A DNA stretch of 64,000 bases from NCBI GenBank assembly GCA_002790195.1, contig PFUR01000003.1, forward strand, positions 37,538 through 101,537. The letters run 5' to 3'. Of the stretch, positions 1-64,000 are shown piece by piece. The stretch comes from Flavobacteriales bacterium CG_4_9_14_3_um_filter_40_17 (GTDB lineage: Bacteria; Bacteroidota; Bacteroidia; Flavobacteriales; Flavobacteriaceae). The position numbers were made by a program, and so were the translations under genes. The notes beneath the pieces are model-generated. The model was not told the DNA's origin. It made no database searches and was given only the letters and a program-made list of their open reading frames with translations. The stretch's first letter is position 1, and each line of letters begins with the position of its first letter.

Positions 1-39
1 TATTCGAAGAGAATTATAGTTATCATAAAATTATTTAGT

Positions 40-495
40 GTGAACACATTAAGCTACAAGACAGAATCAGCCAACAAAGCTAACGCGAATAAAGCGTGGG
101 TTTTGGTAGATGCCGAAGGACAAACATTGGGTCGTTTTGCTTCCAAAGTCGCAAAATTGCTACGAGGCAAACACAAAACAAACTATACCCCACACGCCGA
201 TTGCGGTGACAACGTGATTGTTGTCAACGCTGAAAAAATTGCATTGAGCGGTAAAAAATTTGATGAAAAAGTTTACATCAGACACACAGGTTATCCGGGT
301 GGGCAACGTTCGCTTACAGCAAAAGTAATGTATGAAAAAAACCCTTCAAGAATCGTGGAGAAAGCAGTAAAAGGAATGTTGCCTAAAAACAAGTTGGGTG
401 CTGAACTTTTTAGAAATTTAAACGTAAATGTCGGTTCTTCACACAAACATGAGGCTCAAAAACCCAAAACCATCAATCTTAACGAATTCAAATAA
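40..495 (+). CDS. rplM: 50S ribosomal protein L13
   Basis: Large-subunit ribosomal protein L13, which binds 23S rRNA early in 50S assembly. The 151-residue length matches flavobacterial L13. Family motifs visible are GQTLGRFASKVAKLLRGKHK (about residues 27-46), HTGYPGGQRS and KGMLPKNKLG. Translation starts at a GTG (MNTLSYKT after initiation), which fits the usual flavobacterial N-terminus; there is no in-frame ATG nearby. Its stop codon overlaps the rpsI ATG by one base, so the two are translationally coupled in the conserved L13-S9 operon. Only 39 bases of leader lie inside the window, so its promoter and any leader regulation cannot be judged. Confidence 0.97.
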   Translation: MNTLSYKTESANKANANKAWVLVDAEGQTLGRFASKVAKLLRGKHKTNYTPHADCGDNVIVVNAEKIALSGKKFDEKVYIRHTGYPGGQRSLTAKVMYEKNPSRIVEKAVKGMLPKNKLGAELFRNLNVNVGSSHKHEAQKPKTINLNEFK

Positions 496-881
496 TGGCG
501 ACCATTCATAAAATAGGCAGAAGAAAAACAGCTGTAGCCAGAGTCTATTTAGCAGACGGTAAAGGAAATATTACCGTGAACAACAAATCTTTGGAAAATT
601 ATTTTCCAACTGCTATTCTCCAATACAAAGTAAAACAAGCTCTAACGTTAACTAATCAAGCTGATTCATTTGACGTGAAAGTTACTGTCCAAGGTGGCGG
701 GAGTACCGGACAAGCTGAAGCAGTCCGCTTAGCTATTTCCAGAGCCATTTGCGAAATCAATCCGGAAAATCGTTTGGCACTCAAACCGGAAGGATTGCTT
801 ACCCGCGACCCAAGGATGGTGGAGAGAAAGAAATTCGGCCAGAAAAAAGCTCGTAAAAAATACCAATTCTCCAAACGTTAA
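495..881 (+). CDS. rpsI: 30S ribosomal protein S9
   Basis: Small-subunit ribosomal protein S9, whose basic C-terminal tail reaches the P-site tRNA. The 128-residue product opens with HKIGRRKTAVARVYL and carries GGGSTGQAEAVRLAISRA in the middle. It ends in the basic tail KKARKKYQFSKR, and the QFSKR ending is the family hallmark. It overlaps the rplM stop by one base. The next gene, rpsB, begins 132 bases downstream. No terminator is visible between them, so the L13-S9-S2-EF-Ts genes may be one transcription unit, as in other Bacteroidota. Confidence 0.98.
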   Translation: MATIHKIGRRKTAVARVYLADGKGNITVNNKSLENYFPTAILQYKVKQALTLTNQADSFDVKVTVQGGGSTGQAEAVRLAISRAICEINPENRLALKPEGLLTRDPRMVERKKFGQKKARKKYQFSKR

Positions 882-1013
882 TCCGCATTACCCGTTCATA
901 ATTTATTGTATCAAACTGTTGTCGATTAGTTTAGCATCTAAATGGACGAGGCGCGCAGAAAGCCTGCAACCACTCGTACATTGCTACTCAACGAACGTAA
1001 ACTATTAAAAAAA

Positions 1014-1847
1014 ATGGCAAACATTGAAGTGAAAGACCTCTTAGAGGCAGGTGTGCATTTTGGCCACCTTACCCGCAAATGGAATCCGAATATGGCTCCC
1101 TACATCTACATGGAGCGCAACGGCATTCACATCCTTAATTTGTACAAAACCGCTGCAAAACTTGAAGAAGCTTGTGCCGCAATCAAGAAAATTTCCGCTT
1201 CCGGAAGAAAAATTTTGTTTGTAGCCACCAAAAAACAAGCCAAAGACGTCGTTTCGGAAAAAGCAAAAAAAGCTAACATGCCTTACATTACCGAGCGTTG
1301 GCCGGGTGGTATGTTGACCAACTTTGTGACCATCCGCAAAGCAGTTAAAAAAATGGCATCAATCGACCGAATGAAACAAGACGGGACTTTTGATACGCTT
1401 TCCAAAAAAGAAAAACTGCAAGTAAGCCGTCTCAGAGAGAAATTGGAGAAAAACTTAGGTTCCATTGCAGATATGTCTCGCTTACCAGGTGCACTTTTCG
1501 TAGTCGATATTTTGGCTGAGAACATTGCCGTTAAAGAAGCAATCAAATTGGGCATTCCAATTTTCGCTATGGTGGATACCAATTCAGACCCAAGAAATAT
1601 TGACTATGTAATACCCTCTAACGATGACGCATCCAAATCAATCGATAAAATCTTGTCGTTTGTTACCGATGCAGTAATTGAAGGATTGACCGAAAGAAAA
1701 TCTGACAAACAAGAAGACGAAGAGAAAGAAGTTTCAGAAACCAAGCCAAAAAAGAACAGAAAAGCAACAGCAGCTGAGGTTGTTGAAATAGTTGCAGAAG
1801 TTGAACCGGCTCAAGTTGATGAAACACCTACAGACGAAGAAGAATAA
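1014..1847 (+). CDS. rpsB: 30S ribosomal protein S2
   Basis: Small-subunit ribosomal protein S2, about 277 residues. The start is placed at the ATG giving MANIEVKDLLEAGVHFGH, because this is the conserved beginning of bacteroidotal S2. The frame is open for 24 more codons upstream to position 942, but that stretch (MDEARRKPATTR...) is not S2-like. Conserved blocks include VHFGHLTRKWNPNMAPYI, ERWPGGMLTNF and IFAMVDTNSDPRNIDYVIP. The last 45-50 residues form a low-complexity tail rich in Glu and Lys (EEDEEKEVSETKPKK... ending DEEE). This extension is common in the phylum and not needed for the fold. tsf follows 68 bases later. Confidence 0.97.
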   Translation: MANIEVKDLLEAGVHFGHLTRKWNPNMAPYIYMERNGIHILNLYKTAAKLEEACAAIKKISASGRKILFVATKKQAKDVVSEKAKKANMPYITERWPGGMLTNFVTIRKAVKKMASIDRMKQDGTFDTLSKKEKLQVSRLREKLEKNLGSIADMSRLPGALFVVDILAENIAVKEAIKLGIPIFAMVDTNSDPRNIDYVIPSNDDASKSIDKILSFVTDAVIEGLTERKSDKQEDEEKEVSETKPKKNRKATAAEVVEIVAEVEPAQVDETPTDEEE

Positions 1848-1915
1848 ATTTAACTAAAACATTAACCGTCAAGTGGACCTAAAACTTCACTTTTAAATAA
1901 TAAATATATACTACT

Positions 1916-2740
1916 ATGGCAGCCATTACCGCAGCGGATGTAAACAAACTCCGACAAATAACAGGCTCAGGAATGATGGATTGTAAAAAAGCATTGGTGG
2001 AAGCCGATGGGGATTTTGACAAAGCCATCGAGATCCTTAGAAAAAAAGGTCAAAAAGTAGCCGCCAACCGTGCCGACCGCGATTCATCAGAAGGTTTGGT
2101 TTTGGCAGTCATCAATGACTCCCAAACTACAGGAACTTTGATTTCTTTAAACTGCGAAACAGATTTCGTAGCCAAAAACGATTCTTATGCAAAACTTGCA
2201 CAGGATTTCGCAAATCTTGCAGCCAATTTTGAAACCAAAGAAGAATTTTTGAATGCGAATTTCAACGGCCTAACCATCGCTGAAAAACTCATCGAACAAA
2301 CTGGTGTCATCGGGGAGAAAATAGAAATAGGCGACTTCAGAAAACTTCATGCCCCCTATGTTGGCCACTACATTCATGCAGGCAGTAAAATCGGGACACT
2401 TGTCGGGCTTTCGGCAAAAATTGCGGGTATAGAAACCATCGCCAAAGACGTTGCCATGCAAGTTGCAGCCATGAGCCCAATCGCGCTCGACGCAGATCAG
2501 GTTGATCAAAGTATCATCGAAAAAGAAATAGAAATTGCCAAAGATCAATTGCGCCAAGAAGGCAAACCCGAGGCTATGTTAGACAACATCGCCAAAGGCA
2601 AACTCAATCGATTTTTTAAAGACAACACCTTGGTTAATCAAGATTTTATCAAAGATAATAAATTGAGCGTTGCCGCTTACGTAAAATCACTTGATGCAAA
2701 CCTGAAAGTGACGGCATTTGAGAGAGTTGCCTTGGGATAA
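1916..2740 (+). CDS. tsf: translation elongation factor Ts
   Basis: Nucleotide exchange factor that releases GDP from EF-Tu. The 274-residue length is typical. The N-terminal UBA-like module shows VNKLRQITGSGMMDCKKALVE, and the core has the TDFVAKND signature (SLNCETDFVAKND, about residues 78-90) that contacts EF-Tu. A VAMQVAAMSP block is also conserved. It directly follows rpsB, the classic rpsB-tsf pair. A hairpin with a T-run lies 20-50 bases after the stop and probably ends the ribosomal-protein transcript. Confidence 0.98.
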   Translation: MAAITAADVNKLRQITGSGMMDCKKALVEADGDFDKAIEILRKKGQKVAANRADRDSSEGLVLAVINDSQTTGTLISLNCETDFVAKNDSYAKLAQDFANLAANFETKEEFLNANFNGLTIAEKLIEQTGVIGEKIEIGDFRKLHAPYVGHYIHAGSKIGTLVGLSAKIAGIETIAKDVAMQVAAMSPIALDADQVDQSIIEKEIEIAKDQLRQEGKPEAMLDNIAKGKLNRFFKDNTLVNQDFIKDNKLSVAAYVKSLDANLKVTAFERVALG

Positions 2741-2763
2741 TAGTTTATCAAAGAAAAAATAAC

Positions 2764-2795
2764 AAAGCGGGACATGATTGTCGCGCTTTTTTTAT
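2764..2795 (+). terminator. intrinsic terminator after tsf
   Basis: The arms AAAGCG-GGACA and TGTC-CGCTTT pair around a short TGAT loop with one G-G mismatch, followed by a run of seven T. It lies about 25 bases after the tsf stop and before the next gene on the same strand. Confidence 0.7.
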
Positions 2796-2887
2796 TTCTA
2801 AAATTTTAAATTCGATTGAAAATCACTTCATTTTTGTGAAATATTTTATGGAACTTTGTTTAATCAGCTTCTAATAAATCAATAAAA

Positions 2888-4807
2888 GTGAATAAACACT
2901 TCACCTATATCGCCCTTTTTCTAAGCTTTGTGCTTCACGGGCAAGAAGAAATCAGCATCGAAGGACGGATTTTGGCTAAAGTAGTGAATAACGTTACCGG
3001 TACGCTTTTAGTGGCAACTTCCAAAGCCACTTACGGCATCGGCGTGGCCACACATCAACTTATCTGGAAACAAAAAAAAATGAAAAAAGTTGATTTTTCT
3101 TCTTATACAGAACTAGAAAATTCACCCTACATTGTTTTTGAAACCAAGCAGTTAATCAATTCCAAGTTGCTGTCAGGTGCATTTAATACGCAAGGCGCAT
3201 CGGTCATCTTGATGGACATTAGCACCGGAAATATTCTTTTTGACTCAAAAAAAGCCGGCTACAAATCGGTCAACAAAACACTGATTATGCCCGACAACAG
3301 ATCTATTTTGGTGAACGGCATCAAAGGCAGAGAACTCACCCTCGGCAAATTTGAATGTAAATTGGGAAAACAAGTTTGGGAAACCCCTTTAGATAAAAAC
3401 AGATTTTTGGATGCCGTAAAACGCAACCTACTCGGTAACGAAAAGGTTTTTTTGGACAGAGACGGCAACATTCTTTGGCTCAACTACGGACAATTCGTAA
3501 AAATAAACAGCATCAACGGCCAAATTTTGTATGAAGCAGAAGATACCGCCGACATTGAATATGAAAAACAAAAAAATATTCTCTTCACTTTCACAGACAA
3601 ACTCAAAGCTGCCAAACTCACACAAGAAACTGCTGTTTATGCCTCGGACGCGACTACACTGAAACCCGTTTGGAAAGACACCCTTAAAATCTATGGAAAC
3701 ATCACCCAAACGACCATTGATTCTAATAAACTCATTGCCATCACTTCCAAAGGATTCAACGCCATCAACATAGAATCAGGACAAAAACAATGGGAAAAAT
3801 CTGAAATCCTACCACTCATCAAAAGAATTGTCCCGACTGAGGCCGGTTATTTGGTTGCACAAGAACAATTTCTTACTTACATCGATTCGTCCGGTCAAAA
3901 AGCCTGGGACAAGGAAGTCAAGATATCCAAAAGCGGTGATAACGGCCCTATTTTTTTGGAACAAAAGGAAGATAAAATTTTAAGTATAACATCTTCCTTT
4001 ATCCACAAAATCGACTCCAAAACAGGTGCCAATATTTGGAAAGATCCGCTTGTTTTGAATTCCGCTATTTACCTCGATCGCAGTCTGAAAATATCAAAAA
4101 ACCGGTATCAAGTTTGGCATGACAAACCTGCCGATAGCTATCTGGTATTTTCGAACAATAAGATGTTAGCCGTAAAAACCACGGACACGCTTCAGGCCAA
4201 ACTTCTCTATTCTTTTGATTCTGAACAAATACCAAATTTAGAAATTCGAGAAGACGGGTATTTTGTCTTTCAAAAAAATAATTTTTATTATTTTGAAAAA
4301 AACGGAGTCGTGAAATATGAAAAAAAATATGCTTCCACCAACAAGGCCACTTTTTTCGGGAAAACAAAAGATTTTGGCGAACGCGGTTTCGACACTTACA
4401 AGGCCACGTTGCTGTTTATCCCCAACCAAATCAACAACACTTTCAAAAGCGTATTGGTTTCCACCGATTTGGGCTTTGTTACTTCTGCCACCGGGTTTAT
4501 CTACGGAAATTATCAGAATTATACAGGCATGTATGCCAAATTGACAGAGATCAACAGCATCGCCGTCGGGACTAACCTAGAAAACATACTGAAGCGTACC
4601 GAAAAAGGCAAGAAAAACGATTCGAGCCTCATCTTAGTCATTCCGGAAGAAACACAAATAAAGATTGTGGAATTGACTAAAGACAGCGGGCAAGAAAAGT
4701 ATCTCAAAACCATCTCCGCAAAATCTAAAGACTTTATCATCGACCAAGTCGAGAAAATTCTTTATTTATTTGAAAAAGGCAAGGTGGTGGTGTATAAGTT
4801 GGAGTGA
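2888..4807 (+). CDS. secreted PQQ-like beta-propeller protein
   Basis: A 639-residue exported protein of unknown specific role. The start is a GTG giving MNKHFTYIALFLSFVLHGQEE, a short signal peptide with a likely cleavage site after HGQ, so it probably acts in the periplasm. The rest is a run of beta-rich repeats of the PQQ-binding-like (pyrrolo-quinoline-quinone) propeller type. Repeated segments such as SGQKQWEKSEI, SSGQKAWDKEV and SKTGANIWKDPLVL each follow the pattern turn-Gly-x-x-x-Trp. No catalytic residues or lipobox are evident. Such propellers are scaffolds or binding proteins (BamB-like), but there is no membership in a bam operon here. It is unrelated to the translation genes upstream and is separated from them by a terminator. 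Confidence 0.75.
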   Translation: MNKHFTYIALFLSFVLHGQEEISIEGRILAKVVNNVTGTLLVATSKATYGIGVATHQLIWKQKKMKKVDFSSYTELENSPYIVFETKQLINSKLLSGAFNTQGASVILMDISTGNILFDSKKAGYKSVNKTLIMPDNRSILVNGIKGRELTLGKFECKLGKQVWETPLDKNRFLDAVKRNLLGNEKVFLDRDGNILWLNYGQFVKINSINGQILYEAEDTADIEYEKQKNILFTFTDKLKAAKLTQETAVYASDATTLKPVWKDTLKIYGNITQTTIDSNKLIAITSKGFNAINIESGQKQWEKSEILPLIKRIVPTEAGYLVAQEQFLTYIDSSGQKAWDKEVKISKSGDNGPIFLEQKEDKILSITSSFIHKIDSKTGANIWKDPLVLNSAIYLDRSLKISKNRYQVWHDKPADSYLVFSNNKMLAVKTTDTLQAKLLYSFDSEQIPNLEIREDGYFVFQKNNFYYFEKNGVVKYEKKYASTNKATFFGKTKDFGERGFDTYKATLLFIPNQINNTFKSVLVSTDLGFVTSATGFIYGNYQNYTGMYAKLTEINSIAVGTNLENILKRTEKGKKNDSSLILVIPEETQIKIVELTKDSGQEKYLKTISAKSKDFIIDQVEKILYLFEKGKVVVYKLE

Positions 4808-4828
4808 GAATGTGTAGCATATAAAACG

Positions 4829-4962
4829 AGCTGTCTTAAATTTGCGGTGTGTGTAAGGTTGTTTTAATTTCTCAGTTAAGCGGGGTTTGCTATTCAATTA
4901 TTAAAGAATTATAGTGTCTATAATTCTTTACTCCTGAGCTACTAAGTTTGCCTGAGACAGCA
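4829..4962. repeat. MITE-like element with imperfect terminal inverted repeats
   Basis: The outer ends GCTGTCTTA (4830-4838) and TGAGACAGC (4953-4961) are inverted repeats matching at 8 of 9 positions. Near the middle is a perfect 12-bp palindrome with a 3-base loop, AAAGAATTATAG-TGT-CTATAATTCTTT (4903-4929). No coding sequence lies inside. The GCTGTCTyA ends resemble terminal repeats of some Bacteroidota insertion sequences, so a degenerate non-autonomous element is a fair guess. The palindrome alone could also be a simple stem-loop. I could not identify a convincing target-site duplication. Confidence 0.4.
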
Positions 4963-5059
4963 TTAATAAATTAGTGATAGATTCAACTTGAAAATGCAAT
5001 TTTTTTATTTTTTAAATTAAAAATAGTTTTACGGTTTTTCAAAATTTTTTATAAACCTG

Positions 5060-5165
5060 TTATGTGTTTTCAACTTCAATCTGATATTTATCTGTCATAC
5101 CATCAAATTGTATTACTTTATCACAGATATTCAATTCTAATTCTATTTGTCTTCCTTGTAATTAA
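5060..5165 (-). pseudogene. orphan 3' gene fragment
   Basis: On the minus strand about 33 codons read as protein-like sequence ending in a TAA: QIELELNICDKVIQFDG, then MTDKYQIEVENT. The codons and composition look coding rather than random. The frame closes upstream within about 35 codons and there is no start. It may be the tail of a deleted gene left beside the crotonase gene. The family is not recognised. The stretch between this fragment and the MITE-like element (4963-5059) is AT-rich with nothing I can name. Confidence 0.35.
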
Positions 5166-5197
5166 ATTATAACGATGAAATTCAATTTCAAAACAGG

Positions 5198-5965
5198 CTA
5201 CTTTCGAAAAAGTGCCAAGGCATTTTTGGCAAAATCAGAAAGCACCAATTCCCCGCTGATTTTGGCGCGTTCAATCAGGAGTTTGTCCCAATTTTCGGTT
5301 CCTTCCCAAAAGATTTTCTTCGTTGCTTCCAATGCAGCCGGATGATAGGCGGCTAATTTTTGGGTAAGGAAATCCACCTCTTTATCCATTTCCTTGACGG
5401 TGTCATAAACCTGCGCGAACAATCCTTTTTCTTTTGCCCAATAGGCGTTTTTCCATTCGTGTGCCACGAGCGAAAGCTCTGAAAAAGCAGCTTTCCCAAT
5501 TTTTCGTTCCACCGCCGGTGCGATGACAAAGGGGCCAATACCGATGCTGAGTTCAGACAATTTTACCGATGCGTTCACCGTTGCTAAAACATAATCGGAA
5601 GCAGCCAAAATCCCGACACCGCCACCCACAGCTTTTCCCTGCGCTCGGCCGATGATTATTTTACGGCAAGTCCGCATCGCGTTTATCAACTGCGCGAAAC
5701 CGGAGAAAAATTGTTTGCCTTGCTCGCTGTTTTGAACAGCCAACAACTCGTCGAAAGAAGCACCTGCACAAAACGTTTCATTGCCTTCACTTTTCAGCAA
5801 GATGACTGAAACGTCTCTGTTTTCGGATAATTCGTCTAAGGCTTTGGACAGTCTGTCAAGCAATTCTGACGGGAAAGAATTGGCATCCGGATGACCAAAC
5901 TCGATGGTTGCTACTCGGTTTTGAACGTGTACATAGAGCGAACCTTTTGATTTCAGGTCAGACAT
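5198..5965 (-). CDS. enoyl-CoA hydratase/isomerase family protein
   Basis: A 255-residue crotonase-fold protein that would act on acyl-CoA thioesters in the cytoplasm, as a hydratase or isomerase. The family pattern is clear. VATIEFGHPDANSFPSELL forms the first strands. ETFCAGASFDELL is the CoA-binding and oxyanion-hole segment. AQGKAVGGGVGILAASDYVLA is the second oxyanion region, followed by SELSIGIGPFVIAPAVERKIG. The position usually occupied by one catalytic glutamate (GGG.E/G.. in hydratases) is not obvious, so substrate and reaction cannot be fixed. Isomerase or methylglutaconyl-type roles remain possible. It stands alone, divergent from moxR. Confidence 0.85.
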   Translation of the reverse strand: MSDLKSKGSLYVHVQNRVATIEFGHPDANSFPSELLDRLSKALDELSENRDVSVILLKSEGNETFCAGASFDELLAVQNSEQGKQFFSGFAQLINAMRTCRKIIIGRAQGKAVGGGVGILAASDYVLATVNASVKLSELSIGIGPFVIAPAVERKIGKAAFSELSLVAHEWKNAYWAKEKGLFAQVYDTVKEMDKEVDFLTQKLAAYHPAALEATKKIFWEGTENWDKLLIERAKISGELVLSDFAKNALALFRK

Positions 5966-6217
5966 AAATAGTTATTTTGTGTAAAAATAGGGAATTTATA
6001 AAGTTCAATATAATTTAGAGAAATGAACAAAGGAAAATTGTATAGGGAATCAATAATTTTATGAGGTGGTAAACGAAATCAAAACTTATACTCGTTTCTT
6101 ATATTTTTCATTTTTAACCAACTATTAACATCCTATAAGCAAATAAATTTCCAATTTGCGGGGAGATTTTTTTAACTAAAAATAAATGTAACTTTCGCTC
6201 GAAAAAATTTAATAACT

Positions 6218-7222
6218 ATGGAAGAAACGAAACAAACTCTTGACATCAAAGAAATTAATGAGAAGATAGAAAGAGAAAGCGCATTTGTCGATTTGCTGAC
6301 GCGGGAAATCAACAAAGTCATTGTGGGACAAAAATACATGATAGAGCGCTTGTTGATTGGGCTTTTAGGACAAGGGCATATTTTGTTGGAAGGTGTGCCT
6401 GGCTTGGCAAAAACGTTGGCTATCAACACCCTTTCGAAAGCCGTTCAGGGCAGTTTCAGCCGCATACAGTTTACCCCCGATTTGCTTCCTGCCGATGTAG
6501 TCGGAACGATGATTTATAACATCAAGGAAAGCAATTTTTCCATCAAAAAAGGGCCTATTTTCGCCAATTTCGTTTTGGCTGACGAAATCAACCGTGCACC
6601 TGCCAAAGTGCAGTCTGCCTTGCTCGAAGCCATGCAGGAAAAACAGGTGACCATAGGCGATCAAACTTTTATCCTCGATAAACCGTTTTTGGTGTTGGCT
6701 ACCCAAAATCCCATCGAACAGGAAGGGACTTATCCGCTGCCTGAAGCGCAAGTGGATCGTTTTATGCTGAAAACCGTGATTGATTATCCAAAAGTGCAGG
6801 ACGAGCAACTCATCATGCGGCAAAACCTCAAAGGTAGTTTTGAGAAAATAAACGCGGTGGTTTCTACTGAACAAATCCTGCGCGCGCAAGCTGCCGTCAG
6901 GGAAGTATATATGGACGAAAAGATTGAAAAATACATCCTCGACATCATTTTCGCCACACGATATCCCGAAAAATACAAACTTGAAGAACTCAAATCGCTC
7001 ATCAGCTTTGGAGCCTCACCAAGGGGAAGCATCAACTTGGCCATGGCATCCAAATGTTACGCCTTTATCAAACGCCGCGGTTATGTGATTCCGGAAGACG
7101 TGCGTGCCGTGGTTCACGATGTGCTCCGCCATCGCATCGGTATTACCTACGAAGCCGAAGCCGAAAATGTTACTTCCGTGGACATCATCAACAAGATTGT
7201 AAACGAAATCGAAGTGCCGTAA
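6218..7222 (+). CDS. MoxR family AAA+ ATPase
   Basis: First gene of the Bat (aerotolerance) operon. The 334-residue MoxR ATPase is thought to act as a chaperone for VWA-domain partners. Walker A is GVPGLAKT at residues 59-66 and Walker B is FVLADEINRAP at about 118-128. The sensor-1 stretch VLATQNPIEQEGTYPLPEAQVDRF and the C-terminal lid domain with ISFGASPRGSINL are present. The ATG start agrees with the family length. It is followed after 54 bases by the DUF58 gene, the usual partner. A partial -7 element (TAACTTTC, 6189-6196) lies in the upstream spacer, but no matching TTG box is seen. Confidence 0.95.
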   Translation: MEETKQTLDIKEINEKIERESAFVDLLTREINKVIVGQKYMIERLLIGLLGQGHILLEGVPGLAKTLAINTLSKAVQGSFSRIQFTPDLLPADVVGTMIYNIKESNFSIKKGPIFANFVLADEINRAPAKVQSALLEAMQEKQVTIGDQTFILDKPFLVLATQNPIEQEGTYPLPEAQVDRFMLKTVIDYPKVQDEQLIMRQNLKGSFEKINAVVSTEQILRAQAAVREVYMDEKIEKYILDIIFATRYPEKYKLEELKSLISFGASPRGSINLAMASKCYAFIKRRGYVIPEDVRAVVHDVLRHRIGITYEAEAENVTSVDIINKIVNEIEVP

Positions 7223-7276
7223 AAATTATTCGAGATTTTGAAATGTGAATGGAGATTTTTCTGAGCAATCATTCCT

Positions 7277-8140
7277 ATGGATACCAAAGAGTTATTAAAA
7301 AAAGTTCGAAAAATAGAGATCAAAACCCGAAGACTGTCTGATCATATCTTCTCGGGCGAGTATCACAGTTCGTTCAAAGGGCGCGGAATGACTTTTAGCG
7401 AAGTGCGCGAATATCAGTTTGGCGACGATGTGCGCGCCATCGACTGGAACGTGACCGCGCGTTACAACGAGCCCTATATCAAAGTTTTTGAAGAAGAACG
7501 CGAATTGACCCTGATGCTGCTGGTGGACATCAGCGGTTCTGAATTTTTTGGGACCCAATCTGGTTTCAAAAACGAAATGATTACTGAAATAGCAGCAACC
7601 TTGGCTTTTGCAGCTCTTCAAAATAACGACAAAGTAGGTTTGCTGTTGTTTTCAGACGAGGTGGAACTATTCATCCCGCCAAAAAAAGGAAAATCGCATA
7701 TTTTACGTATCATCCGGGAATTGTTGGAATTTGAACCCAAAAGCCGAAAAACAGATTTGGGGCAAGCCTTGCGCTACCTCATGGGAATCATGAAAAAGAA
7801 AGCCATTGTATTTATATTGTCTGATTTTATGACCTCCGGCTACGAACAACCCATGCGGATCTTTGGTAGAAAACACGATGTTACCGGTATCCGCATCTTC
7901 GACAAACACGAAACGGAAATCCCCAATTTGGGCGTCGTCAACATGAAAGATCAGGAAACCGGTGAGCAAATACTTGTCAACACGGCTTCCAAAAAGATCA
8001 GGAACAGCTATGCTGAATACTACCGCGAAACCGTCAAAACTTTCGAAAAACAATTTTCGCGTAGCGGTGCGGGCGTTATCCAAATGAGTACAGAAGATTC
8101 CTATGTCAAAAAATTGCTGGGCTATTTTAAGTCGCGTTAA
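7277..8140 (+). CDS. DUF58 domain protein (VWA-like MoxR partner)
   Basis: A 287-residue cytoplasmic protein with the DUF58 signature EYQFGDDVRAIDWNVTAR at about residues 46-63. It is followed by a VWA-like fold whose metal-site motif LLVDISGSEFFG retains D-x-S-x-S. The last part carries KKLLGYFKSR. Proteins of this family are always found with MoxR ATPases and are taken to be their binding partners. The next gene starts three bases after the stop, so it is cotranslated with the rest of the bat operon. The exact biochemical role is not known for the family. Confidence 0.93.
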   Translation: MDTKELLKKVRKIEIKTRRLSDHIFSGEYHSSFKGRGMTFSEVREYQFGDDVRAIDWNVTARYNEPYIKVFEEERELTLMLLVDISGSEFFGTQSGFKNEMITEIAATLAFAALQNNDKVGLLLFSDEVELFIPPKKGKSHILRIIRELLEFEPKSRKTDLGQALRYLMGIMKKKAIVFILSDFMTSGYEQPMRIFGRKHDVTGIRIFDKHETEIPNLGVVNMKDQETGEQILVNTASKKIRNSYAEYYRETVKTFEKQFSRSGAGVIQMSTEDSYVKKLLGYFKSR

Positions 8141-8143
8141 ACC

Positions 8144-9766
8144 ATGTCTAAAAAAACAACTGATTTTATGCCGATTTTCATGACCAAACATCTTTTATTA
8201 ATTCTTTTCCTTTTGGGAAGCATTGGTTTTGCGCAGAAAAAACCAACAATAAAAGTTGTAGCAGACACCACACAAATCAAAATTGGAGAACAGATTAACC
8301 TGACAGTATCCGTCAAAGTTGACTCTACCCGAAGTGTCAGTTTCCCTGAACTCAAAGCGTTTGGTTCTTTTGAAATCATCGAAGAGTCACCCATTGACAC
8401 TTTTCGCGAAAAAGATTTGTTTAACCTGATTAAAAAATACGGCCTGACCAAATTCGATTCCGGCAGCTATGTAATCCCCTCTTTCCCGATTATTGTCAGC
8501 AACCAAAGTTACCCGACCGATTCCATAGCTGTTACGGTTTTGGACGTGGAGGTCGATACACTCAAACAAAAAATGTACGACATCAAAGACATCATAGCGG
8601 TGCACCCGAAATCGAACTTTTGGAAATATTTTTGGTGGACACTCTGCATATTGCTGGTATTAGGTTCGATAGCGTTTTACTTTTGGTTAAAATACAAGAC
8701 AAAAAAAGAAGCCGAAGAAGAATTGCCTCCATACGAAAAAGCGATTTCCGAATTGCAAAAACTTGACAATTTCTCACTTCACGAACAAGCAGACTACAAA
8801 CACTACTACTCGAAAGTCACCGATGTATTGAAAATTTATTACGAATCTGAAGTTCACGTGGATGTGATGGAATGTACCTCGGATGAATTGCTCGAAAAAA
8901 TAGAGCTTTTGGTCGATTCGGGACAAATAAAACTTGAAAAAGGCACCCTTATCAAGCTACAGGAAACCCTGAAAACATCCGATTTGGTGAAATTTGCCAA
9001 ATACAGCAACACCTTCGAAGATGCACGTTCGGATAGGGACAACATCCTTCAGTTCATCAGCCTGACCCACGAAACACTGCCCGAACCAACCGAAGAAGAA
9101 TTGATGGCGGGTGAACAGCGAAGGATCCTTCAGGCAAAAAGGAGAAAAAAACGCAGGCTGATGGTCGCTGCAGCCATCATCGGTTTGATTTTATTGGGAA
9201 CCGGCAGTACGATGATTGCCAAATACGGTTTGCTTTCTACGATTGATACCCTGTTTAGAAAAACATCCAAACTGATGATGGATGGCGATTGGGTGTACAG
9301 CGAATACGGATATCCACCGATAGGCATTGAAACACCCGAAGTCTTAAAACAAGTGAAAGTACCCATCCCAGCGGGCAATGAAAAAGCCATCGTGTCTATG
9401 ACCAATTACGCCTACGGGAATTTGGGAAATGAACTTTATGTCGTGGTTAATCACGTCAATTTCAACCCGCAACTTGAGATTACCAACGATCAGGTTTCCG
9501 AATTGTCGGCAGGTGAACTCAAACAGCGGTTTGGCTTGGAAGACTTTCAACTCAAATCGGAAGACCTCACCATCGATGAAATAAACGGAACCCACAAAAC
9601 CGGCAATTTTTTCAAAGACAGTGTGGCTTATCAGTTTGATGTTTACACCTTTTTTGCCAAGCCTTCCCTTCGGCAGATTGTGGTTGTTTACAAAAAAGAC
9701 GATCGATACTATCCGGAAATTTCAAATAGAATTTTTAATTCCATCAAATTACTAAAAGGAGAATGA
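8144..9766 (+). CDS. Bat operon membrane protein (BatD-like N-domain, large C-domain)
   Basis: A 540-residue bat-operon protein. The real start may be the ATG at 8180, because MTKHLLLILFLLGSIGFAQ is a signal peptide; from 8144 the protein has 12 extra residues. After the signal comes a beta-sandwich region (VVADTTQIKIGEQINLTVSV) resembling the N-domain of BatD. It is followed by a TM segment near residues 163-185 (YFWWTLCILLVLGSIAFYFW) and a cytoplasmic helical part (about 190-335) like DUF4381. A basic stretch RRKKRRLMVAAAIIGLILLG starts a second TM segment. The last 170 residues are a soluble domain I do not recognise. It ends in an ATGA overlap with batA, which argues for coupled translation. 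Confidence 0.85.
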   Translation: MSKKTTDFMPIFMTKHLLLILFLLGSIGFAQKKPTIKVVADTTQIKIGEQINLTVSVKVDSTRSVSFPELKAFGSFEIIEESPIDTFREKDLFNLIKKYGLTKFDSGSYVIPSFPIIVSNQSYPTDSIAVTVLDVEVDTLKQKMYDIKDIIAVHPKSNFWKYFWWTLCILLVLGSIAFYFWLKYKTKKEAEEELPPYEKAISELQKLDNFSLHEQADYKHYYSKVTDVLKIYYESEVHVDVMECTSDELLEKIELLVDSGQIKLEKGTLIKLQETLKTSDLVKFAKYSNTFEDARSDRDNILQFISLTHETLPEPTEEELMAGEQRRILQAKRRKKRRLMVAAAIIGLILLGTGSTMIAKYGLLSTIDTLFRKTSKLMMDGDWVYSEYGYPPIGIETPEVLKQVKVPIPAGNEKAIVSMTNYAYGNLGNELYVVVNHVNFNPQLEITNDQVSELSAGELKQRFGLEDFQLKSEDLTIDEINGTHKTGNFFKDSVAYQFDVYTFFAKPSLRQIVVVYKKDDRYYPEISNRIFNSIKLLKGE

Positions 9767-10773
9767 GTATGTTTGGCGCAAATGAATTTGTAAACCCCGC
9801 ATTTTTTTGGTTGTTTTTGCTGCTACCGGTGGCCATCGGTTGGTATGTTTGGCAAGGAAAAAACCAACAGGCTTCGTTGCAAATTTCCAACATTTCGGGT
9901 TTTAAAAAAAGTTCATCTTGGTTAGCCAAATTAAAACCGGCTTTGTTTGCCCTGAAATTATTGTCTTTGTCATGTTTGATTGTAGCCATGGCGAGGCCTC
10001 GCTCAGTCGATGTGACCAGCAAGGTAAAAACCACCAAAGGGATTGACATCGTGATGTCTATCGATATTTCGGGAAGTATGCTTGCACGCGATTTCAGGCC
10101 CAACCGGCTCGAAGCACTCAAACGCGTTGCTTCTCAGTTTATCAAAGAAAGACCGAGTGACCGGATTGGCTTGGTGATTTTTGCCGGAGAAGCATTCACC
10201 AAAACGCCGGTGACTTCAGATAAGGAAATTGTACTGACTGCCCTGAACAACTTGGAATTTGACGATCGTATGCAACAAGGGACAGCCATTGGCATGGGCC
10301 TTTCCACAGCTGTCAACCGGGTGAAAGATAGCAAAGCACTGAGCAAAGTGATTATCTTGCTTACAGACGGAGTGAACAACGCAGGTTTCATCGATCCGCG
10401 CATCGCTGCCGACATGGCCGCCGAGTTTAACATCAAAACCTACACCATCGGTATCGGCTCAAATGGCACTGCGCCATCGCCGGTCGCCATCGATGCCAAC
10501 GGAAATTTTGTCTATCAAAATGTCCCCGTCGAGATTGATGAAGTTTTACTCAAAGAAATTGCAACCAAAACAAGCGGCAAATATTTCCGCGCTACGGACA
10601 ACCAAAAACTTGAAGAAATTTACGATGAAATCAACAAACTAGAAAAAACAGAAATTGAAGAGTTTAAGTATTATAATTACGATGAAAAATACAGGAAATG
10701 GGTGTGGTTAGGTGGTTTGCTTTTGTTGTTGGAATTGTCGTTTCGCTGGACAATTTTCAAAAGTTTTGTTTAA
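9763..10773 (+). CDS. batA: VWA domain membrane protein BatA
   Basis: A 336-residue membrane-anchored VWA protein. Two TM segments lie near the N-terminus (FWLFLLLPVAIGWYVW and the LFALKLLSLSCLIVAMARPR segment) and one at the C-terminus (VWLGGLLLLLELSFRW). The VWA domain between them has an intact MIDAS motif, DIVMSIDISGSM at about residue 94, and VIILLTDGVNNAG further on. BatA proteins are implicated in oxygen tolerance in Bacteroides, but the mechanism is not established. The start overlaps the previous stop as ATGA. The batB start lies 28 bases after the stop. Confidence 0.94.
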   Translation: MSMFGANEFVNPAFFWLFLLLPVAIGWYVWQGKNQQASLQISNISGFKKSSSWLAKLKPALFALKLLSLSCLIVAMARPRSVDVTSKVKTTKGIDIVMSIDISGSMLARDFRPNRLEALKRVASQFIKERPSDRIGLVIFAGEAFTKTPVTSDKEIVLTALNNLEFDDRMQQGTAIGMGLSTAVNRVKDSKALSKVIILLTDGVNNAGFIDPRIAADMAAEFNIKTYTIGIGSNGTAPSPVAIDANGNFVYQNVPVEIDEVLLKEIATKTSGKYFRATDNQKLEEIYDEINKLEKTEIEEFKYYNYDEKYRKWVWLGGLLLLLELSFRWTIFKSFV

Positions 10774-10801
10774 TGTCAGTTTTATAATTTTCACGAAAAG
10801 A

Positions 10802-11836
10802 ATGTATATACTCGAACAACCGTTTTATCTATATTTATTAGCACTTATCCCTTTGGTGGTGATGGCCTTTTTGCTGTTGCAATGGTGGAAAAAAAGAACA
10901 CAAGCCAAATTTGCTGAGAATAGATTTCTCAAACAACTGGCTCCTGACAAATCAATTTTTAAGCCTATTTTAAAACTAATTATGATTTGCCTAACGATTT
11001 TGAGCATAGTCATTGCTTTGGTTAATCCGAAAATAGGCACCAAAATAGAAACCGTGAAGCGGGAAGGAATCGATATCGTGTTTGCATTGGATGTGTCGCG
11101 AAGCATGTTGGCAGAAGACATCGCGCCCAACCGGCTGGAAAAATCCAAACAACTCATCAATCAAATCATCAACGATTTGGTAGGCGACCGCATCGGTATT
11201 GTCGTGTATGCCGCGACTGCCCACCCGCTCTTGCCTATAACAACCGACTACAATGCAGCCAAAATGTTTTTGCAAAGTGCCAATACCGACATGCTTTCTT
11301 CACAAGGCACCGCCATCAAAGATGCCTTGACCATGAGTCAAAGCTTTTTTAATGATCAAGCGCAAACCAACAAGCTCATCATTGTCATTTCGGACGGTGA
11401 AGACCACGAAGGAAACGTAGCCGAAAGCGCGCAAGCACTTTCCCAAGCGGGAATCAAAGTATTTACTATCGGCGTAGGCAAGCCCACCGGTGATCCTATT
11501 CCGCTCAAAGAAAAAGGGATTGTGACCGGCTACATCAAAAACAATCAAGGGGAAACCGTCATCAGCAAATTGAATGAACCTTTGTTGATGGAGCTTGCCA
11601 AAGAAGCGGGAGGGTATTACCAAAACGGGAACAATACCCAGGAAGTTGTCGATTTTATCAAAGACAAACTAGGAGCCATGAACAAAACCGAGTTTGAAGC
11701 CAAAGAATATTCAGATTTTAAAGACCAATTTCAATGGTTTCTTGGCTTAGCTATCGGTTTTATATTTTTAGATATTTTCTTCTTGGAGAGAAAAACTTGG
11801 TGGTTGAAAAACTTAAACCTATTCAATGAAAAATAG
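10802..11836 (+). CDS. batB: VWA domain membrane protein BatB
   Basis: A 344-residue BatB, paralogous to BatA. The start is set at the ATG giving MYILEQPFYLYLLALIPLVV. The frame is open upstream into batA (to 10712), but that part is the shifted-frame tail of batA. N-terminal TM segments (LLALIPLVVMAFLLLQWW and ILKLIMICLTILSIVIALV) are followed by the MIDAS motif DIVFALDVSRSM near residue 91 and VISDGEDHEG. The C-terminal TM is FQWFLGLAIGFIFLDIFFLE. Its last 11 bases overlap the start of batC. Confidence 0.93.
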   Translation: MYILEQPFYLYLLALIPLVVMAFLLLQWWKKRTQAKFAENRFLKQLAPDKSIFKPILKLIMICLTILSIVIALVNPKIGTKIETVKREGIDIVFALDVSRSMLAEDIAPNRLEKSKQLINQIINDLVGDRIGIVVYAATAHPLLPITTDYNAAKMFLQSANTDMLSSQGTAIKDALTMSQSFFNDQAQTNKLIIVISDGEDHEGNVAESAQALSQAGIKVFTIGVGKPTGDPIPLKEKGIVTGYIKNNQGETVISKLNEPLLMELAKEAGGYYQNGNNTQEVVDFIKDKLGAMNKTEFEAKEYSDFKDQFQWFLGLAIGFIFLDIFFLERKTWWLKNLNLFNEK

Positions 11837-12602
11837 ACAACCCATGAAAACTACTTTGAACACCTTTTTTATGCTGATTTTTGCTTTCAGCTTCGCGCAG
11901 GAAGACCTCAAACTCACAGCGGAAGGCAATAAGGAATTTAAGGAAAAAAAACTCATAGACGCGGAAGCAACCTATCGGGAAGCCTATTCTGCCAATCTCA
12001 AAAACGCCGTTCCCGAATACAACTTAGGCAACACGCTATACACCGATGAACACATCGATGCCGCCCGGAGCAAATATGCGTCATCGGCAGAGTCTGCTCT
12101 ATCGAAAGTAGATAAACACAAGGCTTTTCACAATTTGGGCAATACCTATATGCTTCAAAAAAAATATCAACAAGCAGTAGATGCATACAAAAACGCCTTG
12201 AGAAACAACCCGACGGACGACGAAACACGGTACAATCTTGCATTGGCAAAAAAAATGTTGGAAAAAGACAAGAAAGGCGGTGGCGGCGGAGGAAACGATG
12301 ACAAGAAAGATCAAGACAAGAAAGATCAAGACAAAAAGGACGATCAGAAAAAACAAGACCAAAAGAAAGGGGATCAAGACAAGGATAAAGAAGGGGAAGA
12401 CAAGGAAAAACCCAATGAACCGAAAAATCAACCTGAAAAACAGCAACCCAAGGAAAGCCAACCGCAACCTAAACAGGGATCGCTCTCGCCACAACAAATA
12501 AGAAACTTGCTGCAAGCCGCAGAAAATGAAGAGAAAAAAGCACAAGAAAAATTGAAAGTTTTGCAAGGCCAAAAACCTAAAAAAACAGACAAAGATTGGT
12601 GA
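11826..12602 (+). CDS. batC: TPR protein BatC with charged low-complexity tail
   Basis: A 258-residue tetratricopeptide protein. The functional start could be the second ATG at 11844 (MKTTLNTFFMLIFAFSFAQ, a signal peptide); starting at 11826 adds six residues. TPR-like helices run from about residue 25 to 145 (EGNKEFKEKKLIDAEATYRE, KAFHNLGNTYMLQKKYQQAV). Then come a Gly run and about 75 residues of Asp/Lys/Gln-rich repeats (KKDQDKKDQDKKDDQKKQDQ), which are probably unstructured. The ending SLSPQQIRNLLQAAENEE is a conserved C-terminal motif in BatC-like proteins. It is expected to act in the periplasm with BatA, BatB and BatD. A 103-base gap with a possible internal promoter precedes batD. Confidence 0.9.
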   Translation: MKNRQPMKTTLNTFFMLIFAFSFAQEDLKLTAEGNKEFKEKKLIDAEATYREAYSANLKNAVPEYNLGNTLYTDEHIDAARSKYASSAESALSKVDKHKAFHNLGNTYMLQKKYQQAVDAYKNALRNNPTDDETRYNLALAKKMLEKDKKGGGGGGNDDKKDQDKKDQDKKDDQKKQDQKKGDQDKDKEGEDKEKPNEPKNQPEKQQPKESQPQPKQGSLSPQQIRNLLQAAENEEKKAQEKLKVLQGQKPKKTDKDW

Positions 12603-12647
12603 TTTGATTTTAGAATTTTATTAAGAATCATTTATATGCTATATGAT

Positions 12648-12655
12648 TAACTTTG
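12648..12655 (+). promoter_or_regulatory. possible -7 element before batD
   Basis: TAACTTTG fits the Bacteroidota TAnnTTTG -7 consensus exactly and lies 50 bases before the batD ATG in the only sizeable gap of the bat operon. No TTG box is seen 19-21 bases upstream, so this is at best a weak internal promoter. Confidence 0.35.
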
Positions 12656-12705
12656 CGTCGCACCACATTGCATGAACAACTTAAAAACTAAACTGATATT
12701 TTAGC

Positions 12706-14472
12706 ATGAGACCGTTAATCATCTTTGCGTTTGTACTTTTTTCCGTCATGGGCATGACGGCACAGATGCAATTTGAAACCAAAGTAAGCAAAAATAAATT
12801 GGGCATCAACGAACGCCTTCGGGTGGATTTTACCATGAACCAAGATGGTGATAACTTCACCCCTCCCGATTTTGATGATTTTACCGTGGTCGCCGGCCCA
12901 AGCCAATCGGTAAGCAACACTTGGATTAACGGCGTGCGCTCTTTTTCAAAAACCTATACCTACTTCCTAATGCCCAAAAGAAGAGGTAAAATAACCATCA
13001 ATCAAGCATCTATAGAATACGATGGTCAAGTTTACAAAACCATCCCTGTTCCGATTGAAGTGACCGCTGCCGTGGAGATTCCGACAGATCCGAACGACCC
13101 CGAATACATTGCTTCGCAAAGCATCCATTTGGTAGCTGAACTTTCTAAAAGTTCGCCTTTTCTGAATGAGCCCATCACGGTAACTTACAAAATATACGTC
13201 AATTCATACACCAACGTGAGTGGTTGGCAGGTAATCGACAGTCCAAAATTTACGGACTTTTGGAATCAAAATGTAGATCGAAAACACGAGGTGCAAAACG
13301 GAACCTACAACGGGCAAGACTACCGCTATCTCATCCTACAAGAAACCGTTCTTTACCCGCAAAAAACAGGGATACTCAAGTTGGAACCGCTTTCCATGAA
13401 TGTGTCGGTAGAAGTACGGACGAACCGAAGGGATTTTTTTGGAAATTATATGTACAAACGGGTCAATAGAGTTTTTGCTTCTCAAGAATTGACAGTCAAT
13501 GTCAAACCACTGCCGGAACAAGGGAAACCGGCCGACTTCACCGGTGCCGTTGGTACTTTCAAAATGGATTTATCGCTGACCAAAGACAGGGTGAGTGCCA
13601 CGGAATCTACACAAGCAAAAATCACGGTTACAGGCCAAGGAAATTTGAAATTGTTTAATCTGCCTAAAATGGATTTTCCGGAACACATTGAGGCGTATGA
13701 ACCCGAACACAGCGAAAATGTTGTCACCAAAATAGACGGAATGCAGGGCAGTATCACGGACAGCTATACCTTGGTGCCCAATCAAAAAGGAAAATACTTA
13801 ATCCCGGGTGTCACTTTCTCTTACTTTGATCCGGGTAGCAGAACTTACAAAACCCTCCGGGCTAACGACCTGAATCTGAAGACAGAAGCAGCTCCGGCAG
13901 GCGTTGTTACAAATGCGGCTACGGGCAATACAACCTCAACCGTCAAACTGTCTGTTACTTCGCTTGGCAATCAGTTGCGCTACTTGAAACGCAAAACAGA
14001 ATTGAAACCCGTACAAAATAAAAAATTCTTTCAGTCAGCTTCGTTTTATGCCTCGGTTTTAGGTCCTTTGCTTTTGATTCCGATAGCCATGATAATAGGC
14101 AGAAAACAACGCGAATTTGTTTCTGACCAAGAAGGCAACCGGGTGCGCAAAGCCAACAAGTTGGCAAAAAAGTACCTGTCTGAGGCCAAAAACAACCTGG
14201 GTAATCAACAAAGTTTTTACGAATCGCTCGAACGCGCGTTTCACAACTACCTAAAAGCCAAACTCAAAATAGAAACTTCCGAGTTTTCAAAAGAAAAAAT
14301 TGAAGAATTGTTGCTTGAGAAGCAGGTAACCTCCGAAATTACAGCCAATTTTATCGGCTTATTAAAAATTTGTGAATTAGCGCGCTACGCACCTTCTTCT
14401 GAAGTTACCATGCAAAGGGATTATGAAAAAGCTGTTGGCCTTATTTCCACCTTAGACAAACAAATAAAATAA
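12706..14472 (+). CDS. batD: BatD family protein
   Basis: A 588-residue BatD (oxygen-tolerance family). The signal peptide MRPLIIFAFVLFSVMGMTAQ is followed by repeated beta-sandwich domains. Typical phrases are ETKVSKNKLGINERLRVDFT, SSPFLNEPITVTYKIYV and the proline-rich strand TKIDGMQGSITDSYTLVPNQ. One TM segment (FYASVLGPLLLIPIAMIIG, about residues 447-466) leads to a cytoplasmic helical tail. The large periplasmic part likely binds the other Bat proteins. It has its own candidate -7 element upstream. batE begins 7 bases after its stop. Confidence 0.93.
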   Translation: MRPLIIFAFVLFSVMGMTAQMQFETKVSKNKLGINERLRVDFTMNQDGDNFTPPDFDDFTVVAGPSQSVSNTWINGVRSFSKTYTYFLMPKRRGKITINQASIEYDGQVYKTIPVPIEVTAAVEIPTDPNDPEYIASQSIHLVAELSKSSPFLNEPITVTYKIYVNSYTNVSGWQVIDSPKFTDFWNQNVDRKHEVQNGTYNGQDYRYLILQETVLYPQKTGILKLEPLSMNVSVEVRTNRRDFFGNYMYKRVNRVFASQELTVNVKPLPEQGKPADFTGAVGTFKMDLSLTKDRVSATESTQAKITVTGQGNLKLFNLPKMDFPEHIEAYEPEHSENVVTKIDGMQGSITDSYTLVPNQKGKYLIPGVTFSYFDPGSRTYKTLRANDLNLKTEAAPAGVVTNAATGNTTSTVKLSVTSLGNQLRYLKRKTELKPVQNKKFFQSASFYASVLGPLLLIPIAMIIGRKQREFVSDQEGNRVRKANKLAKKYLSEAKNNLGNQQSFYESLERAFHNYLKAKLKIETSEFSKEKIEELLLEKQVTSEITANFIGLLKICELARYAPSSEVTMQRDYEKAVGLISTLDKQIK

Positions 14473-14479
14473 AACGGCC

Positions 14480-15283
14480 ATGAAAAACATGCTACCAATT
14501 TTACGTTTTTTGGGTTGTCAAATTAGTTTTTGGTTGAAAATTAGTTTGGTGGTTTTTGTGTTGTTTATGCTTTCAAACACACTTTCAGCCCAAGAAAAAG
14601 TTTTTGATCAAGCCAATCAATTGTACAATGACGAAAAATACGAACAAGCGATTGAAAAATACCAAGCCATCTTAAACGCAAAGTTTGAATCACCTGAATT
14701 GTACTACAACCTTGGAAATGCTTATGCCAAATTAGACGAACTCGGTGAGGCCATTTATTATCTTGAGAAAGCGAAAAAGATGAAGCCTGACGATGAAGAT
14801 ATTCAGAATAATTTGGCGTTTGTTCAAAACAAAGTGATTGATGACATCACACCTTTGCCAAAAATAGGTTTGAGTGCCTTTTTGGACAAAACAAGCACTT
14901 TATTAAATGTTAATCAATGGGCAAAATTTGCTGTTGGGATGTCCCTGTTATTTGCCTTGATGTTTCTGCTTTATTATTTCACTTATCACAGTTTGTTGAA
15001 AAGGATTTTCTTTACGGGAATTCTACTTTCCATTTTCCTGTTTTCCGGAAGTATGTACTTTGCCTTTCATCAGGACAACTATCTTAAAGACAACCAAGAA
15101 GCTATCGTTTTCTCAAGCGAAGTAACCGTCAAAAGCGAGCCTTTAGACAATAGTGAAAACATATTTCTACTTCACGAAGGAACCAAAGTTTTCGTTTTGG
15201 AAACCGTTGACAGTTGGAAAAAAATAAAATTAGCCGACGGAAAATTGGGTTGGATAAAAGGTGATAAGATTCGCATACTTTGA
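14480..15283 (+). CDS. batE: TPR and SH3-like domain protein BatE
   Basis: A 267-residue BatE. An N-terminal hydrophobic signal or anchor (ISLVVFVLFMLSNTLSAQ) comes first. TPR units follow (residues about 40-110: QLYNDEKYEQAIEKYQAILN, ELYYNLGNAYAKLDELGEAI). Two TM helices lie near 155-205 (FAVGMSLLFALMFLLYYF, IFFTGILLSIFLFSGSMYF). The C-terminal SH3-like domain (about 215-267) has VKSEPLDNSENIFLLHEGTK and ends GKLGWIKGDKIRIL. It is the last gene of the moxR-bat operon. No convincing intrinsic terminator is visible in the 100-base AT-rich spacer that follows. Confidence 0.92.
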   Translation: MKNMLPILRFLGCQISFWLKISLVVFVLFMLSNTLSAQEKVFDQANQLYNDEKYEQAIEKYQAILNAKFESPELYYNLGNAYAKLDELGEAIYYLEKAKKMKPDDEDIQNNLAFVQNKVIDDITPLPKIGLSAFLDKTSTLLNVNQWAKFAVGMSLLFALMFLLYYFTYHSLLKRIFFTGILLSIFLFSGSMYFAFHQDNYLKDNQEAIVFSSEVTVKSEPLDNSENIFLLHEGTKVFVLETVDSWKKIKLADGKLGWIKGDKIRIL

Positions 15284-15372
15284 TTCGATAAAATACACGT
15301 AAATGAAACCATTTTAAAAGTTAATTATTTTTTAAACTTTAATTTAAAACAAATATTGAGTTTTAATGTGAG

Positions 15373-15380
15373 TATATTTG
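15373..15380 (+). promoter_or_regulatory. candidate -7 element very close to a start codon
   Basis: TATATTTG matches TAnnTTTG and ends only six bases before the ATG of the small membrane protein gene. If used, the transcript would begin at or next to the start codon and be nearly leaderless. The only TTG upstream (15356-15358) is 14 bases away, shorter than the usual 19-21. Confidence 0.35.
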
Positions 15381-15386
15381 CCAACT

Positions 15387-15674
15387 ATGAAATTAGTCTC
15401 ATACTTACTGCTAATTATTTTTTTGACTTTTATAACGCTACCCGCTTTGGTGAGCCTCATTGATAAAAGTTCGGACATCTCTGCAATTTTCAATACCTCA
15501 GAAGAAGATTCCAGCAAGTCTTATACTAAACTAAAAGAAGTCATTAAAACTTCTAAGAGTTCCGTTTTATTCAATCCAAATATACTAAAGACAAAGCAAA
15601 TCATTTTTGAAATTTGTATTGTTCGAGAAGAAGTTGTAAGAGAGTTGCTATCTCCCCCACCCGAGTTTTTTTGA
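15387..15674 (+). CDS. small membrane-anchored hypothetical protein
   Basis: A 95-residue protein of unknown function. The ATG gives MKLVSYLLLIIFLTFITLPA, an N-terminal hydrophobic segment that may be an uncleaved anchor or signal. A polar stretch rich in Ser and Lys follows (SSDISAIFNTSEEDSSKSYT), then a more hydrophobic end with a Cys (IIFEICIVREEVVRELL) and the terminal PPPEFF. The start at an earlier TTG (15378) is unlikely. It sits directly before the SulP transporter on the same strand with a 62-base gap, which suggests, but does not show, a link to anion transport. Confidence 0.6.
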   Translation: MKLVSYLLLIIFLTFITLPALVSLIDKSSDISAIFNTSEEDSSKSYTKLKEVIKTSKSSVLFNPNILKTKQIIFEICIVREEVVRELLSPPPEFF

Positions 15675-15736
15675 ATTATTGCCAATCTGACCCAATCGGC
15701 TCAAAAATTAGCTATTCATTAAAACTTAAACAATAA

Positions 15737-17356
15737 ATGACAAAAATCAGTAATCTTTTTGTTAACCTCAAATCGGACTTTGCTTCAGGTTTGGTGGTTT
15801 TTTTAGTTGCTCTGCCACTCTGCCTTGGTATTGCATTGGCTTCAGGGGCACCTTTGTTTTCAGGAATTATTTCGGGCATTATCGGAGGTATCATAGTTGG
15901 TATGTTGAGCCGTTCGCATGTAAGCGTGAGTGGGCCGGCAGCCGGTCTTACTGCCATCGTGTTGGTGGCCATAACAGATTTGGGCTCCTATCCCGCTTTT
16001 CTGACTACGGTAATTATTGCCGGAATGATACAGCTGATATTAGGCTTTATAAAAGCAGGAAGCATATCAAATTATTTCCCCACTAATGTCATTGAAGGAA
16101 TGCTTGCAGGTATAGGAATTATCATATTTTTAAAACAAATTCCCCACGCCATCGGTTATGATATGGTGTCTGAAGGAGATACTTCCTTTTTTGAAAAAGG
16201 TGGGTTTACAGTGATTGATTCACTTTTAGAAGCCTTACAATTCATTAATTATGGTTCTATCATCATCACACTCGTAGCACTCTCAATCCTGATTATTTGG
16301 AACAAAATACCATTTTTGCAAAATTTAAAATTGATACCGGGTGCTTTGGTTGCAGTACTTTCGGGCATTTTAATTAACGAGATTTTTATTCAGACAGGAA
16401 GCCCTTTACAAGTAGCCAAAGAGCATTTAGTCACTTTACCCATACCGGAAACAATTGATGAATTTAAAGCCATTTTCATTTTCCCCGACTTCTCTGTGCA
16501 TACGTTACTCAATTCAAGTGTTTGGATTACCGGTGTAACAATTGCCATTGTCGCATCAATCGAAACTCTTCTTTGTATTGAAGCATCTGATCGGATGGAT
16601 CCGCATAAAAGATACACCAACACAAATGTAGAGTTAAAAGCTCAAGGTATTGGAAACTTTATAAGTGGCCTTTTAGGTGGTTTGCCTATGACATCAGTCG
16701 TAGTGAGGTCTTCTGCCAATGTAACTGCAGGTGCCAAAACCAAAATGTCAGCCATCATACACGGAGCGTTATTGTTGATAAGTGTGCTTTCAATAGCACC
16801 TTTCTTAAATAAAATTCCGCTGGCAACTTTGGCTGCAATACTTTTGCTGATAGGCTACAAGTTGTCAAAGCCATCCCTGTTTAAACACTTTTGGGAAAAA
16901 GGGAAATATCAATTTGTACCCTTCATGGCAACTGTTATAGCTGTCGTTTTGCTTGATTTATTAAAAGGGGTCGCTCTGGGTATGCTTATCAGTATATTTT
17001 TTGTTTTGCGAGGAAACTACAAACGAGCTTATTTATTCCGCAAAGAAACCTACCAAGATGGAGATGTTATTCACATCGACTTGGCACAGGAAGTCTCTTT
17101 CTTAAACAAAGCCGCAATCAAAAACACCTTAAAAAACATTCCGGAACATTCAAAAGTCATCATCAATGCAACCGATACGGTTTACATTGCACATGACGTT
17201 TTAGATTTGATTCAAGAATTTAAGGATGTTATTGCTAAAGACAAACATATTAAAGTAAAATTGGTTGGCTTCAAAAAGGCGTATAATATTGAAAATACGG
17301 AAGATGGGCAACACGTTTTCACTACGCCTAAACCAATAAAAGAAAAAATTACCTAA
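15737..17356 (+). CDS. SulP family anion transporter
   Basis: A 539-residue inner-membrane transporter of the SulP (SLC26-like) family, exchanging or importing sulfate, bicarbonate or other anions. About 10-12 hydrophobic segments fill residues 10-420. The N-terminal signature DFASGLVVFLVALPLCLGIA and AAGLTAIVLVAI are typical, as is NFISGLLGGLPMTSVVVRSS. A C-terminal STAS-like cytoplasmic domain starts near residue 440 (IHIDLAQEVSFLNKAAIKNT). The next gene, 17 bases downstream, is a beta-carbonic anhydrase. By context the likely cargo is bicarbonate, but substrate cannot be read from sequence. Confidence 0.92.
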   Translation: MTKISNLFVNLKSDFASGLVVFLVALPLCLGIALASGAPLFSGIISGIIGGIIVGMLSRSHVSVSGPAAGLTAIVLVAITDLGSYPAFLTTVIIAGMIQLILGFIKAGSISNYFPTNVIEGMLAGIGIIIFLKQIPHAIGYDMVSEGDTSFFEKGGFTVIDSLLEALQFINYGSIIITLVALSILIIWNKIPFLQNLKLIPGALVAVLSGILINEIFIQTGSPLQVAKEHLVTLPIPETIDEFKAIFIFPDFSVHTLLNSSVWITGVTIAIVASIETLLCIEASDRMDPHKRYTNTNVELKAQGIGNFISGLLGGLPMTSVVVRSSANVTAGAKTKMSAIIHGALLLISVLSIAPFLNKIPLATLAAILLLIGYKLSKPSLFKHFWEKGKYQFVPFMATVIAVVLLDLLKGVALGMLISIFFVLRGNYKRAYLFRKETYQDGDVIHIDLAQEVSFLNKAAIKNTLKNIPEHSKVIINATDTVYIAHDVLDLIQEFKDVIAKDKHIKVKLVGFKKAYNIENTEDGQHVFTTPKPIKEKIT

Positions 17357-17373
17357 ACCAAAAACTATTCATC

Positions 17374-18009
17374 ATGTCAAAATTATATGAACAAATTTTA
17401 GAAAACAACCGAAATTGGGTCAAAAGCAAACTCGACCAAGATCCCGATTTTTTTAACAAACTCTCGCAAGGACAAAAACCGCCCTTATTGTGGATTGGTT
17501 GTGCCGACAGCCGTGTGCCTGCCAATGAAATCACAGGGACTCAAGCCGGAGAAGTATTTGTCCACCGAAATATCGCCAACATGGTTATCCATACCGATAT
17601 GAATATGCTGAGCGTGTTGGATTATGCTGTCAACGCGCTACAAGTCCGCCACATCATTGTTTGTGGGCACTATGGCTGCGGAGGTGTTCAAGCCGCGATG
17701 AGCAACAAAAGCATCGGACTGATAGACAACTGGGTACGCCACATCAAAGACGTATATCGTTTTCACCAAGAAGAATTAGATGCCATCCAAGAAGAAAAGC
17801 AGCGGTTTGACCGCTTTGTAGAAGTCAACGTAATTGAACAAGTGTATGATTTGGCCAAAACCTCAATCGTTCAAAATGCATGGAACGAAAAAAGAGATCT
17901 TTGGGTACACGGCTGGGTTTATGGCATCCACAACGGGCTCATCAAAGACCTTGATGTGACTTGCAAAGACAATTCAGATTTAGAGGAAGTTTATAAAATC
18001 AAATTTTAA
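17374..18009 (+). CDS. beta-carbonic anhydrase
   Basis: A 211-residue zinc enzyme interconverting CO2 and bicarbonate. The full active-site set is present: Cys43-x-Asp45-x-Arg47 in IGCADSRVPANE, and His99-x-x-Cys102 in CGHYGCGGV. The C-terminal region VHGWVYGIHNGLIKDL matches beta-class enzymes of the E. coli Can type. It forms a likely operon with the SulP gene upstream. The pair could supply bicarbonate for carboxylases or recycle CO2. A strong bidirectional hairpin terminator follows. Confidence 0.95.
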   Translation: MSKLYEQILENNRNWVKSKLDQDPDFFNKLSQGQKPPLLWIGCADSRVPANEITGTQAGEVFVHRNIANMVIHTDMNMLSVLDYAVNALQVRHIIVCGHYGCGGVQAAMSNKSIGLIDNWVRHIKDVYRFHQEELDAIQEEKQRFDRFVEVNVIEQVYDLAKTSIVQNAWNEKRDLWVHGWVYGIHNGLIKDLDVTCKDNSDLEEVYKIKF

Positions 18010-18021
18010 ATCGCTGGGCAT

Positions 18022-18059
18022 AAAAAAACCGCATCGGTTGACGATGCGGTTTTTTTTTA
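18022..18059. terminator. bidirectional intrinsic terminator
   Basis: The arms AAAAAACCGCATCG and CGATGCGGTTTTTT pair around GTTGA, with A-runs and T-runs on the two sides. It therefore works for the carbonic anhydrase gene on the plus strand and for hemD on the minus strand. Confidence 0.9.
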
Positions 18060-18072
18060 GGGTCATCTCAGA

Positions 18073-18822
18073 TTATTTGTGTTTGTTTGCTTCGGAAATA
18101 TACTTGTCCAAAGCAGCCGTCATGGAAGGTGTGTCGGGTGAAGGCGCTTTGATATCAACCCTCAAGCCGGCTTCTTCGGCAGCTTTCAACGCGGAAGTCC
18201 CAAACACGGCTATCCGGGTATCATTCTGTTTAAAATCAGGGAAATTTTTAAACAAAGAACGTATTCCGGTTGGTGTGAAAAAAACCAAAACATCGTAGTA
18301 AACATCCCGTAAGTCGGATAGGTCACTCATCATAGTTTTGTAGAATACGGCGTGCTTCCAATCTACCTGTATCGCATCGAGAAGTTCAGGGACTTGTTCT
18401 TTGAGTGTATCTGATGAAGGTAATAAATACTTTTCTTCTTTGTATTTTTTGATATGAACTATCACATCCTGGAAAGTTCTTTCACCCACATATACTTTGC
18501 GTTTTCTGTAAACGATATACTTCTGAAGATAGAATGCAACAGCTTCTGTCTGGCAAAAATATTTGAATGTATCCGGTATCTTGAAGCGCATTTCTTCGGC
18601 AATTCTGAAAAAATGATCAACGGCGTTGCGGCTGGTCAATATAACAGCTGTATATTTTGATAGATCAACCTTTTGATTTCTGACTTCTTTGGCACTTAGC
18701 CCTTCAACATGGATAAACGAACGGAAATCTAATTTTAACTTGTGTTTCTCTTGCAATTCTAAATAAGGCGTGCTTTCAGCTTTATTGATGGGTTGAGAAA
18801 CCAGGACACTTTTCACTTTCAT
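18073..18822 (-). CDS. hemD: uroporphyrinogen-III synthase
   Basis: A 249-residue HemD-family protein that cyclises hydroxymethylbilane to uroporphyrinogen III in heme synthesis. The family is poorly conserved. It is recognised here by the two-lobed pattern: VKSVLVSQPINKAESTPY at the start, TAVILTSRNAVDHFF in lobe one, then DVLVFFTPTGIRSLFKNFPD and RIAVFGTSALKAAEEAGLRV in lobe two. The order hemD then DUF4271 protein, transcribed leftward from the gene beyond 19.5 kb, is a common Bacteroidota arrangement. hemL and hemW are elsewhere in the window, so the pathway is scattered. Confidence 0.88.
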   Translation of the reverse strand: MKVKSVLVSQPINKAESTPYLELQEKHKLKLDFRSFIHVEGLSAKEVRNQKVDLSKYTAVILTSRNAVDHFFRIAEEMRFKIPDTFKYFCQTEAVAFYLQKYIVYRKRKVYVGERTFQDVIVHIKKYKEEKYLLPSSDTLKEQVPELLDAIQVDWKHAVFYKTMMSDLSDLRDVYYDVLVFFTPTGIRSLFKNFPDFKQNDTRIAVFGTSALKAAEEAGLRVDIKAPSPDTPSMTAALDKYISEANKHK

Positions 18823-18846
18823 ACAAATATTTTGTTTTCAGTCTGA

Positions 18847-19494
18847 TTAATCCACTAAGAGTTTATATAGTATCGCATATGGGGCGATTTCTAAGGCGCA
18901 AAGATATAAAATAAAATAAAAGATATGAGGAGGTATTTCTTTTTGAAAGAAGTTGAACATTCTGACAAATCCTATTGCACTTAATATTAAATAAATAGCT
19001 AAATATGCAACTTGGTGAATTATTGTTAAAGATTCTGTCAAATACAGGAAAATATTGATTGCGACAAAATAGATACCTATATTGTTTCTATAACTGAGCT
19101 TGATAAAATTAAATTGATTGACAAATTCGTTCAAGCCAATAACAAACCCGATGAGTTTTTCGATAAAGAATTTAAGTAATACAAATGCCGTCAGAAAAAC
19201 TGCTATTTTTATGAAAGTTAGGAAACCTTGATCAACAACTACCGATAATCGCAGTAAAACTTGATACAAAAACAAGGACAAAGAAATGATTTGGACAAAA
19301 AAAAGAATAATATTAAACCGGTTGAACAGATAATTATCTTCTCTCTGTGCCGATAAAAAATATTTTTTGCTGATAGCGATGGATACGAATTCGGAAAACT
19401 TGCTTTCATCAATCAATTTTGCAAGGCTAACCAACAAAAGTGATAGCACCCACAGGTAGATAAACCAATCTGTATTTGAAATGATTCTTTCCAT
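18847..19494 (-). CDS. DUF4271 integral membrane protein
   Basis: A 215-residue membrane protein with about six hydrophobic segments (for example DWFIYLWVLSLLLVSLAK, IILFFVQIISLSLFLYQVLL, YFVAINIFLYLTESLTII, FYFILYLCALEIAPYAILYK). The layout and its place right before hemD identify the DUF4271 family, which is restricted to Bacteroidota and has no known function. The end of the preceding gene at 19498 is three bases away, so it is cotranscribed with the glycosyltransferase. Confidence 0.8.
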   Translation of the reverse strand: MERIISNTDWFIYLWVLSLLLVSLAKLIDESKFSEFVSIAISKKYFLSAQREDNYLFNRFNIILFFVQIISLSLFLYQVLLRLSVVVDQGFLTFIKIAVFLTAFVLLKFFIEKLIGFVIGLNEFVNQFNFIKLSYRNNIGIYFVAINIFLYLTESLTIIHQVAYLAIYLILSAIGFVRMFNFFQKEIPPHIFYFILYLCALEIAPYAILYKLLVD

Positions 19495-19497
19495 TTT

Positions 19498-21180
19498 TTA
19501 ATGCAAAACCCGAACATTAACACCCTGAAAACCAATCGGCAAACCATGCTCGGCAATACTGACAGCCACCCATTCTGGTTTTTCTTCTGAAAAATCAGGG
19601 AGTATAAAATCGCCCATTATTTTAATAGATTTTCCGGGAGAAATTTCAAAATGCGTCGGAGACTGGGCCGAAAAGTCTAAATTCACTTCACTCACAACCC
19701 GCAGTCTTTTATTGAGAAAGGCCACTTTTAAATCGTTGACATCCAAAAATATTTTCCTTCGATATGGGTTTTCTATCAATATTTCTACCCTTTGATGTTT
19801 CTGCCTTCCATCAATTGACTTTTGACTTAAGACAACTTTTGCTTTTCGATATGACTCAAAATGAGAGCCAATCCGCCCGTATAGTTTCCTCTTCTTTTTG
19901 ACTTGTAGCACAATCGATGGGCTGTCTGTAGTGTCAGAATTTACAATCACGACTTGTTTGCCCTGCACCTTTTCTTCGGAATCGTCCAAACTGTATTGGT
20001 TTTCCCTTGAATACAACGAATTGACCGAATAGGCATCCAAGCCGGTATGATAAGAATAGAGTGCCGCGTTTTTGTAGGAATCATAAAAAACCGCGGGCAA
20101 ATTGCCCGATTTCTTTTGTAAATCTTTTACCCAATTTTCGGTCCAATGCACCTCGTGGGAAATTGGGGAAATAGCCGGGAAAACCAATGCAAATCGAAGA
20201 TAGGTAAGCAATATTAAACTAACCAAACCCGAAATCATCACCCATTTTCTGAATTTGACATGTTCGACTGCGTACAAAAAACAAAAAATAATCAGCGGAA
20301 AAATATTCAATACAACCCACTGAGCCTGCGTTTTCTTTTGAAATGAAGAAAACAGGAAAAACAGCAAGAAACCAAAAAAAACAAACTTCAAACCCTTTTG
20401 GAATACATCTTTCCATTTGTATTTTACCACAGACCAATAGACAAAAGGCGAAAGTAATCCGGCTACTGCTATTTGGTCAATCAGGTAATTCACATTGTTT
20501 TCAAAGCGGTAACCGCGCCTGTTCCGCTCGAAAAGGTGATAGCGAACGGATACAAAATCATGCTCGTAGAGCCAATAAAAATGAGGAATAAACAAAATCA
20601 AACCGAAAACAACCGCCACGAGGAATTTTTTGTTCCAAATAAGTTTCAGGTTTGACAATACAACAAAAACAATCAACAGCAGTCCGTGGTATTTACTGTA
20701 CATCAACCCGGCCATCGAAAAGCCCATCAAGAGCGTGGCAAACCAACTTTCATCTTTTAAAAAATTTTTATAAGCATATAAAAACAGTGCGGCAAAAAAG
20801 ATGAGCGGCGTGTCGGGAACCATGAAAAACCCATAGATATTAAACAACGCCAAACCGAAAACAATCAGAAAAAAAAGTTTTAAATATTTTCTTTTTTCGG
20901 GATGATCAATCATTTTCCAAAGGAGGAAAACAGTACCGATGTAGCTCAATACAGCTAAAAGGCGGATACCCAAAGCTTTTTCAAAAAACAATTGCCCGAT
21001 GGCAATCCAGGCAGCAACCATGGGTGGATGGTCGAAATATCCCCAATCTAAATCTTTGGCAAAATACCAATAGTATGCTTCGTCATACAACAAGTTGGTT
21101 TGACCCGCTTGTATCAGGTTAACAATGAAAACAAGCCCAAGCACTGCCCAAAAAAACAGTTTGTGAGAATTTTTTACCAC
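19498..21180 (-). CDS. GT39/ArnT-like membrane glycosyltransferase
   Basis: A 560-residue polytopic protein of the dolichyl-phosphate-mannose/ArnT type (PMT_2). It would transfer a sugar from a lipid-linked donor on the periplasmic side. The start is a GTG (MVKNSHKLFFWAVLGLVF). The catalytic first loop shows TNLLYDEAYYWYFAKDLDW with the acidic pair in LYDEAYYW and then YFDHPPMVAAWI, a family hallmark. About ten TM segments reach to residue 340. A roughly 200-residue soluble C-terminal part follows, ending in a beta-rich domain. The acceptor (lipid A, protein or glycan) is unknown. It leads the hemD transcription unit. Confidence 0.87.
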   Translation of the reverse strand: MVKNSHKLFFWAVLGLVFIVNLIQAGQTNLLYDEAYYWYFAKDLDWGYFDHPPMVAAWIAIGQLFFEKALGIRLLAVLSYIGTVFLLWKMIDHPEKRKYLKLFFLIVFGLALFNIYGFFMVPDTPLIFFAALFLYAYKNFLKDESWFATLLMGFSMAGLMYSKYHGLLLIVFVVLSNLKLIWNKKFLVAVVFGLILFIPHFYWLYEHDFVSVRYHLFERNRRGYRFENNVNYLIDQIAVAGLLSPFVYWSVVKYKWKDVFQKGLKFVFFGFLLFFLFSSFQKKTQAQWVVLNIFPLIIFCFLYAVEHVKFRKWVMISGLVSLILLTYLRFALVFPAISPISHEVHWTENWVKDLQKKSGNLPAVFYDSYKNAALYSYHTGLDAYSVNSLYSRENQYSLDDSEEKVQGKQVVIVNSDTTDSPSIVLQVKKKRKLYGRIGSHFESYRKAKVVLSQKSIDGRQKHQRVEILIENPYRRKIFLDVNDLKVAFLNKRLRVVSEVNLDFSAQSPTHFEISPGKSIKIMGDFILPDFSEEKPEWVAVSIAEHGLPIGFQGVNVRVLH

Positions 21181-21240
21181 ACCGTTGGAATTAAGTTTTT
21201 CAAAGGTCTGAATTTTATTTTGATTTGTAAGAAACCTATT

Positions 21241-22287
21241 TTATTCTAAAGACAAACTGATTTCGAAAAGTTTATCCCAATTCTTACCGGTAACAAACAC
21301 TGTTTGGCTCGAAGGATGATAGGCAATGCCGTTTAACACATCCAAATCCGGATGTTGCTTCACTTGTTCTTTTAAAGAACTCAAATCGAGTACACCTTCA
21401 ACGGCTCCATTTTCAGGATTGATTACCGCAATGGCATTACGCTGATAGATATTTGCATAAATTTTTCCTTCCACCCATTCGAGTTCGTTGACACTCTCAA
21501 TCAAACGGGTGTCGGTGCAAACCTGAATAAAACCATCTTCTTCCAAGGTTTCTTCTTTTAATGTCCAAATTTTCTCAGTCCCATCCGATTTGTAAATGGT
21601 TTTCCCATCGTGGCATAGCCCCCAACCTTCTTCACTATTTTGATATGAAAAAGTACCTATCTGCTCGAAAGTTTTTCTGTTGTAAACAAAACCGGTTTTC
21701 TCTCGCCAAGTAAGTTGGTAAATTTTATCTTTCAAAATCGAAATTCCTTCCGCAAAATATTTTTTGTCCAAATCGATTTTCTTCAATACAGTACCGGTCC
21801 GGTAGTCCACTTTTCGAAGGGATGATGAACCGTACAGCCCAGTACTTTCGTAAAGCGCATCGCCTACAAACTCCAATCCCTGCGTGTATGCCTTGATGTC
21901 GTGGGGATAGCTGTTTACGATTTTGAATTTTAGCAATATAGGCGTGTGATTTGAAAAAATCTCAATTGGATTTTCTGCGATTTGTGTATCATTATTTTTG
22001 TAAAAAATCGCTTTCAGAGTTTGTTTCCCCAACTTTACATCTTTTAAAATCAATCGCTTGCGGGTTTCCGAATAGTCAATCTTTTTATCGTTTACAAAAA
22101 ACTGAACAGAATCGAAATCCGTTTTTTCAGCTGAAACAAGGTCAACCAACAAGGTGTCGCCCAACTGAATTGTTTTTTCACCGGAGGTGTTTTTAAATAA
22201 AAAATTGCGCTGTTGCTTTGAAGTAGAATCAAAACAACTTCCTGCCAAAGTTATCAATACGAGCGGGATATAAATTAATTTTGTCAT
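21241..22287 (-). CDS. glutaminyl-peptide cyclotransferase (propeller type) lipoprotein
   Basis: A 348-residue lipoprotein with signal and lipobox LITLAGSCFDS (Cys near residue 18). Residues about 110-348 form the plant-type glutaminyl cyclase propeller. Markers are SYPHDIKAYTQGLEF, LYESTGLYGSSSLRKVD, KYFAEGISILKDKIYQLTW, NELEWVEGKIYANIY and LNGIAYHP. Glutaminyl cyclase converts N-terminal Gln to pyroglutamate on exported proteins. The preceding 90 residues are a beta-sandwich of unknown role. It stands as a single gene between the GT39 gene and the SRP RNA. Confidence 0.9.
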   Translation of the reverse strand: MTKLIYIPLVLITLAGSCFDSTSKQQRNFLFKNTSGEKTIQLGDTLLVDLVSAEKTDFDSVQFFVNDKKIDYSETRKRLILKDVKLGKQTLKAIFYKNNDTQIAENPIEIFSNHTPILLKFKIVNSYPHDIKAYTQGLEFVGDALYESTGLYGSSSLRKVDYRTGTVLKKIDLDKKYFAEGISILKDKIYQLTWREKTGFVYNRKTFEQIGTFSYQNSEEGWGLCHDGKTIYKSDGTEKIWTLKEETLEEDGFIQVCTDTRLIESVNELEWVEGKIYANIYQRNAIAVINPENGAVEGVLDLSSLKEQVKQHPDLDVLNGIAYHPSSQTVFVTGKNWDKLFEISLSLE

Positions 22288-22335
22288 CCTTCAATTTTCG
22301 AGCAAGTTATCCAATTTTTCAGAAAGAGAAAAATC

Positions 22336-22365
22336 TTGTTCAGGCTGAAAAAGTTTGTATATTTG
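22336..22365 (+). promoter_or_regulatory. SRP RNA promoter (TTG-N19-TATATTTG)
   Basis: A TTG at 22336-22338 and TATATTTG at 22358-22365 are separated by 19 bases. This is a full match to the Bacteroidota sigma-A consensus. The predicted start lies at about 22371, where the RNA begins with GGCAAGTA. Confidence 0.8.
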
Positions 22366-22368
22366 CGC

Positions 22369-22470
22369 TTGGCAAGTACTACACAACCAGCTCCTGTCGA
22401 ATCCTCCAGGGTGGGAACACAGCAAAGGTAAAACGGTCGTAGCGGTGTGATGTAGTTACTTGCCTTTTTT
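22369..22470 (+). ncRNA. ffs: signal recognition particle RNA (4.5S type)
   Basis: A roughly 95-base RNA. The ends GGCAAGTA-CTACAC and GGTGTGATGTAG-TTACTTGCC pair to form a long hairpin. The apex has the conserved SRP domain IV pattern, CTGTCGAATCCTCCAGG, then GTGGGAACACAGCAAAGGTAA. It is preceded by a matching promoter and followed by TTTTTT. With Ffh it delivers nascent membrane proteins to the membrane. Confidence 0.85.
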
Positions 22471-22473
22471 AGA

Positions 22474-22523
22474 TTAAGTCCTCACAGTCCTGAAGCATTC
22501 GAACTGTGAGGACTTAATTTTTT
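22474..22523 (+). terminator. intrinsic terminator after the SRP RNA
   Basis: Perfect 15-bp arms TTAAGTCCTCACAGT (22474-22488) and ACTGTGAGGACTTAA (22503-22517) enclose a 14-base loop and are followed by six T. It probably backs up the T-run at the end of the SRP RNA. Confidence 0.8.
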
Positions 22524-22552
22524 AATTGAGGTATGGCTTGAATTCAACTCAT

Positions 22553-22590
22553 AAAAAAAGCGTTACACGAAGAATGTAACGCTTTTAAAA
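22553..22590 (-). terminator. intrinsic terminator downstream of asnB
   Basis: The arms AAAAGCGTTAC (22556-22566) and GTAACGCTTTT (22576-22586) enclose ACGAAGAAT. Read on the minus strand, the stem is followed by a T-run, placing it after asnB. Confidence 0.8.
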
Positions 22591-22659
22591 CAATACTAAA
22601 CTAACTAAACAACTATTTATGCACACAAATAGTCGTAGGCACATTTCACACCTTACACC

Positions 22660-24276
22660 TTAAACTAAAATTTTTTGTGTTGCAATGGTTACATCCGCTT
22701 TCACATGAGCCGCATTGGCTCTTCCGGACGGGTCAATATTGTCTTGCCACTTTGGTATCCATCGCTTTACGGTTTGTGCGGCGCTTTCTTGCGGGAAGTG
22801 TTTGTGAAATATTTCCCTGTAAAAAAAGGCTTCTTTGGTCAAGGGTGTGTTGAAAGAGTACTTTTCTTTTGCGGTTGCAAAAGCTTCATCACTCACTTGC
22901 GAATCGCAATAGGCAATCAATTGATCGATCCAGTTGTAACCCACTCCATCAGAAAATTGTTCTTTTTGCCTCCACAAAACTTCATCGGGCAAAAATGGAT
23001 TTTCGGGTGTATCAAACGCTTTTCTAAGAATATATTTTTCAACGTTGTGATACGTTTTGGGTTCTTTAAATTCGGGACGGATTTTCATGGCTACATCCAA
23101 GAATGATTTGTCAAGAAACGGCACTCTCGCTTCTAATCCATGCGCCATGGTCGATTTGTCGGCACGAAGGCAATCTGCTGTTGACAATCTTTGTACCCGT
23201 CGGACGGTTTCTTTTTGAAACTCATCGCTGCTCGGCGCATTCCGGAAATACAAGTATCCCCCAAGAATCTCGTCTGCTCCTTCGCCAGACAAAACCACTT
23301 TGACACCCCTATCGGTAATGTACTTAGACATGAAATACATCGGCGTGCTTGCACGGATGGATGTTACATCGTAAGTTTCAAGATGCCAAATGAGTTTATC
23401 GATAATTTCGATGCCTTGCTCTACTGAAAAGTGGATTTCGTGGTGTTCTGTTTTCAAAAAATCGGCCACTTTTCTTGCCGCCTTCAAGTCCGGCGCATCT
23501 GCATCCAAACCGATGGAAAAAGAGTGTAGCTTTTGCCCTGTTTCTGCCAACAATCTTTTTGCGATAGAAGAAGTTAAAGAAGAATCTAAACCACCTGAAA
23601 GCAAGACACCCAAGGGCACGTCTGCCATCAAACGCTTTTTGGTTGCGTCGATTAGGGACTCTCTTAATTTTACCAAATCAAGGTCGTCAACAGCTGTGTT
23701 GTCTTTAAACCATTCGGGTTCGTAATACCTGACAAAGCCGGTTTTAGGCGTGTAGTAATGACCGGGAGGAAATGCAGCAAAAGTCTTGCATTGATCGGCA
23801 ATGGCTTTCATTTCTGAAGAGAAATACGTGTTGCCTTTGGCATCAATTCCGTAATAGAGTGGTTTCACCCCGATTGGGTCACGGCCGGCAATATAATCGT
23901 CACCGTCTATGACTACGAATGCAAACACCCCATCGAGCTTGTTCAGAAAGTCATAACCATATTCTTCATAAAGATGCACAATCACTTCAGAATCGGAAGT
24001 CGTTCTGAATCTATGTTGTTTAAGTGTGGTTTCCCGCAACTTTTGGTGATTATATATTTCGCCGTTGTGAACCATCCACGCGGTCGAAGTTCCCTGTATG
24101 GGTTGTTTCCCCGTGTGTAAATCAACGATAGAGAGCCTTTCGTGACTCAAATAATGCCCTTTTTCTGTGATGTGGATGTCACTTTCATCCGGGCCACGAT
24201 GGCTCATCCGCTTTGAAAGATCTTTCACCAACGCTTGATCTTTTCCTTTACCGATAATTGCTAATATACCACACAT
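22660..24276 (-). CDS. asnB: asparagine synthase (glutamine-hydrolysing), type B
   Basis: A 538-residue cytoplasmic enzyme making asparagine from aspartate, glutamine and ATP. Cys2 is the N-terminal nucleophile (MCGILAIIG) of the class-II amidotransferase domain, which also shows KRMSHRGPDESD and MVHNGEIYNHQKLRE. The synthetase half has the PP-loop LLSGGLDSS at about residue 225 and GEGADEILGGYLYF. The C-terminal HGLEARVPFLDKSFLDVAM and the length are typical of AsnB. It is monocistronic, with its own promoter and terminator. Confidence 0.97.
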   Translation of the reverse strand: MCGILAIIGKGKDQALVKDLSKRMSHRGPDESDIHITEKGHYLSHERLSIVDLHTGKQPIQGTSTAWMVHNGEIYNHQKLRETTLKQHRFRTTSDSEVIVHLYEEYGYDFLNKLDGVFAFVVIDGDDYIAGRDPIGVKPLYYGIDAKGNTYFSSEMKAIADQCKTFAAFPPGHYYTPKTGFVRYYEPEWFKDNTAVDDLDLVKLRESLIDATKKRLMADVPLGVLLSGGLDSSLTSSIAKRLLAETGQKLHSFSIGLDADAPDLKAARKVADFLKTEHHEIHFSVEQGIEIIDKLIWHLETYDVTSIRASTPMYFMSKYITDRGVKVVLSGEGADEILGGYLYFRNAPSSDEFQKETVRRVQRLSTADCLRADKSTMAHGLEARVPFLDKSFLDVAMKIRPEFKEPKTYHNVEKYILRKAFDTPENPFLPDEVLWRQKEQFSDGVGYNWIDQLIAYCDSQVSDEAFATAKEKYSFNTPLTKEAFFYREIFHKHFPQESAAQTVKRWIPKWQDNIDPSGRANAAHVKADVTIATQKILV

Positions 24277-24301
24277 GATTTAATATGTTTATAATTTGAT
24301 G

Positions 24302-24333
24302 CAAATATCTGTTTATTAGTTATACTATTTCAA
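24302..24333 (-). promoter_or_regulatory. asnB promoter
   Basis: On the minus strand TTG (24333-24331), a 21-base spacer and GATATTTG (24309-24302) lie about 25-55 bases before the asnB ATG. The -7 box differs from TAnnTTTG only in its first base. Confidence 0.6.
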
Positions 24334-24537
24334 TATATAATCAATTAATAGTTACATATTTATTTATTTTAACATTTTTTAATTACATATTACAATCATA
24401 AATTAATTAAACAAAGCTTGATTTTATAAACTGTAAACATCAGCTCATTTGAATTAACATTTTTTTATAATCACAAGGATGCTTGTATAGCCTAATAATT
24501 AATAGATTTACCAATGAAAATTTAAAAACAATTGAAA

Positions 24538-25095
24538 ATGAAATCTGCTTCTATCTTAAAATCAATTTTAGCGTTATTCCTCTTAACGACAACCTTTTCT
24601 TCTCTTGCGCAACAAACACCACCCGAATTCCCGGGAGTTGACAAAAGCCCAGCTGACATTCTTTATTACAGGGCTGAAAAAGGAACAGCTCCTTTGCTGA
24701 AAATTATCTACGGCAGACCTTCCAAAAACGGTCGCGAAGTTTTTGGAACCTTAGTTCCGTTTGGCCAAGTTTGGCGAACCGGTGCAAATGAAGCCACCGA
24801 AATCACTTTTAGAAAAGACGCAAAAGTTGCCGGAAAAAGCATCAAAGCCGGAACTTATGTTTTACATACCATCCCCACCGATAAAGAATGGACAATTATT
24901 TTAAACTCCAAATTGGATGTTTGGGGTGCTTATGAGTATGACCTAACCAAAGATGTGCTCCGAGTAAATGTCCCCTCCTCTTCTTCTGACAAGTCTATCG
25001 AAGTTTTTTCTATGAACTTCAAACCAGCCAATAAAGGGACTTTATTGGTTTTGGGTTGGGACAAAACAAGGGTCGAGATTCCGATTTCCTTCTAA
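24538..25095 (+). CDS. DUF2911 family secreted protein
   Basis: A 185-residue exported protein. The start is taken at ATG 24538 rather than an upstream TTG two codons earlier. It begins MKSASILKSILALFLLTTTF and the signal peptide likely ends after SLAQ. The mature protein matches the DUF2911 family. Typical stretches are KIIYGRPSKNGREVFGTLVP, FGQVWRTGANEATEITF and GKSIKAGTYVLHTIPTDKEW, and it ends with a beta-rich GWDKTRVEIPISF. The function is unknown; these proteins are common in Bacteroidota. A strong terminator follows. The 254 bases upstream are very AT-rich, with no full promoter that I can define. Confidence 0.85.
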   Translation: MKSASILKSILALFLLTTTFSSLAQQTPPEFPGVDKSPADILYYRAEKGTAPLLKIIYGRPSKNGREVFGTLVPFGQVWRTGANEATEITFRKDAKVAGKSIKAGTYVLHTIPTDKEWTIILNSKLDVWGAYEYDLTKDVLRVNVPSSSSDKSIEVFSMNFKPANKGTLLVLGWDKTRVEIPISF

Positions 25096-25117
25096 ATATT
25101 CCATTGCCATATTTTTG

Positions 25118-25150
25118 AATCGCCCTGAGGATATCGGGGCGATTTTTTTT
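25118..25150 (+). terminator. intrinsic terminator after the DUF2911 gene
   Basis: The arms AATCGCCC (25118-25125) and GGGCGATT (25137-25144) are followed by a run of T. It lies 22 bases after the stop. Confidence 0.85.
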
Positions 25151-25241
25151 TGCTTTTTCACCTAACTAGAATTTTAAATTAGCTTCCCCTATCTTTCCTA
25201 TTTGATAAACTCCTATATTTATAAAAGTTTTTCATTCACTT

Positions 25242-26222
25242 ATGATTGAATTTTACAAACCGGCCAACCCCAACCTTTGGCAGGGTCGCAACGACCCAGA
25301 AGCTGCCGATAAGCCTTTGCATTGGCATCAAACGGTGCAATTTTTGGATTTAGAAAATTCTGGGCTAAAAGACGATAAACAAACCGGTAAAACCGCATTT
25401 CTCGGTTATGCCTGTGAAGTTGGTGTGGCGCGAAACAACGGGCGGATTGGTGCGGCACAAGGCCCGGATGCCATCCGGAAGCAATTGGCCAAACTTCCGA
25501 TAAACGTGGGCAACATGCGGAATTTATTTGATGCGGGAACTGTCTTTTGCTACGGAGATGCTTTAGAATCGACTCAAGAAATCACGGCAAACTATGTATC
25601 TAACTTGCTCGGACACCGCTTTTTACCAATCTTGCTCGGTGGCGGACACGACATGGCTTGGGCACATTTTTGCGGAATCTCAAAATTTTTACAGCAATTT
25701 CATCCCGGAAAAACCATTGGCATCCTCAATTTCGACGCGCATTTCGATTTGCGAAAACCCATCCGATTTGGCCATTCCGGCACACCATTTTACCAAATCA
25801 AACAACGGTGCGATGCCCATCAAAAACCATTTCATTATTTGTGTTTGGGCATTCAAAGAGCATCCAATTCACAAATATTGTTTGATCGTGCCAAGGCATG
25901 GCAGGTAGATTTTGTGGAAGCAGCCGAATGCAACCTCACTTGCTTCGAATCCTTAGAAAAAAGAATCCAAGATTTCCTGTCAAAAGTCGATTGTATCTAT
26001 TTGACGGTTGATTTAGATGTTTTTTCGAGTGCTTTCGCACCCGGCGTAAGTGCGCCTTCGCCAATGGGAATAGACCCGAACACGGTCGTTCAGGTTTTAC
26101 AAATGCTCAAAAAATCGAAGAAATTGATTTCGGTAGATTTTGCCGAGCTCAACCCGGCTTTTGACCTCGACAACCGAACAGCTTCTTTGGCGGCGCGGTT
26201 GATACATCATCTCCTCCATTAA
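25242..26222 (+). CDS. hutG: formimidoylglutamase
   Basis: A 326-residue ureohydrolase (arginase fold) that would hydrolyse N-formimidoyl-glutamate to glutamate and formamide in histidine degradation. The manganese-binding motifs are all present: LLGGGHDMAWAH, LNFDAHFDLRKP and TVDLDVFSSAFAPGVSAPSP. The N-terminal PANPNLWQGRNDPEA is typical of HutG rather than arginase or agmatinase. hutI is 26 kb away and no hutH or hutU is in the window, so the pathway genes are dispersed. The end overlaps the folD stop on the other strand by four bases. Confidence 0.9.
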   Translation: MIEFYKPANPNLWQGRNDPEAADKPLHWHQTVQFLDLENSGLKDDKQTGKTAFLGYACEVGVARNNGRIGAAQGPDAIRKQLAKLPINVGNMRNLFDAGTVFCYGDALESTQEITANYVSNLLGHRFLPILLGGGHDMAWAHFCGISKFLQQFHPGKTIGILNFDAHFDLRKPIRFGHSGTPFYQIKQRCDAHQKPFHYLCLGIQRASNSQILFDRAKAWQVDFVEAAECNLTCFESLEKRIQDFLSKVDCIYLTVDLDVFSSAFAPGVSAPSPMGIDPNTVVQVLQMLKKSKKLISVDFAELNPAFDLDNRTASLAARLIHHLLH

Positions 26223-27118
26223 GACTTTATCCCACTTACTTTCAGCAACTTTCGTTCCCTGGCCAACAAGGTGTTTTTGAGCAACATGGCTATCGTCATC
26301 GGGCCGACACCGCCAGGTACAGGTGTGATGTGGCTTGCTTTTTTGCTGACGTTTTCAAAATCGACATCGCCAGTAATACGGTAGCCTTTGGGTGAATTTT
26401 CGTCAGCAATCCGCGTAATGCCAACATCGATGACTACTGCATCGTCTTTGACCATTTCAGCTTTCAGATAGTTAGGCACACCCAAAGCTGTGATGATGAT
26501 ATCGGCCTGGGTGGTGATTTGTGCAATGTTTTTGGTATGGCTATGTGTGAGCGTCACGGTAGAGTTGCCGGGGAAACCTTTTCTCCCCATCAGGATGCTC
26601 ATAGGTCGGCCCACAATGTGGCTTCTGCCGATTACGACGGTGTGTTTGCCTTTTGTTTCGACGTTATATCTTTCGAGCAGCTCCAAAATACCAAATGGCG
26701 TAGCCGGAATAAAAGTGGTCATATCGAGTGCCATTTTGCCGAAATTCATCGGGTGGAAACCATCCACATCTTTGTCCGGGTCGATGGCCATGATGACTTT
26801 TTGGGTGTCGATTTGTTCCGGTAAGGGCAACTGTACGATAAATCCATCGATATCTTCATCCTGATTGAGTTCGTCTATTTTTTTGAGGAGCTCGGTTTCG
26901 TTGGTGGTGCTGGGAAGTTTGATGAGGGTGGAGAGAAAACCCACGCGTTCGCAAGATTTAACTTTGCTGCCTACATAGGTAAGGCTTGCGCCGTCATTGC
27001 CCACCAAAATGGCAGCCAAATGCGGGATTTTCTCCCCTTTGGCTTTCATCTGATTGACAGTTTCGGCAATCTCATTTTTGATTTCTTCTGATATTTTTTT
27101 TCCGTCGAGTAAAATCAT
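26219..27118 (-). CDS. folD: methylenetetrahydrofolate dehydrogenase/cyclohydrolase
   Basis: A 299-residue bifunctional enzyme of one-carbon metabolism. The signature Tyr-x3-Lys is in GASLTYVGSKVKSCERVG (about residues 48-65). QLPLPEQIDTQKVIMAIDPD is the Gln-Leu-Pro-Leu-Pro motif. GRSHIVGRPMSILM is the NADP-binding loop. PVPGGVGPMTIAMLL ends the catalytic half. A -7-like TAACTTTG (27146-27139) lies 21 bases upstream without a clear TTG partner. Convergent with hutG, with a four-base overlap. Confidence 0.97.
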   Translation of the reverse strand: MILLDGKKISEEIKNEIAETVNQMKAKGEKIPHLAAILVGNDGASLTYVGSKVKSCERVGFLSTLIKLPSTTNETELLKKIDELNQDEDIDGFIVQLPLPEQIDTQKVIMAIDPDKDVDGFHPMNFGKMALDMTTFIPATPFGILELLERYNVETKGKHTVVIGRSHIVGRPMSILMGRKGFPGNSTVTLTHSHTKNIAQITTQADIIITALGVPNYLKAEMVKDDAVVIDVGITRIADENSPKGYRITGDVDFENVSKKASHITPVPGGVGPMTIAMLLKNTLLARERKLLKVSGIKS

Positions 27119-27289
27119 TCAGGTTATTTTTAGGTTGACAAAGTTAATCGCAAAAATAAAACACTTGTCCTTTTAACCTCACATAAAGTCAGATTTATGA
27201 CATTTTAATTTTTTTTGATGGTTTTTTAAGCAAATTCTCGCTATATAACTTTATATTTCCCAATATGAAAATCAGATTTTTTTCATAAC

Positions 27290-27324
27290 AACCTTAGTCA
27301 AAGTTCAAAACTTTGACTAAGGTT
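27290..27324. repeat. perfect 16-bp palindrome with 3-base loop
   Basis: AACCTTAGTCAAAGTT and its exact reverse complement are separated by CAA. It has no T-run on either side in the right place, so it is not a typical terminator. Its AACC...GGTT ends resemble palindromes at 49903 and 60994. Confidence 0.7.
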
Positions 27325-27484
27325 GCGAGTTTGCATGGCCAAAGGAACCGAAAGACCAACAAAGAAAAAGCATGAAATAAGACTGATAAATCAACAGCAG
27401 ACATGCTAACAACAGTGTGCTTAATTATTTTTTTGAGTCTTTTAGAAAAATGAAACTTAAAATGAAGGCAACTTATTGCAAGGG
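27325..27484. other. intergenic spacer, nothing recognised
   Basis: The spacer from folD to the broken lipoprotein gene is over 300 bases in all. Apart from the palindrome and the folD -7 element I see nothing in it. GCTAACAACAG at 27405-27415 is a fragment similar to the left end of the attC-like element at 51.5 kb, but no matching right half is evident. Confidence 0.5.
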
Positions 27485-28511
27485 TTAATAATAAGTAATT
27501 TTTCTCTTTACAATTGTTTTGTAATTTTTATTATCACCTAAAATTACTTTGGTTATCCAATTTCTGTCATTTTCAAAAGCATAGCTGTACTTTGTGATTC
27601 TTTCTTCTTTCGTTTTACTTTCAATTGTCGAGTATTCAATTAGGTTTCCATCCGCATCCAACTTTTGAGCTATTGAGCTGTAAATCCTGGCACCTATGGG
27701 CAGAATAGTTGATTGAATTAGATGCGGATCGTCGTCATAAACATTTGAAATCAATGTATAGCTGCTGTCATTTTCATAATTGTACTTGGTGATGTGATTT
27801 CTCTTCATTTCATCATACAAAAAAATATGTTTGTAGAATTCTATAAAATGAATGGTGTTATACACATGTAAAACTTGATAATTTTCATATTCCAATAAAT
27901 TATCTTTGAAGACTCTATTGATAATTTTGGAAGGTTTCTTTGAGTTTATAAAATGAGTTTCTTCGATAACGTTTCCATTTGAATCACGCTTATAATTAAA
28001 AGTGTTTTGAACCGTATCATTCCATTTTTTCGGTAACTTTAAGCACCCGATTGAAACGATCTCTGCCAACAAGCGTTTCAAAACGGTTTTCGTCTTTGCT
28101 ATTCACGCGCTTTATGATGCTGTCGTGCTTGTCATAGAAAAATCGATAGAATTCATTTTCATCTTGTCCACCATAACGTTCAACTATCTTTATTTCACTA
28201 AAGCGATTTTTAGCATCATACGTATAGTTTTTCTGAATTCCTGACCTAAATTCTGACATTAAAAATCCCAAATAGTTAAATTTCAGTTGTTCATCTTCGT
28301 CAAAATCAAAACTTCCTAACCTACCTTCCATCACCAAAGAGTCTCCATCAATGCAATATGAATATACTTCAGTTTGTATTTCCTTTACTTTCCCTTTAAT
28401 ACCTTTTTTCAACCAATCGGTTTTATGTTTTACTTGAATTTGCTCTAATCATCCTAAGCTAAAAGCAATGAAAATTGATAAAACGACCAAGTATGTTTTT
28501 GTAGTTTTCAT
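27485..28511 (-). pseudogene. broken lipoprotein gene with YD-repeat-like sequence
   Basis: A gene reading leftward from ATG 28511, MKTTKTYLVVLSIFIAFSLG, is a lipoprotein signal peptide. Codon 21, where the lipobox cysteine should be, is TGA (28451-28449). The same frame continues after it (about 131 codons from 28412: KKGIKGKVKEIQTEVYSYC, NYTYDAKNRFSEIKIVERY) until a stop at 28017. A second lesion is an extra A in an A-run (T-run 28025-28030 on the plus strand). Removing one base joins TEK to WNDTVQNTF in the frame that then runs to 27485. Repaired length is about 341 residues. The phrases resemble YD or Rhs-like repeats of secreted proteins. Function unknown. Confidence 0.75.
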
Positions 28512-28555
28512 AATTAAAGCACTAATGATTTCCCAAAAAACAAACTTTCTTTAAT

Positions 28556-29836
28556 CTAAAACCCCTTCCCCACCGCTTCCACCGTTCGGTCTATGTCTTC
28601 GTAAGTCAAGGCATCGGTCAAAAACCAGGTTTCAAAAGCACTCGGTGCCAAGTAGATACCTTGCGCCAACATGCTGTGGAAAAACTTTTTAAAGATATCA
28701 TTGTTGCCCAAAGCCGCCGTGTCAAAATCGGTGACTGCTGTTTCCGAAAAATGAACAGAAATCATGCTGCCCACCCGGTTGATGGTGTGAGCAACGCCTT
28801 TGCGGTTTAGCGTTTCGGTCATGCCTTTTGCTAAATACGCACCTTTTTCTTCCAAACGCATGTAGAGCCCGACATCGGCATCCAAAGTTTGCAACATGGC
28901 CAGCCCGGCGACCATGGCAATCGGGTTTCCGGAGAGTGTTCCGGCCTGATAAACCGGCCCGATTGGCGATAAATATTCCATGATTTCACTACGAGCGGCA
29001 AAAGCACCCACCGGCAAGCCGCCGCCAATCACTTTGCCATAGGTCACGATGTCTGCCCGGACTTTCAGCAATTCTTGCGCGCCACCTTTGGCCAACCGGA
29101 ATCCGGTCATCACCTCGTCAAAAATCAGCAATACTCGGTGTGTATCGCACAATTTTCTGAGGCCTTCCAAAAATCCGGCTTGGGGCGGTACACAACCCAT
29201 ATTTCCCGCCACCGGCTCAATGATGATCGCAGCGATTTCGCCTTGGTTGGCATCTACCAATTGTTGGACGCTGTCCAAATCATTGTATTTGGCCAGCAAG
29301 GTATCTTTGGCTGTACCCTGCGTCACGCCCGGGCTGTTGGGCGCACCGAAAGTTACCGCGCCACTACCCGCCTGAATCAAAAATGAGTCGGAGTGGCCGT
29401 GGTAGCAACCGGCAAATTTGATGATTTTGTCTTTTTGGGTAAACCCACGTGCGAGGCGAACGGCACTCATGCAAGCTTCCGTTCCTGAATTGACAAACCG
29501 GATTAGGTCGATGTTACCAACCATTTTTACCGCTAACTCCGCTATTTCGGTTTCAATCGCTGTTGGCGCTCCAAAGGATGTGCCGAGCTCCGCTTGTTTT
29601 TTAATGACTTCTACTACCTTTGGATACGCATGGCCGAGGATCATCGGCCCCCAAGAATTGATGTAATCTATGTAAGTGTTGCCGTCTTCGTCTATCAGGT
29701 AAGCACCTTTGGCTTTTTTGAAAAAAATGGGGTTTCCACCCACCGATTTGAAGGCGCGAACCGGCGAATTGACTCCTCCGGGAATTACTTTTTGGGCTGC
29801 TGTGAAAAGAGCTGAACTGCGGGTGTAGGTTATCAT
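28556..29836 (-). CDS. hemL: glutamate-1-semialdehyde 2,1-aminomutase
   Basis: A 426-residue PLP enzyme making 5-aminolevulinate, the precursor of tetrapyrroles, by the C5 pathway. It begins with the family segment [20 protein letters not shown] and has [18 protein letters not shown]. The PLP lysine is in [16 protein letters not shown], and [15 protein letters not shown] is conserved. The length fits. It sits apart from hemD and hemW. The next gene on the same strand (ending 29838) lies upstream in transcription with essentially no gap, so the glucosaminidase gene and hemL may be cotranscribed. Confidence 0.97.
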
Positions 29837-29837
29837 A

Positions 29838-30866
29838 TTATTTTTTGAGGATAAGTTCCTGACCGATTTTTAATTCGTTGGAAAATAAATTATTAATTGA
29901 TTTTAAGTCTTCAACAGCGATGCCTGTTTTTCGTGAAATGGCATACAAAGTGTCGCCTTGTTGAACGATGTATCGCATTTGGGTCGTTTGCGCAACTGTG
30001 CTGTTGCTATCAACCAAAACTTTGAGCACTTGGCCGATGCTTATTTCGTTGGAAGATAAATTATTCCAAGTTTTAAGGCTTTCGATATCTAAACCGTACA
30101 ATTTTGAAATGGCATAGAGCGTTTCTCCTTGACTGACAATGTGTGTACCTACGATTTGGGATTCCCGATTTTCCGTTGTGTCAACTTTCTGAATAACAGC
30201 TGCAATCACCTTATCCTCTGCTTCTTCATAATCATTTCCCAAGGCTTCGTTGTCGTAGCGATCTAAACGATATTTTTCGATGATGCCAATCAATTTGTCC
30301 GGATACTTCTTATCGGTGGCGTAACCGGCATTTTTGAGCCCACGTGCCCAAGCTTTGTAATTCGATTTTTTTAGTTTAAACAATGGTGCATAGCGGCTTC
30401 GAGTGGTCAAAAAAATTGAGTGGTCTTCGAAGGATTGTTTCGGGTCGGGATATTTTCGGAAACATTCTCCTTTTTCATCATCGTCGTGATACACACGATC
30501 ACCGCCCCACTCGTGGCATTTGATGCCAAAATGATTGTTGGATTTCAAAGCTAATTCGCTTTTTCCGGAGTTGGACTCCAACACGCCTTGCGCCAATGTG
30601 ATGCTGGCAGGAATACCAAACTCTTTCATTTTTTGAACAGCAACATCTTTAAAATAAAGAATGTAAGCATCCGTATTGGTAAAATCGATTTGGGTAATTT
30701 TGGGTGTATAGACTTTCGATTTGTCTTCGATTTTTCCTTGGATGATGACAATTTTCGGGGTATATTTTGGCTTGTGTTTAGAGGCTTGCGATGCTTTTTT
30801 ACTGCCGCCGCAACTTGCCAGAAACACGGCTAAAACCATAAACAAAATTATTTTACTAGCGTTCAT
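29838..30866 (-). CDS. LysM glucosaminidase lipoprotein
   Basis: A 342-residue peptidoglycan hydrolase. The signal ends at a lipobox ([11 protein letters not shown], Cys about residue 19), so it is probably a lipoprotein. Residues 70-215 are a mannosyl-glycoprotein endo-beta-N-acetylglucosaminidase (FlgJ-like) domain. The catalytic glutamate is in [20 protein letters not shown] and the second block is [20 protein letters not shown]. Two LysM modules follow, at about 243-287 ([17 protein letters not shown]) and 299-341 ([17 protein letters not shown]). It likely trims the cell wall during growth or division. Confidence 0.93.
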
Positions 30867-30869
30867 AGT

Positions 30870-31814
30870 TTATCGGATAGTTGTCATTTTATTTTTAATC
30901 AATATCTGGTTGAATCCTTCTATACCCTGCAATCCTCCGGTGTGAATTGCCAAAACACGTGTGCCGAAACTCATCTTTTTCTGTTGAATCATATCGGTCA
31001 ATCCGAACATCATTTTACCGGTGTAAATAGGGTCGAGCGCAATCTTGGCCTGACTTTTAAATGAATTGATAAAATCGATTAATCTTTCATCAAAATCGGC
31101 ATATCCGCCGAAATGATAATCCGTCACCAATGTCCAATTTGTTTTGGTTTCAACTGCAAATTTACGAATATCTTCGTATAAAAAGCCGCCTTTGAGAGCC
31201 GGAAAACCCAATACTTTTTGGTAATCGAAACTACTGTTAATCACGCCTGCTATCGTGCCTCCTGTGCCCACCGATACGGCAATCACATCAAACGGTTTGC
31301 AGGCATAGTATAAAATTTCTTCACAACCTTTGATCGCCAAATGATTGGCTCCACCTTCGGGAATCAGATAAAATTCACCAAAATGTGAATGAAGCATTTC
31401 CTCAAATAATACCGTATTTTTCGTTCGATAATCACTTCGACTGACAAACAAAAAATCCATCCCGCATTGCTTGGCAAAAGACAAGGTTGGATTTTCCTCA
31501 ATTTTAGTTGCCAATTCATCCCCGCGAATCACGCCAATGGTTTTGAAATTCATCAACTGTCCTGCGGCTGCCACGGCGGCAATGTGATTGGAATAGGCTC
31601 CACCGAAAGTCAACAACGTTTTAAAATTTTGCTTTTTTGCTTCCAACAAATTGTATTTTATCTTTCTGAACTTATTGCCCGACACCTGCGGATGGATTAA
31701 ATCTTCGCGTAAGACCGAAACTTCTACACCAAAGCCTTCTATTTCTTTAATAGAAACCCGGTCTATTCTTGATTTTACCGTTTGATTAAAAAACATTTTG
31801 GGGTCAGCGGGCAT
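30870..31814 (-). CDS. D-cysteine desulfhydrase / ACC deaminase family PLP enzyme
   Basis: A PLP-dependent enzyme of the 1-aminocyclopropane-1-carboxylate deaminase/D-cysteine desulfhydrase type. The open frame extends to a TTG at 31844, but the first ATG is at 31814 (MPADPKMFFNQTVKS), about 314 residues; an ATG at 31796 is a further choice. The PLP lysine lies in HPQVSGNKFRKIKYNLLEAK, and TFGGAYSNHIAAVAAAGQ is the phosphate or carboxylate cup. SVGTGGTIAG binds the PLP phosphate. Which of the two reactions it performs cannot be decided without the substrate-specific residues. It ends three bases from the next gene, so probably leads that operon. Confidence 0.85.
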   Translation of the reverse strand: MPADPKMFFNQTVKSRIDRVSIKEIEGFGVEVSVLREDLIHPQVSGNKFRKIKYNLLEAKKQNFKTLLTFGGAYSNHIAAVAAAGQLMNFKTIGVIRGDELATKIEENPTLSFAKQCGMDFLFVSRSDYRTKNTVLFEEMLHSHFGEFYLIPEGGANHLAIKGCEEILYYACKPFDVIAVSVGTGGTIAGVINSSFDYQKVLGFPALKGGFLYEDIRKFAVETKTNWTLVTDYHFGGYADFDERLIDFINSFKSQAKIALDPIYTGKMMFGLTDMIQQKKMSFGTRVLAIHTGGLQGIEGFNQILIKNKMTTIR

Positions 31815-32045
31815 CCGTAAAAGATTGTAAAAAGTTGACTTCAAAGATACGAAACACGTTGATACCTTATTTTGTGTGAAATGAAGTGCGGTTTTTTAAA
31901 CAAATGCTACAAAGTAAAATGCGAAGATTTTCATGTATTCTTTGCACGCTTTGCGATTTCTTTTATTGCTATATATGAAAGAATCCAGTCGATTTTTTTA
32001 CGCAATCCCGTATCAAAAGAAATCGTTACAAACCATATTATTCCA

Positions 32046-32053
32046 TAAATTTG
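32046..32053 (+). promoter_or_regulatory. fabD -7 element
   Basis: TAAATTTG matches TAnnTTTG exactly and lies 25 bases before the fabD ATG. No TTG box is seen at the expected spacing. Confidence 0.45.
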
Positions 32054-32077
32054 CCCTTCTAACCAATTAATCAAAAA

Positions 32078-32959
32078 ATGAACGCACATATTTTCCCCGG
32101 ACAAGGTTCTCAGTTTCCCGGCATGGGATTGGATTTGTATCAGCAATCTGAAACTGCCAAAAAACTATTCGAGCAGGCCAATGAAATTCTCGGTTTTCGG
32201 ATAACCGATGTCATGTTTGAAGGCACCGCAGAGCAATTGAAAGAAACAAACGTCACCCAACCTGCTATTTTTATTCATTCCGTGATTTTAAGTAAAATAT
32301 TGTCTCATCAAGCAAAACCCGATATGGTAGCGGGACATTCTTTGGGAGAATTTTCAGCTTTGGTCGCCAATCAAACATTGGCGTTTGAAGATGCATTGCG
32401 CTTGGTAGCCATACGTGCCACCGCCATGCAAAAAGCCTGTGAAAAAATTCAGGGTACAATGGCTGCCGTGTTGGGCATGGAAGATGCTTTGGTAGAAAAA
32501 ATTTGTGCGGAAACCGAAGGCGTGGTGGTCGCTGCCAACTACAATTGTCCCGGCCAGTTGGTGATTTCAGGCGAAGTAGAAGCCATCAACCGGGCTTGTG
32601 AAGCCCTGAAAGCAGCGGGTGCCAAGCGCGCGTTGGTATTGCCCGTGGGAGGTGCTTTTCACTCCCCGCTCATGGCTCCGGCACGAGAAGAATTGGCAGC
32701 AGCCATCGAAGTGACACAATTCAAAAAACCGCTTTGTCCGGTGTATCAAAACGTGACCGCAACTGCCGTCATCCAACCTGACGAAATCAAAAAAAATCTT
32801 ATCCTACAGCTCACCGCACCGGTTCGATGGTCGCAAAGCGTGCAACAAATGATAGCAGACGGAGCGAGCCTATTTACCGAAATCGGGCCGGGAAATGTGT
32901 TGCAAGGTTTGGTCAAAAAAATAGACCGCGAAGCACAGACGGCAAGTGTAGCTTTTTGA
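32078..32959 (+). CDS. fabD: malonyl-CoA-ACP transacylase
   Basis: A 293-residue transferase that loads malonyl groups onto acyl carrier protein for fatty acid synthesis. It opens with IFPGQGSQFPGMGLDL. The nucleophilic serine is in MVAGHSLGEFSALVA (about residue 90), followed by the arginine in VAIRATAMQKAC and the histidine in LPVGGAFHSPLMAPA. The C-terminus has TEIGPGNVLQGLVKKI. It is monocistronic here, with no other fab gene adjacent, and a long decayed region follows. Confidence 0.97.
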   Translation: MNAHIFPGQGSQFPGMGLDLYQQSETAKKLFEQANEILGFRITDVMFEGTAEQLKETNVTQPAIFIHSVILSKILSHQAKPDMVAGHSLGEFSALVANQTLAFEDALRLVAIRATAMQKACEKIQGTMAAVLGMEDALVEKICAETEGVVVAANYNCPGQLVISGEVEAINRACEALKAAGAKRALVLPVGGAFHSPLMAPAREELAAAIEVTQFKKPLCPVYQNVTATAVIQPDEIKKNLILQLTAPVRWSQSVQQMIADGASLFTEIGPGNVLQGLVKKIDREAQTASVAF

Positions 32960-33150
32960 TTGAATAAATTTATAAGTTGGCAATAATTTTAAAATGAAAC
33001 GAAACAAGTATAGAAAAAGATAAAAAAAGTTTTTTTTAGCAATTTTACTTAGTTGCTCATTAAATAGATACCCCTTATAAAGTTTCCTTTTTATTTAAAG
33101 GATTAATTTTGGTTACAAATTCCGAGGGAATAAATCATACAAAAAATAAT
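32960..33150. other. AT-rich spacer, nothing recognised
   Basis: The region between fabD and the transposase remnant is AT-rich, with no open frame, promoter or hairpin that I can support. Confidence 0.5.
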
Positions 33151-33640
<490 letters not shown>

Positions 33641-33714
33641 ATTCCTGATTTCCAACTCCCAACCTCCCGTGTTTCATTTCTTCACACAATTCTTCCAATA
33701 TCTTTCAATTATGG

Positions 33715-33722
33715 TATCTTTG
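33715..33722 (+). promoter_or_regulatory. tyrS -7 element
   Basis: TATCTTTG matches the TAnnTTTG consensus 23 bases before the tyrS start. A TTC sits 19 bases upstream, one base from the TTG box. Confidence 0.5.
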
Positions 33723-33745
33723 TCGAAAGTGATTTTTACAATTGT

Positions 33746-35041
33746 ATGAAGAAAAATTTTTACCGGGAACTCCAATGGAGAGGCATGCTCCACGATGCCA
33801 TGCCGGGCGTAGAAGAACACCTTCAGAGCGGCTTACAAAGTGCCTATGTGGGCATCGACCCAACTGCAGACTCACTGCACATTGGGCATTTGGTGGGCGT
33901 GATGATGCTCAAACATTTTCAACTCTGTGGCCATCGCCCCATTGCCTTGGTGGGTGGTGCTACCGGAATGATCGGTGACCCGTCAGGGAAATCCGCCGAA
34001 CGAAATTTGCTGGATGAAAAAACCCTGCGCCACAACGAAGATTGTCTTAAAAATCAATTGCGCCGTTTTTTAGATTTTGATAGCCAAGAAGCCAATGCCG
34101 CGCTTTTGGTCAATAATTACGATTGGATGAAACCCATGTCCTTTTTGGAATTTATTCGCGATGTAGGCAAACATATCACGGTCAACTATATGATGGCCAA
34201 AGATTCGGTCAAAAAACGCATTGACAGCAACCAAGCAGAAGGTATGTCGTTCACCGAATTCAGTTATCAATTGGTGCAAGGCTATGATTTTTTGCATTTG
34301 TACCGCACCCACAATTGTAGCTTGCAAATGGGCGGGAGCGATCAGTGGGGAAACATCACCACCGGGACGGAACTCATCCGCAGAATAGCGGGTGGAAAAG
34401 CCTTGGCACTCACCTGTCCATTAATTACCAAAGCTGACGGCTCCAAATTCGGAAAATCGGAAGGGGGAAACATCTGGTTGGATGCCCAACGAACTTCTCC
34501 TTTTAAATTTTATCAATATTGGCTGAACACCTCGGACGAGGATGCTGAAAAGTACATTAAAATTTTTACACTTTTCTCAAAAGAAGAAATACAAACTACC
34601 ATTGAAAATCATCGTGTCGCTCCACATTTGCGATTGTTACAGAAAAAATTGGCTCAGTCGGTTACCGTCATGGTACATTCTGTAGAAGCTTTTGAAAAAG
34701 CCGAACAGGCCAGCCAAATTCTTTTTGGAAACAACACCGCCGAACTCTTGAAAAGCATCGATGAAATCACCCTGTTAGAAGTTTTTGAAGGCGTTCCATC
34801 GGGAGAAATTTCCCTTGAGGAAATAGAACACGGCATTTCAATCGTTCAACTGCTCACCGAAAAAACAAACTTTTTGAAGTCAAACAATGAAGCCCGCCGT
34901 GCTTTAAAAGAGAATAGTATTGCGGTCAATCAGGAAAAAGTAAATGAAGAATTTGTGGCAACCAATCATTTGTTGCTCAATAACAAATATATCTTATTGC
35001 AACGCGGTAAGAAAAATTATTTCTTGTTAAGAGTTGTATAA
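33746..35041 (+). CDS. tyrS: tyrosyl-tRNA synthetase
   Basis: A 431-residue class I aminoacyl-tRNA synthetase. The start [20 protein letters not shown] is the usual one. The HIGH motif is HIGH in [14 protein letters not shown] (about residues 38-51). [14 protein letters not shown] binds tyrosine and AMP, and [13 protein letters not shown] is the KMSKS-type loop. The S4-like RNA-binding part is C-terminal (about 360-431: [18 protein letters not shown]). It stands alone, downstream of the IS remnant and with its own promoter. A palindrome follows. Confidence 0.97.
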
Positions 35042-35046
35042 AAGAA

Positions 35047-35075
35047 AGTCCCGCAGTGTTTCAGGCTGCGGGACT
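35047..35075. terminator. hairpin between tyrS and the YHS gene
   Basis: The arms AGTCCCGCAG (35047-35056) and CTGCGGGACT (35066-35075) enclose a 9-base loop. The T-rich side reads CTTTCTTTTAT on the minus strand, so it best suits the YHS gene. It may act for tyrS as well. Confidence 0.6.
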
Positions 35076-35119
35076 AACCAAACTAACTAACAATATATGA
35101 AAAAAACTAACTCTCTTCT

Positions 35120-35566
35120 TTAGTTCACGATCAATTTGTCGTAATTCCTGTTTGCTTTAGCTATCAAAGCTTTTGGGTTTTCTGTCAACCACAACTCGTA
35201 AGTGTTGTTAAAAGCGGTTAAATAAAACAAATACAACTTACCTTCTCTTACCTCAAAAGACTTTGGGTTTATATCCACTTTTTCACCTGTTTTGGCCATC
35301 GCATAAGCACAATAACCTCCGTATGCAGGCATGTATTTTTCAGAATCTTTTTGAAATTTCTCTAAATTATCTAAGGAAGAGAATCGATATTTTGCTCCAT
35401 TGTATTCTGTTTCAAATTTACTATGTCCTTTTATGGCTTTCCCTTGAAGATAAGCAACTACATCATATCCTTTTGCCATCAAACCTTTGTCTAAATTGAG
35501 TTCTCCTTGTTGGGAGAAAACCGATAGACTCAGCATAAAAATGAATAAATTGATAAATGATTTCAT
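35120..35566 (-). CDS. YHS domain exported protein
   Basis: A 148-residue exported protein. The start is set at the ATG giving MKSFINLFIFMLSLSVFSQ, a clear signal peptide; the frame is open for 19 more codons upstream, but these have no such pattern. After the signal come GYDVVAYLQGKAIKGHSKFE and YRFSSLDNLEKFQKDSEKYM. The YHS-type Cys block YGGYCAYAMAKTGEKVDINP is followed by KLYLFYLTAFN. YHS domains may bind metal ions, but no function is assigned to this family of periplasmic forms. Confidence 0.85.
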   Translation of the reverse strand: MKSFINLFIFMLSLSVFSQQGELNLDKGLMAKGYDVVAYLQGKAIKGHSKFETEYNGAKYRFSSLDNLEKFQKDSEKYMPAYGGYCAYAMAKTGEKVDINPKSFEVREGKLYLFYLTAFNNTYELWLTENPKALIAKANRNYDKLIVN

Positions 35567-35704
35567 GATTATATAAGGTTGCTTAAATATGGGAAAAATT
35601 TCTCGCTGAAATATTTGCAACAATCAGAAAGTCGAAGGGGAAGTTTAAAACTTTCGAGCTAACGTGTTAAAAATTAAAATTTTAACGTTTTTAACGTTTC
35701 TGTC

Positions 35705-36550
35705 CTAATTGGATTTAACAAAATCAATCGAGTTGTTGACCAATATTTCGAATGGTTTGGGAAGCGTTTTTTCGGTATATGGATGTTTGCCACCAAAGAC
35801 ATGATTGCCTTGGCCAATAAGCTTCAACGACCCTTGTTTGCTCCAATCGCGTAGGTTTTTTGCGTCTTTTATCGGCACAACCATATCCTCGGCTCCGTGC
35901 AGAATTAGAAAAGGTTTGTCCATGTTTCGCACTGCCGATTGGATATTCAATCGCTCTTTGTTTGCTTGAAAATTTTCATAAAACTGATAGTAGTGTGGCA
36001 TTTGCTGTTTAGTTCGCGCATTTTCAACAAACACTACTTTCTGTTTTTTCCAAATTTCAAGCTGTTCGGCTTTGGGAAAACGGGATTCAAAATCGCTAAC
36101 AGCAGCCCAAGTAATGAGTTTAGTTACCTGTTGGTTTTCTGATGCTTTCAATGCCACTACGCCACCGCCCCGACTGTGCCCAATCAGAGTCAAATTGTTT
36201 ATGTTTCGTTCATTTTTAAACCCAGATTCCATTTTTACCCAATGGATGACTGAATCTAAATCGTCCAGCTCTTTGATGAAGTTGTTTTGCCCAAAGGCTT
36301 CTAAGTCTCCAAATTCGAGTGGATTGCCGGATGTGGTTCCATTGTGGGAAAAATTAAATTTCACAAAAAAGCAACCGGCTTGGGCAAAACTTTGGGCGGC
36401 CAAATCCCAGCATCCCCAATCTTTAAAACCTTTATAACCATGGCTGAAAATTACAAGGGGTTTGGGTTTTCTATTTTCTTTATAAAACACGTCCAGCAGA
36501 ATGGGTTTTCCGTGCTGTCCGCTTATTTGAATGTTTCTTAGGATTTTCAT
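35705..36550 (-). CDS. alpha/beta hydrolase
   Basis: A 281-residue alpha/beta-hydrolase-fold protein without a clear signal peptide. The nucleophile elbow is LIGHSRGGGVVALKASE (Ser about residue 125). The early strand has LVIFSHGYKGFKDWG with the oxyanion-hole His-Gly. A late acidic and histidine pair is likely in LHGAEDMVVPIKDAK and GQGNHVFGGKHPY. Substrate unknown; an esterase or dienelactone-hydrolase-like role is possible. Its ATG overlaps the stop of the nuclease gene by four bases, so the two are cotranslated. Confidence 0.85.
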   Translation of the reverse strand: MKILRNIQISGQHGKPILLDVFYKENRKPKPLVIFSHGYKGFKDWGCWDLAAQSFAQAGCFFVKFNFSHNGTTSGNPLEFGDLEAFGQNNFIKELDDLDSVIHWVKMESGFKNERNINNLTLIGHSRGGGVVALKASENQQVTKLITWAAVSDFESRFPKAEQLEIWKKQKVVFVENARTKQQMPHYYQFYENFQANKERLNIQSAVRNMDKPFLILHGAEDMVVPIKDAKNLRDWSKQGSLKLIGQGNHVFGGKHPYTEKTLPKPFEILVNNSIDFVKSN

Positions 36551-39312
36551 GGTGCCAATTTTTCGGTTAGGGGGATGCTTGGATCGTAGATTTCTTTAAG
36601 CAACCAAGTTAGTAATGATTCAAAAGTTTTCAGAACATCCGCATCAATTTGATGTTCCTTGATTGCTCCTCTACCTGTTTTATCTTTGACTGCGAACGGC
36701 ATGAACCCCGCCGATAAATTTTTAAACGAAATAATACCGGCTTTAACTGGCAATTGAACATGGTCACATTTGTCAAGCAAATAAGCATAGAAAAGGACTT
36801 GAAAAGCCTTGCTGTATTTGAAATCTTCACGCAAGCGATCCCATTCGACAATTTCTAAGTTAGGAAGCTCCACTTTGCCTGTCTTGTAGTCAACAATTCG
36901 GATTTGCCCATCTACTTCATCTATCCGGTCAACAGTGCCTTTGAGCAGGATTGGAAACTCGAAATGAGGCAAATCGAATTTGGTGGCCAACGTTCTCTCC
37001 GTTTGCAAAATTTTAATTTGATTACCTTTTTCAAGTTGTCGCCTATCAATTTTTATCAAATTCTCTACAAATTTTTGGGCAACGTAGAAAACAATCAGGT
37101 TTTTACCACTGTCAAATTTCCCGCCTTGGAGATTCTTTTCAAAATATACCCGTACAACAGGTTCTATGTTTTGAAGCATCTCGTCCAGTATGCTTAAACT
37201 TAAATGTTTATTTTCATACGGTTTGTAAAAAGCCTCTAAGGAATGGTGGACAATGTCGCCCAAAGTTCGCAATTCTACATTTTCTTCTACCTGTTTTTCT
37301 TCGTAAACTTTCAAGACAAACTGCTCGTAAAACTTAAACGGGTTCAAAATGTAATTGGTCAAAACCGTGGGTGAAAATCCTGATAGTGCCCTTTGCTTGA
37401 GCAATTGGATGATTCCCGCGGTTTTCTCAATTGATTTCAACGGATTTTGTGCAACCGGCGCGGTGTTGCCAATCGTTATTTCTTGGACTTGATGGGGTGA
37501 ATCGAGTTTGAGTTGCAATAAAAACCGGCTCATTTCACCTGTACCAAAACTTTCGGTGTCTGTGTTGTAAATAAAAACCATTTCGGAGGCACGGCAGACC
37601 AATCGGTAGAAATGATAAGCAAAAATGGCATCGGCTTCTTTGTAGGTCGGCAGGCCAAATGCCAACCGGACTTCAAGTGGCAGTAGGGTCCGGCGATCCG
37701 GTTTAGTCGGCATAAACCCCTCGTTGGCACCCAACATGATGACGCGGCCGAAATCCAAATTTCGCGACTCGAGCAATCCCATAATCTGAATCCCTTCCAA
37801 AGGCTCGCCACTAAACGATAGTTTTTGAGTTTTGACAAGCTCAGAGAAAACGCGATTGAGTGTTTTGATATCCTTCAAAAAAGCATAACGCGATTGGTAA
37901 GCATCGAGTTTGTTAAAAATTTCATGGAAGTGGAACAAATATTCTGTATTCAAAGAATTATCTGACTTGCTCTTGAGTAATATACCTTTGAGCAACTGAA
38001 TGATTCTTTTGAAATTGTCAAGCACATCCGTTACCTCCCAAGCAGAAAAAATCAACTGTACCACTTCTTTATCCGCTGATAAATCGGTTAGCTCTGTAAC
38101 TGATTTTGGGGTTAAAAAAACCAAGTTATTTTTTGTAATCTGCTCTTGCAAGCGTTTCACAGCTCCTAATTGCGTTATTCCGTTCAACAGATCGCAAATA
38201 GAAAAAACATCCTTATAATAAAATTCTTTGCCCACCATATTGCCTTCCGAAAGAAAAGCGTGAATTTTGAAAATATGCTTGAAGAATTGTGCAACACCAA
38301 GTTGTTGTAGTGGCAAACCCATGGTAATATTGGCAGCAGTTATTGATTCGGGGATGGCATTCAACAAAGGCTCCAGCAGATTTTCATTAGCCAAGATGAT
38401 TGCTGTTTGCGATTGGTTTTCTGCAAAACCTTCTTTTAGCAGGTTCCCAACGTATTTGACTTGGCCAATATTCTTGGAAACAGCAACAGATTGGATTTTT
38501 TTAGCCGTTCGGAAGTAATCGTTCTCCCATAGAAATGGATGTGTTTTGTAATAAGGCATGTTTTGAAGCCTTCTGAAAAATTTTCCGGTCTCATTTGAAA
38601 CGTCCTGCATGAAATAGCTGTCCACGTCCCAAAGCGCGACTCCGTGCCCAGCTTCGAGTACATCAAAAACAATTTTTTCCTGCGCTTTGGTAAAGGCATT
38701 AAAACCTGCAAAAACTATCTGCACATCTGTATTTTGAGTCAAAAAGCCCTGAACTTTTGAAGCAGCTTGTTTATAAATTAAGCCGCGATAACCTTGCTTT
38801 TTTTGTAAAAGATGTTGCTGCAAACTTTTGTAAAAATTCCAAAGGTTTTCCCACCTTTTCATATAAGACTCCTTCAAAGTATTTGATTGATCTAATTGTT
38901 GAGACCAATGATCTATATCTTTAATGTTTTTAAGGTATCCAAAAACCTCTTTGGGATTGCTTAAATTGTTGTCAATTTCATCAAAATCTTGAAGCAACAT
39001 CGATGCCCAACTTGTAAATTGTTCGAAACTTTCAGTCTCATCGTTTTTTACGATAGATTTATAGACTTCATAAAATTCCATTCCCAACTCCATGCTATCC
39101 ATCAATCGGAGTTCCGACATATCGGTAGCGAAATCCTGTATGGTAAGGATTTTGGGTGAAAACGAGGCTTGGCTAAATTGGGATTTGAGCGTATTTAAAA
39201 AAAATAACCCCGCCCTTTTGTTTGGCCAAACTATCCAAATGTTTAGCAACTGATGACTATGGGCATCCATAACATACCTGACAACTTGCTGGATAAATGA
39301 TTTTGTTTCCAT
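36547..39312 (-). CDS. AddB-like PD-(D/E)XK nuclease/helicase-family protein
   Basis: A 921-residue cytoplasmic protein of the AddB/RexB type, thought to act in double-strand-break end processing. The C-terminal nuclease domain has GTVDRIDEVDGQIRIVDYKT, with the Asp and Lys of the PD-(D/E)XK motif in RIVDYKTGKV (about residues 805-820). The N-terminal half is helicase-like, with IWIVWPNKRAGLFF in place of a canonical Walker A, so ATP binding is doubtful. ESRNLDFGRVIMLGANEGFM resembles helicase motif regions. An AddA/UvrD partner is not adjacent here. The start of the hydrolase overlaps its stop. Confidence 0.82.
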   Translation of the reverse strand: METKSFIQQVVRYVMDAHSHQLLNIWIVWPNKRAGLFFLNTLKSQFSQASFSPKILTIQDFATDMSELRLMDSMELGMEFYEVYKSIVKNDETESFEQFTSWASMLLQDFDEIDNNLSNPKEVFGYLKNIKDIDHWSQQLDQSNTLKESYMKRWENLWNFYKSLQQHLLQKKQGYRGLIYKQAASKVQGFLTQNTDVQIVFAGFNAFTKAQEKIVFDVLEAGHGVALWDVDSYFMQDVSNETGKFFRRLQNMPYYKTHPFLWENDYFRTAKKIQSVAVSKNIGQVKYVGNLLKEGFAENQSQTAIILANENLLEPLLNAIPESITAANITMGLPLQQLGVAQFFKHIFKIHAFLSEGNMVGKEFYYKDVFSICDLLNGITQLGAVKRLQEQITKNNLVFLTPKSVTELTDLSADKEVVQLIFSAWEVTDVLDNFKRIIQLLKGILLKSKSDNSLNTEYLFHFHEIFNKLDAYQSRYAFLKDIKTLNRVFSELVKTQKLSFSGEPLEGIQIMGLLESRNLDFGRVIMLGANEGFMPTKPDRRTLLPLEVRLAFGLPTYKEADAIFAYHFYRLVCRASEMVFIYNTDTESFGTGEMSRFLLQLKLDSPHQVQEITIGNTAPVAQNPLKSIEKTAGIIQLLKQRALSGFSPTVLTNYILNPFKFYEQFVLKVYEEKQVEENVELRTLGDIVHHSLEAFYKPYENKHLSLSILDEMLQNIEPVVRVYFEKNLQGGKFDSGKNLIVFYVAQKFVENLIKIDRRQLEKGNQIKILQTERTLATKFDLPHFEFPILLKGTVDRIDEVDGQIRIVDYKTGKVELPNLEIVEWDRLREDFKYSKAFQVLFYAYLLDKCDHVQLPVKAGIISFKNLSAGFMPFAVKDKTGRGAIKEHQIDADVLKTFESLLTWLLKEIYDPSIPLTEKLAP

Positions 39313-39340
39313 CGGGATACTAAGATAGGGCTAAAAATAA

Positions 39341-39367
39341 AAAAAGCGCCGGAATCCCGACGCTTTT
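39341..39367 (-). terminator. intrinsic terminator after ompA
   Basis: The minus strand reads AAAAGCG-TCGGGATTCCGG-CGCTTTTTTTAT. The arms AAAAGCG and CGCTTTT enclose a small internal stem and are followed by a T-run, 22 bases after the ompA stop. Confidence 0.7.
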
Positions 39368-39388
39368 CATTTAAAATTTGGTTTGAAA

Positions 39389-40807
39389 TTACTTGATTAC
39401 GGTAACCTCTACTCTTCTGTTATTCTTTTTGCCTTTAGCAGTATTGTTTGAATCGATTGGGCGTGATTCACCATAACCGTGTGACTCAAGCCTACTACCT
39501 TCTAAACCTCTGGTTGTTAGATACTCTCTAACTGTAGCAGCTCTATCTTCGGATAATTTCAAATTCAAAGCATCACTACCAACACTGTCAGTATGTCCGT
39601 CAATTGAGAATCTTGAATTCGGATATTGCTTCATGATTTCAGCAATTGCATTTAATGTTTCAAGTGATTCTTTTTTAATAGAAGCCTTTCCTGTGTCGAA
39701 AAGAATAGTTTTAGAATAATCATTTAATTTTTTGACATCATCAACCGATACTTCAGGACAACCGTTGTTTGCAACTGTACCAGCAACTGTCGGGCATTTG
39801 TCATCTTTGTCAAGTACACCGTCGTTATCGCTATCCGGCCAAGGGCAACCTTTGTTTGCTTTAGGACCGGCTTGGTTAGGGCAAGCATCATCTTTGTCTG
39901 CAATACCATCTCCATCAGCATCAGGACAACCGTTAAGCGCTTTCAAACCTGCAACAGTAGGACATGCATCTTCTTTGTCCATGATACCGTCACCGTCGGT
40001 GTCGGGGCAACCGTTAAATTCAGCTAAACCAGCTTCGTTAGGGCAAGCATCTTTGCTGTCTTCGATTCCATCGCCATCAGAATCTGGGCAACCTTTGAAT
40101 TGAAGCAAACCGGGTACTTCAGGGCAAGCATCTTCTTTGTCAAATATTTTGTCACCGTCAGTGTCTTTGTCTCCAAATCTGAAAACAAGACCCAATTGGT
40201 GTTGCCAATGAGAAATGCTTCCTTCGATTGGGCTAGCTAAATTAGCTTGATTGATGGTTTCGCCACTATCTGCAGCGTATTTATAAGTTGTTTGCAAATT
40301 CACCCCTAATTTGTCTGTCAACCAAAAATTGATACCTGCTCCGGGATTAAATGTTGCAAAACCTTCATTGTCAATCCAAGTATAACCTGCGCCTACATTA
40401 ATATAAGGATCAAATATTTTAGATTTAATCAAAGTAGCTAAGCTATAGCTGAATCCACCATCAGCTGAGTAATAAGACAAATCTTCTGGGCGAAGTAATG
40501 TTTGCTGTTCTAAAATTGCAATTCTATCAATCTGATTGAATGAAAGATTAACTCCAAAAGAAATGTTGTCTGCAATGAATCTTTTAACATTAACATAAGA
40601 AAAAGGAGAGCCAACAAAATTCCAATTGTCACGGATATTTAAAGGCTGCGCAAATAAATTACCCATACCATTAGCACCTGTACTAGAAAAGTCAACAGCA
40701 TTGGCACCAATAGTAATCGCCCACGGATGGTTTTTATCCTGAGCATTAGAAACGCTGGTTAGAAGCGTCAGCATTGACAAAATAAAAAGTTTGCTAAAAT
40801 GTTTCAT
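39389..40807 (-). CDS. OmpA-family protein with TSP3 repeats
   Basis: A 472-residue outer membrane protein. The start is the ATG at 40807 ([20 protein letters not shown]), two codons after a TTG at 40813. The signal is followed by an eight-stranded-barrel-like N-domain (to about 220). Then come calcium-binding thrombospondin type 3 repeats (residues 220-350), with units such as [20 protein letters not shown] and [20 protein letters not shown], each rich in D-x-D-x-D-G. The C-terminal OmpA domain ends with [20 protein letters not shown] and [11 protein letters not shown], which bind peptidoglycan. It has a good promoter and its own terminator. Confidence 0.93.
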
Positions 40808-40844
40808 ATTCAATAGTTTAAAATTTTTATTATTAATTATGTGG

Positions 40845-40874
40845 CAAATGTAAGGTGTTAATGTTTATTAACAA
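40845..40874 (-). promoter_or_regulatory. ompA promoter (TTG-N19-TACATTTG)
   Basis: On the minus strand TTG (40874-40872), a 19-base spacer and TACATTTG (40852-40845) form a full consensus match. The predicted start is about 40840, roughly 30 bases before the ATG. Confidence 0.8.
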
Positions 40875-40933
40875 AAATAAAATTAATAAAATTTTGGGGA
40901 TTTGAGCACAAAAATACACTTTTTATCTATTTC

Positions 40934-42127
40934 CTATATTATTTTTAATCTTTTTCCAACTGTTTCAAAGGCACGAAGGGCACTATCTAAATGTTTCCGC
41001 TCATGTGCAGATGAGATTTGAACCCTGATACGCGCTTTTCCTTCCGGCACAACCGGAAAATAAAATCCTATGACATAGATTCCTTCCGCTAAGAGTTTTT
41101 CTGCCATGATTTGTGATAATTTTGCATCATATAACATAATCGGTACGATGGCAGAATCACCTTCCTTGATGTCAAACCCCAAAGTTTTTATGCCTTTTTT
41201 GAAATAATTTATATTTTCTTCAAGCTTGTCCCTTAATTGGGTGCTTTTCTCTATCAATTCAAAGACTTTAAGCGATGCACCCACGATGGCCGGCATCAAA
41301 GAGTTTGAAAACAAATAAGGCCTCGATCTCTGCCTGAGCATCTCGATAATTTCTTTTTTTCCGGTGGTATAGCCACCCATTGCCCCTCCCAAGGCTTTCC
41401 CAAGTGTACCGGTTACGATATCTACTCTGCCCATCACGCCTTTGGCCTCGAGCGTGCCTCTACCGGTAGGCCCGATAAATCCCGCTGCATGGCATTCATC
41501 GACCATGACCAAGGCATCGTACTTTTCGGCTAAATCGCAAATTTTATCTAAGGAAGCTACCACACCATCCATTGAAAACACACCATCGGTAACGATAATC
41601 TTAAATCGGTGCCCGGATTCGTTCGCATTTTTAAGCTGTTGTTCCAAATCCTGCATATCGTTGTTTGCATATCGGTAGCGAGCAGCTTTGCAGAGTCTTA
41701 CCCCGTCAATGATGGATGCATGGTTTAATGCGTCAGAAATAATGGCATCTTCATCGGAAAACAAAGGCTCAAAGACTCCCCCGTTGGCATCGAAAGCAGC
41801 TGCATATAAAATGGTGTCTTCCGTTTGATAAAATTCGGCTATCTTTTTTTCTAATTCTTTATGAATATCCTGTGTCCCGCAGATAAACCGGACGGAAGAC
41901 ATGCCAAAACCATGCGAATCCATGGCATCTTTGGCAGCTTGTATGACTTTGGGATGCGAAGACAAACCCAAATAGTTGTTGGCACAAAAATTAATTACTT
42001 CTCTACCGTCTTCCAATTTAATAACTGCATCTTGAGGCGATGTGATAATGCGCTCTTTTTTAAACAGCCCTTTTTCTCTTATACTTTCAAGTTCTTTTTG
42101 AAGATGAAACTGCATATTTCCGTACAT
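40934..42127 (-). CDS. kbl: glycine C-acetyltransferase
   Basis: A 397-residue PLP-dependent alpha-oxoamine synthase that joins acetyl-CoA to glycine as the second step of threonine catabolism. [20 protein letters not shown] and [20 protein letters not shown] are typical. The PLP lysine is in [38 protein letters not shown] is the C-terminal arginine block. KBL is more likely than serine palmitoyl-, BioF- or HemA-type paralogues because of the N-terminal [20 protein letters not shown] and length. Its usual partner tdh is not next to it. Confidence 0.93.
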
Positions 42128-42198
42128 AATTCTGGGTTTATGAGTTCAAATATAATTGGTTTTTAACTTTGTAATCCTTAAAAAAAAGAAATGTATCC

Positions 42199-42777
42199 CT
42201 ATTTATAAAAATTCATCTCATCCAAATATTTCCATACCTTATCGGGTAGCATTGCACGAACGTTCTTCCCCGCTTGGATTTGATTTCGGATAAATGTAGA
42301 AGAAATTTCTATAATAGGAGCCTCCGTATAATGGATGTTTGGGTGATTGACCAAACTTTCATCTATTTTTTCTGCTGTCAATCTCGGATAGACATACAAT
42401 TGATGGTACTTCAAGATGTACTCGTAGTTTTTCCACTTGTGGAAAGTTTTGAGGTTATCCTCCCCGATAATCAAGGAAAACCGATGTTCTGAATATTTCT
42501 CTGACAGCAGGGCCAAGGTATTGACCGTGTAGGAAGGTTGTGGCAATTTGAATTCGATGTCGGTCGGCCTAAGTTTTCCGAAATCTTCCGTGGCACGATA
42601 CACCATTTCGAGCCGTTGGTAATCGTCTAAAAGTGCAGCTTTATTTTTCAAAGGGTTATGAGGGGTCACCACCAACCAGACTTGCTCCAAACCTGAGTTT
42701 TCCGCCATATAATTAGCAATAATCAAGTGTCCCACGTGAATGGGATTAAAGGTTCCGAAAAACAATCCGATTTGCAT
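42199..42777 (-). CDS. nadD: nicotinate-nucleotide adenylyltransferase
   Basis: A 192-residue enzyme converting nicotinate mononucleotide to deamido-NAD. The nucleotidyl-transferase loop is GLFFGTFNPIHVGHLIIANY, with the (T/H)xGH motif. SLIIGEDNLKTFHKWKN binds substrate, and ISSTFIRNQIQAGKNVRAML is the second ATP motif. It follows gmk with no gap, in the conserved yicC-gmk-nadD order. Confidence 0.95.
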   Translation of the reverse strand: MQIGLFFGTFNPIHVGHLIIANYMAENSGLEQVWLVVTPHNPLKNKAALLDDYQRLEMVYRATEDFGKLRPTDIEFKLPQPSYTVNTLALLSEKYSEHRFSLIIGEDNLKTFHKWKNYEYILKYHQLYVYPRLTAEKIDESLVNHPNIHYTEAPIIEISSTFIRNQIQAGKNVRAMLPDKVWKYLDEMNFYK

Positions 42778-43350
42778 TTATTGTTCAATAAACTCTTTCA
42801 CCAGCCGATACGCATCCCGCTTGGCTTGTTCCAGATTTTGGTTTTCGATGATTACATCAAACAAGGGTGCAGTTTCCAATTCTTGGGTTGCTTTCATTAA
42901 GCGCATCTTGATTTTCCCCTCACTTTCGGTCTGACGGTTTCGCAAGCGTTTTTCGAGTTCTTCCACCGAAGGTGGCCTGACAAAAACGGCCAGTGTATGT
43001 TTGGGAAATTGCCTTTTGATGTTCAAACCACCTAAAACATCAATGTCAAATATAATATTTTTTTTCAAAGCCCAAATGCGCTCCAACTCGTTTTTAAGCG
43101 TCCCGTAATAAGTGCCTTTGTAAACTTCCTCATATTCAATAAATTGATTTTTCAAAATTTTATCTTCAAAGGATCCGTTGGAAATAAAATAATAGTCCTT
43201 CCCATCCACTTCAGCAGGTCTTTTTTCTCGAGATGTTGCCGAAACTGAAAAAGCGAGCTTCAACTCGGGCTGATTGAGTAAATGATGAACCAACGTAGTC
43301 TTTCCCGATCCTGAAGGTGCCGAAAAAACAATAAGTTTGCCTTGTTTCAT
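42778..43350 (-). CDS. gmk: guanylate kinase
   Basis: A 190-residue kinase phosphorylating GMP to GDP. The P-loop is SAPSGSGKTTLVHHL near residue 15. SREKRPAEVDGKDYYFIS is the GMP-binding region and IEYEEVYKGTYYGTLKNELE follows. The end ...YRLVKEFIEQ is usual. yicC lies upstream with a 9-base gap, and nadD starts one base after the stop. Confidence 0.97.
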   Translation of the reverse strand: MKQGKLIVFSAPSGSGKTTLVHHLLNQPELKLAFSVSATSREKRPAEVDGKDYYFISNGSFEDKILKNQFIEYEEVYKGTYYGTLKNELERIWALKKNIIFDIDVLGGLNIKRQFPKHTLAVFVRPPSVEELEKRLRNRQTESEGKIKMRLMKATQELETAPLFDVIIENQNLEQAKRDAYRLVKEFIEQ

Positions 43351-43359
43351 TTTTATTTT

Positions 43360-44217
43360 TTACAAAGCATTTAACAGTTGTTCTTTGAGTTTCTCGAGTT
43401 CGTCTTTCATTTGCACCACCAATTGTTGCATCCCGGCATGATTGGCTTTTGAACCGATGGTGTTTATTTCACGTCCCAATTCTTGGGTGATAAACCCCAA
43501 TTTCTTCCCGTTGGAATCGGCTGATTTTAAGTTCTCCAAAAAATAACTTAAATGATTGGAAAGGCGCAATTTTTCTTCGGCTATATCGTATTTTTCCAAA
43601 TAATAAATCAATTCTTGTTCAAATCTATTTTCGTCAATAGTTTCTTTAAGTGCATCTATCGCTTTGCGCAACCGGTCTTTGACCATTTCGACGCGCTCGT
43701 TTTCAAAGGTGGGGATTTTTTCTAAAAGTGATTGGATGTTGACGATCCTCAATTGGAATTCATCAAACAGCACCTTCCCCTCCGAAGCCCTGAAATCAAT
43801 CAATTGTTTGATGGCTTCTCGCACGGCTATTTCTACTTCTTCCCACTCCACCGCTTCGGCTTCTTCTTTTCTTGTTTGCAAGGCATCGGGCATCCGAACA
43901 GCCATTTTTAACAATTCGGTCTTGTCGCCATCCACGATTTTTCGCATTTGGGCGATGTATTGATTGACAATGTTTTCATTCAATTCGGCAGGAGTTGTTG
44001 AGCCCAAGTTTTCTATAAAAACAGTTAAATCAACTTTGCCTCTTTCGAGCAATTGTTGCACGATATTCCGCAAAGTCAGTTCTTTTTCTCGATAATAGGA
44101 AGGCAAGCGGAGATTGAGATCAAGCGATTTGCTGTTCAGCGATTTTATTTCAACGGTGATGGCCTTGTCTGAAAGTTGACGAACACATCTGCCAAAGCCG
44201 GTCATGGATTGAATCAT
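43360..44217 (-). CDS. yicC: YicC family endoribonuclease
   Basis: A 285-residue YicC-type protein. The N-terminal MIQSMTGFGRCVRQLSDKAI and the C-terminal KLGFITQELGREINTIGSKA are the two conserved ends. The C-terminal half is DUF1732. E. coli YicC is reported to degrade RNA with a role in small-RNA turnover; that it does so here is inferred. It is the first gene of the yicC-gmk-nadD operon. Confidence 0.94.
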   Translation of the reverse strand: MIQSMTGFGRCVRQLSDKAITVEIKSLNSKSLDLNLRLPSYYREKELTLRNIVQQLLERGKVDLTVFIENLGSTTPAELNENIVNQYIAQMRKIVDGDKTELLKMAVRMPDALQTRKEEAEAVEWEEVEIAVREAIKQLIDFRASEGKVLFDEFQLRIVNIQSLLEKIPTFENERVEMVKDRLRKAIDALKETIDENRFEQELIYYLEKYDIAEEKLRLSNHLSYFLENLKSADSNGKKLGFITQELGREINTIGSKANHAGMQQLVVQMKDELEKLKEQLLNAL

Positions 44218-44334
44218 GTAGCGTATTTAAAAAACTGAGGCGAAGTTACAAAATTGACCGGATTAATTAAATTGAAATATCTTTGACAGAATTTTCACAA
44301 TTTGCACCCATCAAATCTTCATAACAACAAAATA

Positions 44335-45504
44335 ATGTCTGGCATCTATATACACATTCCTTTTTGCAAACAGGCCTGCCACTACTGTGATTTTCACTTT
44401 TCGACCTCGCTGAAATTGAAAAACGAACTGGTTGAAGCTCTCCAAAAAGAATTATTTCTACGAAAAGAGGAAGGAAACTCAGAGGCTGTTGAAACCATCT
44501 ATTTTGGTGGCGGAACACCTTCTGTTCTCGATATTTCCAAATTGCAGGCACTCATCAAAACGGTTTACAAATATTATCACGTCTGCGAAAATCCAGAAAT
44601 TACTCTTGAAGCGAACCCCGATGACCTGACTGATGAAAATATTTTTAAAAATTATCAATCTATCGGAATCAACCGGTTGAGCATCGGTATTCAATCCTTT
44701 TTTGACCAAGATTTAAAGTTGATGAACCGTGCACATGACGCAAATGAAGCCAAACGCTGTCTTGAATCTGTCAAAAAATATTTTGACAACATATCCATCG
44801 ATTTGATTTACGGAATACCCGGAATGTCAGTTGCCCGTTGGTTAGAAAACATGGAAACAGCTTTGTCTTTTGAGGTGCCACACCTGTCATGTTACGCTTT
44901 GACCGTCGAGCCCAAAACCGCTCTGCACCATTTTATCAAAAAAGGGATAGTACAAACTCCGGACGACGAAATGGTACAGCTGCATTTTCGAGCTTTGACG
45001 GAAACTCTTGAAAAACATCATTTTATTCATTACGAACTTTCCAATTTTGGCAAGGAAGGCTTTTTCTCCAAAAACAACACGGCTTATTGGTTGGGAAAAA
45101 AATACCTTGGCATCGGCCCGTCGGCCCATAGCTATGACGGGTTGTCCAGAAGTTGGAATGTATCAAACAACCGACTATACATCAATAGCTTAAAGGAAAA
45201 CAACCTGCCTTCCGAAAAAGAAATCCTGACCCAAAAAGATCGATACAACGAAGCCGTCATGACCGGGCTTCGAACCATTTGGGGTGTTTCTTTTAATAAA
45301 GTCAAAACGGATTTCGGCTCGCATTATTTGGATTATTTGATGCAACAGGCAAAACCGCACCTGCAAAACAAACTATTGTGTATTGAGAAAAATTTACATT
45401 CGCCTGAATTAAGTCGTTTGATTACCACCCAAAAAGGGAAATTTCTCTCGGACGGCATTGCTTCCGACTTATTTTTGCTCAATGACAAACCCTTATTTCA
45501 ATGA
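44335..45504 (+). CDS. hemW: radical SAM heme chaperone HemW (coproporphyrinogen oxidase-like)
   Basis: A 389-residue radical-SAM protein. The start is the ATG giving MSGIYIHIPFCKQACHYCDF, the family's N-terminus; the frame is open 11 codons further upstream but has no equivalent. The iron-sulfur motif is C-x3-C-x2-C (CKQACHYC). ETIYFGGGTPSVLDI and IGINRLSIGIQSFFD are the SAM-binding strands. HemW inserts heme into respiratory enzymes in some bacteria. It is not a true HemN by its motif. Its stop overlaps the cyclase start as ATGA. Confidence 0.93.
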   Translation: MSGIYIHIPFCKQACHYCDFHFSTSLKLKNELVEALQKELFLRKEEGNSEAVETIYFGGGTPSVLDISKLQALIKTVYKYYHVCENPEITLEANPDDLTDENIFKNYQSIGINRLSIGIQSFFDQDLKLMNRAHDANEAKRCLESVKKYFDNISIDLIYGIPGMSVARWLENMETALSFEVPHLSCYALTVEPKTALHHFIKKGIVQTPDDEMVQLHFRALTETLEKHHFIHYELSNFGKEGFFSKNNTAYWLGKKYLGIGPSAHSYDGLSRSWNVSNNRLYINSLKENNLPSEKEILTQKDRYNEAVMTGLRTIWGVSFNKVKTDFGSHYLDYLMQQAKPHLQNKLLCIEKNLHSPELSRLITTQKGKFLSDGIASDLFLLNDKPLFQ

Positions 45505-46271
45505 TTGCTGTCATAAAAACGAAAACAACAAGTTGCCAAGTCGATTTGTCAAAACCAATTGACATCTCTATTTCCATGCAAAATGGTGAGAAAAATCTGA
45601 GCGCTTGGGGAATTGATGTACCAAAAATATCACCGGTTGTTAACGGCGATTGGGTTGGAAAAGTCAGCGAAGGAGCCTCTGTCAATTTCAATAACATCCA
45701 CTTTAGCCCACATGCCCACGGGACACATACGGAATGTTTGGGTCACATCACATTTAATTTTTTTGATGTGCAAAACTGCTTGAAAACATTCTTTTTCCTC
45801 GCTGAACTGATCACGATTGAGCCCAAAAGAAATGGTTGCGATTTGATAATTACCAAAACGCAAATTCAGAATACCTTGAAAATTAAAAATACCGAGGCAG
45901 CCCTCATCCGAACTTTACCCAATGGCACCGATAAAATTTCGAAAAAATACGCTGGAAGCAATCCTGCTTTTTTGTCAGCCGAAGCAGCAAGATACCTTTG
46001 TGAAATAGGAGTCAAGCATCTGCTGATTGACCTGCCCAGCGTTGACAAGGAAGAAGATGGAGGAAATCTAGTTGCTCACAAAGCTTTTTGGCAAGTTGAA
46101 AACACAACCGAACTTAATTCTGAAGCTCGGCTTGATGCCACCATCACCGAACTCATATTTGTTCCCAATAGCGTTCGGGATGGTTTTTATCTGCTGAACT
46201 TGCAGATTGCTCCCTTCTCAAACGATGCCACACCGAGCAAGCCAATTTTGTATGAAATAAAAACTATATGA
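45501..46271 (+). CDS. cyclase family protein (kynurenine formamidase-like)
   Basis: A 256-residue metal-dependent hydrolase of the cyclase/KynB family. The metal-site motif usually reads HxGTHxDxPxH; here it is PHAHGTHTECLGHITFNF (about residues 71-88). The histidines and GTH remain but the Asp-x-Pro is replaced. So it belongs to the family but activity cannot be assumed. LLIDLPSVDKEEDGGNLVAH is the other conserved block. The coupling to hemW by ATGA overlap may be just operon economy. Confidence 0.8.
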   Translation: MIAVIKTKTTSCQVDLSKPIDISISMQNGEKNLSAWGIDVPKISPVVNGDWVGKVSEGASVNFNNIHFSPHAHGTHTECLGHITFNFFDVQNCLKTFFFLAELITIEPKRNGCDLIITKTQIQNTLKIKNTEAALIRTLPNGTDKISKKYAGSNPAFLSAEAARYLCEIGVKHLLIDLPSVDKEEDGGNLVAHKAFWQVENTTELNSEARLDATITELIFVPNSVRDGFYLLNLQIAPFSNDATPSKPILYEIKTI

Positions 46272-46335
46272 TGCCAAATCGTCATCCGTTGGTTCATCAA
46301 AATAATTTAAAGTTGCTCGTTAAGCGTCGTTTGTT

Positions 46336-49300
46336 TTAAAAAAATGCCCGCAACTGAACCGTACCGGTGTGAATGGTGTTGACGTTTTCCGATTTTCTTC
46401 CGAAATAGCTCAAATTAAAATCCAAAAAATCAGTTAGTTTTTTCTGCAAATTGAGTGTCCAGGTAAGATTGGTTCCGGGTTGCAAACCTTCAAGCATTTG
46501 AAAACCGACTGGGGAAAAACTGTCTCCCGTAAACTGATTGTTGAACAAGTTGAACTCGCCCGTTATCGATATTTTCTGTAGGTTGGAATAATTGAAGGAA
46601 ACACCTACACGTTGTTGGTCTAAAACCTCTCGTTGCCCCAAATCGTTTTCCTTGTTTTGATATTCATAAAACAAATCAAACTGGGCATTGCTGCTGAACA
46701 AGTATGAAATTTTGGGGTTGATTGTATAGCCGGTGATGTCAAAATTCCGAGTCGGGAAATTCTCCGATGTATTTTGCGTCCGGGAAGTGTTGGTCAGGAA
46801 ATTGGCTAACCAAAAGGTTTTGAATTTGTGGCTAAACTGAAACTGATGAGAAGTCAGCTCGCTCTCCTGTGTCCCGGTTGATAAAAAGTTTTGGCTTTGT
46901 GTTCGAATGAAAGTATAGGAAGTGGTGTAGCGTTGCAAACCGCGATTGAGAAAAAGACTGTTGCGCAGGTTCAAATTAAGCCCCAGCAAATCATTGCTGC
47001 CGGTGTCAAACGGGTTGAGATCCAATACATTTTCTTTTCGACTCACTTTGCGGTCTATTAAAAAGGAAATTTGGTTGTAAAAGTGGGAAAGTGTTTTCTT
47101 CAATCCGGTTTGATTACTCCACGGAAGCGGGTTGAGTGTCAAAATCTGGCTCCATTTGTTTTGATGCGTTTTGACAAAAATCCGATTGGGCAACAAAACG
47201 CGTACAAAATTGGCTTCATCCTGAAAAGCCGCCTGCTCAAACTCATCAAATTCTTGTAGGCCATTGTTGTTGAAATCAAACCAAGTGAAACTTCCCGTTC
47301 CGTCTTCCACCTTGACAAAGGTAAATTCTTGTTGCGGCTGTGTGCCGGAATTGGTTTCAAAAACCGTGTTGAGCTGCACTTTTTTGTCGAAAAAATATTG
47401 GTTGTAAAAAATCCGAGAGTTGAGCGATTGTTCGTCGCTGACATCCGGGTCGGTGTTGTCGAGGGTTCGATAATTCGCAAAAACCTGCAATTGGCTCGAA
47501 ACGTTATCGATTAATCTCGATCTCAGATAATACGTGTTAGAAGTGTTTACCTTTTTCAGCTGATTGTTTCGTAAACTGTCATTTACGCGGTATTTAAAAC
47601 CAACTTCCGTGAAAATTTTGGTACTGTCGCCCACGCCGGTGAAGACTTTATATTCGTTGAATTTTTGACTTTGAGAAGATAAAATTTGTGTTTGTGCATC
47701 TCGTTGTTTGTTGTCTTCCAAACGAACCTCATTGCCAAACCAATGTTTGTCCAAACTATAGGTAACTATGGAATTCAATCGCAAAAAAGTATTGTCCGAT
47801 TGGTCGGACGAAGCATCTAAATAGCTTCCGGCGGCGGCGATGTCCCACCGGTTGAAATGGAGGTTTGACTGAAGCACATGCCGGCTTCCGGAGTAGGAAT
47901 TCCCTTCAAAAGTGAGGTGTTGAAATTGATAGCCGATGCTTCCATTTTTGGGATGCGACCATTGAAGCCCGCCGCGGATAAAATTCTGCGTGCCACTGCT
48001 GTTATTCAGATTCCAATCTCGGTCGAACTCAATGTTGTACAGCCTTTCAATGGTGCGGAAATCTTTGTTGATGTAATCATAATCCAAAGTGCCTTCCAAA
48101 CTCCCCGTTTTCTTAAAAAATTGATGCTTGGCACGTATCGTCCCGGCAAAACCGGTGTTGTCTTCATCATCGAGAGATGAAAAAAGATTCAAATCGTTGT
48201 TGCTGAAGGCACTTTCAAACTGTACAGACGATTTATCGCTAAAATCATATTGACCGTAAAAAGTGGCAATCTGCAGTTGGATCGGGGCGACCAATTGAAT
48301 GACCGGTTCAAAATTGCCCTGCGGGACACTATTGACAGGCGTTACAAAAATAAAAATTCGCCCGACCACGTTGGTGTTGCTCAAAATATAATTACCTTGA
48401 TTTTGTCCAACTTGCGAAAATCGAACCGTGAACAGGGTATCGACCGGATTGTTTGAAAATTCAAAAGCTTCAAATCCATCGATGATTACTTTTTTGTATA
48501 AAATCTTGTTTTCAGAGAAAGATTCCGGCAGGGCCGATGGCGCAACCATTTTGGCAGAGTCGTCGCCGGCATCATTAAGTGTACCGATTTGTGCTTGTGA
48601 AAGATTCTGTTGGAGCGGCTGGTTTTTAGAGTCACTTTCGGAAAAAATCTTTCCGCCAAGTTTGAGTTTTCCGCGTTGATATTCGGCTCCGTCGAAAGTG
48701 ATAAATCGGGTAAAATTGCGATCGCTGAATTGGTATTCGATGGTTATCCGCATTTCTGAAGTGATGGGAAACAGTGAAGTAAAGGTGATTTCGCCGGCAT
48801 TGTAGTCGATGACATAATCGTTGTCTTCACCACGCTTGAGCGCAAGCCCGTTTACATAAACCGTCTCGCTTCCCGAAACAATAAGAACAAAGAGTTCGCC
48901 ATTCGGCCCTTGCAGTTTATAGGGCCCTTGGTTGCCTTCTCTGCCCTGTAGATTGCTGCGTGCAAACTGGCCTCGGACGATTGCCCCCGAACCGAAAAGC
49001 GTGGTTTTGCTCTTGGTTTTTTGAATGATTCCACCGGCATAAACCCCCTGTACTTTCTTCTGAAACCGGCTAAAATAAGACTCCGAATTAATCAAATTGA
49101 CATCGCCTGCCCGGATATTCCAATCTTTGGTAAACAGTTCGATAAACACCTCGTCAAACTCATCCAATCGTTGCGAAAAACCGTTTTCTTGGATAGGAAT
49201 GTTGTTGTCCTGAATTGACGCGCGCAGCGTTACCCCGTTGCCCAAATCCCCCGATATTTGCAAATCGAGTTCCGATTTCAACACCGAGTTTTGGTTGTTC

Positions 49301-49752
49301 CCTACCGTCACACCGCGGGTGATGCTCCCCGAAGTGTTGAGCCCATCGAAAGGGATAAAACTTTTTTTAGCTTTATTTTCCAAGCTGTACACCCGGTCTA
49401 GATTCTGAGAGCGATTGACAACCAAAGAATCATCAAATACTTGATATACACTGGTCAGATACTTAGGATAAGGCAGAAAATAAACCGCAATACTGTCTGA
49501 TTTTATCAATGCATCATTTTTTAAAATCAACAACGCTTTGGGAAAATCTACGGAATAATCTGTTGTGTTAATAAGTTGTTCGGCACTATTAAAAACCTTG
49601 AAACCAAAAGATTGAATACTTATCGAATCGATACGCAAACTATCCTTTCCTGCAATTGGAATCCACTTTTTTTGAAATCCGGATGGCAATTTTTGTCCCA
49701 AAGCCAATAGGGGAATAAAAAGTAAAACAATATAAATTCTTTTTTTCAACAA
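46336..49752 (-). CDS. large outer-membrane beta-barrel protein
   Basis: A 1138-residue exported protein starting at TTG 49752 (or 49749). The signal peptide MLKKRIYIVLLFIPLLALGQ is clear and no in-frame ATG lies close. The first 330 residues have beta-rich domains (KLPSGFQKKWIPIAGKDSLR; NGLALKRGEDNDYVIDYNAG). From about residue 350 on, alternating aromatic and polar strands (such as DNTGFAGTIRAKHQFFKKTG and SIGYQFQHLTFEGNSYSG) fit a long beta-barrel. It ends in Phe (VQLRAFF), as expected for an outer membrane protein. I do not recognise the specific family. It is monocistronic and stands between a convergent and a divergent gene. Confidence 0.72.
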   Translation of the reverse strand: MLKKRIYIVLLFIPLLALGQKLPSGFQKKWIPIAGKDSLRIDSISIQSFGFKVFNSAEQLINTTDYSVDFPKALLILKNDALIKSDSIAVYFLPYPKYLTSVYQVFDDSLVVNRSQNLDRVYSLENKAKKSFIPFDGLNTSGSITRGVTVGNNQNSVLKSELDLQISGDLGNGVTLRASIQDNNIPIQENGFSQRLDEFDEVFIELFTKDWNIRAGDVNLINSESYFSRFQKKVQGVYAGGIIQKTKSKTTLFGSGAIVRGQFARSNLQGREGNQGPYKLQGPNGELFVLIVSGSETVYVNGLALKRGEDNDYVIDYNAGEITFTSLFPITSEMRITIEYQFSDRNFTRFITFDGAEYQRGKLKLGGKIFSESDSKNQPLQQNLSQAQIGTLNDAGDDSAKMVAPSALPESFSENKILYKKVIIDGFEAFEFSNNPVDTLFTVRFSQVGQNQGNYILSNTNVVGRIFIFVTPVNSVPQGNFEPVIQLVAPIQLQIATFYGQYDFSDKSSVQFESAFSNNDLNLFSSLDDEDNTGFAGTIRAKHQFFKKTGSLEGTLDYDYINKDFRTIERLYNIEFDRDWNLNNSSGTQNFIRGGLQWSHPKNGSIGYQFQHLTFEGNSYSGSRHVLQSNLHFNRWDIAAAGSYLDASSDQSDNTFLRLNSIVTYSLDKHWFGNEVRLEDNKQRDAQTQILSSQSQKFNEYKVFTGVGDSTKIFTEVGFKYRVNDSLRNNQLKKVNTSNTYYLRSRLIDNVSSQLQVFANYRTLDNTDPDVSDEQSLNSRIFYNQYFFDKKVQLNTVFETNSGTQPQQEFTFVKVEDGTGSFTWFDFNNNGLQEFDEFEQAAFQDEANFVRVLLPNRIFVKTHQNKWSQILTLNPLPWSNQTGLKKTLSHFYNQISFLIDRKVSRKENVLDLNPFDTGSNDLLGLNLNLRNSLFLNRGLQRYTTSYTFIRTQSQNFLSTGTQESELTSHQFQFSHKFKTFWLANFLTNTSRTQNTSENFPTRNFDITGYTINPKISYLFSSNAQFDLFYEYQNKENDLGQREVLDQQRVGVSFNYSNLQKISITGEFNLFNNQFTGDSFSPVGFQMLEGLQPGTNLTWTLNLQKKLTDFLDFNLSYFGRKSENVNTIHTGTVQLRAFF

Positions 49753-49902
49753 AATGCTTGGCAGATTAGGTTCAAAAATATTCTAAATATGGGTTTAATC
49801 GATACTATTTTTTCATAAAAATGGGTAGAGAGAATGAAATGTTTAGTTATTGATAACGGCGTAAAGATTGGTTTATGGTTTTGAAAAATTTTATTTCCGT
49901 AA

Positions 49903-49945
49903 AACCCCGAAAGGATTTTAAACCCTTTCGGGGTTGCAGTTTTTT
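49903..49945 (+). repeat. palindrome with T-run before xthA
   Basis: AACCCCGAAAGG (49903-49914) and CCTTTCGGGGTT (49924-49935) are exact inverse complements with a 9-base loop and are followed, after GCAG, by six T. No plus-strand gene ends upstream of it. The hairpin precedes the candidate xthA -7 element (49948-49955). Confidence 0.7.
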
Positions 49946-49947
49946 GT

Positions 49948-49955
49948 TAGCTTTG
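49948..49955 (+). promoter_or_regulatory. xthA -7 element
   Basis: TAGCTTTG fits TAnnTTTG and ends 18 bases before the xthA ATG. There is no TTG at the right spacing; the -33 region falls in the palindrome. Confidence 0.45.
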
Positions 49956-49973
49956 TATTTTAACAGACAAAAC

Positions 49974-50744
49974 ATGACAAAGAAAATCATTTCCTACAAC
50001 GTAAACGGTGTCCGTGCCGCTCTCAACAAAGGTTTGATTGATTGGTTGAAAGCTGCCGACCCCGATGTATTGTGTTTGCAGGAAATTAAAGCCACGGAAG
50101 ATCAAGTCGATACCGAGTTATTCAAGGCAATCGGATATCCCTATCAATATTGGTTTAGTGCCCAAAAAAAGGGATACAGCGGCGTGGCTATTTTGAGCAA
50201 AACAGAGCCTGAGAACGTGCAATTCGGGACAGGCATTGCTACTATGGATGCCGAAGCACGGAATGTCCGGGCTGATTTTAAAAATTTCTCGGTAATGAGC
50301 CTGTACCTGCCTTCCGGAACTAACATCGATCGCCTCGACCACAAGTTTCAATACATGGACGATTTCCAACAGTATATCAATCAACTTAAAAAAACTTACC
50401 CAAATTTGGTTATTTGTGGCGATTACAATATTTGCCACCAAGCCATTGACATCCACGACCCGATACGCAACGCCAACGTTTCCGGTTTTTTGCCCGAAGA
50501 GCGCGCTTGGATTGACGGGTTTATGAAAAGCGGGTTTATCGATTCTTTTCGCTATTTTAACCAAGCACCGAACCAATACTCCTGGTGGAGCTACCGCGCC
50601 AACGCACGAAACAACAACAAAGGCTGGCGGATAGACTATGCCTTAGTCAGCAAACCACTTGAAAAAAACCTCAAAAGAGCATTTATCCTTCCCGAAGCCA
50701 AACATTCCGATCATTGCCCTGTGGGGGTAGAATTGGCGTTTTGA
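49974..50744 (+). CDS. xthA: exodeoxyribonuclease III
   Basis: A 256-residue AP endonuclease and 3' exonuclease of base-excision repair. The start is the ATG giving MTKKIISYNVNGVRAALNKG; an earlier ATG at 49875 would put the palindrome inside the gene, which is unlikely. The conserved blocks are LCLQEIKATE (catalytic Glu), SLYLPSGT, GDYNICHQAIDI, WWSYRANARNNNKGWRIDY and the final EAKHSDHCPVGVEL with the catalytic Asp-His. It is a single gene. Confidence 0.95.
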   Translation: MTKKIISYNVNGVRAALNKGLIDWLKAADPDVLCLQEIKATEDQVDTELFKAIGYPYQYWFSAQKKGYSGVAILSKTEPENVQFGTGIATMDAEARNVRADFKNFSVMSLYLPSGTNIDRLDHKFQYMDDFQQYINQLKKTYPNLVICGDYNICHQAIDIHDPIRNANVSGFLPEERAWIDGFMKSGFIDSFRYFNQAPNQYSWWSYRANARNNNKGWRIDYALVSKPLEKNLKRAFILPEAKHSDHCPVGVELAF

Positions 50745-51158
50745 TTGCTCATAAAAATTTCTGTTGTTTCAATTTCAAGCGCATTGGCTATTTTTCACGA
50801 TTAAAAACGATAGTTAAACAGTTCGGAATTTTAGAAACGTAACTTTACAGAATTAAAACCGGAGAGAATTGGAGTCCTATAACCGAATATTGAATGAAAA
50901 ACACACTACAAAAAAGTATATAACATTGATAATAAAGTGATTAATACGAAGGAGATCAGGTTGAAAGCACTCGCTTTTTTATCCGCAACGAGCCAAACAC
51001 GAAGAACTTAGTAGCCAATTCTCTCATAACATATGTTTGTTTTGTGAGCTAACATGGGACTGATAAAGTGAGTAAATTTGATTAAAAAATAATACATAAT
51101 AATCCCGATAATCTTTGATTAACAAAAACCTCAGTCATAAAACGAAAACAGACTATAA
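50745..51158. other. long AT-rich intergenic region, nothing recognised
   Basis: No open frame or known motif stands out in these 414 bases. One stretch near 50960-51010 (after GGAGATCAGG) reads briefly as protein-like, LKALAFLSATSQTRR, but stops at once and I cannot call it a gene. Confidence 0.4.
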
Positions 51159-51474
51159 ATGTATAATCGGAAAATATTTTACAATAATTTCATAAGTATA
51201 AGTTTATTAATTCTTGTTTAGTGCTCATCTCTATATAAGGCCAAATTAAAAGACGAAAAAAACTTGTGTTGAAAATTTAGATTTTAAAAAAGTTTTCTTT
51301 GAAAACATACTGAATGTGGAAACCATGATTGACAAGCTTCAAGATGAGTCATTTCATAACTCATTGAAATTTATCGCAAAATACTCTGAAGTATCAATTG
51401 AATCTATAACTAATTATGCCGGAATATATCCGAATGGAATATTTGAAAAGGTTAAAAAAAATTGTATAGAATAG
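51159..51474 (+). pseudogene. broken small lipoprotein gene
   Basis: From ATG 51159 the frame reads MYNRKIFYNNFISISLLILV, a signal peptide, then TAG (51219-51221), then C-S-S-L. The stop therefore sits next to the lipobox cysteine. A second lesion is an extra A in an A-run (51256-51262). Removing one base joins KLKDEK to TCVENLDFKKVFFENILN, and the frame continues VETMIDKLQDESFHNSLKF to VKKNCIE and a TAG at 51472-51474. The repaired product is about 104 residues, cysteine-containing, and of unknown function. It lies next to the attC-like palindrome. Confidence 0.6.
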
Positions 51475-51530
51475 TATCAAAATAACAAATGTGGAAATTT
51501 AGAATTGGAAGAATAATTTACGAATAATTA

Positions 51531-51613
51531 CTGCTAACAAAACCGCTTTTTGCTCTTTCCGTCTGATTCGCCTAACCCAACCAAAGCCCTAGTTTTGTGA
51601 AATGTTAGGCTGC
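51531..51613 (+). repeat. attC-like palindromic element
   Basis: Outer halves CTGCTAACAAAAC (51531-51543) and GTTTTG-TGAAAT-GTTAGGC (51592-51610) are inverted repeats. Within them GCCTAAC (51570-51576) and GTTAGGC (51604-51610) are a perfect pair of 7-mers that match the integron attC core sites RYYYAAC and GTTRRRY. No integron integrase is in the window. The element lies directly after the broken lipoprotein gene and just before hutI. Confidence 0.45.
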
Positions 51614-51672
51614 AAATGAATAGTTCGATACCCTATTTGAAATTAATTAAACAACCAACCCAATCCTTAAAA

Positions 51673-52914
51673 ATGCCCGATTCATTTCAATTTTTAGGCC
51701 CATTTAAGCAAGTCGTCACTTTGACCGGTTTGCCGCTCAAAGGTTCGATATCCGAAGAAAATTTGCGTCTCATCCCGGATGCGGGCATACTCGTGAAGGA
51801 CGAATTTATTGCGGAGGTCGGAAACTATGAAACGCTGATTCCTAAAGCGGGGAAATTGCAAGCAAGCCACCAACCGATAGCAAACGATTTGGTGTTGTTG
51901 CCCGGATTTATAGATTGCCACACACACATTTGTTTTGCCGGCAGCCGCGCTTCGGATTATGCCTTGCGCAACGCGGGAAAAAGTTATTTAGATATTGCCA
52001 AAGCCGGCGGCGGTATTTGGCACACGGTCACCGAAACCCGCAAAGCAAGCCGGGAAGTACTGGAATATTCCCTCAACATGCGCGTTGAAAATCATTTGCA
52101 CAACGGCGTGACTACCGTCGAAGTCAAAAGCGGCTATGGTCTGAATTTGGAATCGGAATTGAAAATACTCCGCACCATCCAATCGGTCAATCAAAAAGTA
52201 GCCGCCGATTTGGTTTCTACCTGCTTGGCGGCACATATTTTACCAAGAGATTTTAAGGGTGGTGCATCGGATTATCTGAATTACCTGATTGAAAATTTGT
52301 TACCAATCCTTAAACAGGAAAAACTGTCTGACCGAATCGATATTTTCATCGAGCAAACCGCATTTGATGCTGTGGAAGCCGGCCGATTTTTAAATCGTGC
52401 CAAACAAATAGGTTTTCAAATCACCGTTCATGCCGATCAGTTTTCCAGGGGCGGTAGCAAAGTTGCCGTTGCAGTTGGCGCAAAAAGTGCTGATCATTTG
52501 GAAGCCTCGGCAGCGAAAGAAATAGAACTACTTGCCGCAAGCAACACGGTAGCAGTCGTGCTTCCCGGTGCTTCTTTAGGGCTTGGGATGCCTTTTGCCC
52601 CAGCCCGAAAATTGCTGGATGCCGGTTGCTGCCTCGCCATCGCTTCCGATTGGAATCCGGGTTCGGCACCCATGGGTGATTTGCTCACCCAAGCCGCCTT
52701 ATTGGGGGCATTCGAAAAACTGAATACAGCCGAAGTCTTTTCCGGGCTGACATTCAGAGCCGCCCACGCGCTGGGGTTGGAAGACCGCGGGCGCATTCAG
52801 GCGGGGATGAAAGCTGACTTCATCGGGTTTGCCTGCGCTGATAACCGAGAAATTTTATACCGGCAAGGAAAATTGAAACCTGAGGTGGTTTGGAAAAATG
52901 GTGTAAAAATGTAA
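51673..52914 (+). CDS. hutI: imidazolonepropionase
   Basis: A 413-residue amidohydrolase that opens imidazolone-5-propionate to formiminoglutamate in histidine degradation. The start is set at the ATG giving MPDSFQFLGPFKQVVTLTGL, the family N-terminus; an ATG at 51616 would add 19 residues. The metal-site HTHICFAG block is in LLPGFIDCHTHICFAGSRAS. HADQFSRGGSKVAVAVGAKS and ASDWNPGSAPMGDLL hold the second His and Asp. The product feeds HutG, encoded 26 kb away. The attC-like element lies only about 60 bases upstream. Confidence 0.95.
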   Translation: MPDSFQFLGPFKQVVTLTGLPLKGSISEENLRLIPDAGILVKDEFIAEVGNYETLIPKAGKLQASHQPIANDLVLLPGFIDCHTHICFAGSRASDYALRNAGKSYLDIAKAGGGIWHTVTETRKASREVLEYSLNMRVENHLHNGVTTVEVKSGYGLNLESELKILRTIQSVNQKVAADLVSTCLAAHILPRDFKGGASDYLNYLIENLLPILKQEKLSDRIDIFIEQTAFDAVEAGRFLNRAKQIGFQITVHADQFSRGGSKVAVAVGAKSADHLEASAAKEIELLAASNTVAVVLPGASLGLGMPFAPARKLLDAGCCLAIASDWNPGSAPMGDLLTQAALLGAFEKLNTAEVFSGLTFRAAHALGLEDRGRIQAGMKADFIGFACADNREILYRQGKLKPEVVWKNGVKM

Positions 52915-52925
52915 AAAATAAAGAT

Positions 52926-54155
52926 TTAAGATGCCGCCTTCAATTCTTTTAAAAGTGTTTTAGAGAGTTTTCGAGAAGCATATTCTTTGTTGACTTCGAG
53001 CAATTGTTCATCGCTACCAGGCATTTCAAACATGGCATCAGTCAGCACGACTTCGCAAAGTGAACGCAATCCACGGGCACCCAATTTGTATTCAATCGCT
53101 TTCTCTACAATATAATCTAAGGCTTCTTCCTTGATTACCAACGTAATATCATCCAACTCAAATAAGCGTTGATACTGTTTGACCAATGCATTTTTGGGCT
53201 CAGTTAAAATTGACCGGAGTGTTTCTTTATCCAACGGGTCGAGGTGTGTCAAGACTGGCAAGCGGCCCAAAACTTCCGGTATCATGCCAAAATCTTTCAA
53301 GTCTTTGGGTATGATGTATTTTAATAAGTTTCCTTTATCGATTTGATGATCGGAGATAGAAGCACTGTAACCAACGGCTTGCATATTGAGCCGTTTGGAG
53401 ATAATCCGATCGATGCCGTCAAATGCACCTCCGGCAATAAAAAGAATATTTTCTGTGTTGACTTCTACAAATTTCTGATCGGGATGTTTGCGGCCACCTT
53501 TAGGCGGAACATTTACCACTGTCCCTTCCAACAGTTTGAGCAATGCTTGTTGCACGCCTTCTCCGGAAACGTCCCTTGTGATGGAAGGATTGTCGCTTTT
53601 GCGGGCGATTTTGTCTATTTCGTCTATAAAAACAATGCCTTTTTCGGCTTTTTCCACATTGTAATCGGCGGCTTGCAACAACCGCGTGAGCATGCTTTCG
53701 ACATCTTCACCTACGTAACCGGCTTCTGTCAACACAGTTGCGTCAACGATAGCCAAGGGAACATCCAACAATTTGGCGATGGTTTTTGCCATCAGGGTTT
53801 TTCCCGTTCCGGTTTGCCCAACCATGATGATGTTGCTTTTTTGAATCTCGACATCGTCTTTGGAAACTTGTTGCAAACGTTTGTAATGGTTATAAACAGC
53901 CACGGCCAGCACTTTTTTTGTTTGATCCTGCCCGATGACATATTCGTCTAAGAAATTTTTTATTTCTTGCGGTTTGTACTGTTTTAGACCGCTGATGCTT
54001 TTTTGTTTTGATGCAGCTCTTGCTTCCTCAGAGACTATGCTGGTAGCCTGCTCTACACAACGGTCACAAATATGCGAATCGATGCCCGCAATCAGGATGT
54101 TGGTCTCGGCTTTAGGCCTGCCGCAAAATGAGCAGTGCAATTGTTCCTTTGCCAT
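52926..54155 (-). CDS. clpX: ATP-dependent Clp protease ATP-binding subunit
   Basis: A 409-residue unfoldase. The N-terminal C4 zinc finger is [12 protein letters not shown] with [12 protein letters not shown] (residues 8-37). Walker A is [14 protein letters not shown] (about 111-124) and Walker B is [11 protein letters not shown]. The GYVGEDVE pore loop and the RKH loop ([10 protein letters not shown]) are present, as is the sensor region [12 protein letters not shown]. It feeds substrates to ClpP, encoded 16 bases upstream in the same transcript. Confidence 0.98.
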
Positions 54156-54171
54156 AAATTTTTATTAAGTG

Positions 54172-54834
54172 TTATTTTCCTCTAACGAGGATTTCATCAA
54201 TCATGCCGTAAGCTTTGGCTTCTTCGGCCTTCATCCAATAGTCTCGTTCGCTGTCTTTATAAACTTTTTCAAAAGTTTGCCCGGAATGATTCGAAATAAT
54301 CTGGTATAATTCGTCTTTCAATTTCAAAGTTTCTCGCAAATTGATTTCCATATCGGTTGTAACGCCTTGAAACCCGCCCGACGGCTGATGAATCATCACG
54401 CGGGAATGTGGCAGTGCCGAACGTTTTCCGGCTGCGCCTGCACACAGCAAAACGGCACCCATAGAAGCAGCCATCCCGGTACAAATCGTTGCAACATCGG
54501 GTTTGATAAACTGCATGGTATCATAAATCCCTAATCCGGCATAGACGCTCCCGCCGGGAGAATTTAGGTAAATTTGAATGTCCTTGCCTGCATCTGCGCT
54601 TTCCAAAAACAACAATTGCGCTTGAACGATGTTGGCAATTTGGTCGTCAATCCCAGTTCCGAGAAAGATAATCCTATCCATCATCAAACGGGAGAATACA
54701 TCCATCTGGGCGACGTTTAATTGTCTTTCTTCGATGATATAAGGGGTCATACTGCTGACTAACTTGTCATAATACATGCTGTTGATACCCTGTTTTTTGA
54801 TAGCGTATTTTTTGAATTCTTTCCCGTAGTTCAT
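54172..54834 (-). CDS. clpP: ATP-dependent Clp protease proteolytic subunit
   Basis: A 220-residue serine peptidase forming the 14-mer chamber. The catalytic Ser is in CTGMAASMGAVLL (about residue 120) and the His is in SRVMIHQPSGGFQG. The third residue, Asp, is in the C-terminal half. The N-terminal extension of about 20 residues over E. coli ClpP may be processed. It lies between tig and clpX, in the usual order. Confidence 0.97.
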   Translation of the reverse strand: MNYGKEFKKYAIKKQGINSMYYDKLVSSMTPYIIEERQLNVAQMDVFSRLMMDRIIFLGTGIDDQIANIVQAQLLFLESADAGKDIQIYLNSPGGSVYAGLGIYDTMQFIKPDVATICTGMAASMGAVLLCAGAAGKRSALPHSRVMIHQPSGGFQGVTTDMEINLRETLKLKDELYQIISNHSGQTFEKVYKDSERDYWMKAEEAKAYGMIDEILVRGK

Positions 54835-54856
54835 AGATATAATGTATTAAAAAGAA

Positions 54857-54890
54857 AAGCGTTAAAACTATATTTAACGCTTCAAAGATA
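54857..54890 (-). terminator. hairpin downstream of tig
   Basis: The arms AAGCGTTAAA (54857-54866) and TTTAACGCTT (54873-54882) enclose six bases. On the minus strand it is followed by CTTTTCTTTTT. It lies 25 bases after the tig stop and before clpP. Confidence 0.65.
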
Positions 54891-54908
54891 ACAATAAATT
54901 GCTTGATT

Positions 54909-56228
54909 TTATCCGTACAATTCTTTGATGAAGTCATTGTATGAAACTTCTTTTTCTTTCAAATCAATGTTTTCTTTAAAAAATTGAATCTGTTTCAAGC
55001 TTAAAATTTGGTCTGACAGTCGTTTGGCTTCCTCACGATTAGAGAGAATCCTGTTGGCGATGTTGTCAAGTTCGGTTTCGTCTATATCAATTTTGCCGAA
55101 TTGAATCATTTGTTGAGCAATCAATTCTTTAGCCTTGTTTTTCAAATCGTCATAGGTGACTTGCAAATTGTTGTCTCTGATGAGCTTAGACTCAATCAAT
55201 TGATAACGGAGTGCTTTTTCTGATTTTTCATATTCGGCGGCGGCTTCGTCGGCGGTCAAAGGTTTTTCGCCCACGGTTTGTATCCATCTTTGGAGGAATG
55301 CTTGCGGAAGGTCGAATTGGGTATTTTCAATCAAAAATTCCGTTACATCGTTCAGAAGTTTTTGGTCGCTTTGTTGCCCAAATTGTTGTTCAAAATCTGT
55401 GCGTAACGTGTTAATCATTTCCGCTTCTGAATTGACTTTTTCCTCTCCAAATATCTTGTCAAAAAAATCTTGATTGAGTTCAGCTGCTATTCTGAGTTTT
55501 ACATCTTGAATTTCGAAATGTACGTCCACGTCTAAATCGTGTGCTTCATCATGGCTTATTTTTAGATGACGTATCAAATCGTGTGCATCTTCAACGATTT
55601 TTTTGGTGTTTAAAACTACCGTATCGCCGATTTTTGCCCCGGTCAATTGTTTTTGTGCATCCTTGGCAAGTTCGTTAAATATGAGAATGGTTTCGTTGTG
55701 GATGTTTTTTACATCATTTGTAAAAACACCTTTTATTTCGGTATCTTTTCCAGCAGCATCTTTGTCTTCAATCTTTCCGTATTGTTTGCGAAGGTTGTCG
55801 ATTTGTTTGTTGATGGCAGCATCGTCTGCTATAATCTTGTACAATTTAACTTTATCGCCAACTTTCAGGTTGATGTCGAATTCTGGTGCGAGGCCCAATT
55901 CAAATTCGAAAGAGAATTGTTCGGCATCCCAGTCCAAATCGTCTTGCGGTTTTGGCAGTGGATTTCCCAATACATCTAATTTTTCTTCAGTCAAAAACTT
56001 GTCTAACGCGTCTTGGAGAAGTTTGTTGATTTCGTCCACCAAAACGGCCTTACCATATTGTTTTTGAATGAGTGAAAAAGGCACGTTCCCTTTTCTAAAC
56101 CCCGGCACATTGACGTTTTTTCGATAGTCTTTCAGTACTTTAGCTACTTTGTCGGAATAATCTTCTTTGAGGATGTCAATTTTTACAACTGCGTTTAGCG
56201 AGTCGATTTGTTCTTTGATAATATTCAT
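54909..56228 (-). CDS. tig: trigger factor
   Basis: A 439-residue ribosome-associated chaperone. The ribosome-docking loop is VPGFRKGNVPFSLIQKQYG (about residues 40-58), a diverged form of the GFRxGxxP signature. The middle PPIase-like domain and long helical C-terminal arms (EYEKSEKALRYQLIESKLIR) are in place. In Bacteroidota the PPIase part is often degenerate, and here I do not see a strong FKBP signature. It is the first gene of tig-clpP-clpX on the minus strand. Confidence 0.93.
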   Translation of the reverse strand: MNIIKEQIDSLNAVVKIDILKEDYSDKVAKVLKDYRKNVNVPGFRKGNVPFSLIQKQYGKAVLVDEINKLLQDALDKFLTEEKLDVLGNPLPKPQDDLDWDAEQFSFEFELGLAPEFDINLKVGDKVKLYKIIADDAAINKQIDNLRKQYGKIEDKDAAGKDTEIKGVFTNDVKNIHNETILIFNELAKDAQKQLTGAKIGDTVVLNTKKIVEDAHDLIRHLKISHDEAHDLDVDVHFEIQDVKLRIAAELNQDFFDKIFGEEKVNSEAEMINTLRTDFEQQFGQQSDQKLLNDVTEFLIENTQFDLPQAFLQRWIQTVGEKPLTADEAAAEYEKSEKALRYQLIESKLIRDNNLQVTYDDLKNKAKELIAQQMIQFGKIDIDETELDNIANRILSNREEAKRLSDQILSLKQIQFFKENIDLKEKEVSYNDFIKELYG

Positions 56229-56301
56229 GTAGTGAGTGATTTCAATTTGAATTGGGCGGCAAAAATACTACATTTTAACATTCTGGCAAATATTTTAACT
56301 T

Positions 56302-56340
56302 GCTTATCACATTCGTTTTCAAGATTTCATCCCATAAAAA
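56302..56340. repeat. direct repeat, left copy
   Basis: A 39-base sequence starting GCTTATCACATTCG and ending TTTCATCCCATAAAAA. It matches 58908-58946 at 36 of 39 positions. It is followed at once by CCCCGGGG, possibly the remains of a hairpin. It bounds the creD cassette on its left. Confidence 0.8.
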
Positions 56341-56456
56341 CCCCGGGGCACGTAATGGCTGAAGATTCATAATCTCAACCCGCTGGGTGAAATTAATAAA
56401 ATTCCGACAAGGACGGCTGCCAATCTTGAATGGTTACGACTTTCCGCTAAATAAAT

Positions 56457-56487
56457 TTGGTGTTTATAAGAGAATTAATTTACTTTG
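56457..56487 (+). promoter_or_regulatory. promoter of the cassette
   Basis: TTG (56457-56459), a 20-base spacer and TTACTTTG (56480-56487). The -7 box is one base from TAnnTTTG. The predicted start is about 12 bases before the ATG at 56507. Confidence 0.6.
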
Positions 56488-56504
56488 CATTTCAAAGTAC
56501 TTTA
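56482..56504 (+). promoter_or_regulatory. candidate operator, copy 1
   Basis: ACTTTG-CATTT-CAAAGTACTTTA. The inverted halves overlap the -7 box of the cassette promoter and end two bases before the ATG. The same pattern recurs before creD at 57506-57528. Confidence 0.6.
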
Positions 56505-56506
56505 TC

Positions 56507-57115
56507 ATGAATAAAAATGAACACCTAAAAAACTTAAGCGAAATCAAGCAGCTCATGGATCGCTCATCCAGATTTATTTCTTTGAGCGGGCTTTCGGGCA
56601 TAATTGCAGGGGTTTATGCCATCATTGGAGCTGCTCTGGCCTATTTTTTTACTTTCCCAAAGCCGGGAAGCTATCTTGAAACAAACAGTCGGAATTTCAA
56701 AATATCAGTTTTTATAATATTATTTGTCGCCGTTTTAAGTGTTGTCACCGCTTTTTTTCTCTCCTCAAGGAAAGCAAAAAAAAATAACGAAAAAATTTGG
56801 GATGCCACAACAAAGCGTCTGTTAACCAATTTTCTTATTCCATTGTTAACAGGCGGTATCTATATTATTCTCAATTTAAACAATCAGCATTATGGATTAA
56901 CCGCTTCTTTAATGCTCATTTTCTATGGGCTGTCTTTAGTTAATGCTTCCAAATACACCGTGGGTGATATAAAATACTTGGGAATTGCCGAAATTGCCGT
57001 GGGGCTTCTGTGTGCTGCACTTCCGGGATATGGATTGTGGTTTTGGATTTTGGGGTTCGGTTTCTTTCATATTATCTATGGAAGTTTGATGTATCTGGAT
57101 GAGAAAAAATCTTAG
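56507..57115 (+). CDS. six-TM hypothetical membrane protein
   Basis: A 202-residue inner-membrane protein of unknown function. The start is ATG 56507 (MNKNEHLKNLSEIKQLMDRS); the frame is open to 56387, but that stretch overlaps the promoter. A short polar N-terminus precedes six hydrophobic segments: LSGIIAGVYAIIGAALAYFF, ISVFIILFVAVLSVVTAFFL, FLIPLLTGGIYIILNL, ASLMLIFYGLSLVNA, YLGIAEIAVGLLCAAL and WFWILGFGFFHIIYGSL. The next gene starts two bases after the stop and encodes a winged-helix regulator. It is likely controlled by it and may sense or respond to the same signal as CreD. Confidence 0.75.
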   Translation: MNKNEHLKNLSEIKQLMDRSSRFISLSGLSGIIAGVYAIIGAALAYFFTFPKPGSYLETNSRNFKISVFIILFVAVLSVVTAFFLSSRKAKKNNEKIWDATTKRLLTNFLIPLLTGGIYIILNLNNQHYGLTASLMLIFYGLSLVNASKYTVGDIKYLGIAEIAVGLLCAALPGYGLWFWILGFGFFHIIYGSLMYLDEKKS

Positions 57116-57117
57116 CT

Positions 57118-57405
57118 GTGGGATTAATCGATAATATTAATAAACTATTCGACCACCGAATTCGGCTGGGTATTATGTCCATCTTGGTTGTCAACGAAGA
57201 TGCAGATTTCAACCGCCTAAAGGAACTGCTGAATGTGACCGATGGCAATTTGGCAAGCCACCTGAAATCTTTGGAGTCATCGAAGTATATTGAAGTTGAA
57301 AAATCCTTTATCGACAGAAAACCAAACACGCGCTATTCTGTCACGAAATTGGGTAAAGCTGAATTTAAAAAACACCTTGAAGCACTCGAAAAATTAATTA
57401 AATAA
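57118..57405 (+). CDS. winged-helix transcriptional regulator
   Basis: A 95-residue DNA-binding protein of the winged helix-turn-helix type (PadR/ArsR/MarR-like, HTH_27). The start is a GTG two bases after the membrane gene's stop (MGLIDNINKLFDHRIRLGIM). The recognition helix region is FNRLKELLNVTDGNLASHLK (about residues 31-50). The wing is YIEVEKSFIDRKPNTRYSVT. C-terminal LGKAEFKKHLEALEKLIK forms a helix likely used for dimerisation. No ligand domain is present. Located between the membrane gene and creD, with matching operator-like sites before each, it is the probable repressor of both. Confidence 0.88.
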   Translation: MGLIDNINKLFDHRIRLGIMSILVVNEDADFNRLKELLNVTDGNLASHLKSLESSKYIEVEKSFIDRKPNTRYSVTKLGKAEFKKHLEALEKLIK

Positions 57406-57505
57406 ACAGCCTTCCGAACATAGACAAGCCATGTATCTCACTGAAACAAAATCTTGAATCACTGAAACAGCTATAAATAAGCGCTAAATATTTTTTTATT
57501 AATCA

Positions 57506-57528
57506 ACTTTGAATAACAAAGTACTTTA
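57506..57528 (+). promoter_or_regulatory. candidate operator, copy 2, before creD
   Basis: ACTTTG-AATAA-CAAAGTACTTTA, 12 bases before the creD ATG. It is identical to the copy at 56482-56504 except in the 5-base spacer. Its left half overlaps CAACTTTG, a -7-like box one base from TAnnTTTG. Confidence 0.65.
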
Positions 57529-57539
57529 AATCTAACATT

Positions 57540-58883
57540 ATGGAAGAAAAAACTGTAACATTCGCAAATTGGTTGCGCAATTCTATTACTGCGAAAATGC
57601 TCGTGGTCGGGTTTCTGTTGGTAGTATTGCTCATTCCGCTACTTTTTGTACAAAACCTGATAGAAGAAAGAGGCCACCGGCAAAAGGAAGTCGTCCATGA
57701 AATAAATAAAAAATGGGGAAACGAAATTGTGCTTTCAGGCCCCATTTTAAAAATCCCTTACAAAGCTTTCAAGGAAAACAGGGTTTATAGTCCGGACGGG
57801 AAATACACCACCACCCAGGAAACCGCAATAGAAGTGGCCTATTTTTTCCCCGAATTCTTAGAAATAGGGGCAACTGCCAACACTAAACCCCTGCACCGGA
57901 GTATTTTTGAATCGGTCGTTTTTAATGCAGACATCCGTGTAAAAGGTAGTTTTCCGACCATAGACTTTTCCGAAACGGACATTCTTCCTGAAAACGTGCT
58001 GTGGGACAAAGCCATACTCTTAATAAAAACCTCCAACCTGAAGGGAATCAGGAATACTTTGACAATAAATTTTAATTCGACTTCATTCAATATGTTGCCA
58101 AAATACGCAGATGAATACCTCAATACTTTAGAAAGCAAACCTATTTTGGATTTTTCAAAAAACAGCTCCTCGCCTACTTCATTTTCATTCAATATGAATG
58201 TTAACGGCAGCGATGCAATAAAATTTATTCCTATCGGTAAAGAAACTACTGCTCACATGAAGAGCAATTGGCACTCACCCAGTTTTATTGGTGAATTTTT
58301 ACCGGAAGACGGCTCTCGCAAAATCGCTCAAAGCGGATTTAAAGCATCGTGGAAAATCCTACAAATTAACCGCCAATTTGAACAATCGTTTTTTGGCAAA
58401 CTTCCCGATTTGACAAAATTTGCTTTCGGCACGCAGCTGATTGTAACGGTTGACGAATATCAAAAAAGTGAACGCGCAGCAAAATACGGGTTCTTGGTTA
58501 TCGGGTTGACCTTGCTTGTCTTCTTCCTCATACAACTCATCAGCAAAGTGTATATACATCCGTTTCAGTATGTCATGGTCGGCTTGGCCTTGGTTATGTT
58601 TTACACTTTGCTTATTTCAATTTCGGAACACAGTTCGTTTTTTAAAGCATACTTCATCGCGGCTCTGTCGGTTTTAGGCCTCATTACATTGTACTCGAGG
58701 AGTATTCTGAAAGGTGTAAAATTTCCATTGCTTATTTGTTTTTCATTGGCAACGCTTTACAGCTATATTTTTATCATCATCCAATTGGAAAATTATGCAC
58801 TTATAACAGGCAGTATCGGTTTATTTGTAATACTGGCTATCATCATGTTTGTTTCAAAAAAGATTGACTGGCAGAAAGATTAA
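57540..58883 (+). CDS. creD: CreD family inner-membrane protein
   Basis: A 447-residue membrane protein of the CreD family (cell envelope integrity). The first TM is at about residues 16-37 (MLVVGFLLVVLLIPLLFVQN). A large periplasmic domain follows (residues 38-310), including GNEIVLSGPILKIPYKAF and the conserved WHSPSFIGEFLPEDGSRKI. About five C-terminal TM helices follow (LVIGLTLLVFFLIQLISKVY, YVMVGLALVMFYTLLISISE). In E. coli creD is activated by the CreBC two-component system; here no sensor kinase is adjacent, and a winged-helix protein takes that place. A terminator follows. Confidence 0.93.
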   Translation: MEEKTVTFANWLRNSITAKMLVVGFLLVVLLIPLLFVQNLIEERGHRQKEVVHEINKKWGNEIVLSGPILKIPYKAFKENRVYSPDGKYTTTQETAIEVAYFFPEFLEIGATANTKPLHRSIFESVVFNADIRVKGSFPTIDFSETDILPENVLWDKAILLIKTSNLKGIRNTLTINFNSTSFNMLPKYADEYLNTLESKPILDFSKNSSSPTSFSFNMNVNGSDAIKFIPIGKETTAHMKSNWHSPSFIGEFLPEDGSRKIAQSGFKASWKILQINRQFEQSFFGKLPDLTKFAFGTQLIVTVDEYQKSERAAKYGFLVIGLTLLVFFLIQLISKVYIHPFQYVMVGLALVMFYTLLISISEHSSFFKAYFIAALSVLGLITLYSRSILKGVKFPLLICFSLATLYSYIFIIIQLENYALITGSIGLFVILAIIMFVSKKIDWQKD

Positions 58884-58907
58884 GCACAATTGGGGGCAGA
58901 TTAGCCC

Positions 58908-58946
58908 GCTTGTCACATTCGCTTTCAAGATTTCATTCCATAAAAA
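58908..58946. repeat. direct repeat, right copy
   Basis: A 39-base sequence starting GCTTGTCACATTCG and ending TTTCATTCCATAAAAA, 36 of 39 identical to 56302-56340. It bounds the creD cassette on its right and runs into the terminator hairpin. Confidence 0.8.
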
Positions 58947-58975
58947 ACCGGAGGAAAAACTCCGGTTCATTTTTA
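58946..58975. terminator. bidirectional terminator between creD and the GDSL gene
   Basis: The arms AACCGGAG (58946-58953) and CTCCGGTT (58960-58967) enclose GAAAAA, with A and T runs either side. It suits creD on the plus strand and the GDSL gene on the minus strand. Confidence 0.75.
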
Positions 58976-58989
58976 TAAAATTTGAAACT

Positions 58990-60546
58990 TTAAGGAAGAA
59001 TCAGCGTATTAAAATTTATCAATTTAACTTCCGGCAAGGTTGAACCATATTTTGTATTGATTGCCCTGATAAAAGCATTTGCAACCAAGGCATATCCTCT
59101 TGGAGTAGGATGGATTCCGTCTAAAGAAAAAGTCCCCCCGCTCACCAAAGGTTGTTTCATCACGCCGCCGTCAAACGGGATACCGCCGTTGAGCACCTGC
59201 AATTGGGCAGCTTTTGCATCGACAAAAGCCAAGTCAAACTGTTGTGCCAAGGCTTGTATGGTGGCATTGTATTGTGCCGTTGCGTTCGCAATTGTTTGAA
59301 GTTCATCTGTGTCCAAAGCGTCTTTGTCTTTGATCGGGTTGGCAGCCGCAAGCACCAATTGTGCTTGTTCAGCTGTTGGAGTGCCACCACCTTGCAATAT
59401 TCCCAATACCTGAAGGACAGCCGGGGTAATGGCTACCGAACCATATCCTTGCGTGCGCAAGGCATTTTGATCGATTGTCAGCAACAACAATTCGTCTGAG
59501 GCCATTTGTCTTAGCCCAAGCGGATTGGTTTGTGTAGCCGGAACGGAAATTAAAAAACGATTGGGGCCGGCGGAGAAAGTAAACGCATATTGCGAAGCTA
59601 TTTGGACTGCTTGTTGAGGCGGTACATTTTGTTGGATAAGCCCTTGGGTGAAAATACCACTAAACGCTTGAAAAAATCCGGTCAGGCTTGCCGCTTGTGA
59701 TGCGTCGAGCACCAAAGCATTGTTTGGCACGGTTGTAAAAAATGGAATCGTAAACACATCCGGAATGTTGGCGACAACCCCTTTTGCTCCTGTTCCGGTC
59801 AATGCGGCCAGCAAGGTATTGTAAACCGATGCAAAAACATTGCCGTCGGTGATGTCGTTGGGTCCATAAGTCGTCGGATCAAGATTCCCGGTTTGGTCAA
59901 TTCCAGTACCACCCGAAAGCGCATAACCAAGTACATCGTTGTTGCCAATCCACAAACTAAAAAAAGTAGGGTTTTGCGCGATGGCATCCTGAAGCACGGT
60001 CGAGTTTGGGCTGGAGGCAAAGCGGACAAAATAAGGATTGGCTTTACCGAGAGAAACATTGGCTACATTGCCAAAGCCGGGAGCTAAAAGATGGAAGCTT
60101 TTGGCTCCGGGCACGCCCATATTGTTAAATGGGCCAGCCAAAACGTTGGTGATATCGGTAGTCGGCGAACCGGGAATCCTCGAAGGTAGCAGACCATTGG
60201 ATGTTTGCGCCAAAACCAGTCTATTTTCAAGAATTTGCTGGCCGCCGAGCAAGACACCGCCAAGGTTGTCATTCATCAATGGAATTTTGAATTCACCGCC
60301 ACCTGCCAAAGCAAATTGCTCGGATAAAATGTACGGAAACGAACCTTCTTGACCTTGAATGAACAAGGCTCCGTCAGCAAAACCTGCCGTCAGAGAGTTA
60401 CCCAAAGAAACATAGTTACTGAAATCTGCCGAGCCAGGCGAGGCTACTACCTCTTCATCGATAATTGTATCGTTCGCGTCATCACCGTTACAAGCTACTA
60501 CTGCCAAAAGGGCAAGTAATAACCATAGATTATAAACTTTCTTCAT
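58990..60546 (-). CDS. SGNH/GDSL hydrolase lipoprotein
   Basis: A 518-residue lipoprotein. The lipobox is LLALLAVVACNGDDAND (Cys about residue 19). Residues about 43-510 form an SGNH hydrolase with block I YVSLGNSLTAGFAD (the GDSL serine appears as GNSL), block II GVPGAKSFHLLAP, block III FFSLWIGNNDVLGYAL with the Asn, and block V SLDGIHPTPRGYALVANAFI with the Asp-His pair. The 518-residue length is long for this family, with a Gln/Ala-rich central part. It may be a cell-surface or periplasmic esterase. It is monocistronic. Confidence 0.9.
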   Translation of the reverse strand: MKKVYNLWLLLALLAVVACNGDDANDTIIDEEVVASPGSADFSNYVSLGNSLTAGFADGALFIQGQEGSFPYILSEQFALAGGGEFKIPLMNDNLGGVLLGGQQILENRLVLAQTSNGLLPSRIPGSPTTDITNVLAGPFNNMGVPGAKSFHLLAPGFGNVANVSLGKANPYFVRFASSPNSTVLQDAIAQNPTFFSLWIGNNDVLGYALSGGTGIDQTGNLDPTTYGPNDITDGNVFASVYNTLLAALTGTGAKGVVANIPDVFTIPFFTTVPNNALVLDASQAASLTGFFQAFSGIFTQGLIQQNVPPQQAVQIASQYAFTFSAGPNRFLISVPATQTNPLGLRQMASDELLLLTIDQNALRTQGYGSVAITPAVLQVLGILQGGGTPTAEQAQLVLAAANPIKDKDALDTDELQTIANATAQYNATIQALAQQFDLAFVDAKAAQLQVLNGGIPFDGGVMKQPLVSGGTFSLDGIHPTPRGYALVANAFIRAINTKYGSTLPEVKLINFNTLILP

Positions 60547-60629
60547 GATTTGGATTTTGTTTGTTTGAAGTAATTGAATATTAACTTAACGTTAATAATA
60601 TGCAATTATAACAAAATAGTTTGAAACTT

Positions 60630-60971
60630 TTACGAATCTTTCAAAAAAGAGAATAAAAAAGATTGAAGAACGGAAAGCAACAAACTAAAAAACAAGGCGC
60701 TCCATACACTGCTAACCAGAAAACCACTGACGAGTTCGGCTACCATGAGTATGATAACCGCGTTGATGACCAATAAAAATAACCCAAAAGTGACAATGGT
60801 AACGGGTAGCGTAAAAAAAATCAAGATGGGTTTTACGAAAAGATTGAGGACGCTTAATAAAAAGGCAACCCAAATGGCAGTTAAATAATCATTCACGGTT
60901 ACGCCGGGCAAAAGGGCTGCAATTGCCATCACGGCTACCGCAGAAGTGAGAATTCGAATGATGGGTTTCAT
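60630..60971 (-). CDS. phage holin family (PF04020-type) membrane protein
   Basis: A 113-residue membrane protein with about four hydrophobic segments: ILTSAVAVMAIAALLPGVTV, LTAIWVAFLLSVLNLFVKPI, IFFTLPVTIVTFGLFLLVIN and VWSALFFSLLLSVLQSFLFS. The pattern NLFVKPILIFFTLPVTIVTF is the mark of the family. Despite its name it is found in many bacteria without phages. There are no other phage genes here. Its function is unknown. Confidence 0.85.
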   Translation of the reverse strand: MKPIIRILTSAVAVMAIAALLPGVTVNDYLTAIWVAFLLSVLNLFVKPILIFFTLPVTIVTFGLFLLVINAVIILMVAELVSGFLVSSVWSALFFSLLLSVLQSFLFSFLKDS

Positions 60972-60993
60972 GGAGTTAATTTTATTTTTTCAC

Positions 60994-61026
60994 AAACCTC
61001 ACAGGTTTCCAAAACCTGTGAGGTTT
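60994..61026. repeat. perfect 15-bp palindrome with 3-base loop
   Basis: AAACCTCACAGGTTT and its exact reverse complement flank CCA. It lies just after the end of the hydrolase gene at 61031 and before the holin-family gene. It is of the same size and end sequence (AACC...GGTT) as the palindrome at 27290. Confidence 0.75.
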
Positions 61027-61030
61027 TGGT

Positions 61031-61798
61031 TTAATTTTTCAAGAAAGATACTAATTTTTCATAAAAAACTTTCGGGTTTTCGGCATGCAGCCAATGGCCC
61101 GTACCCAAGACTTCAAAAATACTTGCTTTTGGAAAAAACTTTTCAATGGCAACCCGATCATTTTCTTCAATATACGAAGAGTTTTGGCCTTTCATAAACA
61201 AAACGGGATTTTCAAACTTTGCCCTTTGCATAAAAGTTTCCCCTATCATTTGCTCGGCTTGAGACAGCACTTTTAGATTGCATTTCAGTCCAAATTTTCC
61301 ATTGGTTTCGCGATACAAATTTTTTAATAAAAACTGACGGACACCAAAATCAGGAATGTATTTTTTTAATTGATTGTCTGCTTCTTGTCGAGTTTCTAAT
61401 TTTCCCAAATCTAAGGAAAGAAGCCCCGCCAGCACATCGGCGTGATGCGGTGGATAAACCTTAGGGGCGATGTCAACCACGATGAGTTTTTCTATTAATT
61501 CAGGGTGTCTTATTGCGAGATTCATCGCCACTTTACCTCCCATGGAATGCCCGATGACGGTAACATTCGATAATTGATAATGCAGGCAATATCGATAAAC
61601 ATCTTCGGCGAGCACATTGTAGTTGAATTCGTCGCTGTGAAAACTGTTGCCGTGGTTTCGCTGATCAATTAAATGTGCTTGAAACCCATCATCGGCCAAC
61701 TGTTTCCCGATGGTTTTCCAGTTGTCCAACATCCCTAGGAATCCATGAAGAATCAAAATGGGTTTTCCTTTTCCCAAAACAATCGAGTGTAGCAGCAT
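61031..61798 (-). CDS. alpha/beta hydrolase (YbfF-like)
   Basis: A 255-residue hydrolase. The start is set at ATG 61798 (MLLHSIVLGKGKPILILHGF); an ATG at 61867 would overlap pdxJ and adds a non-conserved 23 residues. The oxyanion site is ILILHGFLGMLDNWKTIGKQ. DQRNHGNSFHSDEF follows, and the nucleophile is Ser in VTVIGHSMGGKVAMNLA (about residue 97). The last His is in LGTGHWLHAENPKVF. It is like E. coli YbfF. Substrate unknown. It follows pdxJ on the same strand, as often in this phylum. Confidence 0.88.
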   Translation of the reverse strand: MLLHSIVLGKGKPILILHGFLGMLDNWKTIGKQLADDGFQAHLIDQRNHGNSFHSDEFNYNVLAEDVYRYCLHYQLSNVTVIGHSMGGKVAMNLAIRHPELIEKLIVVDIAPKVYPPHHADVLAGLLSLDLGKLETRQEADNQLKKYIPDFGVRQFLLKNLYRETNGKFGLKCNLKVLSQAEQMIGETFMQRAKFENPVLFMKGQNSSYIEENDRVAIEKFFPKASIFEVLGTGHWLHAENPKVFYEKLVSFLKN

Positions 61799-61847
61799 TT
61801 GTGTTAAGTTATTGATTAATCTTACAAGTTCGTTATTGATAGTATGT

Positions 61848-62579
61848 TTATTGTCTATTGCCTTCATTATCCAATTTTCGCAAATACAATTGGATTACGT
61901 TTTCTAATCCCAAATAAAGCGACTCGCAGATAAGCGCGTGGCCGATAGAAACTTCCAACAGATTCGGGACATTTTGCGCGAAAAAAGCGATGTTTTGCAA
62001 ACTCAAATCGTGTCCGGCGTTGACACCTAAACCCAAATTTGAGGCGAGTTTAGCTGCCTCGGCATAGGTGTCAATTCCCTTTTTATTCCCTGCTTCATAT
62101 TCTTTGGCGAAAGATTCGGTGTATAATTCAATTCGGTCGGTACCAGTTTCTTTTGCGCCTTCTACCATTTTTAATTCGGGATCCACAAAAATAGATGTCC
62201 GGATGCCGTTTCTTAGAAATTCAGAAATAATTTCACTTAAAAAACCTTTGTGCTTGCGCGTATCCCAACCCGCGTTTGAGGTGATGGCATCGACTGTGTC
62301 GGGAACCAAGGTCACTTGCGTCGGTTTTATTTTCAATACCAAATCGACAAAATCGGGAATCGGGTTTCCTTCGATGTTGTATTCGGTCGTGACCACATTG
62401 ACCAAGCTGTACGCATCCTGATAACGGATATGACGTTGGTCGGGCCGCGGATGAATCGTGATTCCTTGTCCGCCAAAAGCTTGCACATCACGCGCCACTT
62501 TCAATAAATCGGGCGTATTGCCTCCTCTAGAATTGCGCAAAGTGGCTATTTTATTGATGTTGACACTGAGTTTAGCCAT
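61848..62579 (-). CDS. pdxJ: pyridoxine 5'-phosphate synthase
   Basis: A 243-residue enzyme joining 1-deoxyxylulose 5-phosphate and aminoacetone phosphate to make pyridoxine phosphate. MAKLSVNINKIATLRNSRGG is the family N-terminus, with HPRPDQRHIRYQDAY following. The catalytic residues lie in LVPDTVDAITSNAGWD and IELYTESFAKEYEAG, and LGLGVNAGHDLSLQNIAFF is near the end. It shows that vitamin B6 is made by the DXP-dependent route. Confidence 0.97.
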   Translation of the reverse strand: MAKLSVNINKIATLRNSRGGNTPDLLKVARDVQAFGGQGITIHPRPDQRHIRYQDAYSLVNVVTTEYNIEGNPIPDFVDLVLKIKPTQVTLVPDTVDAITSNAGWDTRKHKGFLSEIISEFLRNGIRTSIFVDPELKMVEGAKETGTDRIELYTESFAKEYEAGNKKGIDTYAEAAKLASNLGLGVNAGHDLSLQNIAFFAQNVPNLLEVSIGHALICESLYLGLENVIQLYLRKLDNEGNRQ

Positions 62580-62674
62580 AATTGAGATTTTGATTGCAAA
62601 AATACAAAGAGCAAACCTTTAGATGTCCTAAAAAATGATTATTTTGCATGCATATGAATTCAGTTTCACAGAAA

Positions 62675-63328
62675 ATGAAAATTACCGACTTTATCAACAC
62701 AGATATTAAACCGCTTACTTTAAAAAACACTTTGAAGCAAGCCAAAGATTCGTTTAAAAAAAATGACACCAATCACTTGCCCGTCATTGATTCGCATCTT
62801 TTGGGAATGTTGTCTAAGGAAGATATACACGATTTAGATTTGGGTAAAAATATTGAAGATTATCAATACCTGCTTGATTTATTTTACGTTAAAAACTCAT
62901 ATAATTGGCTGGAAGTATTGGGTTTATTTGCGCAAAATCATACTGACATAATGCCCATAGTCGATGATGAAAATCTATATAACGGTTCTTATTTATTGGA
63001 AGATTTGCTCAATTTCATATACGAAACTCCTTTTCTGACCGAACCCGGTAATATCCTCATTATCGAACACAACACCACCGAACACTCGATGAGTAAAATC
63101 TGCCAAATTGTAGAGTCGAATGACGGGAAAATGCTCGGTGCATTTATCTCTGAAAACAGTCCTGACACCTTACAGGTCACACTCAAAATCGGCCCAATCG
63201 CCATCAACCCGATTATTCAATCTTTTAGAAGGTATGGTTATCAAATTGTTTCTGAACACGAAGAAGACAAATTGATGAGCAACCTAAAAGACCGGTCGGA
63301 GTATCTAAATAGGTATTTAAACATTTAA
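62675..63328 (+). CDS. CBS domain protein
   Basis: A roughly 217-residue protein with one or two CBS-like modules. The start is set at the ATG giving MKITDFINTDIKPLTLKNTL; ATGs at 62648 and 62654 are alternatives, since no RBS helps. DTNHLPVIDSHLLGMLSKED is a CBS unit and PIVDDENLYNGSYLLEDLLN a second. The C-terminal part is ACT-like (DTLQVTLKIGPIAINPIIQS). CBS pairs bind adenosyl compounds. It is only five bases from nadK and on the same strand, so likely affects it or is coregulated. Confidence 0.82.
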   Translation: MKITDFINTDIKPLTLKNTLKQAKDSFKKNDTNHLPVIDSHLLGMLSKEDIHDLDLGKNIEDYQYLLDLFYVKNSYNWLEVLGLFAQNHTDIMPIVDDENLYNGSYLLEDLLNFIYETPFLTEPGNILIIEHNTTEHSMSKICQIVESNDGKMLGAFISENSPDTLQVTLKIGPIAINPIIQSFRRYGYQIVSEHEEDKLMSNLKDRSEYLNRYLNI

Positions 63329-63333
63329 ATCTG

Positions 63334-64000
63334 ATGAAAATTGCCGTTTTTGGTTACGTGAAACACCCGCAGATGATAGACAGTTTGAAATCTGTATTAG
63401 CTTGTATAAAAGCCCGGCAACTGAAACCAGTTTTGGAAAATGAATTGCGCGATGAAGCACTTTCGTCCGGGCTTGATGTTGCCCATTTTCTGACTTTCTC
63501 AAGCTCGGAAGATTTGGATGGCACTTTTGATCTTTTTTTGAGCATCGGTGGCGACGGCACTTTTTTACGCTCGGTCAACTACGTACGAGATTCGGGCATC
63601 CCGGTCTTGGGACTCAACATCGGAAGGCTCGGCTTTCTGGCGAACGTTCAGAAAGAAAAATTTAATCAAGCACTTGACTGTCTTTTAAACAGTCAATATG
63701 CCATCAGCAAGAGAAGCTTAATTCTTTTGGAATCTGATTTGCCTAGTGATGAAACACCTGGACAACAAATCGCGCTAAACGAAATTGCACTGAGCCGACG
63801 CAATACCACCTCAATGATTACCATCGAAACTTGGCTCAACGACGAATATCTCAACGCATATTGGGCAGACGGGCTGATTATATCGACCCCGACTGGATCG
63901 ACAGGCTATTCGCTGAGTTGCGGCGGGCCGGTTATCAGTCCCGAAACACAAGCGTTGGTGCTGACCCCAATCGCCCCACACAACCTCAATGCCAGGCCTC
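63334..64000 (+). CDS. nadK: NAD kinase (5' part)
   Basis: The first 222 residues of an NAD kinase, cut by the window edge. It begins MKIAVFGYVKHPQMIDSLKS. The diagnostic GGDGT motif is in FLSIGGDGTFLRSV (about residue 75), followed by LGLNIGRLGFLANV, ALNEIALSRRNTTSMI and TPTGSTGYSLSCGGPVISP. It phosphorylates NAD to NADP. It follows the CBS gene with a 5-base gap. Its end cannot be seen. Confidence 0.95.
   Translation, partial: MKIAVFGYVKHPQMIDSLKSVLACIKARQLKPVLENELRDEALSSGLDVAHFLTFSSSEDLDGTFDLFLSIGGDGTFLRSVNYVRDSGIPVLGLNIGRLGFLANVQKEKFNQALDCLLNSQYAISKRSLILLESDLPSDETPGQQIALNEIALSRRNTTSMITIETWLNDEYLNAYWADGLIISTPTGSTGYSLSCGGPVISPETQALVLTPIAPHNLNARP

Follow-up and report, generated by a model that had tools for sequence, protein, structure and literature searches.

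A 95-residue winged-helix protein of the HTH_34 family appears to repress both its own operon and the neighbouring creD gene through a shared operator, a reading of the sequence comparisons to which we assign a probability of roughly 0.78. The proposal concerns a cassette in a DNA window of 64,000 nucleotides (the whole stretch that was analysed), which belongs to the 2.69 Mb draft genome, in 87 contigs, of Flavobacteriales bacterium CG_4_9_14_3_um_filter_40_17. In this cassette a first site, a membrane protein gene, the winged-helix gene, a second site and creD follow one another on the plus strand (Table 1). The GTG start codon of the regulator gene lies 2 nt past the stop codon of the membrane protein gene, and the two genes are a two-gene operon. 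According to our proposal, a homodimer of the HTH_34 protein would bind ACTTTG-N5-CAAAGT, helped by a directly adjoining ACTTT half-site, both in front of the operon that encodes the membrane protein and the winged helix and in front of creD. The bound regulator would block RNA polymerase at the promoter, and its release would free both transcripts together. The trigger might be a membrane or envelope signal relayed by the co-transcribed membrane protein, although this is a guess. The sites, their specificity, their Bacteroidota-wide linkage to the regulator and their position on predicted promoters can be read directly from the DNA, and from these we infer dimerisation, binding and repression.

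Table 1. Features of the regulator-creD cassette, in positions of the window
Feature	Position	Strand	Details
-33-like TTTG of the first promoter	56456..56459	+	from sequence; ends 20 nt upstream of the -7-like box
-7-like box TTACTTTG	56480..56487	+	7/8 to TAnnTTTG; overlaps left half-site 1
Operator 1 (putative)	56482..56503	+	half-sites ACTTTG 56482-56487, CAAAGT 56493-56498, ACTTT 56499-56503
Membrane protein gene	56507..57115	+	202 aa; ORF; candidate partner or sensor
HTH_34 winged-helix regulator gene	57118..57405	+	95 aa; GTG start; PF13601
Codons of helix 42-54 (DGNLASHLKSLES)	57241..57279	+	secondary structure of the model
T7 tract	57491..57497	+	upstream of operator 2; promoter without a -33 TTTG
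Operator 2 (putative), before creD	57506..57527	+	pattern match; comparative loci
creD	57540..58883	+	447 aa; predicted inner-membrane protein; candidate target gene

The pattern ACTTTG-N5-CAAAGTACTTTA occurs on the plus strand at 56482-56504 (site 1, ACTTTGCATTTCAAAGTACTTTA) and at 57506-57528 (site 2, ACTTTGAATAACAAAGTACTTTA). Direct reading and a pattern search bore out an earlier, sequence-only reading of this DNA, according to which the two sites are identical apart from their 5-base spacer, each lies just before an ATG and a winged-helix gene lies between them; the membrane protein gene that precedes the latter had not been named. Site 1 ends 2 nt upstream of the ATG at 56507, and site 2 ends 11 nt upstream of the ATG at 57540. 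When up to three mismatches were allowed, the 23-base pattern had four matches in the window, namely the two sites themselves and their reverse-strand counterparts (2 and 3 mismatches), whereas the mean of shuffled sequences was 0.19 and none of 100 shuffles reached four. The exact 17-base palindrome was found at only these two places in the whole draft genome. Looser searches of the genome gave numbers at the level of chance: palindromes with up to one mismatch numbered 26 on the forward strand, the two exact ones included, against 27 for the reversed control, and the 22-base pattern with up to three mismatches gave 12 forward and 16 reverse matches against 12 and 22 for its control. The regulator is the sole HTH_34 protein of the genome to exceed the cut-off, one more falling just under it with 26.5 bits. 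With one such protein and two exact sites in the genome, one regulator thus faces two sites.

The regulator matched HTH_34 (PF13601) with an E-value of 6.7e-30 and 103.1-103.5 bits, the cut-off being 27. The only other Pfam match at E<=0.001 was HxlR, just under its own cut-off, and no match to the PadR profile was obtained at this threshold. Its nearest named relative was found in the MAG HGW-Bacteroidetes-13 (90% identity), followed by a Flavobacteriaceae MAG and Aequorivita. The modelled regulator (pLDDT 92.2) adopts a winged helix-turn-helix fold with long first and last helices, being composed of helices 3-25, 31-38 and 42-54, strands 58-65 and 68-75, and helix 77-94. Residues D42, G43, N44, L45, S47, H48, L52 and E53 were invariant in 39 aligned regulator sequences, and on the model helix 42-54 is likely the DNA recognition helix. 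Winged-helix proteins of such a fold are usually dimers, which would fit a palindromic site. The best fold match in the PDB was 1ub9, followed by PadR-like proteins. This entry, PH1061 of Pyrococcus horikoshii, is also the only protein of solved structure to which the regulator is related in sequence at E<=0.001 (profile E 3.6e-14), but it is archaeal and titled merely as a regulator homologue, and we know of no operator for it.

For the 202-aa membrane protein, neither a Pfam nor an NCBIfam family was found at E<=0.001. Its model has seven predicted helices with a mean pLDDT of 82 (low confidence in the first 30 residues) and gave no PDB fold match at E<=0.001. Judging from gene order, we would guess that this protein is a sensor. 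CreD itself was recognised by a full-length match to PF06123 (E 8.1e-145, 483 bits, profile positions 2-428 of 428) and by NCBIfam NF008712 (E 3.4e-140). As a separate observation, the whole cassette is bracketed by a 54-nt direct repeat with 83% identity between its copies at 56295-56348 and 58901-58954. A 38-nt pattern taken from this repeat had just the two bracketing copies in the genome with up to three mismatches, and the copy on the right leads into an intrinsic-terminator-like CCGGAG...CTCCGG. A flanking repeat pair (76%) is present in one relative (L231) as well. Could the repeat be an insertion scar, or rather a shared terminator region?

We surveyed 395 Bacteroidota genomes with an exact 21-base pattern and its reversed control. 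The pattern had 142 matches in 80 genomes, the control a single one. The sequence-only reading had supposed that relatives may share the motif, which they do, and had raised the possibility of a random scatter, at odds with this control and with the two exact copies in its own genome. A close homologue of the regulator, defined by a score of at least 119 bits, was present in 127 of the 395 genomes. It was found in 78 of the 80 site-bearing genomes, and only two of the 268 genomes without it had the site, both (G071 and G270) with weaker homologues; as the surveyed genomes share ancestry, Fisher values for such counts overstate certainty and are not true probabilities. There were 49 genomes with a close homologue and without the exact pattern, and all 20 that were sampled had a 15-16/17 variant beside the regulator gene. 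In addition, named regulator loci were fetched by protein alone, giving the best 80 of at least 589, nearly all of them Flavobacteriaceae by title. Two sites of at least 15/17 were present in 76 of these best 80 loci and one site in the other four, while a permuted pattern reached 14/17 in 0-2 of 80 loci (1.2 kb, one strand). Only 45 of the best 80 of at least 589 loci contained creD, and of the 35 loci lacking it 32 had two sites. Since the presence of the site tracks the regulator, the site belongs to the regulator.

The same question can be approached from creD. Here, as in the sets of 218 regulator loci and 159 sites considered below, duplicate entries of one locus were merged. Among 98 distinct creD loci, a site of at least 14/17 was present in 52 of the 53 with the regulator in the fetched upstream stretch, as opposed to 4 of the 45 without a regulator nearby; for 45 of the 98 the upstream stretch was shorter than 2 kb, and 19 of these belong to the 45 without a nearby regulator. 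Absence of the motif from orthologous creD operons, the other outcome that would have spoken against the sequence-only reading, was thus not observed either. Regarding the four sites without a nearby regulator, the genomes G344 (regulator about 5 kb off), G426 and G130 have the regulator further off; the fourth, G396, has a 14/17 site in a genome without one further off. The single miss among the 53 (L048) has a short flank, and a longer stretch (L190) has a 17/17 site before the operon and none between the regulator and creD. Where a genome had creD and a close homologue of the regulator at separate places, 8 of 11 creD loci were without a site in the approximately 1.4 kb of upstream sequence seen, and 3 had one. 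Furthermore, sites far from the regulator, on another contig or at hundreds of kb, were found in 26 of the 127 genomes with a homologue against 1 of the 268 others, as sorted by eye and with some doubt left by draft contig ends. This comparison is independent of close gene linkage, and no regulator gene was found in the fetched stretches around the 32 far sites. Together these findings strongly support the view, drawn from sequence comparison, that the site would be a shared operator read by the winged helix. The earlier idea of a regulator-linked operator is supported across the phylum, but the site is not tied to creD.

The linkage has its exceptions. A site of at least 14/17 was missing downstream in 30 and upstream in 20 of 218 distinct regulator loci, a set in which some of the fetched stretches end too early to cover the searched range and which includes loci fetched for the exact site, so that the percentages are not independent. 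When 20 divergent homologue loci, fetched by protein like the 20 sampled above, were inspected, 17 had a site of at least 14/17, with L331 and L332 having theirs at a distance of about 1.8 kb and solely on the opposite strand. Locus L348 had a 13/17 site, and no site of at least 13/17 was found at L349 and L350. The genome of L350 has another HTH_34 gene, which does have sites; the protein of L350, the second of the two, carries the helix TAGNLSVQIDKL instead of TDGNLASHLKAL, and such an altered recognition helix fits a different target. L349, on the other hand, keeps the usual helix TDGNLASHLK and yet has no site, which makes it a counterexample. Some far relatives of the regulator were seen to keep recognisable sites, namely L194 in G270 (17/17, upstream) and L136 in G395 (15 and 14/17), so that the operator may extend to distant branches of the phylum.

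Column counts were made on 396 sites of at least 13/17 from the 218 regulator loci and carry the same dependence. They showed that the full unit consists of ACTTTG-N5-CAAAGT and a directly adjoining ACTTT. The palindrome described in the sequence-only reading was present, but the true unit has three half-sites, one more than the palindrome, and the second and third half-sites make a smaller palindrome, AAAGTACTTT. The arms are near-invariant, with the inner-edge G and C as their most variable positions (G present in 374 and C in 351 of 396). Conservation of the third half-site, base by base, amounts to 348, 385, 385, 384 and 385 of the 396 sites. The spacer is constrained as well, its second base being A in 349 and its fourth base T in 324 of 396. 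The inner G..C pair was concordant in 346 of 396 sites against 332.6 expected and discordant in 50; in 8 sites it was changed on both sides to A..T or T..A. This covariation would weakly back a dimer symmetry. As a proof of the palindrome it was dropped, because the arms vary too little and only one pair varies much.

To locate the sites relative to promoters, we used the TAnnTTTG box at -12 to -5, a consensus from Flavobacterium psychrophilum described in the available main text of PMC9723704, in which AAAGT and CTTTG are absent. With the box in that position, transcription of the operon is predicted to start at about 56492, and site 1 spans about -10 to +12. In the corresponding membrane-gene promoters of relatives, the -7 box takes its TTTG from the left half-site. 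At the -33 spacing TTTG stands in 30 of 54 of these promoters, compared with 2 of 54 for a control offset; for TTG the numbers are 44 and 6. Site 1 lies over both a near-canonical -7 box and the predicted start, which makes autorepression the most fitting interpretation. The suggestion that the left half coincides with the TTTG of the -7 box was well founded for site 1, which has the -33 TTTG in addition, but weaker for site 2. The box at the latter, CAACTTTG, also agrees with TAnnTTTG in 7 of 8 positions, the A being in place and the first T replaced by C, and the creD promoter of the window is without TTTG at -33. Blocking of a canonical promoter is consequently less clear at creD. Among relatives, none of 24 creD promoters has TTTG at -33. 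A T6 tract is located between -17 and -7 of the site in 20 of 24 creD promoters and in 3 of 54 membrane-gene promoters. Among the other 81 sites, 6 of which have no ORF behind them, 46 have the tract as well; for background TAnnTTTG places the count was 10 of 913. The T6-T7 tract of creD-type promoters is displaced from the usual -33 place by about one helical turn in the downstream direction. It might mark a second promoter type or, alternatively, the site of another protein.

The existence of two promoter types, as distinguished by the -33 TTTG (30/54 membrane-gene versus 0/24 creD) and the T6 tract (3/54 versus 20/24), could conceivably mean that the regulator activates, or that it acts in both ways depending on the gene, the T-tract creD-type promoters then being activated. 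We regard this as unlikely, since both sites sit on the -7 position and the predicted start, where repression is usual and activation unusual, and the palindrome is the same at both. It is less probable still that the motif is an alternative sigma factor element or a special promoter class instead of an operator. While its cover of the -7 position and its rather fixed place before start codons would suit such an element, its presence tracks the winged-helix gene, the palindrome with its third half-site extends past the predicted start, and the upstream elements differ between the promoters. Control of translation by an RNA hairpin, ACUUUG-N5-CAAAGU, before the start codon seems very improbable. 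The sites do fold, if weakly, at -4.5 and -4.8 kcal/mol (z -2.5 and -1.8), but any short-spacer DNA palindrome would do so. Moreover, with the predicted start inside the site the left half would not be transcribed, the arms vary too little to show pairing, and neither the third half-site nor the association with a DNA-binding protein would be accounted for. Finally, although the genome itself has just two copies, it is practically out of the question that the site is a chance duplication or goes with creD only, in view of the 80 of 395 genomes against one control match, the 41 of 45 creD loci without nearby regulator that have no site, and the 35 of the best 80 of at least 589 regulator loci that lack creD, 32 of them with two sites.

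Repression by the HTH_34 protein would extend to other genes in relatives. Each of the best 80 of at least 589 named loci has its first site in front of the operon's membrane gene. Of the 76 second sites in the same best 80 of at least 589, 30 lie before a 150-aa Coq4-like protein, 25 before creD and 15 before a DUF4153 protein; the rest precede a small membrane protein (1), a DUF1361 protein (1) and two unknown proteins or have no ORF behind them (2). The Coq4-like protein (L080, L108, L123), for which one representative gave a weak Coq4 match (E 8.8e-6), is thereby the one most often encoded first after the second site in this set of the best 80 of at least 589 named loci. When all 159 sites were considered, a set whose percentages are not independent because it includes loci fetched for the exact site, the 153 proteins downstream formed 18 clusters. 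The ten cluster representatives that were scanned include DUF4153, C92 amidase, DUF1361, DUF2809, TPR, VIT and unnamed membrane proteins. A far operator copy was observed before a C92 amidase of the YaeF/YiiX type in six g55 genomes (L071, L151, L152, L157, L159 and L162). Given these varied genes behind the sites, creD is one lineage-dependent member.

CreBC-type control of creD was considered for the window and rejected. The CreB-type repeat is TTCACN6TTCAC, and six copies with up to one mismatch were found in the window against 5.73 expected, none of them beyond position 48789 and hence none close to the cassette. As described in the available part of PMC4689548, CreBC of gammaproteobacteria is a two-component system controlling the inner-membrane protein CreD, which is needed for envelope integrity in Stenotrophomonas. 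The controlled protein is the same, but the two-component system contrasts with the winged helix here. Closer in its way of working are LftR, LstR and LltR of Listeria, which the available part of PMC6624303 presents as autoregulated PadR-type repressors of their own gene and of transmembrane proteins, assumed to answer envelope-acting compounds. Like these, the present regulator is a small stand-alone winged helix with a PadR-like predicted fold; unlike these, it is an HTH_34 protein by Pfam, belongs to another phylum, has other target genes and is known from sequence. The HAAS-PadR dyad, put forward as a substitute for two-component systems under envelope stress (available part of PMC11237479, with no occurrence of CreD in its main text), likewise pairs a membrane protein with a stand-alone winged helix, but the winged helix here is from another Pfam family. 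At E<=1 the window's membrane protein has 8 families listed, and HAAS/DUF1700 is not one of them; nor was HAAS among the matches listed (25 of 55 families) for 40 homologues of the membrane protein. No description of the circuit or the operator was found among the matches listed from the open-licence literature. We therefore consider the module to be real, conserved and apparently undescribed, with a way of working that, by analogy, would be that of small autoregulated membrane-coupled repressors.

The paired layout recurs in many relatives and is probably an unstudied switch for cell-envelope genes. A wider reading, which we put forward tentatively and hold to be more doubtful than the switch itself, is that of an old, phylum-wide envelope-stress circuit without kinase or ECF sigma factor. 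The seven-helix sensor would hold or free the winged helix, which in turn would coordinate a regulon of uncharacterised membrane proteins through the three-half-site operator at two promoter types that are marked by a -33 box and by a T tract, respectively. This regulon might comprise CreD, DUF4153, the Coq4-like protein, C92 amidase, DUF1361, DUF2809 and unnamed small membrane proteins. The strong conservation of the operator makes it possible to deduce the regulon from genome sequence. The regulator, the operator and the list of targets thus offer a sequence handle on conserved Bacteroidota membrane proteins, mostly of unknown function, including CreD, the control of which is, in the available part of the literature cited above, otherwise described only via CreBC in gammaproteobacteria.
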